Source: an uncultured Spirochaeta sp. (lineage in GTDB: Bacteria > Spirochaetota > Spirochaetia > DTKZ01). From it: a stretch of DNA of 44,368 bases. A model generated the notes under the pieces. The model ran no database searches. It was not told where the DNA came from and saw nothing but the letters and a program-made list of their open reading frames with translations. The position numbers and the translations under genes were made by a program. Of this stretch, positions 1-44,368 are shown one piece after another; within the stretch, counting starts at the first letter, position 1, and each line of letters opens with the position of its first letter. The stretch lies in the NCBI GenBank assembly GCA_937140905.1, contig CAKZQO010000134.1, positions 1 through 44,368 on the forward strand, given 5' to 3'.

Positions 1-17
1 TCCAGTATAGTAAATCC

Positions 18-986
18 ATGCGGATTGCCTACATTCTGTCCATTAGTTTTGGATCCGTCCTTGTGGGGTACATCCTGCAACGGGTATCCTCATTTTCCCT
101 GGAGCGACAGTTCCTTTCCCCTAGAGTCCTTTCCGATCGGCTAAAGCAGATAGCGGTGATGGTTCTCCTTCCTCTGGCCGCCATCAGTTCTCTCTGGAGC
201 TTTGCCCCCGCATCGGGAAAACTGGCCCTATTCTCCCTTTTGGGAGCGATGTCCCTCTTTCTCGGAGGGTTGGCCGCGATATTCTGCATCCGCTGGTTTC
301 GCATAGAACCCTATCGTGCAGGGTCCTTCTTTTCCAGTAGCATGTTCTACAACATCAGCGCTCTCGCTGCCTTCATCGCCTTTGTCCTGTACGGGGAAGA
401 GGGGTTTGCCTATATCCAGATCTATGCCCTGTTCGAGCAGCCCCTCTACTACACCCTTGGGTTTCCCTTGAGTTATGCGATCAGCAAAGCAGACCTCCAC
501 TCCTTTCGATTCCATCCCCGGATTTTGCTGGAAAAGAAAGTCGCCTTCTTTCCCCTTGGAGCGGTCCTGATCGGGACCCTCCTTCGGTTATCTGGGATCC
601 CCAAACCGCAATTCATGTACCAACTTTCCCACATCCTGGTTCCAGTTATCACCGTTTTCTTTGGTTTGGCCATAGGGCTAACTCTAAAGATCGGAGCCAT
701 CGGTCAATACCGGAAGGAGATCCTCCTAGTGCACCTCATCAAATTCCTCTTCGTGCCCGCATGCCTGATCCCCTTGGGGATCCTCCTAGGATTTGGGTCT
801 ATCCGGGGTGGTTTACCCTTAAAAACCCTCGTGATCGTGTCCTTTTCTCCCGTAGCGTTCCTGGCCGCTATCCCTCCTGCCATCTATGGATTCGACGTGG
901 ATCTGGCCAACTCTACCTGGCTTACCACAACTATTTCGTACATGGTTCTATTGCCCGGGATCCTGTTCCTGGCGACTCATATCTGA
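18..986 (+). CDS. AEC (auxin efflux carrier) family transporter
   Basis: A 322-residue, almost wholly hydrophobic protein with about ten predicted membrane segments. The first segment (residues 4-22) and the last third, with a DLANSTWLTTT stretch before the final helix, fit AEC-family secondary carriers, which move organic acids or similar anions across the inner membrane. The substrate cannot be read from sequence. The reading frame is open to the window edge with no in-frame stop upstream and no clear ribosome binding site in the 17 visible bases, so an earlier start outside the window is possible. I favour ATG 18 because the first membrane helix follows directly, as is usual in the family. 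The next gene, a Crp-type regulator, follows after 61 bases and has its own promoter. Confidence 0.75.
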   Translation: MRIAYILSISFGSVLVGYILQRVSSFSLERQFLSPRVLSDRLKQIAVMVLLPLAAISSLWSFAPASGKLALFSLLGAMSLFLGGLAAIFCIRWFRIEPYRAGSFFSSSMFYNISALAAFIAFVLYGEEGFAYIQIYALFEQPLYYTLGFPLSYAISKADLHSFRFHPRILLEKKVAFFPLGAVLIGTLLRLSGIPKPQFMYQLSHILVPVITVFFGLAIGLTLKIGAIGQYRKEILLVHLIKFLFVPACLIPLGILLGFGSIRGGLPLKTLVIVSFSPVAFLAAIPPAIYGFDVDLANSTWLTTTISYMVLLPGILFLATHI

Positions 987-1005
987 GGGTTGATAGAACT
1001 AACCC

Positions 1006-1034
1006 TGGACACCCAACCAGCCGAACTCTATAAT
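1006..1034 (+). promoter_or_regulatory. sigma70-like promoter for the Crp/Fnr-type gene
   Basis: A -35 box TGGACA (1006-1011), a 17-base spacer and a perfect -10 TATAAT (1029-1034). The -10 ends 13 bases before the ATG at 1048, so a start point about 7 bases downstream would leave only a 6-8 base leader. No Shine-Dalgarno sequence is visible there. Confidence 0.55.
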
Positions 1035-1047
1035 TAGCGTAGAAAGT

Positions 1048-1674
1048 ATGAGTGATAACCTTCTGTTCGATAAATACGGGCACGTCATTCCAGCAGGCAC
1101 TGTGATCTTCCGGGAAGGGGATGAGGGAAACGAAATGTTCATCATCCAAGAGGGGAAGGTCAAGATTAGTAAGTCCATCGGGAACAAGGATCATGTGCTA
1201 GCCATACTGGGAAAAGGGGACTTTTTCGGGGAAATGGCTATCGTAAACCGGATCCGCCGTACCGCCACAGCCCAGACCGTTACAGACACCCACCTATTGG
1301 CCTTTGACCGGCAGGGCTTCCGGAGCATGATCGAGAAGAACTCCAAAATCGCGATGAACATCATCGACAAGCTTTGTCGGCGACTTCAGCAAGCGAACAT
1401 GCAAATCCAGCAGTTGAAACGAAAGAACGCTCCTGCCCTCATCGCTCTACATCTGGTGTATGCCTTTGAAGGGGCATCACAGGACTCTATACCTTTCGAC
1501 AAGACCCTAGAAGAAATCTCCCTTTCCCTCGAGATGCCTCTACAGGAAGTGGAAGGTATCGTGCAACGGATGGAAACAGAAGGCATACTAAAGAAGGAAG
1601 GGAAGTCCCTTCTTTTAGTAAATCCCCAGACCTTGCGGGAAAGAGCAGGTACTGCATCGGAAACTCAGAGTTGA
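1048..1674 (+). CDS. Crp/Fnr-family cyclic-nucleotide-binding regulator
   Basis: 208 residues. Residues 10-120 form a cyclic-nucleotide-binding beta-roll. The phosphate-binding cassette reads GDFFGEMAIVNRIRRTATA in two overlapping parts, with the Gly61-Glu62 pair and Arg71-Thr72 expected to hold ribose and cyclic phosphate, so it probably binds a cNMP. A long C-helix (about 98-126) leads to a C-terminal region (130-195) with winged-helix character (EEISLSLEMPLQEVEGIVQRM), a probable DNA-binding domain though divergent from E. coli CRP. It is flanked by an AEC transporter and glmS, both on the plus strand. A strong promoter sits immediately upstream and leaves almost no leader. Target genes cannot be inferred. 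Confidence 0.85.
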   Translation: MSDNLLFDKYGHVIPAGTVIFREGDEGNEMFIIQEGKVKISKSIGNKDHVLAILGKGDFFGEMAIVNRIRRTATAQTVTDTHLLAFDRQGFRSMIEKNSKIAMNIIDKLCRRLQQANMQIQQLKRKNAPALIALHLVYAFEGASQDSIPFDKTLEEISLSLEMPLQEVEGIVQRMETEGILKKEGKSLLLVNPQTLRERAGTASETQS

Positions 1675-1698
1675 CTGCGGTAGAATCTTTACTAGAAA
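1671..1698 (+). promoter_or_regulatory. candidate promoter for glmS
   Basis: TTGACT (1671-1676), 16-base spacer, TAGAAA (1693-1698). It overlaps the stop codon of the preceding regulator gene and leaves a leader of about 65 bases before the glmS ATG at 1771. The leader shows only a weak 6-bp stem near 1726-1745 and nothing resembling the glmS ribozyme core. Confidence 0.35.
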
Positions 1699-1770
1699 AA
1701 CGAAGGGCAGTCTTCCTGTATAGGAGGGCTCTAAGAAGCTCTCGAGATTAAACAGAATAGAGGCTAAGGT

Positions 1771-3597
1771 ATGTGCGGAATCATCGGATACTGTGGACCC
1801 GGAAATACGGTAGATATCCTTGTGGAAGCTCTGAAACGGATGGAATACCGGGGGTATGACTCGGCTGGGATCGCGGTAGGCGATTATACGGGCACCCTTA
1901 CCGTGGTGAAGCGAAAAGGAAAGATCGCAGACTTGCAGAAGGTCATCCCTTCCACCCTCAATGGTTCCTATGGGATCGGGCATACTCGGTGGGCGACTCA
2001 TGGGGAAGTGAACGATATCAACGCCCATCCTCATCTGAACTGCGCGGGAGACATCGCCATCGCTCATAATGGAATCATCGAGAACTACGCGGCATTGAAA
2101 GGGAAACTCATATCAGAGGGACACGTGTTTCGATCGGAAACGGACTCCGAGGTGATTGCCCATCTAGTTTCCACCTTCTATGAAGGGGATCTGGAACTGG
2201 CGGTAAAGAAAACCATCAAACTTCTGAAGGGTACCTACGGAATCGTCTGTATCCATGCGAAAGAACCTAACAAGATCGTGGGCGCCCGGAACGGTTCTCC
2301 CCTCATTCTGGGAATTGGAAACAAGGAAATGTTCCTTGCCTCAGATGTCACCGCCATGATCGCTTACACGAAACAGGTGATCTACCTGGAAGACGGGAAT
2401 GTGGTAACCATTACCCCTGACGGGTACAAACTGACCGACGGAACGGACAAGATCCTGGATCGCAAAATAGACTACATTTCCTGGGAACTGCAGGAAATCG
2501 AGAAAGACGGGTACACCCACTTCATGGAGAAAGAAATCTTCGAACAGCCGGAGTCCATCAAGCGGGCCATGCAGGGTCGTATCGACAAGGAGTACATGAC
2601 GGCCAAGTTCGGCGGTCTCAACATGACGAACCGGGAACTCCTAGCCGTAGAACGAATCAAGATCATCGCCGCGGGCACTTCCTATCACGCGGGGCTGGTA
2701 GCTTCCTACTTGTTGGAATCCGTAGCTCGGATCCCTGCGTCTGCAGAACTGGCCTCTGAGTTGCGGTACCGTAACCCCATCGTAGAGCGAAACACCCTCT
2801 ATTTCGCCGTTTCCCAGTCGGGCGAAACAGCAGACACCCTCTATGCCATGCGGGAACTGAAACGCAAAGGCGCCCGGGTACTCGGGATCTGCAATGTGGT
2901 TGGATCTACCATTCCCCGGGAGTCGGATGGGGGTATCTATATTCACTCGGGGCCAGAGATCGCGGTAGCCTCCACAAAGGCCTTTACCAGTCAGCTGGCC
3001 GTGTTCTATCTATTCACCCTCCTCATTGCCCGGATGCGGGACATGTCGTATGAAATGGGAAAAGCTTTCATCCAGCACCTGGAAGAGTTGCCCCAGTTGA
3101 TCGCTAAAACCCTGCAAACGAACTCCCACGTGAAGAATCTGGCAAAAAAGTACTCCATCTATCCGAACTTTCTCTTCTTGGGAAGGGGGCTAAACTATCC
3201 AGTAGCCCTGGAAGGCGCTCTAAAATTGAAGGAAATCTCCTACATCCATGCGGAAGGGTACAGCGCCGCGGAAATCAAGCACGGTCCCATTGCTCTCATC
3301 AACGAAAACACCCCCAGCGTGTTCCTGGTTCCCGATGACATGTTGCGGGAGAAAGTCATATCCAACATGAAGGAAGTGAAGGCGCGGAAAGGGAAAGTGA
3401 TAGCCCTTGCCGTGGAAGGGGACGAAGAGGTAGCCCGGATTGCAGACGACTGCATCTTCATCCCTTCCACCCATGAGTTACTGTACCCCTTCTTGATGGT
3501 GGTACCTCTACAACTGTTTGCCTACCATTGCGCCCTGGAGTTGGGTCATAACGTGGATCAACCCCGGAATCTCGCGAAAAGCGTAACGGTGGAATGA
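1771..3597 (+). CDS. glmS: glutamine--fructose-6-phosphate aminotransferase (isomerizing)
   Basis: 608 residues, the usual GlmS length. It makes glucosamine-6-phosphate from fructose-6-phosphate and glutamine, the first committed step to UDP-GlcNAc for peptidoglycan and lipid sugars, in the cytoplasm. The protein begins MCGIIGYCG: Cys2 becomes the N-terminal nucleophile of the class-II glutaminase domain (about 1-240; GHTRWATHG and AHNGIIENY are diagnostic). Two SIS sugar-isomerase domains follow (about 285-430 and 455-590; SQSGETADT and the ELGHNVDQPRNLAKSVTVE C-terminus are canonical). AGAGG lies 7 bases before the ATG. The stop codon overlaps the start of the next gene (ATGA), so that gene is probably translationally coupled. 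Confidence 0.97.
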   Translation: MCGIIGYCGPGNTVDILVEALKRMEYRGYDSAGIAVGDYTGTLTVVKRKGKIADLQKVIPSTLNGSYGIGHTRWATHGEVNDINAHPHLNCAGDIAIAHNGIIENYAALKGKLISEGHVFRSETDSEVIAHLVSTFYEGDLELAVKKTIKLLKGTYGIVCIHAKEPNKIVGARNGSPLILGIGNKEMFLASDVTAMIAYTKQVIYLEDGNVVTITPDGYKLTDGTDKILDRKIDYISWELQEIEKDGYTHFMEKEIFEQPESIKRAMQGRIDKEYMTAKFGGLNMTNRELLAVERIKIIAAGTSYHAGLVASYLLESVARIPASAELASELRYRNPIVERNTLYFAVSQSGETADTLYAMRELKRKGARVLGICNVVGSTIPRESDGGIYIHSGPEIAVASTKAFTSQLAVFYLFTLLIARMRDMSYEMGKAFIQHLEELPQLIAKTLQTNSHVKNLAKKYSIYPNFLFLGRGLNYPVALEGALKLKEISYIHAEGYSAAEIKHGPIALINENTPSVFLVPDDMLREKVISNMKEVKARKGKVIALAVEGDEEVARIADDCIFIPSTHELLYPFLMVVPLQLFAYHCALELGHNVDQPRNLAKSVTVE

Positions 3598-4136
3598 AAT
3601 TCCCTCTTCGCACCCCCGCGCTTTTTCTAAGTTTTCTTCTCGTCTGGTCAACCAGCAGTCCCATCAAGTTGGACTCCCAAGCGACAAAAACGCCCCCTCA
3701 ATCGGAGAACCAAAAATCAGGGCAAAGTCCGGAACTGAAGGGTACCCCAAAAGACGAGAAGAGAGCTGTGTTCGTGGAAGGACCCATCCTGGGTAGAGGA
3801 CTCCCCTACCTTAGCGTCAACGCCATTCCCTACGAGCTGGGGAAATACCTGTATCGGGGTTCCGTCATAGAGGTGTATTTCATCCGTAGCTTGATACCCG
3901 TGTTGGAATCCTGGGTTCCTAACCGGTGCGGAGCCACTACGTTCTTTCTGGTAAAGGCAGACAGTCCAGAGGCTTTGATGGCCCTCTCCCCCCTGGGATT
4001 CAGCGTTCTCTTCGTAATATCTGCCGAACCCTGGCGTTGCCAGCTCCTGGAACCTCTATGGAACCGGATTTCCAGCTTCTATCAGAACCTAGGCCCTGGT
4101 GAACCTCCGTTCCCCGCATTTGTGGAAACGCAATAG
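3594..4136 (+). CDS. exported protein of unknown function
   Basis: 180 residues, family not recognised. The N-terminus (two basic residues, then a hydrophobic run to about residue 22 ending near STSSP) looks like a Sec signal peptide with no lipobox cysteine. Residues 25-55 are a low-complexity Gln/Lys/Pro/Glu linker, followed by a compact region (about 57-170) with two cysteines (in NRCGATTFF and PWRCQLLEP) that could form a periplasmic disulfide. The ATG overlaps the glmS stop by 4 bases, indicating coupling to glmS and perhaps an envelope role. It could be a lineage-specific periplasmic protein. Confidence 0.65.
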   Translation: MKFPLRTPALFLSFLLVWSTSSPIKLDSQATKTPPQSENQKSGQSPELKGTPKDEKRAVFVEGPILGRGLPYLSVNAIPYELGKYLYRGSVIEVYFIRSLIPVLESWVPNRCGATTFFLVKADSPEALMALSPLGFSVLFVISAEPWRCQLLEPLWNRISSFYQNLGPGEPPFPAFVETQ

Positions 4137-4205
4137 GGTATTCGGAAGCCGCAGCCCCATTTTTCCCCTTTTCAGAACCAAAAGAAAAGCGCCGATGTTA
4201 GAAGT

Positions 4206-5384
4206 ATGAAGAAGATCCTGACAGGAGTCCTGTTTGGGGTTTGCTGCCTTCTTGTAGTCGTGACCACGGGGATTACAGAGGAGCCTAAAACTGAAGCTCC
4301 CCGTTCAGAGGGCACCTCTGCGGAAGGGGAACCCGAAGACCTCACATTAACGCAGAAAGATCTACGGATAGAACTCAGTCTCGAAGGAGGATACCACCTC
4401 TGGATCAAGAAAAAACCTGGCATAGGTTCAGTTCTTCTCACCGAATCCACCGAAGATCCCGCTCGCAAGGTAGCTAGTTATGCTTACCGGGCAAAATCCT
4501 ATAACCCCTACAATGGGGACGAGATACGAATCCTTAATGGTCAACCCCTCCTTCCCGGTCCTGGTCGGTATTTTCTGGTAGATTCCACTCCAGAACCCGA
4601 TGAAGTTTTTGGCCTAGCGTTCCATATCTTCGTACCTTACGTGCTGGAATACGGGTATCCGTGGAGTCGGCAGGGAGAGATGGAAGTCGTGGATGGAACC
4701 TTCCTCAACATACGAGCCTTTGCGAAACCACATGCGGATTACACGGGACCCTTCAAAGACAACCCCTTCGTGTTTCGAATCCTCCAGCGTTCCATCCCGT
4801 TACCAAAAACAGAAAAAATCATGCCCGACGTGAAAGAGGAGTTCTCCAAGATCACGGAGGAAACCAAGGGGGAGACCTTCGAATCCACCGGCGAGAAGGA
4901 CATGATCGACAAGATTGCCGCCATCATGGACAAGCAAAAGGGAAAAACCCTCGATATGGTGATCGCCTTGGACACAACTCAGAGCATGGAAGATGATATC
5001 CCTCATATCCGTAAACTCTTAGTTCCCATGGTAGCGGAACGGATCAAAGGATTCGATAAGATTCGAATCGGACTAACCTTATACCGGGATTATTTCGAAG
5101 AATACCTGACCCGTTCTTTACCCTTTACCAGTGATCTAAACCAACTCCAGAGAATGGTGGACTCCGTACGAGTAGCGGGAGGAAGGGATATTCCCGAAGC
5201 GGTACATGAAGCCATCTACGCGGCCATACATAATTACAAGTGGGAAGCGGAAAGCCGGGCGATTATCGTGATTGGAGACGCTCCTCCGCATCCCATTCCC
5301 CGTGGGGAAATAACCGAAGCCATGGTGAAGCGGGACGCAGAAGCAAAGAATATCCTGGTCTATACGATCATTCTCCCCCACTAA
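4206..5384 (+). CDS. exported von Willebrand factor A domain protein
   Basis: 392 residues. Residues 1-24 form a signal peptide. Residues 45-205 form a beta-rich N-terminal region of unknown fold. Residues 248-390 form a vWA domain with a metal-ion-dependent adhesion site: the DTTQS motif at 256-260 and later acidic residues in GGRDIPEA (Asp328) and GDAPP (Asp358). vWA domains bind protein partners through a divalent cation, so this is probably a periplasmic or surface interaction or assembly factor; no partner is evident. It ends 8 bases from the convergent TPR lipoprotein gene. The start is supported by the signal peptide; a Shine-Dalgarno sequence is weak (AGAAG). Confidence 0.8.
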   Translation: MKKILTGVLFGVCCLLVVVTTGITEEPKTEAPRSEGTSAEGEPEDLTLTQKDLRIELSLEGGYHLWIKKKPGIGSVLLTESTEDPARKVASYAYRAKSYNPYNGDEIRILNGQPLLPGPGRYFLVDSTPEPDEVFGLAFHIFVPYVLEYGYPWSRQGEMEVVDGTFLNIRAFAKPHADYTGPFKDNPFVFRILQRSIPLPKTEKIMPDVKEEFSKITEETKGETFESTGEKDMIDKIAAIMDKQKGKTLDMVIALDTTQSMEDDIPHIRKLLVPMVAERIKGFDKIRIGLTLYRDYFEEYLTRSLPFTSDLNQLQRMVDSVRVAGGRDIPEAVHEAIYAAIHNYKWEAESRAIIVIGDAPPHPIPRGEITEAMVKRDAEAKNILVYTIILPH

Positions 5385-5392
5385 GTAGGACC

Positions 5393-5827
5393 TTATGGAT
5401 TGGGAGTTTTCCCTCGAGGAGTAGATTGTTCCTGGATCTTTCTCAAGACTTTTTCCGCCAGGACTTTCGGCCATTGGGGAACGGAAAGGGGATTCTCAAA
5501 CTTTTTGTAGGTATCCAACAGCTCTTCGAAGAGCTTCTTCGATTCGGCATACTGTTCCTTTTTGTAGAGGATAAAGGCGATTTCGTACCGAGCGGCCAGC
5601 ACATTGGGCAGGTCATTCGGATACCGTTCGAGGAAGGTTCTATAGTAGATCAATGCGTTGTCCCAGCGGTAGTTGTCCGATTCCTCCTGGGCCCGCTGGA
5701 AGAATTGCATGGGAGTCAATCCTTCCGGAATCACCGGGGGAGTAGAACTACAGGAATTGAGAGCCCATAGAAGCATGAACAGGATTCCTAGAAAACGCCA
5801 CACTCTTCCGGAACATAAAAACCGCAT
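5393..5827 (-). CDS. TPR-containing lipoprotein
   Basis: 144 residues. A hydrophobic signal (residues 9-24) ends in a lipobox-like LNSC, so Cys26 should be lipidated by Lgt, whose gene is at 35 kb. The mature part has about two tetratricopeptide repeats (ALIYYRTFLERYPND; ARYEIAFILYKKEQYAESKKLFEELL), a helical scaffold for protein interaction in the periplasm. AGGA lies 9 bases before the ATG. The gene stands alone, convergent with the vWA gene and divergent from the M20 hydrolase gene. Confidence 0.75.
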   Translation of the reverse strand: MRFLCSGRVWRFLGILFMLLWALNSCSSTPPVIPEGLTPMQFFQRAQEESDNYRWDNALIYYRTFLERYPNDLPNVLAARYEIAFILYKKEQYAESKKLFEELLDTYKKFENPLSVPQWPKVLAEKVLRKIQEQSTPRGKTPNP

Positions 5828-5866
5828 GATTTGGATCCTACCATAATTCCATAGGTCCTAGCAAGG

Positions 5867-5896
5867 TTGACTTTACCCTATTGTTCCAGGCATAGT
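5867..5896 (+). promoter_or_regulatory. candidate promoter for the M20 amidohydrolase gene
   Basis: TTGACT (5867-5872), an 18-base spacer and CATAGT (5891-5896), 19 bases before the ATG at 5916. It lies in the 88-base divergent gap shared with the TPR lipoprotein gene. The -10 match is only moderate. Confidence 0.3.
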
Positions 5897-5915
5897 ACAA
5901 GGAACGGAACAGAGC

Positions 5916-7244
5916 ATGCCTAGACTCATTGAAAGCACGAAACAGAGAATTGAAGAAATTTTTTCTCAACTGGAAAAGATCGGAAATCTAGGATCCTCCC
6001 GAGAAGAAGGATTTACCCGAGCCGCCTGGTCTAACGAGGAAACCAGAGGCATGGAGGTGATCCAACGGATCGCGGAAAAAGCAGGAATGAAATCCTACTG
6101 GGATGGGGTTGGGAACCTGTTTCTCTCTACTCCGGTAGGAGCTTCGGAAACTGTCCAGGTGGGTTCGCACCTGGATACCGTGCCTCATGGGGGAAACTAC
6201 GATGGAGCAGCCGGCATCGTGGCAGGCTTGGATGCCATTCTCCAGCTGCGTCCCATGTGGGAGAAACTGAAACGTCGGTTGGAACTGGTAATTTGGCGTG
6301 GGGAAGAGTCCGCTTGTTACGGCGCCGTGTGCAAGGGAAGCCAAGCCGCCTTCGGGTTGAACGATCCATCCATTCTGGGTAGAACCTACCTCGGGCAAAC
6401 CCTGGAAGAAGCGATAAAATCCCAGGGATTCGACCCTTCCTATATTCAGGAACGAAAGCCCACCCTTGATCAGAGTCGGATCGATAGCATCGCGGCACAC
6501 CTGGAACTCCACATTGAACAGGCTAAGCGCCTCGAAACCGACGGGATTCCCATCGGCGTGGTATCCAGCATCCGGGGTACCATCCGCCTCCGGGTAGAAG
6601 TCCAAGGCGAAGCGAACCATTCCGGGGGCACCCCCATGGGAATCCGGTACCGAAAAGACGCCAATCTCGCCATGGCCTATATGCAAGTGGCTCTCCATGA
6701 AGAGTGCACCTACGCCCTGGAGAAAGGGTTCGATATCGTTCAAACCGTGGGGGTCATCAATGCCGATGAGGATTACAACAAGAAAAATCCCCTAGTATGG
6801 GAGAACGCTCTCACAAAGGTTAGTCCTTTTGGGTACTTTACCCTCGATGTGCGAAGCAACGACCCCCGGTTCTTGCCAAACTATCTGAAAACTGCCGAAG
6901 AAATTATCCGAAAGAAAGCAGAACGATACAACGTGGAGGTACGGATCGAGCGGCTCCTGTCCCTAGAACCCGTAGAACGACTGGATCCTACTGTGCAGGG
7001 GATACTGGAAAGTGCCTGTAGGGATCTCAAGATCCCCTACCTGGTAATGCCCAGCGGAGCCTTGCATGACGCGGCCGTGGTTGCAGGAGTCCGCAAAAGC
7101 AATGGGACTTCCATTCCCGTGGGCATGCTCTTCATACCCTGTAAGGACGGGATCAGTCATAACCCCGCTGAGTTCGCCTCTAGCCAGGATATCGCTCGAG
7201 GAGCCGTGGTTTTATCCAACGCCTTGTATAGGCTGGCAAGATAG
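5916..7244 (+). CDS. M20-family amidohydrolase (allantoate amidohydrolase / N-carbamoyl amino acid hydrolase type)
   Basis: 442 residues, full length for the hydantoinase/carbamoylase branch of peptidase family M20. These cytoplasmic dimetal enzymes cleave N-carbamoyl or ureido groups (allantoate, ureidoglycolate, N-carbamoyl amino acids). Metal-site motifs are present in order: SHLDTVPHGG (His85), NYDG (Asp96), GEESACYG (Glu130/131), HLELHIEQ (His199), GALHDAAVVA and GISHNPAEF (His415). The dimerisation insert (about 218-330) is present. Two usual positions differ: HIEQG is HIEQA, and the Ser after the IFVP-like strand is Cys (LFIPCKDG). The exact substrate is open. It is monocistronic, and its 3' end faces pyrD across the A+T-rich cassette. 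Confidence 0.85.
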   Translation: MPRLIESTKQRIEEIFSQLEKIGNLGSSREEGFTRAAWSNEETRGMEVIQRIAEKAGMKSYWDGVGNLFLSTPVGASETVQVGSHLDTVPHGGNYDGAAGIVAGLDAILQLRPMWEKLKRRLELVIWRGEESACYGAVCKGSQAAFGLNDPSILGRTYLGQTLEEAIKSQGFDPSYIQERKPTLDQSRIDSIAAHLELHIEQAKRLETDGIPIGVVSSIRGTIRLRVEVQGEANHSGGTPMGIRYRKDANLAMAYMQVALHEECTYALEKGFDIVQTVGVINADEDYNKKNPLVWENALTKVSPFGYFTLDVRSNDPRFLPNYLKTAEEIIRKKAERYNVEVRIERLLSLEPVERLDPTVQGILESACRDLKIPYLVMPSGALHDAAVVAGVRKSNGTSIPVGMLFIPCKDGISHNPAEFASSQDIARGAVVLSNALYRLAR

Positions 7245-7410
7245 AGAGACTCGTGGTTGGCGATAAAAGGGAATAGAAAACTTGTTAGGAATTGAAAGCG
7301 ACAAAAAATAAGATCCGTCATGGGAAGCAATCTTGGCAAGTAATATCTTAGATAGAAAACTACCCCTCTAGTGTACATATTTCTATATCCAATGAAAAGG
7401 AGGGAAAAAT

Positions 7411-7689
7411 TTAAAGCCTATTTTGATATTTATTAGCTTTTCTCCATTTTGCTTGATATTGCTGAGTAACAAAAAAGACTTTGACGTCGGCTTGGTATTC
7501 CTGGTTGACCCAAAATATCTTTGAGGAGGCACGATATTCTTGATCTACATAGAACCAATTTGCATCACCTTGTGCTTGATACTCTTGATTCACAACATAA
7601 ACAGTAAGATCTGCTTGGTGTTCTTGTGATACTTTAAATACCTTTACTGTTGCACGATAAGGTTGATCTACAACAAATATTTTCGCAAT
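7411..7689 (-). CDS. small six-repeat protein, septoil-knot / DUF6150-like, apparent ATT start
   Basis: Reading from ATT at 7689 gives 92 residues beginning (I/M)AKIFVVDQPYRA and made of six copies of a 12-15 residue unit, roughly K-[IV]-[FY]-x-V-x-Q-x-Y-x-A, ending AKWRKANKYQNRL. This is the pattern I know from DUF6150 / 7(1) septoil-knot proteins, whose repeats form a small knotted beta structure of unknown function. No ATG exists at the expected place: a perfect AAAGGAGG (7698-7705) lies 8 bases before ATT GCG AAA, exactly where homologues would have ATG GCG AAA. Either ATT is the start codon, or the start was lost and a weak internal GTG (7593) is used, which would drop two and a half repeats. 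No signal peptide is present. The nuclease gene lies upstream. Confidence 0.7.
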   Translation of the reverse strand: MAKIFVVDQPYRATVKVFKVSQEHQADLTVYVVNQEYQAQGDANWFYVDQEYRASSKIFWVNQEYQADVKVFFVTQQYQAKWRKANKYQNRL

Positions 7690-7697
7690 TATTAAAA

Positions 7698-7705
7698 CCT
7701 CCTTT
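7698..7705 (-). promoter_or_regulatory. strong Shine-Dalgarno sequence that fixes the ATT start
   Basis: AAAGGAGG on the minus strand, 8 bases before the ATT codon at 7689-7687. It is one of the best ribosome binding sites in the window and has no ATG, GTG or TTG in the right frame at usable distance. An ATA codon lies 5 bases away in the same frame. Confidence 0.7.
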
Positions 7706-7723
7706 CATTATATTAACTTTTCA

Positions 7724-7753
7724 AGTATATGCTATCGATAAAGCAGGGTACAA
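7724..7753 (-). promoter_or_regulatory. candidate promoter for the six-repeat protein gene
   Basis: On the minus strand TTGTAC (7753-7748), an 18-base spacer and TATACT (7729-7724). A transcript would start near 7717 and carry the AAAGGAGG site about 12 bases from its 5' end. Confidence 0.45.
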
Positions 7754-7778
7754 TAATCTATCACAATATTTTATCTCT

Positions 7779-8801
7779 TTATTCAGATTTTTTAAGGTAT
7801 ATTTGTAACTCTTTTAGCAATATCTCAGCCTCATCTTTCGAAAGATATGGGACTTTGATAGTACGAGCCCAAAAAAATCTCTTACCCATAATTTCACATA
7901 CCCTTTGAAAAGGCATAGCTTTTATTTCTTTTCCTTTTTCTGGTATAGCTGTAAGAAATTCAATATCTCTATACCAAGTTTCATTATTATCTTTTTTTAT
8001 ATTACCTTTTTTAACTCTCCCAGCAGCAATAAGGCCTGTCCATTTGTGAGAGAAAAAGACTATATCTCCCGGATAAATATATTCTATAAACCGTGTTGCA
8101 TCACCAAAAGCAGCAACAACAGAATTTTCCATCATATACCAGATTGCATCTTCGTCATAACTTCTATTAGTGTCAAATAAGATCCCTTTAATTTCGCTCG
8201 GATTCCTATGTTTGTCATATGGAAGTGCGAAGAACTCAAAGTACTTTTCACCATTAATGTCATAAATTCTATACGGAAGAAACTCAATTGAAATACCTTG
8301 ACGTTTCCAATAGTCTACTGCATTAACAAGACTGTCATCAGCAGCACTTCCAATTATTATAATATGTTGTGTTTGGTTAAAATCATTTGCCTCCAATTGA
8401 TGTTCTAGATTAAATGCCTCTTTATGAGCCAAACGCAAATCGATTTCACTTTTAGTGTATTGTTGGTACTTATTCTGAAGAATAGAAAATGTCCACTTTC
8501 CTGCATCTTGTACATATCGCAAAGCTTGATGCACTGCATCTTTCCCAGCTACTCCTCTTTTTAATTCAAAAATTACCAAATTGCCTTTTTCATTTAAAGC
8601 ATAAATATCAGCTTCAGCTTGATATTTACGCTCACGAAATATCGGCATTAAGCTCGCTTCTTCAAAAAGAACTTCTAAAATATTAGACGCAATCATTTCT
8701 TCTAAATCTTTTTCTAGATTTCCAAAACTAGTAAAATCTTTAAATTCTGACAGTTCGAGTGTGTAATACTTATCATCAACTAATTTTATTCTATATAACA
8801 T
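7779..8801 (-). CDS. NucS-like PD-(D/E)XK nuclease with C-terminal EVE/PUA-like domain
   Basis: 340 residues. The N-terminal part (about 25-195) carries a PD-(D/E)XK core of the NucS/DUF91 kind: LEKDLEEMI (Glu29 or Glu35), EADIYALN (Asp65), then VIFELKRG (Glu79-x-Lys81), followed by a helix AVHQALRYVQDA. The C-terminal part (about 225-318), with YPGDIVFFSHKWTGLIAAGRV and later WYRDIEFLTAIP, resembles EVE/PUA-like folds that read modified bases. The combination suggests a modification-dependent (type IV-like) restriction or other DNA-defence nuclease; this is inference. GAGGAG lies 7 bases before the ATG. The gene is A+T-rich and is 89 bases upstream of the six-repeat gene on the same strand. 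Confidence 0.65.
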   Translation of the reverse strand: MLYRIKLVDDKYYTLELSEFKDFTSFGNLEKDLEEMIASNILEVLFEEASLMPIFRERKYQAEADIYALNEKGNLVIFELKRGVAGKDAVHQALRYVQDAGKWTFSILQNKYQQYTKSEIDLRLAHKEAFNLEHQLEANDFNQTQHIIIIGSAADDSLVNAVDYWKRQGISIEFLPYRIYDINGEKYFEFFALPYDKHRNPSEIKGILFDTNRSYDEDAIWYMMENSVVAAFGDATRFIEYIYPGDIVFFSHKWTGLIAAGRVKKGNIKKDNNETWYRDIEFLTAIPEKGKEIKAMPFQRVCEIMGKRFFWARTIKVPYLSKDEAEILLKELQIYLKKSE

Positions 8802-8854
8802 TTTTATTCTCCTCTAAATTGCCTGAGAATAAGAATGAATAACCTACATCTATT

Positions 8855-8860
8855 ATTATA
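8855..8860 (-). promoter_or_regulatory. candidate -10 box for the nuclease gene
   Basis: Perfect TATAAT read on the minus strand. It gives a leader of about 47 bases. The -35 region at 17 bases (TTTAGA) matches only half of the consensus. Confidence 0.3.
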
Positions 8861-9050
8861 CGCTTTAATCATAAAAATCTAAATCTTTCTTCAATCTTTT
8901 TTCTATATTATCTTTTTCCATGAGATACGGTTTTAGTTTCGTTTATTTCTAAATATATTGTAAATAACATGGATTCTTTGTAGCATTCTTAAGTCAGAAG
9001 TTCTAATAATGGATAATCCGCTTGTTCCTTTTTCCTCTCATTTCCGTTTA

Positions 9051-9087
9051 AAAATAAGCTTTTTAATCTTATTTTAGGCATTGCCTA
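9051..9087 (-). terminator. terminator after pyrD
   Basis: Directly behind the pyrD stop, the minus strand reads a small hairpin TAGGC-AAT-GCCTA (9087-9075), then an 8-bp stem AAAATAAG / CTTATTTT with a 9-base loop (9075-9051) continuing into T residues. The second stem is symmetric enough to work in either direction. It marks the edge of the A+T-rich cassette. Confidence 0.5.
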
Positions 9088-9090
9088 TTT

Positions 9091-10044
9091 TTATTTTACA
9101 TGCGCCAACCCGATGATTTCCCGCACTGATGAATAGCCTTCTTCTGCTAAGTAGGTCCGTATCCCCTCGATCGTTCGTTTCATGGTGAAGGGATCGATGA
9201 AGTTGTACATCCCCACGGCAACGGCTGAGGCACCGGCCAATAGGAACTCGATGGCTGCGGCAGGGCCATCGATCCCCCCCATTCCGATAATGGGGATCTT
9301 TACCACTTCATGGGCAGAGTATACGGCCCAAACTGCCAGAGGGCGAATGGCAGGGCCGGATAACCCCCCAGTGATATTTCCCAAGGCCGGTCGTTTCTTT
9401 TTGATATCGATGGCCATTCCCTTGTACGTGTTGATCATAGACAAGGCGGCTGCGCCTGCCCTTTCTGCGGTACGAGCCATATCCGCGATATCGGTAACTA
9501 CTGGGGATAGCTTGGCTATCACGGGGAGTTTCACCCGGGAGACCACTGCCGATACTACCCGCTCCAAGGTCTTTTCTTCCGTAGACCAGGGAATTCCCTC
9601 ACTCAGGTTTGGGCAGGATAAGTTCAATTCCAAAAGATCCGCCATTCCCGTAGCTTCGATCCGTTCAGCGAGTTCGATCCATTCCTCCATCGTTTCCCCT
9701 GCGATGCTTACCACCACGGGCGGTCCGAGTCGCCTGAGAGCCGGCAACTTGTCGCGAATAAACACTTCTGCCCCATCACTCGGTATTCCAATAGCGTTCA
9801 ACATCCCGCAGGGAGTTTCCCAAATCCGAGGAGGCGGATTTCCCGGCCGAGGATGGAGGAAGATCGTCTTGTTGATCACCGCTCCCAGCTCCGAAGGGGA
9901 AAAGAAATTATCGTGGATTTCATCTACCTCATAGGCACCGGAAGCGGGCATCACGGGGTTTGGGAAGCGAACGCCCGCGATGTCTACCGATAGATCGGGG
10001 GATACACTCGTTAGGCGGTCGCGGGAAAAGTCTTGCATTCTCAT
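9091..10044 (-). CDS. pyrD: dihydroorotate dehydrogenase B, catalytic subunit
   Basis: 317 residues from ATG 10044, whose ATGA overlaps the pyrK stop; longer in-frame readings run into pyrK coding sequence and are rejected. Class 1B enzyme oxidising dihydroorotate to orotate in pyrimidine synthesis, with FMN in a TIM barrel. Visible motifs: PNPVMPASGAYE near the N-terminus; LELNLSCPN with the catalytic-base Cys144; MINTYKGMAIDIKKKRP; GGLSGPAIRPLA; and the phosphate-binding GMGGIDGPAAAIEFLLAGASAVAVG. The pairing with PyrK, which passes electrons to NAD+, identifies class 1B. It is the last gene of the liv-pyr transcription unit and is followed by a terminator. Confidence 0.93.
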   Translation of the reverse strand: MRMQDFSRDRLTSVSPDLSVDIAGVRFPNPVMPASGAYEVDEIHDNFFSPSELGAVINKTIFLHPRPGNPPPRIWETPCGMLNAIGIPSDGAEVFIRDKLPALRRLGPPVVVSIAGETMEEWIELAERIEATGMADLLELNLSCPNLSEGIPWSTEEKTLERVVSAVVSRVKLPVIAKLSPVVTDIADMARTAERAGAAALSMINTYKGMAIDIKKKRPALGNITGGLSGPAIRPLAVWAVYSAHEVVKIPIIGMGGIDGPAAAIEFLLAGASAVAVGMYNFIDPFTMKRTIEGIRTYLAEEGYSSVREIIGLAHVK

Positions 10045-10829
10045 GGCTCTACTACCACGCTTCGGGAACGGAACACGGGACCATCCATGCACACGAGGAA
10101 GTATCCATCCTGTCCATCCTTTTTCACCGCGCACCCATGACAGTCCCCCATTCCGCACCCCATGTTCCCTTCCAGGAACAGGTAGCCCTTTACCTTTCCG
10201 GCCAGATCGAGGGCTTTCACATGCCTAGCGAACCGATGGGATCCACAGGTATAGACGGTGTCCACCTTACCCTCGCGGATCAGTTGATCCAGAATATCTG
10301 TCCCGTTCCCATGGTACCCTTCCGTTCCATCATCGGTGGCAATGAACACGTCGTTGGAAAACTCTTCCAGTAAAGCCCGACATACTAACCTAGATTTCGT
10401 GGAAGCCGAAAGAACCGTGTACACGGGTTTCTTTAGTTTGGATAATGTTTCCGCCAGAAAGACCACCGCCGCGGCACCGGCCCCCCGTACCAGTAGGGCC
10501 GTTCCCGCAGAATCAAACTCAGTGATGCTTTTCCCTAGAGGACCCGTTACGTAGAGGGAAGATCCCTTCTTGAGGGTGGAAAGGAGTCGCGTTCCCTTAC
10601 CCTCTACCTTGATGCAGAGCCGGAACACCCCTTTCAAAGGGTCAGCCAGCACGATGTCGAAGGGGCGGGGAAGGATCGGATCCCCCGTATGCCATCCCCG
10701 CACCATCACGAACTGCCCCGGACCAGCGGTTCGGGCAATCTGTTCTTCCCGGATCACTAAATGCACGTACCCTCTAGGGCTTTCCTTCCGGGACACTAAA
10801 GTTGCTTTCCGATACACCGGGACAGCCAT
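10041..10829 (-). CDS. pyrK: dihydroorotate dehydrogenase B, electron-transfer subunit
   Basis: 262 residues, with a ferredoxin-reductase-like FAD domain (about 1-100), an NAD-binding domain (about 105-215) and a [2Fe-2S] site near the C-terminus. The cluster motif is clear: NMGCGMGDCHGC and then the fourth cysteine in YFLVCMDGPVF. It carries electrons from PyrD FMN through the cluster and FAD to NAD+. Two usual motifs are altered: the flavin RPxS motif reads RPFD, and the glycine-rich GGGxGxAP stretch reads GAGAAAVVF. It overlaps pyrD by 4 bases and starts 40 bases after the binding-protein gene, so it is probably cotranscribed with the liv genes. No strong ribosome binding site is seen. Confidence 0.9.
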   Translation of the reverse strand: MAVPVYRKATLVSRKESPRGYVHLVIREEQIARTAGPGQFVMVRGWHTGDPILPRPFDIVLADPLKGVFRLCIKVEGKGTRLLSTLKKGSSLYVTGPLGKSITEFDSAGTALLVRGAGAAAVVFLAETLSKLKKPVYTVLSASTKSRLVCRALLEEFSNDVFIATDDGTEGYHGNGTDILDQLIREGKVDTVYTCGSHRFARHVKALDLAGKVKGYLFLEGNMGCGMGDCHGCAVKKDGQDGYFLVCMDGPVFRSRSVVVEP

Positions 10830-10869
10830 ACAAGAATTGAACCGTTAAATCAATTTCCGTATTCCAATC

Positions 10870-12093
10870 CTATTGCGGATTCGGATACATCACCTTCGCG
10901 CTAGCCGCGGCCTCAGGCCACACGGTTTGGATTTCTCCTTTCTGGATCTGGAAGGTAACCGCTCCACCCGCCATGTTCTGACCCGTAGCGTCCCACTTGG
11001 TAGGTCCCCAGAAGGTCACCCCATCGTAAGCCTGGAGGGCTGCCCTCACTTTGTCGGTTTCGATGGAACCCGCTTTCTCGATGGCTAACTGTAGGAGGTA
11101 TCCACCCTGGGAAGCGGCAGCGGCCTGGTAGGCAATCCCTGCCCCATACTTGGTTGTGTATTCCTTCGTATAGTCCTGAGCGCTTCCAAAGAAAGGATCC
11201 GAGTACTTCATCTGGGGCATCCACCAAGCCACGCCATAGATATAATCTGAATCCGCACCCAACGCATCCCGGAAATCCTTCAGTTCCGGACCCGTGGTGA
11301 ATCCAATGGCTTTCAGGTACACCTTCTGTTCCTTCAACTGGCGAACCGTAAGAATCGCTTCCTCCAGATACCCGGAACCGAGAAGGACTTCCGCTCCCGA
11401 GTTTTTAATCTTGAGGATCGTGGAGGAGAGATCCTTTACCCCTTTGGGATATACCTCGTAGTAGGCTACTTCAAACCCCTTGCTCTTCGCGTACTCTTGC
11501 GCTCCTTCCGCTACGGAAACGGGGAAGTTATCGTTGGGAGCGATGATGGCCAGCTTCTTGGGAGCTGGTTTCTGGGCCGCTAGCATATCGATGAAGCTGT
11601 AGAATATCTTCCGGCCGGGAGGTAGCACAGAAAACACGTTCTTGTACCCTCGACCATAAATATTGGAAGCGTTCGCCAAAGTGGCGATCGTAATGATGTT
11701 GTATTTCTCGCCTATGGCCGTAGTGGCAAAGGTAGGACCGCTTCCATAGGGACCTAGGAGGAAGTTTACTTTATCCTCAGTGATGAGTTTTTCCGTCAAC
11801 TTCGCGGAAGTCTGGTTGTCCGACTGATCATCGTAGTAGATGATCTCTACTTTCATCTTTTTCCCCCCAACGTTGATGCCCCCCGCTGCGTTCACCTTTT
11901 CCTTCCACAGTTCATACCCGTTCTTCATCATGTTCCCGAACCGGGCCAGGTTTCCCGTTAACGCTAGGGAAGCTCCAATTTTGATTACCTCTGGGCCTTT
12001 GGCAGCTTCCTTACCCCCTGCACCGAACAGGGCCCCGCTTGCTACTAAAAGAAGGGCCAGAACGAACGCAATCCCCATCTTCCATGGTTTCAT
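10870..12093 (-). CDS. liv-type ABC transporter substrate-binding protein
   Basis: 407 residues with a signal peptide (about 1-25, MKPWKMGIAFVLALLLVASG) and the type-I periplasmic binding fold of LivJ/AmiC-like proteins: IKIGASLALTGNLARFG, then VEIIYYDDQSDNQTSAKL, and LLGPYGSGPT in the ligand cleft. It captures a small ligand in the periplasm for the LivHMGF complex encoded just upstream. The ligand could be a branched-chain amino acid, but amides, urea and nucleobase-like compounds are also carried by this family. AGGAGG lies 6 bases before the ATG. Between livF and this gene there are two hairpins, which may raise its expression over the membrane components. Confidence 0.88.
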   Translation of the reverse strand: MKPWKMGIAFVLALLLVASGALFGAGGKEAAKGPEVIKIGASLALTGNLARFGNMMKNGYELWKEKVNAAGGINVGGKKMKVEIIYYDDQSDNQTSAKLTEKLITEDKVNFLLGPYGSGPTFATTAIGEKYNIITIATLANASNIYGRGYKNVFSVLPPGRKIFYSFIDMLAAQKPAPKKLAIIAPNDNFPVSVAEGAQEYAKSKGFEVAYYEVYPKGVKDLSSTILKIKNSGAEVLLGSGYLEEAILTVRQLKEQKVYLKAIGFTTGPELKDFRDALGADSDYIYGVAWWMPQMKYSDPFFGSAQDYTKEYTTKYGAGIAYQAAAASQGGYLLQLAIEKAGSIETDKVRAALQAYDGVTFWGPTKWDATGQNMAGGAVTFQIQKGEIQTVWPEAAASAKVMYPNPQ

Positions 12094-12125
12094 ACCGTTC
12101 CTCCTATGTGAAGACTATCAATTCT

Positions 12126-12142
12126 CCGGAGCCAGGCTCCGG
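12126..12142 (-). repeat. 17-base perfect palindrome in the binding-protein leader
   Basis: CCGGAGCC-A-GGCTCCGG, centred on 12134 and 41 bases before the ATG of the binding-protein gene. It could fold into an RNA hairpin that protects the 5' end of a processed mRNA, or be an operator. Confidence 0.45.
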
Positions 12143-12158
12143 TATAGAGCCTAAAACC

Positions 12159-12178
12159 AAACCGGAAGCGACCGGTTT
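12159..12178 (-). terminator. stem-loop after livF (weak terminator or processing site)
   Basis: On the minus strand a 7-bp stem AAACCGG / CCGGTTT with loop TCGCTT is followed by GGTTTT. It lies 70-90 bases downstream of the livF stop. The interrupted T run makes it a weak intrinsic terminator. Confidence 0.4.
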
Positions 12179-12249
12179 TCTGTTTTCCCTATTGAGCATG
12201 CCTGAGCTTGCCCAAAGCCGCCCCTTAAATAGAATCGCACCCCGAAAGT

Positions 12250-12957
12250 TTAAATCCCCAGGTATGCTTTTTGGATATCGGGGTTCGATAGGAGTTCCTT
12301 CGCGTCTCCCGACATAGCCACCTTCCCATGGACGAACACGTATCCTTTCTGGGCCAAGCTCAACGCCACCTGTACATCCTGGTCCACTAGGACGATGGTG
12401 ATGCCCCGGGTGCGATGGATATTTTCCAACACCTTTACGAGCGTGTCCACTACCACGGGAGCCAGTCCCAAGGATAACTCGTCCAACAGGAGAACCTTGG
12501 GAGCCGCCATCAGCCCTCGCCCCACGGCGCACATCTGGGCCTCTCCGCCCGAAAGGGTTCCAGCCAACTGTTTACGCCGTTCCTTCAATCGAGGTAGGAT
12601 CGCGTACACCCAATCCAGATCCTCTTTCACCTTCTTCCCGTCCTTACGAGTGTAGGCTCCCATCAGAAGGTTTTCTTCCACGGTGAGCCCACTGTATAGT
12701 TGCCGCCCCTCGGGAACCATCACGATTCCCATCTGCACCCGTTTGGGTTGGGGAACATTTTGGATTTCCTTTCCCTCGTATCGTATGATTCCCTTGAAGG
12801 GCTTAAGGGCACCCGCCACAGTGCGCATGAAAGTCGTCTTCCCCACCCCGTTGGAACCGATCAAAGCGGTGATGCTTCCTTGTTCGATTTCCACATTCAC
12901 GTCCCAGAGGATCTGTACATCCCCATATCCCGCGTGTAATCCTTCAACCTTCAACAT
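12250..12957 (-). CDS. livF: liv-type ABC transporter ATP-binding protein
   Basis: 235 residues, the usual LivF size. Cytoplasmic ATPase that powers the LivHM permease as a pair with LivG. Walker A GSNGVGKTTFMR, Q-loop in MVPEGRQLYSGLTVEENLLMGA (the EGR-LFxxLTV form typical of LivF), signature LSGGEAQM, Walker B VLLLDELSLGL and switch region VDQDV, where the usual H-loop histidine of LivF-type proteins is typically Q or N. It overlaps livG by 14 bases, implying translational coupling. It is followed by a weak stem-loop before the binding-protein gene. Confidence 0.92.
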   Translation of the reverse strand: MLKVEGLHAGYGDVQILWDVNVEIEQGSITALIGSNGVGKTTFMRTVAGALKPFKGIIRYEGKEIQNVPQPKRVQMGIVMVPEGRQLYSGLTVEENLLMGAYTRKDGKKVKEDLDWVYAILPRLKERRKQLAGTLSGGEAQMCAVGRGLMAAPKVLLLDELSLGLAPVVVDTLVKVLENIHRTRGITIVLVDQDVQVALSLAQKGYVFVHGKVAMSGDAKELLSNPDIQKAYLGI

Positions 12958-13708
12958 GCGCTCTCCCTTTCATCTTGGCATACCGTTCCCCTAGGTAGGC
13001 AGAAATTACCCGTTCATCCTTACTGATTTCTTCTGGCGAGCCTTCGGCGATCTTCTCCCCATGGTGTAGCACCATGACCCGGTGCGAAACTCCCATAATG
13101 GCCTTCATCACATGTTCTATGATCAGGATCGTACGGCCCTCCCGATTCAACTGCCGAATCAGCTCCATGATGGATTCTACCTCTGCCGTATTCAAGCCTG
13201 CCATCACTTCATCCAGCAAGATTAGCTCTGGATCCATCGCTAGAGCCCTAGCGAGTTCCAACCTCTTGCGCTCTGAAATATTGAGGTGTTCCACCCGTAG
13301 ATCTGCTTTCCCTTCCAGTCCTACCCGGGAAAGGATATGCCTTGTTTTTTCCCTAGCCTCCCGAGCATCCTTCATCTTGTCCTTTCCGAACAGTGCGCCG
13401 ATGGACACATTTTCCAGTACCGTCATCCCGGGAAAGGGCTTGACGATTTGGAAGGTTCGGGAGATCCCCCGCTCGGCGATCTGGAAAGGCTTCAAACCTG
13501 AAATTCGTTCACCCTTGAAAAAGATTTCCCCATCGGTCAAGGGTAGAGTTCCATTGATGAGGGAAAGGAGGGTAGTCTTTCCCGCTCCGTTTGGCCCAAT
13601 GATTCCAAGGATTTCCCCTCGTTTCACATCGAAATCCACCTGCCAGACTGCCCGCAACGCTCCAAAGCACTTAGTGACCTTCGTTCCTTTCAGGATACTT
13701 TCACGCAT
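12944..13708 (-). CDS. livG: liv-type ABC transporter ATP-binding protein
   Basis: 254 residues from ATG 13708, chosen because AAGGAGG lies 6 bases upstream and the longer reading runs through the end of livM. Walker A GPNGAGKTTLLSLING, Q-loop in ISRTFQIVKPFPGMTVLENV (the RTFQ form diagnostic of LivG), signature LNISERKRLELARAL, Walker B LILLDEVMAGLN and H-loop IIEHVMKAIM. The signature motif is degenerate (NISERK for LSGGQ), as is common in LivG. It partners LivF under the LivHM permease. It overlaps livM by 8 bases and livF by 14. Confidence 0.92.
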   Translation of the reverse strand: MRESILKGTKVTKCFGALRAVWQVDFDVKRGEILGIIGPNGAGKTTLLSLINGTLPLTDGEIFFKGERISGLKPFQIAERGISRTFQIVKPFPGMTVLENVSIGALFGKDKMKDAREAREKTRHILSRVGLEGKADLRVEHLNISERKRLELARALAMDPELILLDEVMAGLNTAEVESIMELIRQLNREGRTILIIEHVMKAIMGVSHRVMVLHHGEKIAEGSPEEISKDERVISAYLGERYAKMKGRAHVEG

Positions 13709-14735
13709 GAGGGTCCTCCTTGCCTTTGGAAGGACTAACATCGGGCTTATCGTTCGAAGAAACCCCTTTGGAAGAGTAGGATCCACCACCTAAGCGTACG
13801 GGAACAGGGGATAGCCAGGAGAAGAGGAGTTTCCAGTTCAAGTGCAAGACTCCTTTAGGCATGAAAAGTACCGCTAAAATTATAATGGTCCCGAGGATCC
13901 CTAAATGAAGGTTTATGAACTTGGACCACACCAACTCGGAGACGGTTTCCAAAATCACCGCCCCTACCACGGGGCCGAACACCGTTCCCATACCGCCGAT
14001 CAGGATAATGACGAACATGTTCACCACCCACATCACGTTAAACACGGTCGGCGGATCAATGTAACTGAACCAGTACGCGTACACCGAACCCACAAGGCCC
14101 GTGAATAGGGCGCTCAAGGACCATGAAATGATCTTGTATCGGGTAGTATCGATTCCCATTACGTTGGCCGCTTCCTCATCGGCCCGGATAGCCTTGAAGG
14201 CGTACCCGAGGCGATTCTTGTCCAGTTTCGCGACGAACGCAACCACCAGGATCACCATGAAAAGCATGGCGAAGTAGAAAAAGGTATTCACCACGAAAGG
14301 TTTGCCGGGAAAGGCAGGAACCGTGATTCCCTGACTTCCTCCGGTCAGGTCCGTCCACAAGTCTACAATTTGCCGAAAGGCTTCCATAGCCCCTAAGCTA
14401 CCCAAGGCAAAGTAATGACCCCGTAACCGTAGGAGGAGCAATCCCAACACGATGGCGAGGAGCACTGCCATTACCCCGGAGGCGGGAAAGGCAACCACGA
14501 AAGGTAGGTGAGTCTTCGTCATTAGGACCGCCGTGGTATACGCTCCTAAACCGAAGAAGATCATGTTCCCAAAGGCGGCGTATCCCGTGAATCCGGAAAT
14601 GATATTTAGCGCTGATGCGAGGGCCGCGAACATGAAAATCTGGGTCAACAATCGCACCCAGAATCCTGTCACCAGAAAGGGAAAACTTAAAAGGAGCAAG
14701 GCTCCGATGCTTACCCACACATATTTATTCTTCAT
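13701..14735 (-). CDS. livM: liv-type ABC transporter permease
   Basis: 344 residues with about nine membrane helices, an inner-membrane permease of the LivM type. The conserved cytoplasmic-loop region reads AVRADEEAANVMGIDTTRYK with a K for V variant at the start (KAIRADEEAA), followed by GLVGSVYAYWFSYIDPPTVF and VIILIGGMGTVFGPVVGAVI, all hallmarks of LivM. It pairs with LivH to form the channel fed by the downstream binding protein. The C-terminal tail (about 310-344) is a Ser/Gly/Lys-rich extension. It sits 9 bases after livH and overlaps livG by 8. Confidence 0.92.
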   Translation of the reverse strand: MKNKYVWVSIGALLLLSFPFLVTGFWVRLLTQIFMFAALASALNIISGFTGYAAFGNMIFFGLGAYTTAVLMTKTHLPFVVAFPASGVMAVLLAIVLGLLLLRLRGHYFALGSLGAMEAFRQIVDLWTDLTGGSQGITVPAFPGKPFVVNTFFYFAMLFMVILVVAFVAKLDKNRLGYAFKAIRADEEAANVMGIDTTRYKIISWSLSALFTGLVGSVYAYWFSYIDPPTVFNVMWVVNMFVIILIGGMGTVFGPVVGAVILETVSELVWSKFINLHLGILGTIIILAVLFMPKGVLHLNWKLLFSWLSPVPVRLGGGSYSSKGVSSNDKPDVSPSKGKEDPHA

Positions 14736-14744
14736 GACGCGCCC

Positions 14745-15605
14745 CTAATAGAATCGTTTCCCCAGCAATCCCTGGGGCCTTAAGACCAGTACCAGCACCA
14801 GGACGGCGAACCCTAAAAAATCCTGCACCGCCGATGGGAAAATGGCGGTACCGATGGTTTCCACTAACCCGAGGGTTAATCCCCCAACGAGGGCTCCTAC
14901 TGTACTCCCCAGCCCTCCTAGGATGGAGATCACGAAGGCTTTTCCCACCAATGCCCCTCCCGTGAAGGGATTGATGCTCATGATGGGAGAGATCAGTGCT
15001 CCAGCCGCCGCGGCTAGGGCGGCGCTCACCGCATAGGTAATGGCATAGATCTTGTCCACATCCACTCCCACTGTCTTGGCCCCCTCGAAGTTCAGCGCCG
15101 TCGCATTGATGGCGATCCCAACCTTGGTTTTTCGCATGAACAGGTAGAAAAGGAAGGTAACCAGCACCGCCACTCCAAAAATTCCGAACCGTACGAGAGG
15201 AATCACAAGACCGCCTAGCTCGAATCCCGCTGATGAGTAAGGTAGTTTGACGCTCTTATAGTCGGCAGTCCAGATGAGAAGACAGATGTTGGCGATAAGG
15301 ATCTGCAAACCAAAGGTGAAGGTGAGGGTGACAAACGAAGGCCCTCGAACCACCCGGTTGATGAGAAAGTACTGGATCCCATACGCGATGAGAAAAAGAG
15401 CGACCATCACGAGGGGGATCGAAAGGAAAGGATCGATCCGGTAGGCTGCGTAGAGGGTGAAAGAAAGGTAGGCTCCGATCATGATGAAGGATCCGTGGGC
15501 TAGGTTCACGATGTTCATCACCCCCCATACTAGGGAGAATCCGATCCCGATCATGGCATACACCGAGCCAAAGAGTATGCCGTTTACGATGGCTTGTAGA
15601 ATCAT
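14745..15605 (-). CDS. livH: liv-type ABC transporter permease
   Basis: 286 residues from ATG 15605 (GGAG just upstream); a TTG at 15614 is possible but has no ribosome binding site. About eight membrane helices. LivH hallmarks: MILQAIVNGILFGSVYAMIGIGFSLVWG in two overlapping parts, NLAHGSFIMIGAYLSF, and near the end ISILGGLGSTVGALVGGLTLGLVET. First gene of the minus-strand unit livH-livM-livG-livF-binding protein-pyrK-pyrD. Upstream lies a 157-base divergent gap with a tandem 13-base repeat that may be a regulatory site. Confidence 0.92.
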   Translation of the reverse strand: MILQAIVNGILFGSVYAMIGIGFSLVWGVMNIVNLAHGSFIMIGAYLSFTLYAAYRIDPFLSIPLVMVALFLIAYGIQYFLINRVVRGPSFVTLTFTFGLQILIANICLLIWTADYKSVKLPYSSAGFELGGLVIPLVRFGIFGVAVLVTFLFYLFMRKTKVGIAINATALNFEGAKTVGVDVDKIYAITYAVSAALAAAAGALISPIMSINPFTGGALVGKAFVISILGGLGSTVGALVGGLTLGLVETIGTAIFPSAVQDFLGFAVLVLVLVLRPQGLLGKRFY

Positions 15606-15649
15606 GTTCTCCAAATTAGCATGGTTCTATTCAAATAGGCAAGAAAGAC

Positions 15650-15675
15650 TGAAAACTCTTCTTGAAAACTCTTCT
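15650..15675. repeat. tandem 13-base direct repeat upstream of livH
   Basis: TGAAAACTCTTCT occurs twice without a gap (15650-15662 and 15663-15675). It lies 45-70 bases upstream of the livH start in the divergent region with the exported-protein gene, a suitable place for paired regulator half-sites. Confidence 0.55.
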
Positions 15676-15743
15676 CCCAACAGGTGCCCGGGAGGGGACA
15701 CTGTGTAAAACCATTTCACGCAGAAAATTTCGATAAAAAAAGA

Positions 15744-15766
15744 TATAATTGAAAGATATAAGGAGG
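15744..15766 (+). promoter_or_regulatory. -10 box and strong ribosome binding site of the exported-protein gene
   Basis: TATAAT at 15744-15749 and AAGGAGG at 15760-15766, 5 bases before ATG 15772. The -35 region is poor. The ribosome binding site decides the start: an in-frame GTG at 15766 would lie inside it. Confidence 0.45.
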
Positions 15767-15771
15767 TGACT

Positions 15772-16818
15772 ATGAAACGCAGACTTCTTTTAACGTTGGT
15801 TTTATCGATTCTCTTCTCTTCCCTGGGAACAGCCCAAAAAGTGGAAGGGATCCGGTACGTCACTGAGTTTGGAATCCCGGTTAAGATCGAAAAAAGCTGG
15901 CATTTTTCCAAGGTAACCCAAAATTTTGATATCAAAGAGACGCCAGAAGGAACGAAACGACAGTTCGATTTCAACATTGGGTGGTACCCCATCATAAAAC
16001 TAACGGATTTCGAGATAAAGGTGATGAACGCGAAAGGAGAAGTGGTGGATAAGCCCAAACCGGGCACCCCCCCCGCATCCCTTCCACCCGGAAAGTATTC
16101 GGCGGAAATCACGGGAACCTATGCGGAAGGGTTCGGAAAAGTTTCCTTCCTAATAACGGGTCTGGAACTGAAGGATCCTCCTACCGTTCCCCCTGCTCAA
16201 GGGAAGAAGGCTGTTCCCAAAAGCTCCATCACTTCGGTTCGGCTGGACTTCAACTTGCCTCAGGTTCGGATTCGTAAAAGCCCCGCGGACCTTAAGGGAA
16301 AGACCCGGTGGGATCTAGAGACCTTCTGGGCCCCTGGAAAGAAAGAGGCAGGATATGTGGGTCGACCGAAGTTATTCGAAGCGGGTAAATTGGTGCAGGG
16401 AATCGAAGGCGCGGACTGGTGGGGAACCTATAAACCCGGGAAGTACGATCTACTGCTCAGCGCCGACATCAGCCGGGCCGGTAAATCCTTCGACGTGCGC
16501 ATTCCCGGGATCAACATGGAAGCCAATACCCGATACCAAATCGATTTCGTTCTGAACGGGGGAGCGGTGATCGTTAAAAGTCAGAACATGCCCCATCTGA
16601 TTCATTTCTACCTTCCCGGTACCGCGGACAAAGCGGGAGACATCAAAAGCTGGACCCAGTACCCACCGAATGAACTTTGGCGCATCGAAGGACCTGGATA
16701 TCCCGTGTGTTGCCCTCCCGGAACCTACGACATCCTCTTCAACTTCGGTCATGGCGCCAAGTACGAATGGAGAAAGAACATAAGGATCGACGTGGGGAGT
16801 CTGGTGGAGTTGAAATAA
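15772..16818 (+). CDS. exported protein of unknown function
   Basis: 348 residues. A clear signal peptide (MKRRLLLTLVLSILFSSLGTAQ, cut after about residue 20, no lipobox). The mature part is rich in beta strands and aromatic residues, with Pro/Gly-rich turns such as KPGTPPASLPPGKYSAEI and YKPGKYDLLLSADI. The latter type, PGxYDxxL, recalls PEGA-like beta-sandwich repeats of surface proteins, but I cannot assign a family. A CC pair in PVCCPPGTYD near the C-terminus is notable. It stands alone between liv and the minus-strand YkgJ-like gene, and ends 2 bases from that gene's stop. Periplasmic or cell-surface location is likely. Confidence 0.7.
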   Translation: MKRRLLLTLVLSILFSSLGTAQKVEGIRYVTEFGIPVKIEKSWHFSKVTQNFDIKETPEGTKRQFDFNIGWYPIIKLTDFEIKVMNAKGEVVDKPKPGTPPASLPPGKYSAEITGTYAEGFGKVSFLITGLELKDPPTVPPAQGKKAVPKSSITSVRLDFNLPQVRIRKSPADLKGKTRWDLETFWAPGKKEAGYVGRPKLFEAGKLVQGIEGADWWGTYKPGKYDLLLSADISRAGKSFDVRIPGINMEANTRYQIDFVLNGGAVIVKSQNMPHLIHFYLPGTADKAGDIKSWTQYPPNELWRIEGPGYPVCCPPGTYDILFNFGHGAKYEWRKNIRIDVGSLVELK

Positions 16819-16834
16819 CCCTACGTCTCCACCA
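16802..16834. repeat. inverted repeat across a convergent gene junction
   Basis: TGGTGGAG (16802-16809) and CTCCACCA (16827-16834), separated by 17 bases, span both stop codons. It could act as a bidirectional terminator but has no T tract. It may be coincidence, because both genes end with similar Val-Glu codons. Confidence 0.3.
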
Positions 16835-17531
16835 CCGTTACCCATTCCGTCTCCCCTTCCACGATCCGAACGCCGGGAAACTGTCGACGGAACGTAAATA
16901 GTTCCTTATGCCGCTCGGTTTGAGGCGGGGGAACGGGAAAGGAAAATTGTTTGCTCTTTCCTTCCGGAGAGCGGGACGCTGGATCGTCCAGAGGCATTCT
17001 GGAAAACACTTGGATCATCTCTTCCCAGGAAGGAACATCGGCGATTTCTCCCGTGTCCACGTCGTAACTCACCATTTCCATCAGGAGGCCTATACGTCGC
17101 GCATCGAACCGGATGAACTCAAGAGACTGTTCCTGGGCGAATACCCGCTGGTACCAGCAGTGGTGGGAAGGGTACGTTTTGCAGGTCCAGGGTTGTTGTG
17201 GGGTTCCATGCACCGTGCAGAGGCCGGTTTTCAGGTCGAGGTTCCGGCAAGGCCGTTGGTAGAATAGCATCCAGGTTCCATCGTCCTTCAGCCCTACTTC
17301 GAACCAGCGGTGCCGGAGGTATTCCCTCAAGTCTTCCAGATCCGCACGGGCCCTTACCGTTACCTTCTCTAATGGAAGCCGTTTGCAACAGGGGGTGTTC
17401 TGGCAGGATAGGCAGGGGTTAGATGAAGGGCTCGAGCCTCCCCGAGGGCACGCTTCTCTCTTATGAATGGAGGATGCCGAATGGTTTCGCACCCTGTTGG
17501 CAACTTCCATAAGTCGATTCGTAGAATCCAC
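16821..17531 (-). CDS. YkgJ-type cysteine-cluster (putative zinc/iron-chelating) protein
   Basis: 236 residues. The core cysteine pattern CLSCQNTPCC, then RPCRNLD, then GLCTVHGTPQQPWTC, matches the YkgJ/UPF0153 domain, thought to chelate Zn or a Fe-S cluster; no reaction is established for the family. Residues 1-35 are a basic, low-complexity lead. The C-terminal third (about 160-236) is not part of the domain. The start is GTG 17531 with GGAGG 10 bases upstream; ATG 17510 is a fair alternative. It follows the NYN-LOTUS gene by 18 bases, so the two are probably cotranscribed. Confidence 0.75.
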   Translation of the reverse strand: MDSTNRLMEVANRVRNHSASSIHKREACPRGGSSPSSNPCLSCQNTPCCKRLPLEKVTVRARADLEDLREYLRHRWFEVGLKDDGTWMLFYQRPCRNLDLKTGLCTVHGTPQQPWTCKTYPSHHCWYQRVFAQEQSLEFIRFDARRIGLLMEMVSYDVDTGEIADVPSWEEMIQVFSRMPLDDPASRSPEGKSKQFSFPVPPPQTERHKELFTFRRQFPGVRIVEGETEWVTVVET

Positions 17532-17549
17532 AGGGGTTTTACCTCCGGT

Positions 17550-18698
17550 CTAAGACTCTTTTTTTCTCCTAACCCAGTACCCGCCGTTCTCGAAGATCAC
17601 ATCGATATAGTCCCGTTTAGCCGCAGACAGAATGAAGTCTTTCAACCGTTTGTATCCCAGAGCTGTCCAGTCCACGTTCCGGTCGGATAACCGGGTGCTG
17701 ATGGAAGCTAAAGAATGGGTGTCCTTCCCCTTTTCTCGGGTGAGGGAATCCAACACGTCCAAGAGAGTTTCGAAGGCCAGGGTAAGGGGAGTTTTTTGCT
17801 CGAGAAGGGCCTTAGGTTTCGTTTTTAGGTAGATGGCCTGATCCTCTTCCTTCAAGTCGATCACTCCTCGATCCCGGGCAGCGTACACGAAATCGTTCCA
17901 TGACTTGAAGCCGAAGGCCTTTTCATCGAAGGAGGGGTTCAGCATCTTGAGCCGCACCTTAACAGCTCCCATACCAGGTTTCTTCTTTTGTTTTTCCATC
18001 GTTTCTACCGCTTCTGCTAGGAGCCGGAAGGCGAGGTCTACCGGAGGCCTCCGATCCTCTATTATGGTTCGTTTACCGGTTCCTTGCGTTTTCACCTGGC
18101 TGGATCCTTGCAGAAGCCCTGGTGTTTCTTCTCCTTCTCCCTCAGCTCTTCCGTCGGATCCAACCCTTCGCTCCGTGTCGCGAGTCTTTCGCTTCGTTCG
18201 CCGCACCCGACGTTCTTCCGCCGCATCGGCAGCCTCTTCTGCCGCCTCTCCCGGGATGATTTCCCGGTAGTCCTTGAAGGAATCGGCCAACGAGAGGAGT
18301 TCTTCACTGGCGTTACTGGAGTTACAAATGATGTGCACGCTCTTCCCATTCCGGCGAAGGGTGTAGAGGAGGGGCCTAAAATCAGCGTCTCCCGTGATCA
18401 GCACAATCTTCGTGATATGGGGATACTGGTAGATCAGTTCCACCGCGTTGGTAATGAGGGAAATATCGGCACTGTTCTTTCTTGCCACGGGGATATGGAT
18501 CAGTTCGAACCCGTTTTCCGAGAGTTGCCGGGACAACCTCCCTAGATACCCCTTGGTCCAGTCTCCATAGACCCGGCAAACCGTAAGTTTTCCCAGGTGC
18601 TCCGTATACTCCTTTAACCCTTCCAGGAACTGAGAGTTCGCGCTGGGGGTTACGTTTTCTATGTCCCAGAGAATCGCTACTTTATCTTCCATGTCCAT
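17550..18698 (-). CDS. NYN-domain ribonuclease with two OST-HTH/LOTUS domains
   Basis: 382 residues. Residues 5-148 form a NYN (LabA/DUF88) PIN-like nuclease fold with its acidic centre: AILWDIENV (Asp12), NSADISL (Asp78) and ITGDADF (Asp104, Asp106). A charged, disordered linker (about 150-215) follows. Two OST-HTH/LOTUS modules end the protein: 219-293 (AFGFKSWNDFVYAARDRGVI) and 303-376 (ALGYKRLKDFILSAAKRDYI). LOTUS domains bind RNA, notably G-rich RNA, and in animal MARF1 they guide a NYN nuclease. A role in RNA turnover is likely. It starts at ATG 18698 or two codons later. It is the first gene of a two-gene unit with the cysteine-cluster protein. Confidence 0.88.
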   Translation of the reverse strand: MDMEDKVAILWDIENVTPSANSQFLEGLKEYTEHLGKLTVCRVYGDWTKGYLGRLSRQLSENGFELIHIPVARKNSADISLITNAVELIYQYPHITKIVLITGDADFRPLLYTLRRNGKSVHIICNSSNASEELLSLADSFKDYREIIPGEAAEEAADAAEERRVRRTKRKTRDTERRVGSDGRAEGEGEETPGLLQGSSQVKTQGTGKRTIIEDRRPPVDLAFRLLAEAVETMEKQKKKPGMGAVKVRLKMLNPSFDEKAFGFKSWNDFVYAARDRGVIDLKEEDQAIYLKTKPKALLEQKTPLTLAFETLLDVLDSLTREKGKDTHSLASISTRLSDRNVDWTALGYKRLKDFILSAAKRDYIDVIFENGGYWVRRKKES

Positions 18699-18749
18699 TA
18701 CTGGTATAGCATGACTCGGGAAGGTTTGGAAACGGGGCGGGGTAAAACC

Positions 18750-19973
18750 CTATTGATACCGGTATCCATACGGACCAAATATCCCTTCCAATCCTTCGGG
18801 TCTTTTGTAGAGGATCCGATCTGCCCGGTCCCCATATATGCCGGTTTCCAGGTTCGGTCCCTTTAAGGATCGGAAACCTTCCGGGAGCCCTTCTCGAACT
18901 CTTTTAGGGGCAGAGCTACTTTCCCTATTAAGGGCTATCGGAGTTTTGTCACTTTCTGCCGCAGTTTCGCCCCCGGTTATCTTCCATGTTTCTTCAGAGT
19001 TTTCCCGGTCAGAGGCCCCAGCATCTACCTGCGCACCCTTTGTTTCGATTACCGCCTGTTGGAAAAGCTCTTCCACATGGGCGGCGTAGGTGAAAAATCG
19101 TTCCACCGTTTCCTTCACCAAATCCTCGATCAGCACCCTTCCCTCCACTCCTGTAACCGGGTGGAGGTACTCCAACGAGTTGGTAAACGCCTCACTATAC
19201 CGATAGAATCTTCGTTGATAACAGGAAGCTTCTAAAAAGGCCAAATCTCGATTTATAGCTTTTAAAACCTGTGTGACCTTGCAGGCAAGAGGAGCCCAGA
19301 ACCAATTCTGAAGAATTTCGTACCGCCGAAGACAGGTTTGTAATCCTTCCTCCGAATATGCGCTCCCAAGAAAGCTCACCTTTCCTAGCAGCTGCAAGAA
19401 CTCCTTACGAGATAGTTCACCCGTCCTTTCCATTCCTTGAGTCAACTGCCGAAGGGTTTTCGGAATCCCGGGCTCCTTCCCCCAATGCTCCCACACATAG
19501 AGATCCAATGCGGATTCGAACACATGGTGTTCGTACTGGGATCGTCCAGGCCCTTTCCCTACAGTGTAGAGTACGAGAGGATGGAATACCGCATCCCCAA
19601 CCACATGGACGAGGTACCCCAAAAGAAACGCGCCTACTGCCAGCCCAAAAGTTCCCCCATACGCTTCAGCCACGGAAGAAAAGGGCCTTAAAGTGTTTCC
19701 CCCATCCCGTCCATGGAGAACCATGGCCGCTGCTTGAAAGGCCTCTCGTTCCGGTCCATACAGATAATAAAATAGAAAATCCGGTCCTACCGCGCCGAGG
19801 TGAAACGCATGAGGGCAGGCTTGGATACACCGAGCAAGGACAGGGAATTGGGCGCCCCCTGGTTGGGAACTAAAAGCCGCCTGCTCGTATCCGGATGTTC
19901 CCACTTGAACCGTGACCCCTACGGATTCCGCTACCTTTCTTGCCAGATACCAGTGGGTAAGTTCTTTCGGCAT
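18750..19973 (-). CDS. zinc-dependent phospholipase C-like (PF00882-type) protein
   Basis: 407 residues from ATG 19973; the open frame continues far upstream but that part is the reverse frame of the MFS gene. The N-terminal half (1-200) carries the metal-ligand pattern of bacterial zinc phospholipase C-like proteins: THWYLAR (His7), HLGAVGPDFLFY (His58, Asp65), MVLHG, GYLVHVVGDAVFHP (His123, Asp127) and YEHHVFESALD. The C-terminal 100 residues are Ser/Glu/Lys-rich with a tail ending GPYGYRYQ. No signal peptide is visible, so it may be cytoplasmic. Many such proteins are annotated only by this domain, and activity is unproven. It follows the MFS gene by 5 bases. Confidence 0.78.
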   Translation of the reverse strand: MPKELTHWYLARKVAESVGVTVQVGTSGYEQAAFSSQPGGAQFPVLARCIQACPHAFHLGAVGPDFLFYYLYGPEREAFQAAAMVLHGRDGGNTLRPFSSVAEAYGGTFGLAVGAFLLGYLVHVVGDAVFHPLVLYTVGKGPGRSQYEHHVFESALDLYVWEHWGKEPGIPKTLRQLTQGMERTGELSRKEFLQLLGKVSFLGSAYSEEGLQTCLRRYEILQNWFWAPLACKVTQVLKAINRDLAFLEASCYQRRFYRYSEAFTNSLEYLHPVTGVEGRVLIEDLVKETVERFFTYAAHVEELFQQAVIETKGAQVDAGASDRENSEETWKITGGETAAESDKTPIALNRESSSAPKRVREGLPEGFRSLKGPNLETGIYGDRADRILYKRPEGLEGIFGPYGYRYQ

Positions 19974-19978
19974 ACAAG

Positions 19979-21220
19979 TTAGGGTACGAACGCGAGGAAG
20001 ATTCCTCCGATAAGGAACAGAATATTCACGCTGAGAATTCCATACGCCGTATTCTGTGCCAACGTGGATACGAAACCTACTAAAGCGGGGCCCATGATAG
20101 CGGCGAACTTCCCAAACACGTTGTAGAAGCCAAAGAACTCGGCCGATTTTTCTTTGGGCACCAGTTTCCCATAGTAGGACCGGCTTAAAGCCTGGATTCC
20201 CCCCTGCGAAGTGGCCACGAGGAAGGCTAGAATCCAGAATACCCCTGTCTTTAACCCTACTGAGGGAAGCCCCGGAAGGAAAAAGGCGATCAGGGTGATG
20301 CAAACATAGATCCCAATTCCAATGAAGAGCATCACCTTGGCCGACCAAAGTCGTGCGAGTTTTCCATACAGAATCGCGAAGGGGAAGGCCACGATCTGGA
20401 TCATCAACAGGACAAGGAGGAGAGAGTTCTCTGAAATCCCCACATCCAAGGCGATGGGAGTGGCCATCTTTATGATGGTGTCCACTCCATCGATATAGAA
20501 GAAGTAGGAGAGGAGGAACAGGGCAAGCACTCGGTACTTTCGAAGGTCGCGTACCGTCTCCCAGATCCGCGTAAAGGTACTTCGCACCGGGTGAGCCACC
20601 GGTTCCAGGAAGTACCGTTGGTGCACGTACTTCAGCATGGGAATGGAGAATCCCAGCCACCAGAGGGCGGTGATGAGAAAGGAAAGTCGGACTGCCGGCA
20701 CACTAGAGTCAAATCCCAAAAGACGGTAATTCACGATGAGAAGGATGCTCAAGACAAAGGGGATCACACTCCCGATATACCCCCATCCGAACCCACTGGT
20801 GGAAATCCAATCCATTCGATCCTCGGTAGTCACATCGGTCAGGAAAGAGTCGTAAAAGATGTTGGCACCGGCAAAGCCTAGGGCAGACAGCACGTATAAA
20901 GCCAGAGCCTGCCACACCTGCCCTTCTCCGGTCAGGGTAAGGGTAGCGGTTGTACCCGCGCCTAAAAGGAGGAAAACGAGGAAGAGCCGTTTCTTCATGG
21001 CCCTGAAATCGGCCAAGGTTCCCAATAAAGGGGCCAGTACCGCTAGCAGGAGGGTATAGAAGCTATTCGCGTATCCCCAGTAAGCGGTAGAAAGGAAAGG
21101 ATCCATCCCCTTCGCGGCCACATGTTTGAAGTAGATAGGGAAAATGGCCGTGGTTATGATGATGGAGTAGGCCGAGTTGGCCCAGTCATACAGTACCCAG
21201 CTACGCTCTTCTTTCGTCAT
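19979..21220 (-). CDS. MFS transporter, ATG22/UMF1-like
   Basis: 413 residues with 12 predicted membrane segments. It begins MTKEERSWVLYDWANSAYS; the YDWANSAY signature is diagnostic of the UMF1/ATG22-like branch of the major facilitator superfamily. Also visible: APLLGTLADFRAMKKR (MFS loop 2-3 motif), SYFFYIDGVDTI and LSRSYYGKLVPKEKSAEFFGFYNVFGKFAAIMGP in two overlapping parts. Yeast ATG22 exports amino acids from the vacuole; in bacteria substrates are mostly unknown. It lies 40 bases downstream of the amino-acid ABC operon on the same strand and may be read through from it, which would fit an amino-acid-related role. Confidence 0.87.
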   Translation of the reverse strand: MTKEERSWVLYDWANSAYSIIITTAIFPIYFKHVAAKGMDPFLSTAYWGYANSFYTLLLAVLAPLLGTLADFRAMKKRLFLVFLLLGAGTTATLTLTGEGQVWQALALYVLSALGFAGANIFYDSFLTDVTTEDRMDWISTSGFGWGYIGSVIPFVLSILLIVNYRLLGFDSSVPAVRLSFLITALWWLGFSIPMLKYVHQRYFLEPVAHPVRSTFTRIWETVRDLRKYRVLALFLLSYFFYIDGVDTIIKMATPIALDVGISENSLLLVLLMIQIVAFPFAILYGKLARLWSAKVMLFIGIGIYVCITLIAFFLPGLPSVGLKTGVFWILAFLVATSQGGIQALSRSYYGKLVPKEKSAEFFGFYNVFGKFAAIMGPALVGFVSTLAQNTAYGILSVNILFLIGGIFLAFVP

Positions 21221-21260
21221 GAATATCCCGTACCTGTACTATTGCATCATGGCATATCCG

Positions 21261-22043
21261 CTAGAGAATGTGCTGGAGGAATCTCTTTGTTCGCTCTTCT
21301 CTGGGATTGGAAAAGAGTTCTTCCGGAGTACCCATTTCAATGATTTCACCCTTATCCATGAACACCACTTTGTCCGCCGCTGCCCGGGCAAATCCCATTT
21401 CATGGGAAACCACCATCATGGTCATCCCTTCCTTCGCCAGCGCGAGCATTACGTCTAGGACTTCCTTGATCATCTCTGGATCCAGCGCAGAGGTCGGTTC
21501 ATCGAAGAGCATTACCTTTGGCTCCATGGCCAGGGCACGAGCAATGGCTACCCGCTGCTGCTGGCCTCCAGATAACTGGGACGGATAGGCCGCCTCCTTG
21601 TCCTGGAGACCGACCCGAGCCAATAGAGTTCTTGCCTTCCGTTCCGCCTCCTCTTTGGGGATCTTCTTGACGATCTGCGGAGCCAGGGTAATGTTCTCTA
21701 AGGCAGTGAGGTGATTGAACAGGTTGAAACTCTGGAAGACCATGCCTGCTTCTTCTCGGATCTTGCGGATGTCCGTTTTAGGGTCGGTAACACAATCGTC
21801 GTCTACCCAGATTTCCCCGCTACTGGGACGTTCCAACCGATTCACACACCGTAGGAGGGTGCTTTTCCCGCTTCCCGAAGGACCAATGATGAGCACCACT
21901 TCTCCCGGCCATACATCGAGGTTCACGTTCCGTAAAGCTTGCACGGAACCGAAGTTCTTACTAACTCCCCGGATCCGAACTCGGGGCTTTCCCGATACGT
22001 TCGTATCGAGAGATTGCGGGGTTTGAAAGGTTCGCTGTTCCAT
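21261..22043 (-). CDS. polar amino-acid ABC transporter ATP-binding protein
   Basis: 260 residues from ATG 22043 (GGAAGGTGAGGG upstream); a longer reading from 22088 runs into the permease gene and is rejected. GlnQ/HisP-type ATPase: Walker [20 protein letters not shown]-loop [18 protein letters not shown], signature [17 protein letters not shown], Walker [17 protein letters not shown]-loop [10 protein letters not shown]. An N-terminal extension of about 25 residues precedes the domain. It energises the permease encoded 4 bases upstream. Last gene of the SBP-permease-ATPase operon. Confidence 0.93.
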
Positions 22044-22047
22044 TCCC

Positions 22048-22830
22048 TCACCTTCCTTTCCTGTGGAGGTGCTCCTCCATGATCCCAACCAGGCGAGAGA
22101 GGAACAAAGTCAACACCAGGTACACTAAAGCAACCATCGTGTAGCTTTCGAAGTATCGGAAGGTGGTGGAAGCGTATTCCCTACCCCGACGGAGTAGGTC
22201 CGCGATGGCCAGAATGGAGACAAGGGAAGAATCCTTCAATAGGGCGATAAACTCGTTTCCGATGGGAGGGAGAATGATCTTGATCGTCTGGGGAAGAATC
22301 ACCCGCCAGAGAGCTTGGGTACGGCTCATTCCGAGTGCTAGGGCTGCTTCCATTTGCCCCTTGGGAATCGCCTGGATACCGGCACGGAAGATTTCTCCCA
22401 TGTAGGCTCCATAGCACACGGCCATGGCGATCACCGCCGCGGGAATCCCTTGGAGACGAAGGATCTTTCCCAGGGCGAAGTAAATGTAGAACAGCTGCAC
22501 GAGAAGGGGGATCCCGCGGATCACCTCCACGTACACCGTGGCAAGGCGATTCACAAACGTTACGCGAGAGATCTGTCCTAATCCCGTAAGAAGCCCGATC
22601 ACCAGAGCTAGGGAAATGGAAAAGAGGGTGACCTGGAAGGTCACCAGCACTCCATCGGGTACGAATTTCAAGATTTCCCAATAGGGTTCGGGCATGAGAA
22701 GGGGGAGAAGGACGATGAGAAGCAGAGCTCCAAAGAAGGAGATCTTCCAAGCAGAAAAGATAGTACCCTCTCCCCGTTCCGGGATCAGAGTGCTATCCGT
22801 TACTTCGATCCTTGGTTTCCCTTCCGCCAT
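22048..22830 (-). CDS. polar amino-acid ABC transporter permease
   Basis: 260 residues; a cytoplasmic N-terminal tail of about 25 residues and five or six membrane helices. The HisM/GlnP-type EAA loop is clear: [36 protein letters not shown] in overlapping parts, followed by [16 protein letters not shown], which is typical of amino-acid permeases of the HAAT family. It probably works as a homodimer. It starts 4 bases after the binding-protein gene and precedes the ATPase gene by 4. Confidence 0.93.
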
Positions 22831-22834
22831 TTAG

Positions 22835-23665
22835 TTATTTACCCCAGATCCACTTGTTCTCCAGTTCCTTGATCTTTCCCGAGTCTTTCACTTTCTTCAA
22901 ACCCGCATTGATTAGATCCAACACCTTCTTGTTGCCCTTCTTTACCGCGATTCCGTAGTATTCCTGGGTAAAGGGTTCACCTACGATTTTCAGTTTTCCC
23001 TTGTAGTTCTTGTTCTGGAGAACGTAATCGGCCGCGATGGGGGTATCCGCTACCACACCCGCGATTCGGCCATTCACCAGATCCTCGATCGCTAAGCCCA
23101 ACTCGTCATAGGTTTTCAGAGTAACTCCCTGGACCTTCTGGATTTCCATGGCCCCGGTAGTACCAATCTGGGCTCCTAGGGCCTTGCCCTTTAGATCGGA
23201 AATCTTAGTCACTCCTTGGGTAGAGGCTTGCACGATCAACACTTGCCCCGCGTTGATATAGGGTTCGGAGAAATCCATCGTGGCCTTTCGCTCGTCGGTA
23301 ATAGTGACCGAGGAGATCACCGCATCGTAACTATCATTGGCGAGCCCCGCGAAGATCCCATCCCAGGCGGTATTCTTGATCTCTACCTCGAATCCCGCCG
23401 CTTCCGCGATCGCCTTCATCAGGTCGATATCGAACCCCACGATCTCTTTATTTTCGTTCACGAACTCCATCGGAGGCCAGGTGCAATCGCTAGCCACCGT
23501 GATCTTGACCTTGGGCCCTGCGGAGATCGTTTTTTGCGTATCCCCTTGAGCCTGCGACGCGCCCTTTGGGGCTTCCTGCTTGGAACAACTCAAGATCGAT
23601 CCTACTGCGAAACTTACCATTAGCACAGTGAGAATCAAAGCTACAGTTCGGATTGCATGTTTCAT
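22835..23665 (-). CDS. amino-acid ABC transporter substrate-binding lipoprotein
   Basis: 276 residues. The signal ends at a lipobox SILSC (Cys27), so it should be lipid-anchored. The mature part has the bacterial SBP family-3 fold: VASDCTWPPMEFVNENKEIVGFDIDLMKAIAEAAGFEVEI in overlapping parts, DAVISSVTITDERKATMDFSEPY with the ligand-binding Arg, and LGAQIGTTGAMEI. It collects a polar amino acid for the permease/ATPase downstream. The exact amino acid is not readable. AGGAG lies 9 bases before the ATG, with a good promoter upstream. Confidence 0.93.
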   Translation of the reverse strand: MKHAIRTVALILTVLMVSFAVGSILSCSKQEAPKGASQAQGDTQKTISAGPKVKITVASDCTWPPMEFVNENKEIVGFDIDLMKAIAEAAGFEVEIKNTAWDGIFAGLANDSYDAVISSVTITDERKATMDFSEPYINAGQVLIVQASTQGVTKISDLKGKALGAQIGTTGAMEIQKVQGVTLKTYDELGLAIEDLVNGRIAGVVADTPIAADYVLQNKNYKGKLKIVGEPFTQEYYGIAVKKGNKKVLDLINAGLKKVKDSGKIKELENKWIWGK

Positions 23666-23702
23666 ATTCTCTACTCCTAACTAACGATTGGAAAAGCAGT
23701 TC

Positions 23703-23732
23703 AGTTTAATGGCAGGGGAATACGGATGTCAA
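23703..23732 (-). promoter_or_regulatory. promoter of the amino-acid ABC operon
   Basis: On the minus strand a perfect -35 TTGACA (23732-23727), an 18-base spacer and TAAACT (23708-23703), giving a leader of about 30 bases. Its upstream edge is within about 20 bases of where the truncated phnD frame begins. Confidence 0.5.
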
Positions 23733-23776
23733 TGTCCTTAAATATATAAAATTATTCACCGGTAGAAGATCCGGGA

Positions 23777-24541
23777 GTGTACAAAAAACTCTTCCAACCC
23801 TTCATGGACTACTTGGAAAAAGTTACCGGGAAAAAAGTGGTGTACTTTCAGGTTCAATCCAACGCAGCAGAGGTGGAAGCCATGCGCTCTGGTCGTCTTC
23901 ACATTGCGGGCTTCTCCACAGGGCCTACCATGTATGCGGTGAACCTAGCGGGCGCGGTACCCTTTGCCTGTAGAGGATACAAAGATCATTTTCAATCCTA
24001 CAATTTGCTGGTCATTACCCATGCCAACTCGAATATCAAAACCGTTGCAGATCTGAAGGGAAAAAAAGTTGCTCACACCAGTCCTAGTTCTAACTCGGGG
24101 AACCTAGCCCCTCGGGCTCTCCTACCTGAACTTGGGGTTACTCCGGACAAAGATTATACGGTGGTATTTTCCGGGAAACACGATCAATCCATCCTTGGGG
24201 TTCGATCCAAAGATTACGACGCGGCCTGCGTGGCATCCGATGTGTTCCAGAGAATGATCGATCGGGGCACCGTGAAGGAAAGCGAGTTCCGGATCATTTA
24301 TCGGAGCGCTCCTTTCCCCACCTCTTCCTACGCGTACGCTCACGACCTGCATCCAGAATTGGTGAAAAAGATAAAGGAGGCTTTTTTCTCGTTCCAGTTC
24401 CCCAAGAGCATGCAGGATGGGTTGGAAGGAGCCACCAATTTCTACCCCATCAACTATAAAAAAGACTGGGAAGTGGTCCGCAAAGTTGCGGAAAAAGCGG
24501 GCGAAGTATTCAATTTCGAAAACTTGAAAAAACTAAAATAA
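23777..24541 (+). CDS. phnD: phosphonate/phosphate-type ABC substrate-binding protein, 5'-truncated
   Basis: 254 residues from GTG 23777. The sequence is a clear PhnD-family binding protein (VQSNAAEVEAMRSGRLHIAGF, AHTSPSSNSGNLAPRALLPELG, VFSGKHDQSILGV), but the signal peptide and first beta strand are absent. Family resemblance continues upstream of the GTG in the same frame (NYSPVEDPG) to a TAA at 23747, so the break lies about 23750, not at the GTG. No ribosome binding site precedes the GTG, and no signal peptide is found in any frame back to the divergent gene. The gene has probably lost its 5' end and promoter; the product, if made, would stay in the cytoplasm. A likely pseudogene, although the rest of the frame is intact. 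It is followed by a stem-loop, then phnC. Confidence 0.75.
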   Translation: MYKKLFQPFMDYLEKVTGKKVVYFQVQSNAAEVEAMRSGRLHIAGFSTGPTMYAVNLAGAVPFACRGYKDHFQSYNLLVITHANSNIKTVADLKGKKVAHTSPSSNSGNLAPRALLPELGVTPDKDYTVVFSGKHDQSILGVRSKDYDAACVASDVFQRMIDRGTVKESEFRIIYRSAPFPTSSYAYAHDLHPELVKKIKEAFFSFQFPKSMQDGLEGATNFYPINYKKDWEVVRKVAEKAGEVFNFENLKKLK

Positions 24542-24567
24542 AGAAAAGTCCTTTCTTTACCTCTTTT

Positions 24568-24620
24568 CGCCCTCGTTACTGTCCTCCCCAGAGGGTTCCA
24601 CGAGGGCGCTTGTCTTTTTT
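24568..24620 (+). terminator. stem-loop with T tract between phnD and phnC
   Basis: An 8-bp G+C-rich inverted repeat CGCCCTCG (24568-24575) / CGAGGGCG (24601-24608) with a 25-base loop holding a smaller CCTC/GAGG stem, followed by six T at 24615-24620. It looks like an intrinsic terminator or attenuator that would make phnD mRNA more abundant than the downstream genes. Confidence 0.6.
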
Positions 24621-24645
24621 GGAATATAGATTGGGGGATACGCAC

Positions 24646-25407
24646 TTGAGCGAAGCCATACTTCAAATTCGTAATCTTTCGAAAAGCTATTTTCACAAAC
24701 AACCCGTGTTACACGATGTGTCGTTAGACGTGAAACCCGAAGAGATCCTTATCATTATTGGCCCCTCTGGCGCGGGGAAAAGCACGTTGATGCGGTGCAT
24801 CAACCATCTGATCACCCCTAGCTCCGGCCATATCTATTTCAAAGGGTTGGACATACCCTCCCTTCATGGGAATCAGATGCGGGCTTGTCGAAGAAGGATC
24901 GGGATGGTCTTTCAAGAGTTCAATTTAGTGGAACGGCTCACCGTGCTGGAGAATCTTCTTATCGGCCGACTAGGGTACATGAAGCCCCTAGATGCCTTTC
25001 TCCAACGGTACGCTGCCGAAGACATCGACGCGGCAGAAGCGCTACTGACCCGGTTGGGACTCCGGGAGTTCGCCCTGAAGCGGGCAGACAATCTTTCCGG
25101 CGGTCAGCGACAACGGGTAGGAATCGGTCGGGCTTTGATGCAGAACCCCGAACTCCTTTTGGTGGATGAGCCTACTTCCTCCCTCGACCCCAAGACCTCC
25201 GTGGAGGTGATGGAAATCATGGCCGAACTGGCCAGGGAACGGCATATACCCGTTCTCGTTAACATGCACGATGTAAACTTAGCCCGGAGGTTTGCCGACC
25301 GGATCGTGGGAATGCGAGAGGGTAGAATCGTCTTCGATGGAAAAAAGGAAGAGCTTACCAACGATACGCTGGCAAAGATCTACGGAGGGGACTCATGGAT
25401 GCATTGA
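24646..25407 (+). CDS. phnC: phosphonate-type ABC transporter ATP-binding protein
   Basis: 253 residues from TTG 24646, chosen because GGGGGA lies 8 bases upstream; an earlier TTG at 24610 would fall in the terminator T tract. PhnC-type ATPase: Walker A GPSGAGKSTLMRCINHL, Q-loop MVFQEFNLVERLTVLENLLIGRLGY (the RLGY continuation is typical of PhnC), signature LSGGQRQRVGIGRAL, Walker B LLLVDEPTSSLDP, H-loop VNMHDVNLARRF. It drives the two PhnE permeases encoded downstream. It overlaps phnE by 13 bases. Confidence 0.92.
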   Translation: MSEAILQIRNLSKSYFHKQPVLHDVSLDVKPEEILIIIGPSGAGKSTLMRCINHLITPSSGHIYFKGLDIPSLHGNQMRACRRRIGMVFQEFNLVERLTVLENLLIGRLGYMKPLDAFLQRYAAEDIDAAEALLTRLGLREFALKRADNLSGGQRQRVGIGRALMQNPELLLVDEPTSSLDPKTSVEVMEIMAELARERHIPVLVNMHDVNLARRFADRIVGMREGRIVFDGKKEELTNDTLAKIYGGDSWMH

Positions 25408-26228
25408 CCCGAAGAGTCCTGAAAACCCAGGAGCCGGTCCCCACGGGAGGAATGGAAAAGGTTCGAAGGTTTTTCCGATTCTATGGAGTACAGATCCTAC
25501 TATTCCTCTTCGTGGTATACGTACTGTTTGCCCTTAGTCGACTAGGAATCAGCCCGAAACGAATTTCCGAGGGATTCACGCAGGGGAAGGTATTCCTCAG
25601 CCGCCTCTTTCCCCCTGATTTTATTACCCGGTGGGACGATATCCGCCACGACATGTTGGAAAGTCTCGAAATCGCGGTCGTGGCATCCATCATTGGGATA
25701 CTCTTGTCCCTGCCCTTGGGGCTGTTGGGCGCTCGCAACTTGATGCCTTCTGTGGTTACCTGGCCTGTGAGATTGTTCATAAGCCTTGCCCGGGCATTCA
25801 ACCCCATCATCATCGGAATCATTTTCGTGAAAGCGGTGGGATTCGGACCCCTCGCAGGTCTCCTAACTTTGAGTGTTGCGTCGGTGGGCTTCATCGGAAA
25901 ACTGTTCATAGAAGCGGTAGAAGAGATTTCCATGAAACAGGTAGAAGCGGTTCGAGCCTCGGGAGCCTCTTTTCTCAGCGTCATCCGGTTTGGGGTGTTG
26001 CCCCAAGTCTCAGCCAGGTTCATTGGTTTCGGTATGTACCAATTCGACAGCAATCTCCGTAATTCTACCACCTTAGGGATCGTAGGAGCGGGTGGAATCG
26101 GAGGAACCTTGTTCGCCGCCTACCAGCGCTTCGATTATCGGATCGTATGCGCCATCGTGCTCCTGATCATCGGACTCATCATTTTGGACGAGTATGTTTC
26201 CGAACGGGTGCGGAGAGTGTTCCAATGA
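25395..26228 (+). CDS. phnE: phosphonate-type ABC transporter permease (first copy)
   Basis: 277 residues; a cytoplasmic lead of about 30 residues and five to six membrane helices. PhnE hallmarks: SLEIAVVASIIGILLSLPLG, FINPI-like RAFNPIIIGIIFVKAVGFGP, the EAA-type loop EAVEEISMKQVEAVRASGAS, and GMYQFDSNLRNSTTLGIVGAGGIGG. It forms the membrane channel, probably as a heterodimer with the second PhnE encoded next. The start overlaps phnC by 13 bases and the stop overlaps the next ATG (ATGA). Confidence 0.92.
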   Translation: MDALTRRVLKTQEPVPTGGMEKVRRFFRFYGVQILLFLFVVYVLFALSRLGISPKRISEGFTQGKVFLSRLFPPDFITRWDDIRHDMLESLEIAVVASIIGILLSLPLGLLGARNLMPSVVTWPVRLFISLARAFNPIIIGIIFVKAVGFGPLAGLLTLSVASVGFIGKLFIEAVEEISMKQVEAVRASGASFLSVIRFGVLPQVSARFIGFGMYQFDSNLRNSTTLGIVGAGGIGGTLFAAYQRFDYRIVCAIVLLIIGLIILDEYVSERVRRVFQ

Positions 26229-27025
26229 GCGAGAACCTAGCCAAAGAATGGAAAAACCATGTGGGGCCCAAACGGGCTTTGAAAACGGTATTCTACGCCA
26301 TCATTATCGCAGCGTTGGTGGTTTCCCTTCGGAACATCGAAATCATCCCCGAGTTCCTGAAAGATACTCCCGAGCAGCTTATGGACTTGTTCCGAAGGAT
26401 GTGGCCGATCGATGTGAAGTTCCTATGGGGATTCGTCGCTCCCTCCATCCTGGAAACGATCCATATCGCCACCCTGGGTACCATCGCAACCCTAATCATC
26501 ACCTTCCCGTTAGCAGTGCTAGGGTCGAAAAACATCGTGCGTAACGAAGGTATCCGGTACGTGATGAAGTTCATCTTCGTGGCTTCTCGTTCCGTGAATT
26601 CCCTAATCTGGGCACTGTTCTACGTAGCAGTGTTTGGTCCCGGTCCCGTTGCGGGGGTAATGGCCATTATGAGTCGTTCCATCGGATTCGTAGGGAAACT
26701 ACTGTCGGAAGCCATCGAAGAGTCCAGCCGCAACCAGATCGAAGCGGTGATTTCCGTGGGAGCCCCTCCGGTGAGCGTGTTCTTGAAAGGCTTCTGGCCC
26801 CAGATCCGGCCCAGTTTTCTCTCCATCGCTCTGTTGCGTTGGGATATCAATATTCGCGAGACCGCTGTGCTCGGGATCGTGGGAGCTGGGGGAATTGGCC
26901 TCCTGTTGGAATCCGCCATCGACGTCTTCCATTGGCCTGGAGTGGCGGCGATTCTTCTCTCGATCTTCGTGGTGGTACTACTGGCGGAATTCTTGGTAAC
27001 AAATCTTCGTAAGAAGGTGATCTAA
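26225..27025 (+). CDS. phnE: phosphonate-type ABC transporter permease (second copy)
   Basis: 266 residues from ATG 26225, which overlaps the stop of the first phnE as ATGA; a longer reading from 26147 is inside that gene and rejected. Same architecture as its neighbour: SVNSLIWALFYVAVFGPGP, SEAIEESSRNQIEAVISVGA, and LLRWDINIRETAVLGIVGAGGIG. The two copies are clearly paralogous but diverged, as in other two-permease phn/ptx-like systems. Its stop is 3 bases from the convergent WecG-like gene. Confidence 0.92.
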   Translation: MSENLAKEWKNHVGPKRALKTVFYAIIIAALVVSLRNIEIIPEFLKDTPEQLMDLFRRMWPIDVKFLWGFVAPSILETIHIATLGTIATLIITFPLAVLGSKNIVRNEGIRYVMKFIFVASRSVNSLIWALFYVAVFGPGPVAGVMAIMSRSIGFVGKLLSEAIEESSRNQIEAVISVGAPPVSVFLKGFWPQIRPSFLSIALLRWDINIRETAVLGIVGAGGIGLLLESAIDVFHWPGVAAILLSIFVVVLLAEFLVTNLRKKVI

Positions 27026-27028
27026 AGC

Positions 27029-27787
27029 CTACAGTTTCCGTATTCGGTACACCAGGAGGAGCAGTAGGTAATATAGGTACACCACTCCCCGGAACACGCG
27101 CCAGGGATGCCGGAAAAGTTCAGTAAGGTGCTCACGTCCCTTCTCCACCGTTTCCCTCGAAGGGCGAATTCGTTTTCCCGAGATAATGTCGAAGGTTTCC
27201 GGGCTATAGATCACGATCGAAGCAGGCAACGCCTCCCGTTTTCGCTCTGCCCAGCGTTCCTTTCCCTTGAGCCCAGTCCCCAGGAGAACGCAGTGTGGGG
27301 AAGCTTTTCTCATGGCCAATAGGATGTCCCCTTCCACCTGAAGCGGGTAGTATCCAGGGTAACGTCCCACTAGCCGTAACCCTGGAAAGGTCTGTTTCAG
27401 GTTCTTTTCCGCCTGTTGCAGGTAGGATAGTTTCCCTCCCAACAGGTACAGGGATAACCCTTTTTCTTCCAGGACCCGAAGGAGACGGATCACCACGTCA
27501 AAAGGGTAGTACCGATGGGAAACCTTCTTCTTCAAAAAACGAGCTCCCCGCAGGATCCCCTTGGAGGTAGGAATCACCAGAGATGCTCTTTCGACCCAGG
27601 AACGGAACTCCATATTCCTCCGTGCCTTAAGGAGGTCCCAGAGGTTGAGAAACACCACCGGACATACTCCATCCTTCTTGAGGAGGCTAGCGAGGGTTTC
27701 ATCCAATTCTTCGGGGTTGATGTCGTCTATAGGGATACCAAGAATTCGTTCTTTCTTGATCCTCAAGGTTCCTGTTGCAACTTCCAC
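27029..27787 (-). CDS. WecG/TagA/CpsF-family glycosyltransferase-like protein
   Basis: 252 residues from GTG 27787; a TTG at 27766 that overlaps the rsmE stop is an alternative start. The family transfers N-acetylmannosamine-type sugars to lipid-linked acceptors at the inner membrane. Visible family features: ILGIPIDDINPEELDETL, FLNLWDLLKARRN (Asn48), LSLYLLGGKLSYLQQAEKNL, FPGLRLVGRYPGYYP and HCVLLGTGLKGKERW. The usual PDG motif with its catalytic Asp reads PTSKG (73-76), so the chemistry may differ. The C-terminus (about 222-252) is a hydrophobic, basic tail that should bind the membrane, as in TagA. It overlaps rsmE by 25 bases. Confidence 0.78.
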   Translation of the reverse strand: MEVATGTLRIKKERILGIPIDDINPEELDETLASLLKKDGVCPVVFLNLWDLLKARRNMEFRSWVERASLVIPTSKGILRGARFLKKKVSHRYYPFDVVIRLLRVLEEKGLSLYLLGGKLSYLQQAEKNLKQTFPGLRLVGRYPGYYPLQVEGDILLAMRKASPHCVLLGTGLKGKERWAERKREALPASIVIYSPETFDIISGKRIRPSRETVEKGREHLTELFRHPWRVFRGVVYLYYLLLLLVYRIRKL

Positions 27788-28524
27788 GCGGCTTTCTCCA
27801 AAAGAAGAATCTGCACTGCTGCCAAGGCAAAAACCGGTGCAGTTTCAGTACGTAGCACCGAGGGCCCTAGATACGCAGGAAAGAACCCTCCTTGTTGGAG
27901 ATAGCTCACCTCCTCCTCGGATAGGCCTCCCTCGGGTCCAATCACCAGTGCTATTTCCTTTCGATAGATGGAAAGATACTGATGGAGGGTGGTTCGTGCA
28001 AGGGGGGCCTGGTGAAAGAAAAGCCCCAACCGATCCGGTTCCGCTGGAGGGAAAAGCTCTATAATCGCGTTAAGGGAAAGGGGGGCTAAGATTTCTGGCA
28101 CCTCGAGGGAACCGCACTGTTGAGCCGCTTCCTTGGCAATCCGCTGTAGCCTTTGGATCTTTTCCTCGGGCGATTCCCATCGGGGTACGGAAAACCTGCT
28201 AACTACGGGAACTACTCGGGATACTCCAAGCTCCACGGCTTGCCGAACGATCAGATCCAGCTTCTTCCCTTTTGGAATACATTGAAATAAGGTTATTGCG
28301 GGGAATGGTCGTTCCAGCGGCCCCCTCCGTTGCACTCGAAGGGTACAAAAGGAAGGAGTAATTTCTTCCACAGTGGCATAGTAGAGGGTTCCTTCCCCAT
28401 CGGAGGCATTGAAAGAATCCCCCTCTCGTTTCCGTAACACCCGAACCAGATAATGGTACTCCTTTCCCTCAAGCCGGAGGACCTCTTCTCCATGGAAGGA
28501 AGGTGGTAGAATGAACAACCGCAT
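27763..28524 (-). CDS. rsmE: 16S rRNA (uracil-1498-N3)-methyltransferase
   Basis: 253 residues from ATG 28524 (MRLFILPPSFHGEEV); the longer reading from 28599 lies in yjbQ. A SPOUT-fold enzyme that methylates U1498 of 16S rRNA with S-adenosylmethionine. An N-terminal PUA-like domain (about 1-70; EYHYLVRVLRKREGDSF) is followed by the knotted domain with PKGKKLDLIVRQAVELGVSRV, AKEAAQQCGSLEVPEI, VIGPEGGLSEEEV and LGPSVLRTETA, the SAM-binding knot. It follows yjbQ by 4 bases and overlaps the WecG-like gene by 25. Confidence 0.93.
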   Translation of the reverse strand: MRLFILPPSFHGEEVLRLEGKEYHYLVRVLRKREGDSFNASDGEGTLYYATVEEITPSFCTLRVQRRGPLERPFPAITLFQCIPKGKKLDLIVRQAVELGVSRVVPVVSRFSVPRWESPEEKIQRLQRIAKEAAQQCGSLEVPEILAPLSLNAIIELFPPAEPDRLGLFFHQAPLARTTLHQYLSIYRKEIALVIGPEGGLSEEEVSYLQQGGFFPAYLGPSVLRTETAPVFALAAVQILLLEKAAWKLQQEP

Positions 28525-28528
28525 AGTG

Positions 28529-28939
28529 CTATTCGCGCCTAGCGCCGTTTCCCAGAACCTGCACGAAAACCTGCCGCCTACGGGGTCCATCGAACTCACA
28601 GAAATAGATCCCCTGCCAGGTCCCTAGGGCCAACGACCCTCCGGTTATGGGGATGGTAACACTGGATCCTACCAGGGTGGCCTTGATATGAGCAGCCGAG
28701 TTCCCCTCGGTGTGCTGGTACCGATCCTGGAAAGGAACGATCTTGTTCAGTTCCATTAAAAGGTCAGCCTTTACGGAAGGGTCCGCGGCCTCGTTGATGG
28801 TAATCCCCGCTGTGGTATGGGGCACGTACACCACACAGAGCCCCTCTCGCACACTAGAAGCAGATACCAAAGCTTGCACTTCGCGGGTAATGTCCACTAG
28901 TTCCGTGCTAGATCGGGTTTGCAGCTGAAGGATGTGCAT
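28529..28939 (-). CDS. YjbQ/UPF0047 family protein
   Basis: 136 residues, the typical length. All family motifs are present: VYVPHTTAGITINEAADPSV, HTEGNSAAHIKATLVGSS and LGTWQGIYFCEFDGPRRR; the histidines form a putative metal site. Members are often annotated as secondary thiamine-phosphate synthase because E. coli YjbQ can supply that activity weakly; the physiological role is unsettled. It lies between ctpA (3 bases upstream) and rsmE (4 bases downstream), so it is part of a four-gene minus-strand operon. Confidence 0.93.
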   Translation of the reverse strand: MHILQLQTRSSTELVDITREVQALVSASSVREGLCVVYVPHTTAGITINEAADPSVKADLLMELNKIVPFQDRYQHTEGNSAAHIKATLVGSSVTIPITGGSLALGTWQGIYFCEFDGPRRRQVFVQVLGNGARRE

Positions 28940-28942
28940 CCG

Positions 28943-30391
28943 CTACCTCCCTTTTGCCCCCTCTCGCAGGAACTTCACCGCTTCTTGCAGTACCAAATCG
29001 TACTCCAGATCGTACACCGGAGGGTTGGGAAGATGCCGGTTGATCTCGTTTCGGATCATCCGTTTTAGGATGCGATCCGATAGGTCAGGATTTTCCTTCC
29101 GGAGATGGTCTACGAACTGCTGGATTTCCCGCTCCGAAGGGTTGGGATTCCGAGAAACGAAGTTTGGAATCTGGCGGGATGAGATCAGTTTGGAGTAGAC
29201 TTCTGTTTCCTTTTCCGATAGGGCGGGTTCCTTTACCTCTCGATCGGGAGAAACCCCTACTTTGTCGATGGTAACCCCCGAAGGGGTATAGTAACGGGCA
29301 GTAGTCAACCGGAACCCGGTTCTTCCCAGGCTTCGCACCTGCTGGACCGAACCTTTCCCGTAAGTCTTCGTGCCGAACAGGGTTGCCCGCTTACGATCCT
29401 TCATCACACCGGCAAAGATCTCTGAAGCAGAGGCCGAGCCCCCATCGATCAGTATGGCAATGGGAATCTCACCGGGAACAATAGAACCTGGTTTAGCCTC
29501 ATACACGGCATTCTCTTGAGGGATCCGGCTACGGGTGCTTACGATTACCCCTTCGTCGAAGAACAGATCTGCCGTCTCTATTACAGAGTTCAAGAGGCCT
29601 CCGGGATTCATCCGCAGATCGATCACGAGGGACTTGTACCCGGAAGCTTGAAAGGATTCGATCGCTTCCTGGATCTTGTCGTCCGTGTAGGGGGTAAATT
29701 GAATGATGCGGATATAGCCGATCCCCCCAGGAATCATACTGTACCGTACCGTAGGCACCTGGATCACCGCGCGGGTAAGAGGCACATCGAACTGAAGGCT
29801 GGGACCCCTTCGAATCGTAACCGTTACCGTAGTTCCCGGTTGTCCCCGTAACCGTTTCACCACTTCATCGATACTGAGTTTCTCCGTGGATTCCCCATCG
29901 ATCTTCACGATAAGGTCCCCCGCCTGGATTCCCATTCGATACGCAGGGGTACCTTCAATGGGAGAAACAACCTCCACGAAGGACGCTGTTTCCTTGCTTC
30001 CTTCCGGCAGTACCTGTTTGTTGATATACAATCCCACCCCACCGAACTCTCCCGCGGTGGTATCGTTTAAGGTGCGCATATCTGGTTCGGTCAGGTAGGC
30101 TGAATGGGGATCTTCTAGACTTTCGAACAGCCCTTTCAAGGCCCCATCTATCAGTTTCTCCGCATCCACAGGGTCCACATAGTTGTTCTGCACGTACAGA
30201 TAGATGAATTGGAACAAGGAAAGAAGGTTTTGCGTCTTCCCATCTATTGCTTGCGCTACCAGAGTTGGGGCAAGGAGTAGACTTACCAGAATCAAAGCCG
30301 TTGCAATGCTTATCCCCCCCCAGGGGATACGCCGTTTGTAAGGCGTTGATGAAGACGTTGAAAGATCCTGTTCAGGATAACGGTCACTCAT
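28943..30391 (-). CDS. C-terminal processing peptidase (S41 family)
   Basis: 482 residues. One membrane anchor (about 25-47) places the rest in the periplasm. A PDZ domain (about 110-185; GVGLYINKQ, YRMGIQAGDLIVKIDGESTEKLSIDEVVKRLRG in overlapping parts) precedes the serine protease fold. Catalytic Ser is in GGSASASEIFAG and Lys in TYGKGSVQQV. It trims or degrades periplasmic proteins and lipoproteins from their C-terminus. A 90-residue C-terminal helical region rich in charge follows the protease domain. AAGGA lies 5 bases before the ATG. First gene of the unit ctpA-yjbQ-rsmE-WecG-like; divergent from the FapA operon. Confidence 0.93.
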   Translation of the reverse strand: MSDRYPEQDLSTSSSTPYKRRIPWGGISIATALILVSLLLAPTLVAQAIDGKTQNLLSLFQFIYLYVQNNYVDPVDAEKLIDGALKGLFESLEDPHSAYLTEPDMRTLNDTTAGEFGGVGLYINKQVLPEGSKETASFVEVVSPIEGTPAYRMGIQAGDLIVKIDGESTEKLSIDEVVKRLRGQPGTTVTVTIRRGPSLQFDVPLTRAVIQVPTVRYSMIPGGIGYIRIIQFTPYTDDKIQEAIESFQASGYKSLVIDLRMNPGGLLNSVIETADLFFDEGVIVSTRSRIPQENAVYEAKPGSIVPGEIPIAILIDGGSASASEIFAGVMKDRKRATLFGTKTYGKGSVQQVRSLGRTGFRLTTARYYTPSGVTIDKVGVSPDREVKEPALSEKETEVYSKLISSRQIPNFVSRNPNPSEREIQQFVDHLRKENPDLSDRILKRMIRNEINRHLPNPPVYDLEYDLVLQEAVKFLREGAKGR

Positions 30392-30449
30392 ATCGTTCCT
30401 TTCCTCTTTGGCAAGACTCTTGTGTATAGGGTACAGTATTTTTCACGTA

Positions 30450-30478
30450 TTGACCACCACTCAAGCCCTCCGTAGTAT
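30450..30478 (+). promoter_or_regulatory. promoter of the ParA-FapA-lgt operon
   Basis: TTGACC (30450-30455), a 17-base spacer and TAGTAT (30473-30478). The -10 ends 8 bases before ATG 30487, so transcription would start at or within two bases of the start codon. There is no Shine-Dalgarno sequence in those 8 bases. Confidence 0.55.
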
Positions 30479-30486
30479 TCCAACCA

Positions 30487-30888
30487 ATGTGGAAAAAAGA
30501 GAACCTGTTCTATCTGGGTTGCCTGTGGGAAGTATTCCGGTTCATTTTCCTCTTCTCCCTCGTTTCCTTCCTGTCGAGTCCCGGGGGTAGATTCATCTAT
30601 ACTCTCTATTTTCTTTGGGTAAATGCACCCCTGCTGGTGATCCCGCTCCTGTTCTTTCTTTCTGCCTTTCAACCGGAACGGATTCCTTTCTACCGCCCTA
30701 TCCTCCTTTTTGGGAAAGTATTGGAACTGATTCCTTTAGGAATTCTCCTGATTTTCATTTATTTTCTCCCCTCGGCAGGCATGGACAAATCCCTTCGATG
30801 GGGGATGACCGTTCCCATTACTATTGGATGGATCGATTTTCTTTTTCTTCTATTTCTGATATTCTATCCCCATCAACAGGAGCCCTAG
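30487..30888 (+). CDS. small integral membrane protein of unknown function
   Basis: 133 residues, about four membrane helices (roughly 12-32, 38-60, 72-93, 105-127) with short polar loops. Family not recognised. It opens the plus-strand operon with a ParA-like ATPase, FapA, lgt and the activase; its stop codon is followed directly (0 bases) by the ATG of the ATPase gene, suggesting coupled synthesis and perhaps a membrane partner for that ATPase. The ATG has a promoter 8 bases away and no ribosome binding site. Confidence 0.7.
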   Translation: MWKKENLFYLGCLWEVFRFIFLFSLVSFLSSPGGRFIYTLYFLWVNAPLLVIPLLFFLSAFQPERIPFYRPILLFGKVLELIPLGILLIFIYFLPSAGMDKSLRWGMTVPITIGWIDFLFLLFLIFYPHQQEP

Positions 30889-32016
30889 ATGCACATAATC
30901 CCTATCGCAAGCGGGAAGGGAGGGGTAGGAAAGACTCTTCTAGCGGCAAACCTTGCCCTCGCTCTGGGACAGGCGGGAAAGAGGGTGGTACTCTGCGATC
31001 TGGACCTAGGGGGGTCGAACCTCCACCTCATGCTAGGAATCCCTCCTGCCGAGGGTGGGGTAGGGGCGTTCATCAACCGTCCGGATCTTCGGCTTTCCGA
31101 CATCCTTCTCGAGACAGAATATCCCAATGTATGGTTCATTCCTGGAGATGGAGAAATCCCCGGTGCAGCCAACATCACCGCACACCAAAGGCAGAAGATT
31201 CGAAGGGCTCTTCTGTCTCTTGAGGCAGACTACCTCATCATCGACCTAGGGGCGGGCTCACACAACTTAGTGCTGGATTTTTTTCTATTTGCGGGGCGGG
31301 GAATCGTGATTACCGCGCCTACCCCCATTGCCACAGTGAATGCATATTTGTTCTTGAAGAATACGGTCTTCCGCATCCTAGGGCAGTCGATGAAAAAGAA
31401 ATCCGAAGCCCATCAGTACTTGGAAAGCTTACGGAAAGAGGGAACCGCCCTGCAAAGTATCTATATCCCCAAGCTTCTGGAACAAATCCGATCCCGGGAC
31501 CTGGAAACCTACGACACCTTCCAACGGAACATCCAGAATTTTCGCCCCCGTCTGGTCCTCAACATGGTAGAGGACCCTAGGGATGCGGAAAAAGCCCACA
31601 AACTTCGCCGTTCCTGCCAGCAGTACCTCAATATCGACCTGGAACATCTGGGAATCATCTATCGGGATGATCTGCAGGATATCGCATTAGGATCCCGGTT
31701 ACCTATCCTGATCTACAAACCCCAGTCGATCCTTTCCACGGCTATCAAACGAATCGCCGACAAGCTGATTCAGGCCGAAGGGGAAGAGGAGTCCACCATC
31801 ACTCCGATTGACGATTCCTACCAGGAGGCCACGCTGGAAGCAGAGGTGGATTACGAAGCAAAGATGGAATACCTGGAAGAACTCCTCCACACCGGCGCTC
31901 TCACCACGGGAGATCTGATCGAGACTGTGAAGATGCAGCAGATCGAAATAAATCAACTCAAGAAAGAGAACCAGTTCTTGAAAGCGAAGCTGATGAACCT
32001 CCTGAAAGGAACCTGA
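30889..32016 (+). CDS. MinD/ParA/FlhG-type P-loop ATPase with C-terminal coiled coil
   Basis: 375 residues. Deviant Walker A SGKGGVGKTLLAANLALALG (residues 9-28), then LCDLDLGGSNLHLMLG and LIIDLGAG (Walker B region), the FlhG/FleN-like arrangement. Such ATPases dimerise with ATP on membranes or nucleoid and set the place or number of structures such as flagella. About 90 C-terminal residues are added: an acidic stretch (AEGEEEST... EAEVDYEAKMEYLEELL) and a Lys/Gln/Leu coiled coil (MQQIEINQLKKENQFLKAKL). It lies between a small membrane protein (0 bases) and FapA (11 bases), so FapA and the membrane protein are likely partners. Confidence 0.85.
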   Translation: MHIIPIASGKGGVGKTLLAANLALALGQAGKRVVLCDLDLGGSNLHLMLGIPPAEGGVGAFINRPDLRLSDILLETEYPNVWFIPGDGEIPGAANITAHQRQKIRRALLSLEADYLIIDLGAGSHNLVLDFFLFAGRGIVITAPTPIATVNAYLFLKNTVFRILGQSMKKKSEAHQYLESLRKEGTALQSIYIPKLLEQIRSRDLETYDTFQRNIQNFRPRLVLNMVEDPRDAEKAHKLRRSCQQYLNIDLEHLGIIYRDDLQDIALGSRLPILIYKPQSILSTAIKRIADKLIQAEGEEESTITPIDDSYQEATLEAEVDYEAKMEYLEELLHTGALTTGDLIETVKMQQIEINQLKKENQFLKAKLMNLLKGT

Positions 32017-32027
32017 GGGCTTCACGA

Positions 32028-34976
32028 ATGCCATCCAAAAAGTTTGTCTTGAAAGGGACCATCACGATCCTGACCCGGAATAATTTTCTCGAGGGAGTCC
32101 TTCAATTCAAACCGGGAACCGAGACCATTCAGATGGACGTTCAAGACCTTATGGGTCTTTTGCTAGAAAACGGAATCAAGGAAGGTGTGTCACCTCAGAA
32201 CCTGGAAAAGATCTTAAAACAATTGGAAAAAACTTCCACACCTGAGGAGTTCGTCGTAGCCAAGGGCATTCCTCCCCAGAACCCACAACCCGAGAAGCCG
32301 GTATGGCAGAATTTACCCATTCCCGAACCTCTCCAGAAGGACGCCCAGACTGCCCTGTCGATGGTCGGAGTACCTATCGTTACCCAGGAAAAAGTGGAAC
32401 GGGTAAAAGTAGATAAAGTGATCGAAAAGAAGCCCTCCCTGCCCTTCTTACCCCCCAAGAAAGAGACGGTTACTACCTTCGAGAAGAAGGTAGTCCAGGA
32501 ACGGGTCTATGTGGATCCAAAAGTTTTAGGGATAGGGTACGTGAAGGCAGGAGAAAAGGTGGCTCTCATAGAACCCATGCAGGAGGGAATCCCCGGCAAA
32601 GGAGTGAACGGAGCCACTATCCCCTTCGAACCTTTGATCGAACCCTACGTGTACGCGGGAAGGGGTATCGAAAAGAAAAATGGAGAACTGATCGCCCAAC
32701 AGACAGGCTTTGTCCGATGGGGAAAGAACTGGGCCGAGATTATCCCCTTCCAACCCCACACTTGGGAGGTGTCTTTATCGGACGACAAGGCCACCTGCTA
32801 CCTGAGCTTCACTCCCGGGAACCGGGAAGCCCGCTTACCCTCGCCAGACGAGATCCTATCTGCTGCCGAAAAACTTCCCTATTCGCGGGAACTCCTCATC
32901 CCCTCTGAAGAGATGGATGCCCTTCTAAGGCATATTCTTTCCTTCGGCAAACCTGTACAGAAGGTCCCTATCAGTCAATCGGCCGATGCCAAAGTAGAGA
33001 TCCGTGTCACCGAGGACAAACTGAAAGCTTTCCTCTACTTGAGAAAAGGAAGGGGAAAGGGAAAACCCCTTTCGTTGAAGGAAGTAGGAACCCTCATCAA
33101 GAACAGCAACCTCAAAGGATTGAACTTCGAAAAGATCAAAACGGATATCCTTGCTTTTTATCAGGGACCTTCCTCTGAATTGAAGGACTACCTTCTCTGT
33201 GAAGGCAAACCACCTACCCAAGGACCTGATCGGAAGTTCGAATGGTCGGTTCAGTTCTACGATCAAAAAAAGTGGGAAGAGCTAAAGAAGGCCGCTCTCG
33301 AGAATCCCCAAGCCCTCAGCGCGATTCCCTCTATTTCCATATTCCCTCTGGAATCTGTCCAGGAAGCAGGGCCTGTAGTGAAGGACCAGCGGGTGTTGGT
33401 TCTTAGTCCCATGATTCCTGGTCAGCCCGGGGTAGATGTGTACGGAAACTCTATACCTGGGATTCCGGGAAAGGATCCCAGCCTCATCCTATACGAAAAC
33501 CTGGAGAAAAAGCAAAATGTCCTCATTGCCACGGTGGATGGGATCCTGGAAAAACGCACCACGGATGAAGGGATCCAACTCCGGGTTCGTCCTCACAAAG
33601 ACGGGGAGGTAAAGGTTACCCTTTCACCCAATCGGATGGAAGGCTTCCTTACCCTCATGCCTTCCGAAGGAACGGGTAAACCCATCACAGCCGAGTGGGT
33701 TCGAGAAGAGATCGAACGGTCCGGAATCGTGAAAGGTCTACGGGAGGACTTGATCCTTGACGCCCTGGAACGGGTACAGAAGGGAAAACCGGTAGTAGAA
33801 CTCCCCATAGCCTTCGGTCAACTTCCCCAAGAGGGAGGGGCGAATCAGATCAAGTTCCTCATTAAACTGGCTGGTCAGGAAAAGGTTACCATACGAAGTG
33901 ATGGTTCCGCCGACTACAAAAACCGGGACCTTATCACCACGGTGAAAGCGGGAGACCTCATCGCCGAAGTGCTTCCCCCTGACACCCCTCCACAGGATGG
34001 CTGGGACGTCACAGGGAAACCCATTCCTGCCAAAGCACCCACCCCGTTCAATCTGGAGATCGGGCCGGGGATCCGAACAGAGCAACGGGATGGCAAGAAT
34101 ATTCTGATCGCAGAGGTAAACGGCGAGCTCCTCTATGATAAAAAGCGGATCTTCATTCAGGAATCTCATATAATCAAAGGGAACATCGATCTGAGTACGG
34201 GAAACGTCAAGTTTCCTGGCTCCGTGGTGATTTCCGGATCCGTTATGTCGGGATTCTACGTGATGGCTCAGGGGGACATAAAAATAGGAGAAGGAGTGGA
34301 AGCAGCTCTCCTGTCTGCCGATGGATCCATCTACATCCAACAAGGGGTGAAAGGAGGGGGCAAAGCTGTGCTGCGCACGAAAAAGAACGTATACGCTTCC
34401 TTCCTGGAACAAACCACTGTCCTGGCGGTAGGAGACGTGAAGGTAAAAAATGCCTGCCTTCGATGCACCATCAAGAGTAACGGCAAAGTGGAATTGGTAT
34501 CGGATAAAGGGTTTCTCATTGGAGGGACAATTAAAGCTCGGTATGGAGTTTCTGCCGCAGGGATCGGAACGGACAAAGGGGTGCATACGGAGATCAGCTT
34601 TGGGCAAGACTACCTCATAGCGGACCAGATCGAACTGGCAGAGAAAGAGATGAAGAAACTCAACGAAACGAAAACCCGGTTGGATACCCTGATCCACCAA
34701 TGTGAAAAATCTGGAGATCGAAGCAACCTGGAGCTTTACCGAAAGGAAAAATTGAAGACCCTAAAACTGATCGAATCGTTGTCCTTGAAGCTCTTCAACC
34801 TGCGGGAGAAGTTCGAGGAACATTTCCCGTCCCAAATCGTGGTACGAGGCACCGTGTACCCGGGAGTCGTGATCGAGAGCCATGGAAGGTACCATGAGTT
34901 CACATCCCCCAAGAAAAACATTAAAATCCAGTTCGATCAGTCTACCGGTCGGATCACTGAATCCCCCCTCGAATAG
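32028..34976 (+). CDS. giant FapA (DUF342) family protein with three N-terminal modules
   Basis: 982 residues; typical FapA proteins are about 450-650. Three copies of a two-part module are visible. The swivel-like parts are at about 168-200 (KAGEKVALIEP, PGKGVNGATIP), 449-478 (PGVDVYGNSIP) and 636-668 (KAGDLIAEVLP, DGWDVTGKPIP). The helical partners are at about 246-310, 322-390 and 527-590 (each near a GKP or PLS/PIT step). A right-handed beta-helix (about 700-860; GDIKIGEGVEAA, DGSIYIQQGV) and a coiled coil (862-930) follow, then a final beta segment. FapA proteins are linked to flagellar assembly and polar localisation in Vibrio. The ParA-like neighbour supports a spatial-assembly role. 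Confidence 0.85.
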   Translation: MPSKKFVLKGTITILTRNNFLEGVLQFKPGTETIQMDVQDLMGLLLENGIKEGVSPQNLEKILKQLEKTSTPEEFVVAKGIPPQNPQPEKPVWQNLPIPEPLQKDAQTALSMVGVPIVTQEKVERVKVDKVIEKKPSLPFLPPKKETVTTFEKKVVQERVYVDPKVLGIGYVKAGEKVALIEPMQEGIPGKGVNGATIPFEPLIEPYVYAGRGIEKKNGELIAQQTGFVRWGKNWAEIIPFQPHTWEVSLSDDKATCYLSFTPGNREARLPSPDEILSAAEKLPYSRELLIPSEEMDALLRHILSFGKPVQKVPISQSADAKVEIRVTEDKLKAFLYLRKGRGKGKPLSLKEVGTLIKNSNLKGLNFEKIKTDILAFYQGPSSELKDYLLCEGKPPTQGPDRKFEWSVQFYDQKKWEELKKAALENPQALSAIPSISIFPLESVQEAGPVVKDQRVLVLSPMIPGQPGVDVYGNSIPGIPGKDPSLILYENLEKKQNVLIATVDGILEKRTTDEGIQLRVRPHKDGEVKVTLSPNRMEGFLTLMPSEGTGKPITAEWVREEIERSGIVKGLREDLILDALERVQKGKPVVELPIAFGQLPQEGGANQIKFLIKLAGQEKVTIRSDGSADYKNRDLITTVKAGDLIAEVLPPDTPPQDGWDVTGKPIPAKAPTPFNLEIGPGIRTEQRDGKNILIAEVNGELLYDKKRIFIQESHIIKGNIDLSTGNVKFPGSVVISGSVMSGFYVMAQGDIKIGEGVEAALLSADGSIYIQQGVKGGGKAVLRTKKNVYASFLEQTTVLAVGDVKVKNACLRCTIKSNGKVELVSDKGFLIGGTIKARYGVSAAGIGTDKGVHTEISFGQDYLIADQIELAEKEMKKLNETKTRLDTLIHQCEKSGDRSNLELYRKEKLKTLKLIESLSLKLFNLREKFEEHFPSQIVVRGTVYPGVVIESHGRYHEFTSPKKNIKIQFDQSTGRITESPLE

Positions 34977-34988
34977 GAGGTAATCCCC

Positions 34989-36017
34989 ATGGATTTCCTG
35001 ATTCTCCTTTACATCCCATACCCTTCTTGGCTGAAACCGGAAATCATCCCCGGTTTACCTTTTCGATGGTACGGGCTCATGTACCTGGTAGCCTTCAGTC
35101 TCGCTTACCTATTGATAAAGATCCAGGTGCGAGAAGAAAAGCTTTCCATATCCAACGAAGATTTCACCAACCTGTTCTTCTGGGCCATCGTAGGGCTACT
35201 CTTAGGGGCACGAATCCTAGCGGCGTTTCTGTACGATCCTTCCGGTCGATATCTACGGAACCCTCTCCTCGTGTTCTGGCCCTTCGATGAAAAGTTCCGC
35301 TTCGTGGGTCTGCAGGGGATGAGCTATCATGGCGGATTGATCGGAGCGGTAATCGCTATCGTGATCTACTGCCGAAAAAAGGGTTTGTCTATCCTTGATT
35401 GGGGGGATCGGATCGTAGCTGCCGTACCTCTTGGCTATACCTTTGGTCGGCTAGGGAATTTCATCAATGGAGAACTGTATGGTCGGGTCACGGCCTCCCC
35501 CATTGGAATGCTCTTTCCCCACGCGGAAAAGGTACCCTTGCGGGATCCCCGAATTCTGGCCATAGCGCAGAAAGCAGGAATCGAGTTCTCTTCTCCTCTC
35601 ACCCTGGTGAACCTCCCTCGACATCCCTCCCAACTGTACGAAGCCTTTTTCGAAGGGATCTTTCTCTGGGGTATCCTCTGGTTCGTCTTTCGGAAACGGA
35701 AGCCCTTCCCTGGTTTCCTCATTGGGGCTTACGTCATCGGATACGGGGTGGTGCGATTCTTCATCGAATACTTTCGGCAGCCCGACGCAGACTTGGGCTT
35801 CGTGATCCGTCTCTCCCCTGTAGATAATCCCCCGTACCTTCTCCTTACCCCATGGAACTTTTCCACTGGCCAGGTTCTCTGTTTTCTCATGATCCTCGGC
35901 GGAAGCATCCTCCTGATCCTATTCTCCCGTCACCACAAAAAGACTCTACTTAGATCGACACACCCCTCTTCTACCCCAAAAGTAAACCTCCGAAAACTCC
36001 GAAAACGACTTAAATAA
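34989..36017 (+). CDS. lgt: phosphatidylglycerol--prolipoprotein diacylglyceryl transferase
   Basis: 342 residues, longer than the about 290 of E. coli. It adds diacylglycerol to the lipobox cysteine of prolipoproteins in the inner membrane. About seven membrane helices; diagnostic motifs FRWYGLMY, GMSYHGGLIGA and the Lgt signature GRLGNFINGELYGRVT. HPSQLYEAFFEG and FIEYFRQPDADLGF are also typical. A loop of about 35 residues (HAEKVPLRDPRILAIAQKAG) and a basic tail make it long. AGGAGG lies 8 bases before the ATG. It serves the lipoproteins encoded nearby; lnt lies 4.4 kb away. Confidence 0.95.
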   Translation: MDFLILLYIPYPSWLKPEIIPGLPFRWYGLMYLVAFSLAYLLIKIQVREEKLSISNEDFTNLFFWAIVGLLLGARILAAFLYDPSGRYLRNPLLVFWPFDEKFRFVGLQGMSYHGGLIGAVIAIVIYCRKKGLSILDWGDRIVAAVPLGYTFGRLGNFINGELYGRVTASPIGMLFPHAEKVPLRDPRILAIAQKAGIEFSSPLTLVNLPRHPSQLYEAFFEGIFLWGILWFVFRKRKPFPGFLIGAYVIGYGVVRFFIEYFRQPDADLGFVIRLSPVDNPPYLLLTPWNFSTGQVLCFLMILGGSILLILFSRHHKKTLLRSTHPSSTPKVNLRKLRKRLK

Positions 36018-36026
36018 GGAAACACG

Positions 36027-39000
36027 ATGGAACTCTGGATTGGTCTCGATATAGGTTCAACTACGGTAAAAGCTGTGGTCCTAGAGGCAGAGGGTACCCA
36101 ACCCCTCTACTCCACCTACCTCAGACACAACGCTCGACAGATCGAAACGGCCGCTTCCGTACTGAGGGAAATCTTCGATCGATTTCCCCAAGCCGAGTTT
36201 CGCCTAGCCGTGTGCGGCAGTGGGGGAAGAACCCTAGCAAACCTCGTCCATGGTTTCTATATCCAGGAAGTAGTGGCCAACTCCATCGCTGTGAAGCGGT
36301 TCTATCCACAGACCCGCGTGGCAGTGGAATTAGGCGGCCAGGACGCGAAGATCGTATTCTTCTACCATGACGAGAAGACAGGCAACATCACGGCAGGCGA
36401 CATGCGAATGAATGGAAGCTGCGCGGGCGGAACCGGAGCCTTCATCGATGAGGTGGCCCATCTATTGAAAATCCCGGTAGAAGAGTTCGAGACCTTCGCA
36501 TCCCGGGGAACCCATGTGTACGATATCTCGGGCCGTTGCGGCGTGTTTGCCAAAACAGATATCCAACCTCTTTTGAACCAGGGAGCCAGTCGGGAAGACA
36601 TCGCCCTATCAGCCCTCCATGCCATAGCCAAGCAGACCATCGGGGGACTGGCTCAAGGCTTGGAGTTTCGACCTCCCCTACTCTTCGAAGGAGGCCCCCT
36701 CACCTTCAACCCTACTCTAATCCGGGTATTCGGAGAACGATTGGGGTTGGCTGCCCACGATCTGATCCGACCCGAGCGTCCCGAGATCTTCGTGGCGCTG
36801 GGAACCGCCCTCTCCATCGGAACCCTATTCCGGGGCTACCCTTCCGAGTTCTTACCATCCCAGGCCCTGGAAGTCCTCTCGACCTTCCGGGAAACCTTGC
36901 AGGAGGGTCCTCTCTCTGGTTCTAGGAGCTTCTTCTTCTCAAAGGCCGAACGGGAAGCCTTCCAGGATCGGCACCGGCTTCCCCCTCCACCCACCTTGGA
37001 AAGGTACCTGGCTGCGAAAGGAAAAGCCCTATCGCTGACTGATAGTAGTTCCATAAAGCATAGCCAACCCATTCCTCTCTCTGCCTACCTGGGAATCGAC
37101 GCTGGTTCCACCACGACCAAGTTCGTTCTGATGGATGAAGAGGAAAACCTCATAGAAAGCTTTTACGCGAACAACGAAGGAGAGCCCTTGCAGGTCATGC
37201 AGAAGGCTCTACTGGATCTTTACGAACGGTACCAACGTTTGGGGGTAGAGCTACGGATACGGGCAGTAGGAACCACGGGATATGGGGAGAACCTCTTTGC
37301 CAAAGCCTTTGGCGCGGATTTCCATACCGTAGAAACAGTAGCCCATGCCACGGCAGCCCGTACGTACGTGCCCGATGCCACCTATATTCTTGATATCGGT
37401 GGACAGGATATGAAAGCCATTTCCCTATCCGAGGGAATTGTCACCGGCATCATTCTTAACGAAGCTTGCTCTGCCGGGTGCGGATCCTTTCTAGAGAACT
37501 TTGCCAAATCCCTTGGCTTCCCCGTGTCCGAAATCGCCGAGGCTGCCTTTAGTTCCAAGAATCCCGCGGAGTTGGGAAGCCGGTGTACCGTGTTCATGAA
37601 CAGCACCATCATCACCGAGCAGAAGAACGGGAAAAGTCCCCAAGACATCATGGCGGGGCTCTGCCGTTCCATTATCGAGAACGTATTCACCAAAGTGATC
37701 CGGATCCCCAACCTCTCCGCCTTGGGAGAAACGTTGGTTGTCCAAGGGGGCACCTTCAAGAACGATGCGGTCCTACGAGCCTTGGAACAGTACACGGGGA
37801 AGAAGGTGGTCCGAGCCCCCTATCCCGGAGAAATGGGGGCTATCGGCATCGCCCTCCTCACCCGAGAGTTCGTCCGCGAAATAGAAGAGAAAACTCATTC
37901 CCCCTTCCGCTCCACCTTCATCGGATTCGAAGGATTACAGAGTTTCTCATACACTCGGGAATCTCAAGTAACATGCCCCTTCTGCGCCAACAACTGTAAC
38001 CGTACCGTTATCCGTTTTTCCAACGGAGGTACCTACATTACGGGGAACCGGTGCGAACGGGGGGAGGTGATAGGGGAACCGAACACCGAAGAGGTGAAAG
38101 CTCGTCTGAAAGAAGCGAGCAGGAAACTTCAGGAAGTACCCGATCTATTCCGAAAGAGGGAAGAACTCCTTTTCAAGGAGTACCCCGTGACCCTCCTGCA
38201 AGAGCCGAAACCTATCACCATTGGGATTCCCCGGGCCCTCGAGTTCTGGAATAGCCTTCCCTTTTGGAGAACCTTCTGGACTGCCCTTGGATTCCGGGTC
38301 GTTCTCTCCGAAAAGAGTTCCAGGCGTCTCTTCGAAGAGGGCCTTCCCTTTGTTACCTCTGACACCGTGTGTTTTCCCGCTAAACTCGTCCATGGACATA
38401 TCCATTCCCTCATCGAAAAGAAGGTGGATCGGATCTTCATGCCCTCCATTATCCGGATGCCCTCGGAAAATACCGCCTCTACCAGCGATCATGTCTGCGC
38501 CGTGGTGAAAGGATACCCCCTGGTAGTACGGTACAGCGATGACCCTGCCCGAAGGTGGAAAGTCCCCTACGACGTACCTCTGTTTCACTGGTTCGATCAG
38601 ACAAGCCGGGATATCCAGATCATCGAGTTCATGCAGAAGACCTTCGGAATCCCCTCCGCCCTCACGAAGCAAGCTATCCAGCAAGGCGACGGGGCAATGC
38701 GTAGTTTCCTCGAGACCCTTCAGTCCGAGGGGAGGATCCTTCTGGAACGGTGTCAAAAAGAAGGGACCTTTGCTGTGGTACTAGCGGGTCGGCCCTACCA
38801 TTCGGACCCTCTGGTGAACCATGATCTTTCCCGATACTTTACCCGCCTTGGGGTTCCCGTGCTTCCCCTGGAAGCGGTACCTGGATTATGGGAAACTGAC
38901 CTTTCCCGGGTACGGGTCGAAGTCACTAACAATTTTCATGCCCGGATGCTCTCAGGTGCTATTCGGGCCGCTCAAATAGAGGAACTAGAGTACGTTCAGA

Positions 39001-40547
39001 TCGTGAGTTTCGGATGCGGCCACGATGCGATCCTTACCGATGAGATCATCCGATTGATGAACGAGATCTCCCGGAAGGATCCCCTCATTCTAAAGTTGGA
39101 CGAGGGGGATGCGGTAGGTCCCCTATCCCTCCGGGTAAAATCCTTCATCGAAACCATCCGGACCCGAAGGAAAGCCCATCTATCGATCTCCCCTCGAGAA
39201 CTGGGAGATCCCTACCCCGTCAAGTTCACCCGTAGCCAATGGAAGACAAAGACGATCCTGGTGCCCAACGTTTCGAAAGCCTTCTGCCGGATCGCCACGG
39301 CAGCCATCCGGAAACAAGGGTTCCGGGTAGAACCTCTACCCTTAGGAGGTCGGGAAGCGATAAAACTGGGAAAACAGTTCGTTCATAACGATATTTGCTT
39401 CCCTGCCCAGATGAACATAGGGGAGTGCTTGGCGGCCCTCCAGAGTGGGCAGTTTGACCCCGACTCGGTTGTACTAGGCCTTGCCAAGTACCAGTGCGAC
39501 TGTCGGCTGGCCCACTACGCGGCCTTGGCCCGCAAAGCCCTGGATGAAGCGGGCTACCCACAGGTGCCCATCATCACCACCGACAAGCTGGACACCCGCA
39601 ACATGTACCCAGGGTTCAAGCTGGGAACAGGTTTCGAACTCCGGATGCTCTGGGGATTGGTTATGATGGACATCCTGGAAGAACTCCGAAGAAAGATCCG
39701 TCCTTACGAAAAGAACAAGGGGGAAACCGATCGGGTGTTCACCCAAGTAATCGAGAACATAGCCACAGGGTTGGAACAGAGTATTCGGCGAGCCATCCGG
39801 GCCTTCAAGGAAGGGATAGAGTCCTTCTGCCACATTCCCTATGATCGTTCCATTCCCCGACCTCGGGTCTTTATCATTGGGGAATACCTATTGAACTACC
39901 ACCCAGGTTCCAACTTCTACGTGGAAGAGTACTTGGAAAAGCACGGGATGGAGGTGATCCTACCCCGGATGGCCGACGTGTTCCGTAGAGACTACCTACG
40001 AAAGATTAGCGAGATGCGGGACTTCCACGTGCGGTACCCCTTCCTAGAAGGTATTGCCTCCTACGTAACCGAAGGGCTTTTCGATTATGCTCTGGACAAG
40101 CTCGAAAGGTACGCGGGAAAGCATCCCCTCTACCAACGTTCTACCCGGCTCCCCGAGATTGCCGCTCATACGGATCCCATCATGCATCGAACCTTCACCT
40201 CAGGAGAGGGTTGGCTCATCCCAGGAGAAATCCTCCACTACGCTTCCAAGGGAGTGAAAGCCTTCGTGGTGCTACAACCTTTTGGGTGCTTACCCAACCA
40301 CATTTGTGGCCGGGGGGTGATGAAACGACTCAAAGAGGAGTATCCGGATATTCAGATTCTACCCCTCGACTACGATCCAGATACCAGTTTTGCCAACATC
40401 GAGAACCGCTTACAGATGCTGATCATGAACACTCGTCAGTCGGAATTGCAGGAAAGACATACCCATAAGAAGGAGGATCACCGCCCCGCAGAACAGGGGA
40501 AACCAGTCTCCATACCGGGTGTAGAAAGTTTGCGCTCCCACCCGTAA
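36027..40547 (+). CDS. fused 2-hydroxyacyl-CoA dehydratase activase (two BcrAD/BadFG ATPase domains, DUF2229 and HgdB-like region)
   Basis: 1506 residues. Two ASKHA ATPase domains: 4-270 (LWIGLDIGSTTVKAV; cluster cysteines Cys132 in GSCAGGTGAFIDE and Cys171 in RCGVFAKTDI) and about 350-620 (YLGIDAGSTTTKFVLM; EACSAGCGSFLENF; GSRCTVFMNST). A cysteine motif CPFCANNC (650-657) and GNRCERGE follow. From about 730 comes the DUF2229 region (IGIPRALEFWNSLPFWRTF), then an HgdB-like part (about 1080-1470; CQCD-like QCDCRLAHYAAL, PFGCLPNHICGRGV). Activases of this class use ATP to push one electron into dehydratases. Activator and dehydratase-like parts in one chain suggest a self-contained redox enzyme; the substrate is unknown. 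The last 46 codons overlap lnt on the other strand. Confidence 0.88.
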   Translation: MELWIGLDIGSTTVKAVVLEAEGTQPLYSTYLRHNARQIETAASVLREIFDRFPQAEFRLAVCGSGGRTLANLVHGFYIQEVVANSIAVKRFYPQTRVAVELGGQDAKIVFFYHDEKTGNITAGDMRMNGSCAGGTGAFIDEVAHLLKIPVEEFETFASRGTHVYDISGRCGVFAKTDIQPLLNQGASREDIALSALHAIAKQTIGGLAQGLEFRPPLLFEGGPLTFNPTLIRVFGERLGLAAHDLIRPERPEIFVALGTALSIGTLFRGYPSEFLPSQALEVLSTFRETLQEGPLSGSRSFFFSKAEREAFQDRHRLPPPPTLERYLAAKGKALSLTDSSSIKHSQPIPLSAYLGIDAGSTTTKFVLMDEEENLIESFYANNEGEPLQVMQKALLDLYERYQRLGVELRIRAVGTTGYGENLFAKAFGADFHTVETVAHATAARTYVPDATYILDIGGQDMKAISLSEGIVTGIILNEACSAGCGSFLENFAKSLGFPVSEIAEAAFSSKNPAELGSRCTVFMNSTIITEQKNGKSPQDIMAGLCRSIIENVFTKVIRIPNLSALGETLVVQGGTFKNDAVLRALEQYTGKKVVRAPYPGEMGAIGIALLTREFVREIEEKTHSPFRSTFIGFEGLQSFSYTRESQVTCPFCANNCNRTVIRFSNGGTYITGNRCERGEVIGEPNTEEVKARLKEASRKLQEVPDLFRKREELLFKEYPVTLLQEPKPITIGIPRALEFWNSLPFWRTFWTALGFRVVLSEKSSRRLFEEGLPFVTSDTVCFPAKLVHGHIHSLIEKKVDRIFMPSIIRMPSENTASTSDHVCAVVKGYPLVVRYSDDPARRWKVPYDVPLFHWFDQTSRDIQIIEFMQKTFGIPSALTKQAIQQGDGAMRSFLETLQSEGRILLERCQKEGTFAVVLAGRPYHSDPLVNHDLSRYFTRLGVPVLPLEAVPGLWETDLSRVRVEVTNNFHARMLSGAIRAAQIEELEYVQIVSFGCGHDAILTDEIIRLMNEISRKDPLILKLDEGDAVGPLSLRVKSFIETIRTRRKAHLSISPRELGDPYPVKFTRSQWKTKTILVPNVSKAFCRIATAAIRKQGFRVEPLPLGGREAIKLGKQFVHNDICFPAQMNIGECLAALQSGQFDPDSVVLGLAKYQCDCRLAHYAALARKALDEAGYPQVPIITTDKLDTRNMYPGFKLGTGFELRMLWGLVMMDILEELRRKIRPYEKNKGETDRVFTQVIENIATGLEQSIRRAIRAFKEGIESFCHIPYDRSIPRPRVFIIGEYLLNYHPGSNFYVEEYLEKHGMEVILPRMADVFRRDYLRKISEMRDFHVRYPFLEGIASYVTEGLFDYALDKLERYAGKHPLYQRSTRLPEIAAHTDPIMHRTFTSGEGWLIPGEILHYASKGVKAFVVLQPFGCLPNHICGRGVMKRLKEEYPDIQILPLDYDPDTSFANIENRLQMLIMNTRQSELQERHTHKKEDHRPAEQGKPVSIPGVESLRSHP

Positions 40548-42563
40548 TTGTAATTCTCCTTTCAAAGGCACTTCCACCAACAGCGCTCCCTCCTCGTACT
40601 GTGGCAGGGAGGAGAGAATCCTCCCACACGGATCCGCATAGAGGGTCCACCCAGAAGCGGTAGCCCGGAGAAGGGGCCTGCGATTCTCCACGGCTCGCAG
40701 TAACGCGTGGATGGCATGCTGTTTCCCCTCTACGGGGGTAAGGGACCAGTAATCGTTGGAAATATTTATGATCAGATCCGCTCCTTTTCGCACGAATCCC
40801 CGCACAAGGTTGGGGAACACGTCCTCGAAACAGATGGGAGTGGAGAACCGGAACTGAGGATGCTGGAATACGGTCTGTTCTGTCCCGGGTTCCCAGAAAT
40901 GCACATCGAAGGACTGTAGGGCTTTGTACACCCAGGGGAACTCTTTTTCATAGGGGAAATACTCGGTAAACGGAACAAGCTTGTTCTTGTGGTACACCCC
41001 TCGAATCGATCCATCCGAGGAAAAGAACACGGCTGCGTTGTAATTCTTACGAACCTCCTCCGATCCTTCCCTCGACACCACTTCATAATCATCGTTACCC
41101 GTGATGAGATAGGTCCCGAGAGTTTTCTGGTAGGCAAGAAAATCCCGAACTAATCGAGCTAGCTCGAACTTTTCCGGATCCTCCCTGCTCCACCGCCGAA
41201 TGTTGGGAACAAAGGCCGTTTCAGACCACACCACCAGATCCACGGATGGCCCTATGGTTTTCTCGTTAGGGCCTTTCTCTTTATTCCGCAACGCCCCATC
41301 GGTCAGTCTCTTCAATACTTCGAAGGTTTTCCTGTACTCGTCTTTCCGGGGATCGGTATTCTGCTGGATCAAAGCGATCCTTAAAGAAGGCTCCTTTACG
41401 GGTGAAGATGAAATCCATGGCTCCATATTCTCTCTCACAATCCAAACCCCGTACAATAGAGCTCCAAGGATCAAAAAAGCGCTGAAAAGAACCACATGCG
41501 CACGGCCTTCCCATCTCGCCTTCCCCAGTTCTGCGCAAGCGGCATTCCAGAGAAAAATCAGGAACGATACCCCCCAGACCCCGGTAAACTCGGCCACCTG
41601 TAGGATCACAGGCCACTGGTACTGTGAAGCCCCCACTAGACCCCATGGATACCCTAGGAAGCCACTGGATCGGGCATACTCAAAGAGGGTGAATAAGGAC
41701 GCCAGCAGAACGAATCGAAACGGAGGCCCCACCCTTTGTAAGAGGGGAGCGCCTAGGATCATGAAGAGAAAGTAGAACGCCCCCTGAATGAGAATGATCA
41801 CCTGTAGGGATACAAGACTGAAGGTCCCCAGCCAGAAGTTGATCAGGGTAGACGTGTAGGTTCCGTACACGGTGCCGTAGAACACGGTTGCCTTCCGGTC
41901 CGATCGAACAAACACAGAAAAGAGGGGAATTAAGGCTACCCAAGCAAGTGCTCCATACCCATCCAGATGGAAAAAGGAAGGAAAGGAAAGCGTTGTGAGG
42001 AGGGAACTGAAAAGGACCATGGGTAACCGCCAGGAATCCGGCATACGATTTGCGGCGTTCCGGATATACACCCAAATCCCGGCGATAAGGAGAGGTCCAT
42101 ACCGGAGGAAAGCCACCAGTCTCTCGGTTCGGCTATCAGGGGCAAGTTTCAAATTACCCCCACTTCTAATGAACCACTGCACGTAATCGAGATTCGCGTT
42201 TGCCGCGAAGACGTAGCTGAACAGGAATCCGATTCCTGCGAGAGCAAGGAGCACCTCCTCTCCCCCGATGGGAGGTTCTGCGAGGGGGTGATTTTTTAAG
42301 AATGTGTCCATTCGCTTGGATACCCTGTACTCAGGGCCGAGGATGAAATCCCTTAAAGTTTTATAGACGGCATAGACTAAATGCAAACCCCAAACCGACA
42401 GGTACATGATCGTATTGGGGTCCCACCGTTCGATCTTTGTTTCCGCCGGTAGAAAAAATAGAGGAAAGACAGCCACACATGCCGATATATACACTAAGGA
42501 AGGGTGGGGAATTCGAATGAGAATACATTTTATCCAATATGTCACGCTACGTAAACTTGACAT
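40410..42563 (-). CDS. lnt: apolipoprotein N-acyltransferase
   Basis: 717 residues, against about 510 in E. coli. It adds the third acyl chain to lipoproteins at the outer face of the inner membrane. The C-terminal nitrilase domain has the full triad: Glu448 in WSETAF, Lys528 in HKNKLVPF and Cys578 in TPICFEDVFP, with SNDYW after it. It ends in a last membrane helix (about 690-710). Before the usual Lnt membrane domain (from about 180; LTTLSFPSFFHLDGYGALAWVALIPLF) there are 150-180 extra residues with about three or four helices. ATG 42563 has only a weak GAAGAG upstream. The 3' end overlaps the activase gene by 138 bases. Confidence 0.93.
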   Translation of the reverse strand: MSSLRSVTYWIKCILIRIPHPSLVYISACVAVFPLFFLPAETKIERWDPNTIMYLSVWGLHLVYAVYKTLRDFILGPEYRVSKRMDTFLKNHPLAEPPIGGEEVLLALAGIGFLFSYVFAANANLDYVQWFIRSGGNLKLAPDSRTERLVAFLRYGPLLIAGIWVYIRNAANRMPDSWRLPMVLFSSLLTTLSFPSFFHLDGYGALAWVALIPLFSVFVRSDRKATVFYGTVYGTYTSTLINFWLGTFSLVSLQVIILIQGAFYFLFMILGAPLLQRVGPPFRFVLLASLFTLFEYARSSGFLGYPWGLVGASQYQWPVILQVAEFTGVWGVSFLIFLWNAACAELGKARWEGRAHVVLFSAFLILGALLYGVWIVRENMEPWISSSPVKEPSLRIALIQQNTDPRKDEYRKTFEVLKRLTDGALRNKEKGPNEKTIGPSVDLVVWSETAFVPNIRRWSREDPEKFELARLVRDFLAYQKTLGTYLITGNDDYEVVSREGSEEVRKNYNAAVFFSSDGSIRGVYHKNKLVPFTEYFPYEKEFPWVYKALQSFDVHFWEPGTEQTVFQHPQFRFSTPICFEDVFPNLVRGFVRKGADLIINISNDYWSLTPVEGKQHAIHALLRAVENRRPLLRATASGWTLYADPCGRILSSLPQYEEGALLVEVPLKGELQLRVGAQTFYTRYGDWFPLFCGAVILLLMGMSFLQFRLTSVHDQHL

Positions 42564-42586
42564 ATTCTAGCACACTCTTCTATGAT
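42557..42586 (+). promoter_or_regulatory. sigma70-like promoter of the HD-GYP gene
   Basis: Perfect -35 TTGACA (42557-42562), 18-base spacer and -10 TATGAT (42581-42586). The -35 box overlaps the lnt start codon on the other strand. The -10 ends 10 bases before ATG 42597; two earlier in-frame ATGs (42582, 42585) lie inside or at the edge of the -10 box and would not be in the mRNA. Confidence 0.6.
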
Positions 42587-42596
42587 GGGAAACACG

Positions 42597-43832
42597 ATGC
42601 CGCAATCCGATCCGGAGAAATTAAAACAAATCATCGAACTAGATTCCGAACTCCACAAGATTCACGACCTGGATATCTTGCTGGAACGGATCCTATACGA
42701 AGCTCGCAAAGTTGTAAATGCGGATGCCGGATCCATCTACATCAAGGATGGGGACCACCTGGTCATCCAGTATGCGCAGAACGATACGATCCAGAAGACC
42801 CTGCCCCCTGGCCAGAAACTGATCTACAAGGTTTTCAAGGTAAAGATCAATCCCAAGACGATCTCCGGATACGTGGCCAGCACTGGTTCGGCAGTAAACA
42901 TCCCAGACGTGTACAACATCCCGCCCGATGCTCCCTACAGCTTCGATCCTTCCTACGACCGAATATCGGGTTACCGAACCGTTTCCAACTTGACCGTACC
43001 CATCCGTACAAATTTGGGGGAAATACTCGGGGTACTACAGATGATTAACGCGAAGGATACGGATGGCAAAGTAATTCCCTTCACCCAAGAAGACGAAATG
43101 CTGGTTCTCCACTTCGCTACCAATGTGTCCACCGCTCTCCAACGGGCTCAGATGACCCGGGCCATCCTCCTTCGGATGATCCGTATGGCAGAGCTTCGGG
43201 ATCCCAAAGAAACAGGACCCCATGTAAACCGTGTGGCGGGGTACGCGGTGGAGATTTATGAACGATGGGCCCAAAAACGCAACCTTCCCCAGAGGGAAAT
43301 CGAAAAAACACGGGACAACTTACGGATGGCCGCTATGCTTCACGACGTAGGCAAGGTAGCCATTTCGGATGTGATCCTGAAAAAACCCGCCCGTTTCACC
43401 GATGACGAGTACGAGATCATGAAATCCCACACGTACATGGGAGCCCGCCTGTTCATCGACAAGCAATCGGAGTTCGACGAACTGGCACAACTGGTAGCCC
43501 TGACCCACCACGAAAACTGGGATGGTAGCGGGTACCCCGGAAAGATCGATATCGATACGGCCGATCCGGATCAGTTACGGAAGGCAAAACCGAGAGGCTT
43601 GAAAGGGGAAGAGATACCCCTATTCGGTCGAATCGTTTCCATTGCCGATGTGTACGACGCTCTCGTATCACACCGCATCTACAAGGAGGCTTGGACGGAA
43701 GAACAGGTTCTGGCGGAAATGCGGAAACTAGCGGGTACGAAGTTCGATCCCGAACTTGTGGAAATCTTCTTCGAAGTCCTTCCCAATATCAAGGCTATCG
43801 CGTCCAAGTATCCGGACTCGGAATCGAATTGA
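42597..43832 (+). CDS. GAF - HD-GYP domain protein (probable cyclic-di-GMP phosphodiesterase)
   Basis: 411 residues from ATG 42597 (a reading from 42582 adds five residues). A GAF sensor domain (about 20-185; [22 protein letters not shown]) is followed by an HD-GYP domain (about 200-395). Metal and catalytic motifs are intact: [21 protein letters not shown] (the HD pair), [25 protein letters not shown] (HHE and GYP) and [11 protein letters not shown]. Intact HD-GYP domains hydrolyse c-di-GMP or cGAMP in the cytoplasm; the GAF domain would sense a small ligand. A loop rich in Asp ([18 protein letters not shown]) interrupts the GYP region. Phosphofructokinase follows after 11 bases. Confidence 0.9.
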
Positions 43833-43843
43833 AAGGATCCTCC

Positions 43844-44368
43844 ATGAAAAAGCCGGCAACCCGAACCTTTGGTATCCTTACCTCGGGTGGAGATTGCCCC
43901 GGGTTGAATGCTGCCATTCGTGGGGTAGCGAAAGCCGCCCACTTTACCTATAACATGACCATCATTGGCATCTCCGAAGGGTACAGGGGGCTGATCGAGG
44001 GAAACGCTCGCTTACTCAGACCAGAAGATTTCAGTGGAATCCTCACCCAAGGGGGGACAATTCTGGGGACTTCCCGGGAAAAACCTTTCAAACTGGACAA
44101 AGACGCTCCCAAGGATTCTTCCCTAGGCAGACAGAAACCTGAAGCGATTATCGAGAACTATCATCGGTTGAACTTAGACTGTTTGGTGGTGTTGGGAGGG
44201 AATGGCACCCATAAGACAGCAAATCTTTTAAAGCAAGAGGGTCTCAATATCATCGGTCTTCCCAAGACGATCGACAACGATATCTGGGGAACCGACGTGA
44301 CCTTTGGATTCCACAGCGCAGTTGATATCGCCACCGAAGCGATCGATCGACTCCACTCCACCGCCCAT
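43844..44368 (+). CDS. 6-phosphofructokinase family protein, N-terminal part (cut by the window end)
   Basis: The first 175 residues are visible. PFK-family glycolytic enzyme that phosphorylates fructose-6-phosphate. Motifs: [19 protein letters not shown] (nucleotide/phosphate loop), VIGxxEGY-like [32 protein letters not shown] and [14 protein letters not shown] (catalytic Asp in TIDND). The phosphoryl-donor position after GGN is Gly, as in ATP enzymes, while Lys in PKTIDND is common in PPi-using or mixed forms, so the donor is uncertain. The Mg-binding GGDG reads GGNG. AAAGGA lies about 8 bases before the ATG. It follows the HD-GYP gene by 11 bases and may be cotranscribed. Confidence 0.88.

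Follow-up and report, generated by a model that had tools for sequence, protein, structure and literature searches.

An A+T-rich insert in the genome of an uncultured Spirochaeta sp. is probably an acquired defence gene with a passenger beside it. The insert lies between the genes for an M20-family peptidase and dihydroorotate dehydrogenase (pyrD), at positions 7246–9090 of the 44,368-nucleotide stretch of DNA that was analysed (the window). It contains two genes, both on the − strand, encoding a 340-aa nuclease and a 92-aa DUF6150 protein. In this reading, to which we give a probability of roughly 0.68, the 340-aa protein would by itself be a modification-dependent (type IV-like) restriction endonuclease. 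Its YTH/EVE-like C-terminal domain would recognise a modified base when phage or plasmid DNA enters the cell, and its NucS-type PD-(D/E)xK domain, probably dimeric, would cut that DNA nearby; host DNA, which does not carry the modification in the form recognised, would escape cleavage. Base reading, cutting, dimerisation and the anti-phage role are all activities that we infer for this protein.

The insert is real, recent and foreign, as supported by its composition, an empty site in a sister species and an incongruent nuclease tree. Its GC content (31.6% over 7260–9090) compares with 52.2% elsewhere (SD 1.5, minimum 49.0), measured over 390 other 1831-bp windows all within the same 44 kb, in line with the sharp compositional contrast noted when the DNA was first read from its letters. 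The M20 peptidase gene on the left (5916–7244, + strand; PF01546, 1e-18) and pyrD on the right (9091–10158, − strand; PF01180, 4.7e-67), beyond which comes the gene for its electron-transfer subunit, end at 7244 and 9091, respectively. The gap between them is therefore convergent, as that reading had it.

The same sequence-only reading had proposed that close relatives be inspected for an empty junction, and that conservation of both genes at this locus in all relatives would speak against a mobile cassette. In one sister species (G002), the junction is indeed empty, with about 38 bp between the two flanking genes; homology to the window breaks off at 7237 and picks up again at 9099. In another (G003), it is occupied by an unrelated 63-aa ribbon-helix-helix gene (RHH_3; L006 700–940). 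Conservation across relatives was not seen, and the nuclease is absent from all three further genomes sampled in the genus. With a lone RHH_3 gene in G003, the M20–pyrD junction is a variable insertion site. In a third sister species (G001; L005 2822–2858), the sequence directly after the M20 gene corresponds to the window from 10864 onwards, and pyrD and the electron-transfer subunit gene are absent from the M20 locus. No terminal repeats or target duplication were seen at the ends of the insert, and the window contains no tRNA and no Rfam match. A transposon or a tRNA-targeting island was rejected on these grounds, and the mechanism of insertion at the M20–pyrD site thus leaves no visible trace.

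The nuclease gene (7779–8801, − strand) was assigned from its matches to PF01939 and PDC-S11 and from Foldseek. The NucS_C family (PF01939) matches residues 30–98 with an E-value of 7.8e-6 in Pfam, and the protein also matches PRK04247. Against the NCBIfam NucS equivalog it scores 43.4 bits, far below the curated cut-off of 216 bits; the match begins at position 117 of the 250 in the profile, and the N-terminal NucS domain is absent. Alignment to NucS from Pyrococcus abyssi (2vld) likewise begins at residue 126 of the latter and places E30, D65, E79 and K81 opposite E127, D160, E174 and K176. These four residues and Q92 are invariant across 19 homologues. The PD-(D/E)xK catalytic residues are thus intact and define a nuclease core at residues 30–100 (8502–8714, − strand), with E79 and K81 forming the E-x-K pair. 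The window copy retains a full open frame and every catalytic residue.

The C-terminal domain (about residues 205–340; 7779–8189, − strand) was delimited from an AlphaFold2 model, Foldseek and conservation. The model was built from the 19 homologue sequences and has a mean pLDDT of 79. When compared with solved structures, it matches the YTH domain of Mmi1 (7.3e-5) and NucS (2.8e-4), as well as EndoMS, YTHDF3, the archaeal EVE protein PH1033 and, weakly, Shedu SduA (7.8e-3). The YTH/EVE match covers only part of the model, at 12–14% identity and a TM-score of 0.5–0.6 to the target. In sequence searches, the EVE family (PF01878) touches one of 19 members, with an E-value of 0.03, and none rises above the Pfam cut-off for EVE or YTH. 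The modelled structure thus supports the presence of a PUA-superfamily (EVE/YTH) reader domain that is recognised by fold rather than by sequence. W221, H252, W311 and R313 are conserved in this domain and are candidate base-pocket residues. The description of the protein as a NucS/EVE-like nuclease was largely right: the NucS residues are complete, and the comparison of the C-terminus with EVE and YTH folds, which the first reading had called for, turned up Mmi1, YTHDF3 and PH1033.

Restriction endonucleases that depend on modification and fuse an EVE domain to a PD-(D/E)xK or HNH nuclease are a known class (Bell et al. 2020, PMC7641849; VcaM4I, PMC7897488), and the mode of action proposed above is drawn by analogy with EVE– and YTH–nuclease fusions. 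The window protein resembles them in joining a PUA-superfamily modified-base reader to a nuclease in a single gene found in defence contexts, but its nuclease belongs specifically to the NucS type, and its reader is recognisable mainly by fold and lies nearer to YTH than to EVE in Foldseek. With the NucS/EndoMS mismatch endonucleases it shares the catalytic domain and the equivalents of E127, D160, E174 and K176, but it has the YTH/EVE-like domain at its C-terminus in place of any N-terminal NucS domain. The PADLOC model PDC-S11, a candidate single-gene phage defence, matches residues 28–201 with an E-value of 2e-21; the match spans only the nuclease and middle part and leaves the C-terminal domain outside, and the PDC-S11 family is itself, to our knowledge, uncharacterised. 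Shedu SduA is also a single-gene defence nuclease of the PD-(D/E)xK type, but it has other accessory domains, and no SduA HMM matches the window protein.

A search of genome contigs with the single protein gave no match, and a search with an alignment as the query gave 19 loci. Eighteen of these are 53–74% identical to the window nuclease and come from Desulfobacterota, Pseudomonadota, Verrucomicrobiota, Acidobacteriota and Bacteroidota; the remaining one is a shorter spirochaete copy with 37% identity. Two Caballeronia plasmids also carry a homologue (65% identity). Within the phylum of the window, matches with E ≤ 1e-3 occur in 8 of 393 genomes and are mostly distant. The nuclease tree is incongruent with the species: the Desulfonatronospira copy is nearest to the window nuclease, and a Bacteroidota copy is nested in a gammaproteobacterial group with full support. 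As judged from these sequences, the distribution is what an accessory gene exchanged among distant hosts would show. No relatives were found in phage records or in IMG/VR contigs, and a phage-borne origin of the nuclease is thus unsupported.

In several lineages, the sequences identify the homologues as integron gene cassettes. Many of their flanks show integron core sites: GTTATGT lies about 18 nt upstream of the start codon, and ACATAAC overlaps the stop codon. The two heptamers are complementary at all seven positions in four loci (L026, L028, L033 and L036) and at six of seven in three more (L027, L040 and L044), and the second overlaps the nuclease stop in the same register in all paired loci except L036. 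A fold-based scan for attC-like hairpins found 23 on the plus strand in about 209 kb. At that density, chance would place about 0.1 of them at the 26 gene edges; six were seen there. In Leucothrix pacifica (L033), hairpins at 9890–9982 and 11015–11070 bracket the nuclease (10001–11020), and the next attC-like site (15017–15086) follows the Gabija genes. The Stutzerimonas copy (L036) has an attC at 9899–9982 just before the nuclease, within an attC array, and lies downstream of an intI gene on the opposite strand (4591–5520, −). L026, L027 and L028 have one attC each at a nuclease edge. An IntI scoring over the curated cut-off was found in 9 of 20 carrier genomes or records, compared with none of 14 control genomes. 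In L027 (9709–11240), the nuclease cassette sits between apparent fragments of an IS3-type transposase, with orfA before it and an orfB-like fragment after it.

The window copy may once have been an integron cassette as well. A GTTATTC heptamer (8837–8843, − strand), 35 nt before the nuclease start, is a possible, weak relic of an integron R' core. It is complementary at six of seven positions to a GAATAAA that overlaps the nuclease stop, a match that 5% of shuffles reach, and the two share the register of the complete R'/R'' pairs in L026, L028 and L033. The attC scan found no site in the insert, and the 74 intergenic nucleotides between its two genes fold no better than shuffles (z −0.34) and show no attC fold; the case for a cassette past of the window copy itself thus comes from the 6/7 heptamer match. 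No IntI was detected in the genome of the window. All TIGR02249 matches there and in its family of genomes fall under the cut-off and were read as XerC-like recombinases.

The neighbouring genes of the homologues that were screened with PADLOC and Pfam had been chosen by eye, not at random, so the defence context is a strong lead rather than a measured enrichment. A complete Gabija system (GajA, 1.2e-268; GajB, 5.1e-199) directly follows the Leucothrix copy, a GajA-like protein is found near the Saprospiraceae copy, GmrSD near that of Rheinheimera and HsdR near that of Desulfuromonadales. The Desulfonatronospira copy has a CAP12-type TIR protein and HsdM nearby, and ThsB of Thoeris (2.4e-106) adjoins the copy on a Caballeronia plasmid. 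In Paraburkholderia dilworthii, a Shedu SduA gene split in two frames (L034 8507–9744) precedes the nuclease. At the Leucothrix locus (11015–15086), the complete GajA and GajB genes lie between two attC-like sites, as if they formed one large integron cassette. At the Caballeronia locus (L022 10876–13005), 97 bp separate the ThsB-type TIR gene from the nuclease on the same strand, and ThsA is not annotated near the pair.

The smaller gene of the insert (7411–7689, − strand) encodes six repeats, as had been claimed, and matches DUF6150 (PF19647) with an E-value of 7e-23 in Pfam; the protein has no signal peptide. Its frame lacks an ATG, GTG or TTG at the expected N-terminus, and the likely start is an ATT at 7687–7689, 8 nt after an AGGAGG ribosome-binding site (7698–7703, − strand) read from the sequence. 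The frame reads (ATT)-AKIFVVDQ, and a relative begins MAKLFLV. Given this relative and the spacing of the AGGAGG, the ATT represents either rare initiation at this codon or the decay of a former ATG. DUF6150 occurs in 3 of 393 genomes of the window's phylum, its own included, and in 13 of 247 Bacteroidota. Its relatives mostly have a signal-peptide-like N-terminus, and all four loci examined at length lie among ordinary cellular (housekeeping) genes. As regards the putative septoil (7_1) knot in its backbone, suggested when the DNA was first read, a single-sequence structure model reached a pLDDT of only 41, no solved structure related to DUF6150 by sequence was found, and the term “septoil” did not appear in the protein literature searched.

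The sequence-only reading saw in the two genes a small mobile defence cassette. The recent foreign insertion and the defence context of the nuclease have held up, but the partnership with DUF6150 has not, and defence neighbours were found around nuclease homologues. A single functional two-gene system, with the repeat protein as partner or inhibitor, would fit the two genes being adjacent and sharing strand, base composition and insert. Against it, no DUF6150 turned up in any of the 20 genomes or records carrying a homologue of the nuclease, and no nuclease in any of the 15 DUF6150 genomes, counts that are drawn from limited genome collections. The intergenic gap of about 88 bp, the non-standard start codon and the mostly exported, housekeeping-associated relatives of DUF6150 also make such a system quite improbable. 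The simplest reading of the insert is two passengers in one insert, with the DUF6150 gene probably an independent passenger beside the nuclease. That foreign DNA had been falsely joined into a metagenome-assembled contig might be suspected from the abrupt change in composition and from the draft state of the genome (324 contigs, 3.6% contamination). However, the synteny with the sister species picks up beyond the insert exactly at pyrD, and G003 carries other cargo at the same junction. A chimeric contig is very improbable, because two false joins would have had to recreate the native gene order.

The other alternatives accept the insertion and concern the role of the nuclease. It could be a transferred DNA-repair enzyme, a mismatch or lesion nuclease like NucS/EndoMS, to which its catalytic domain is indeed closest, rather than a defence gene. 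This is unlikely, since the NucS N-terminal domain is missing, the equivalog score is 43 against a cut-off of 216 bits and a YTH/EVE-like domain has been added; the distribution is patchy and accessory, with mostly distant matches in the 8 of 393 phylum genomes, and homologues occur in integron cassettes and beside defence genes. Alternatively, the nuclease might be a sensor or accessory of a TIR-based (Thoeris-like or CBASS-like) system whose partner has been lost from the window and whose gene is decaying. The ThsB gene that directly adjoins the Caballeronia copy and the CAP12-TIR gene near the Desulfonatronospira copy point this way, as does a more distant NucS-domain protein in Haladaptatus near a TIR gene. 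Nevertheless, most homologues, including the integron cassette copies, have no adjoining TIR gene as far as seen, and the intact frame and catalytic residues of the window copy are at odds with decay, which together render a lost TIR partner improbable.

For the restriction endonuclease, the proposed course of events is that its gene family moves between phyla, travelling in several lineages on integron cassettes, and that in this spirochaete, where no IntI was detected, the gene landed as an isolated insert in a convergent gap that is neutral. A more specific version is tentative, and we would sooner doubt it than rely on it: the single gene would combine a NucS nuclease with a YTH-like reader of m6A or of a phage hypermodification, would spread mainly as an integron cassette and would seed integron-free lineages by secondary capture. 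If so, the nuclease would belong to the integron-borne anti-phage repertoire alongside Gabija.

EVE–PD-(D/E)xK fusions were already known, and what is new is a well-defined member in which the nuclease is of the NucS type and the reader leans towards YTH. The occurrence of this nuclease family as an integron gene cassette is likewise new in this analysis, and the published census of EVE fusions mentions neither NucS nor integrons (0 occurrences; Bell et al., PMC7641849); no priority is claimed for integron-borne defence as such. If the restriction endonuclease reading is true, it would add a type IV-like restriction enzyme that is compact, encoded by one gene and unusual in its pairing of reader and cutter, for which about 20 close homologues would provide a ready set for biochemistry. 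It would also strengthen the case for integron cassettes as a traffic route of phage defence genes, and the window would be a clean, sister-species-controlled case in which a gene of this kind has entered a genome with no detected integron integrase.
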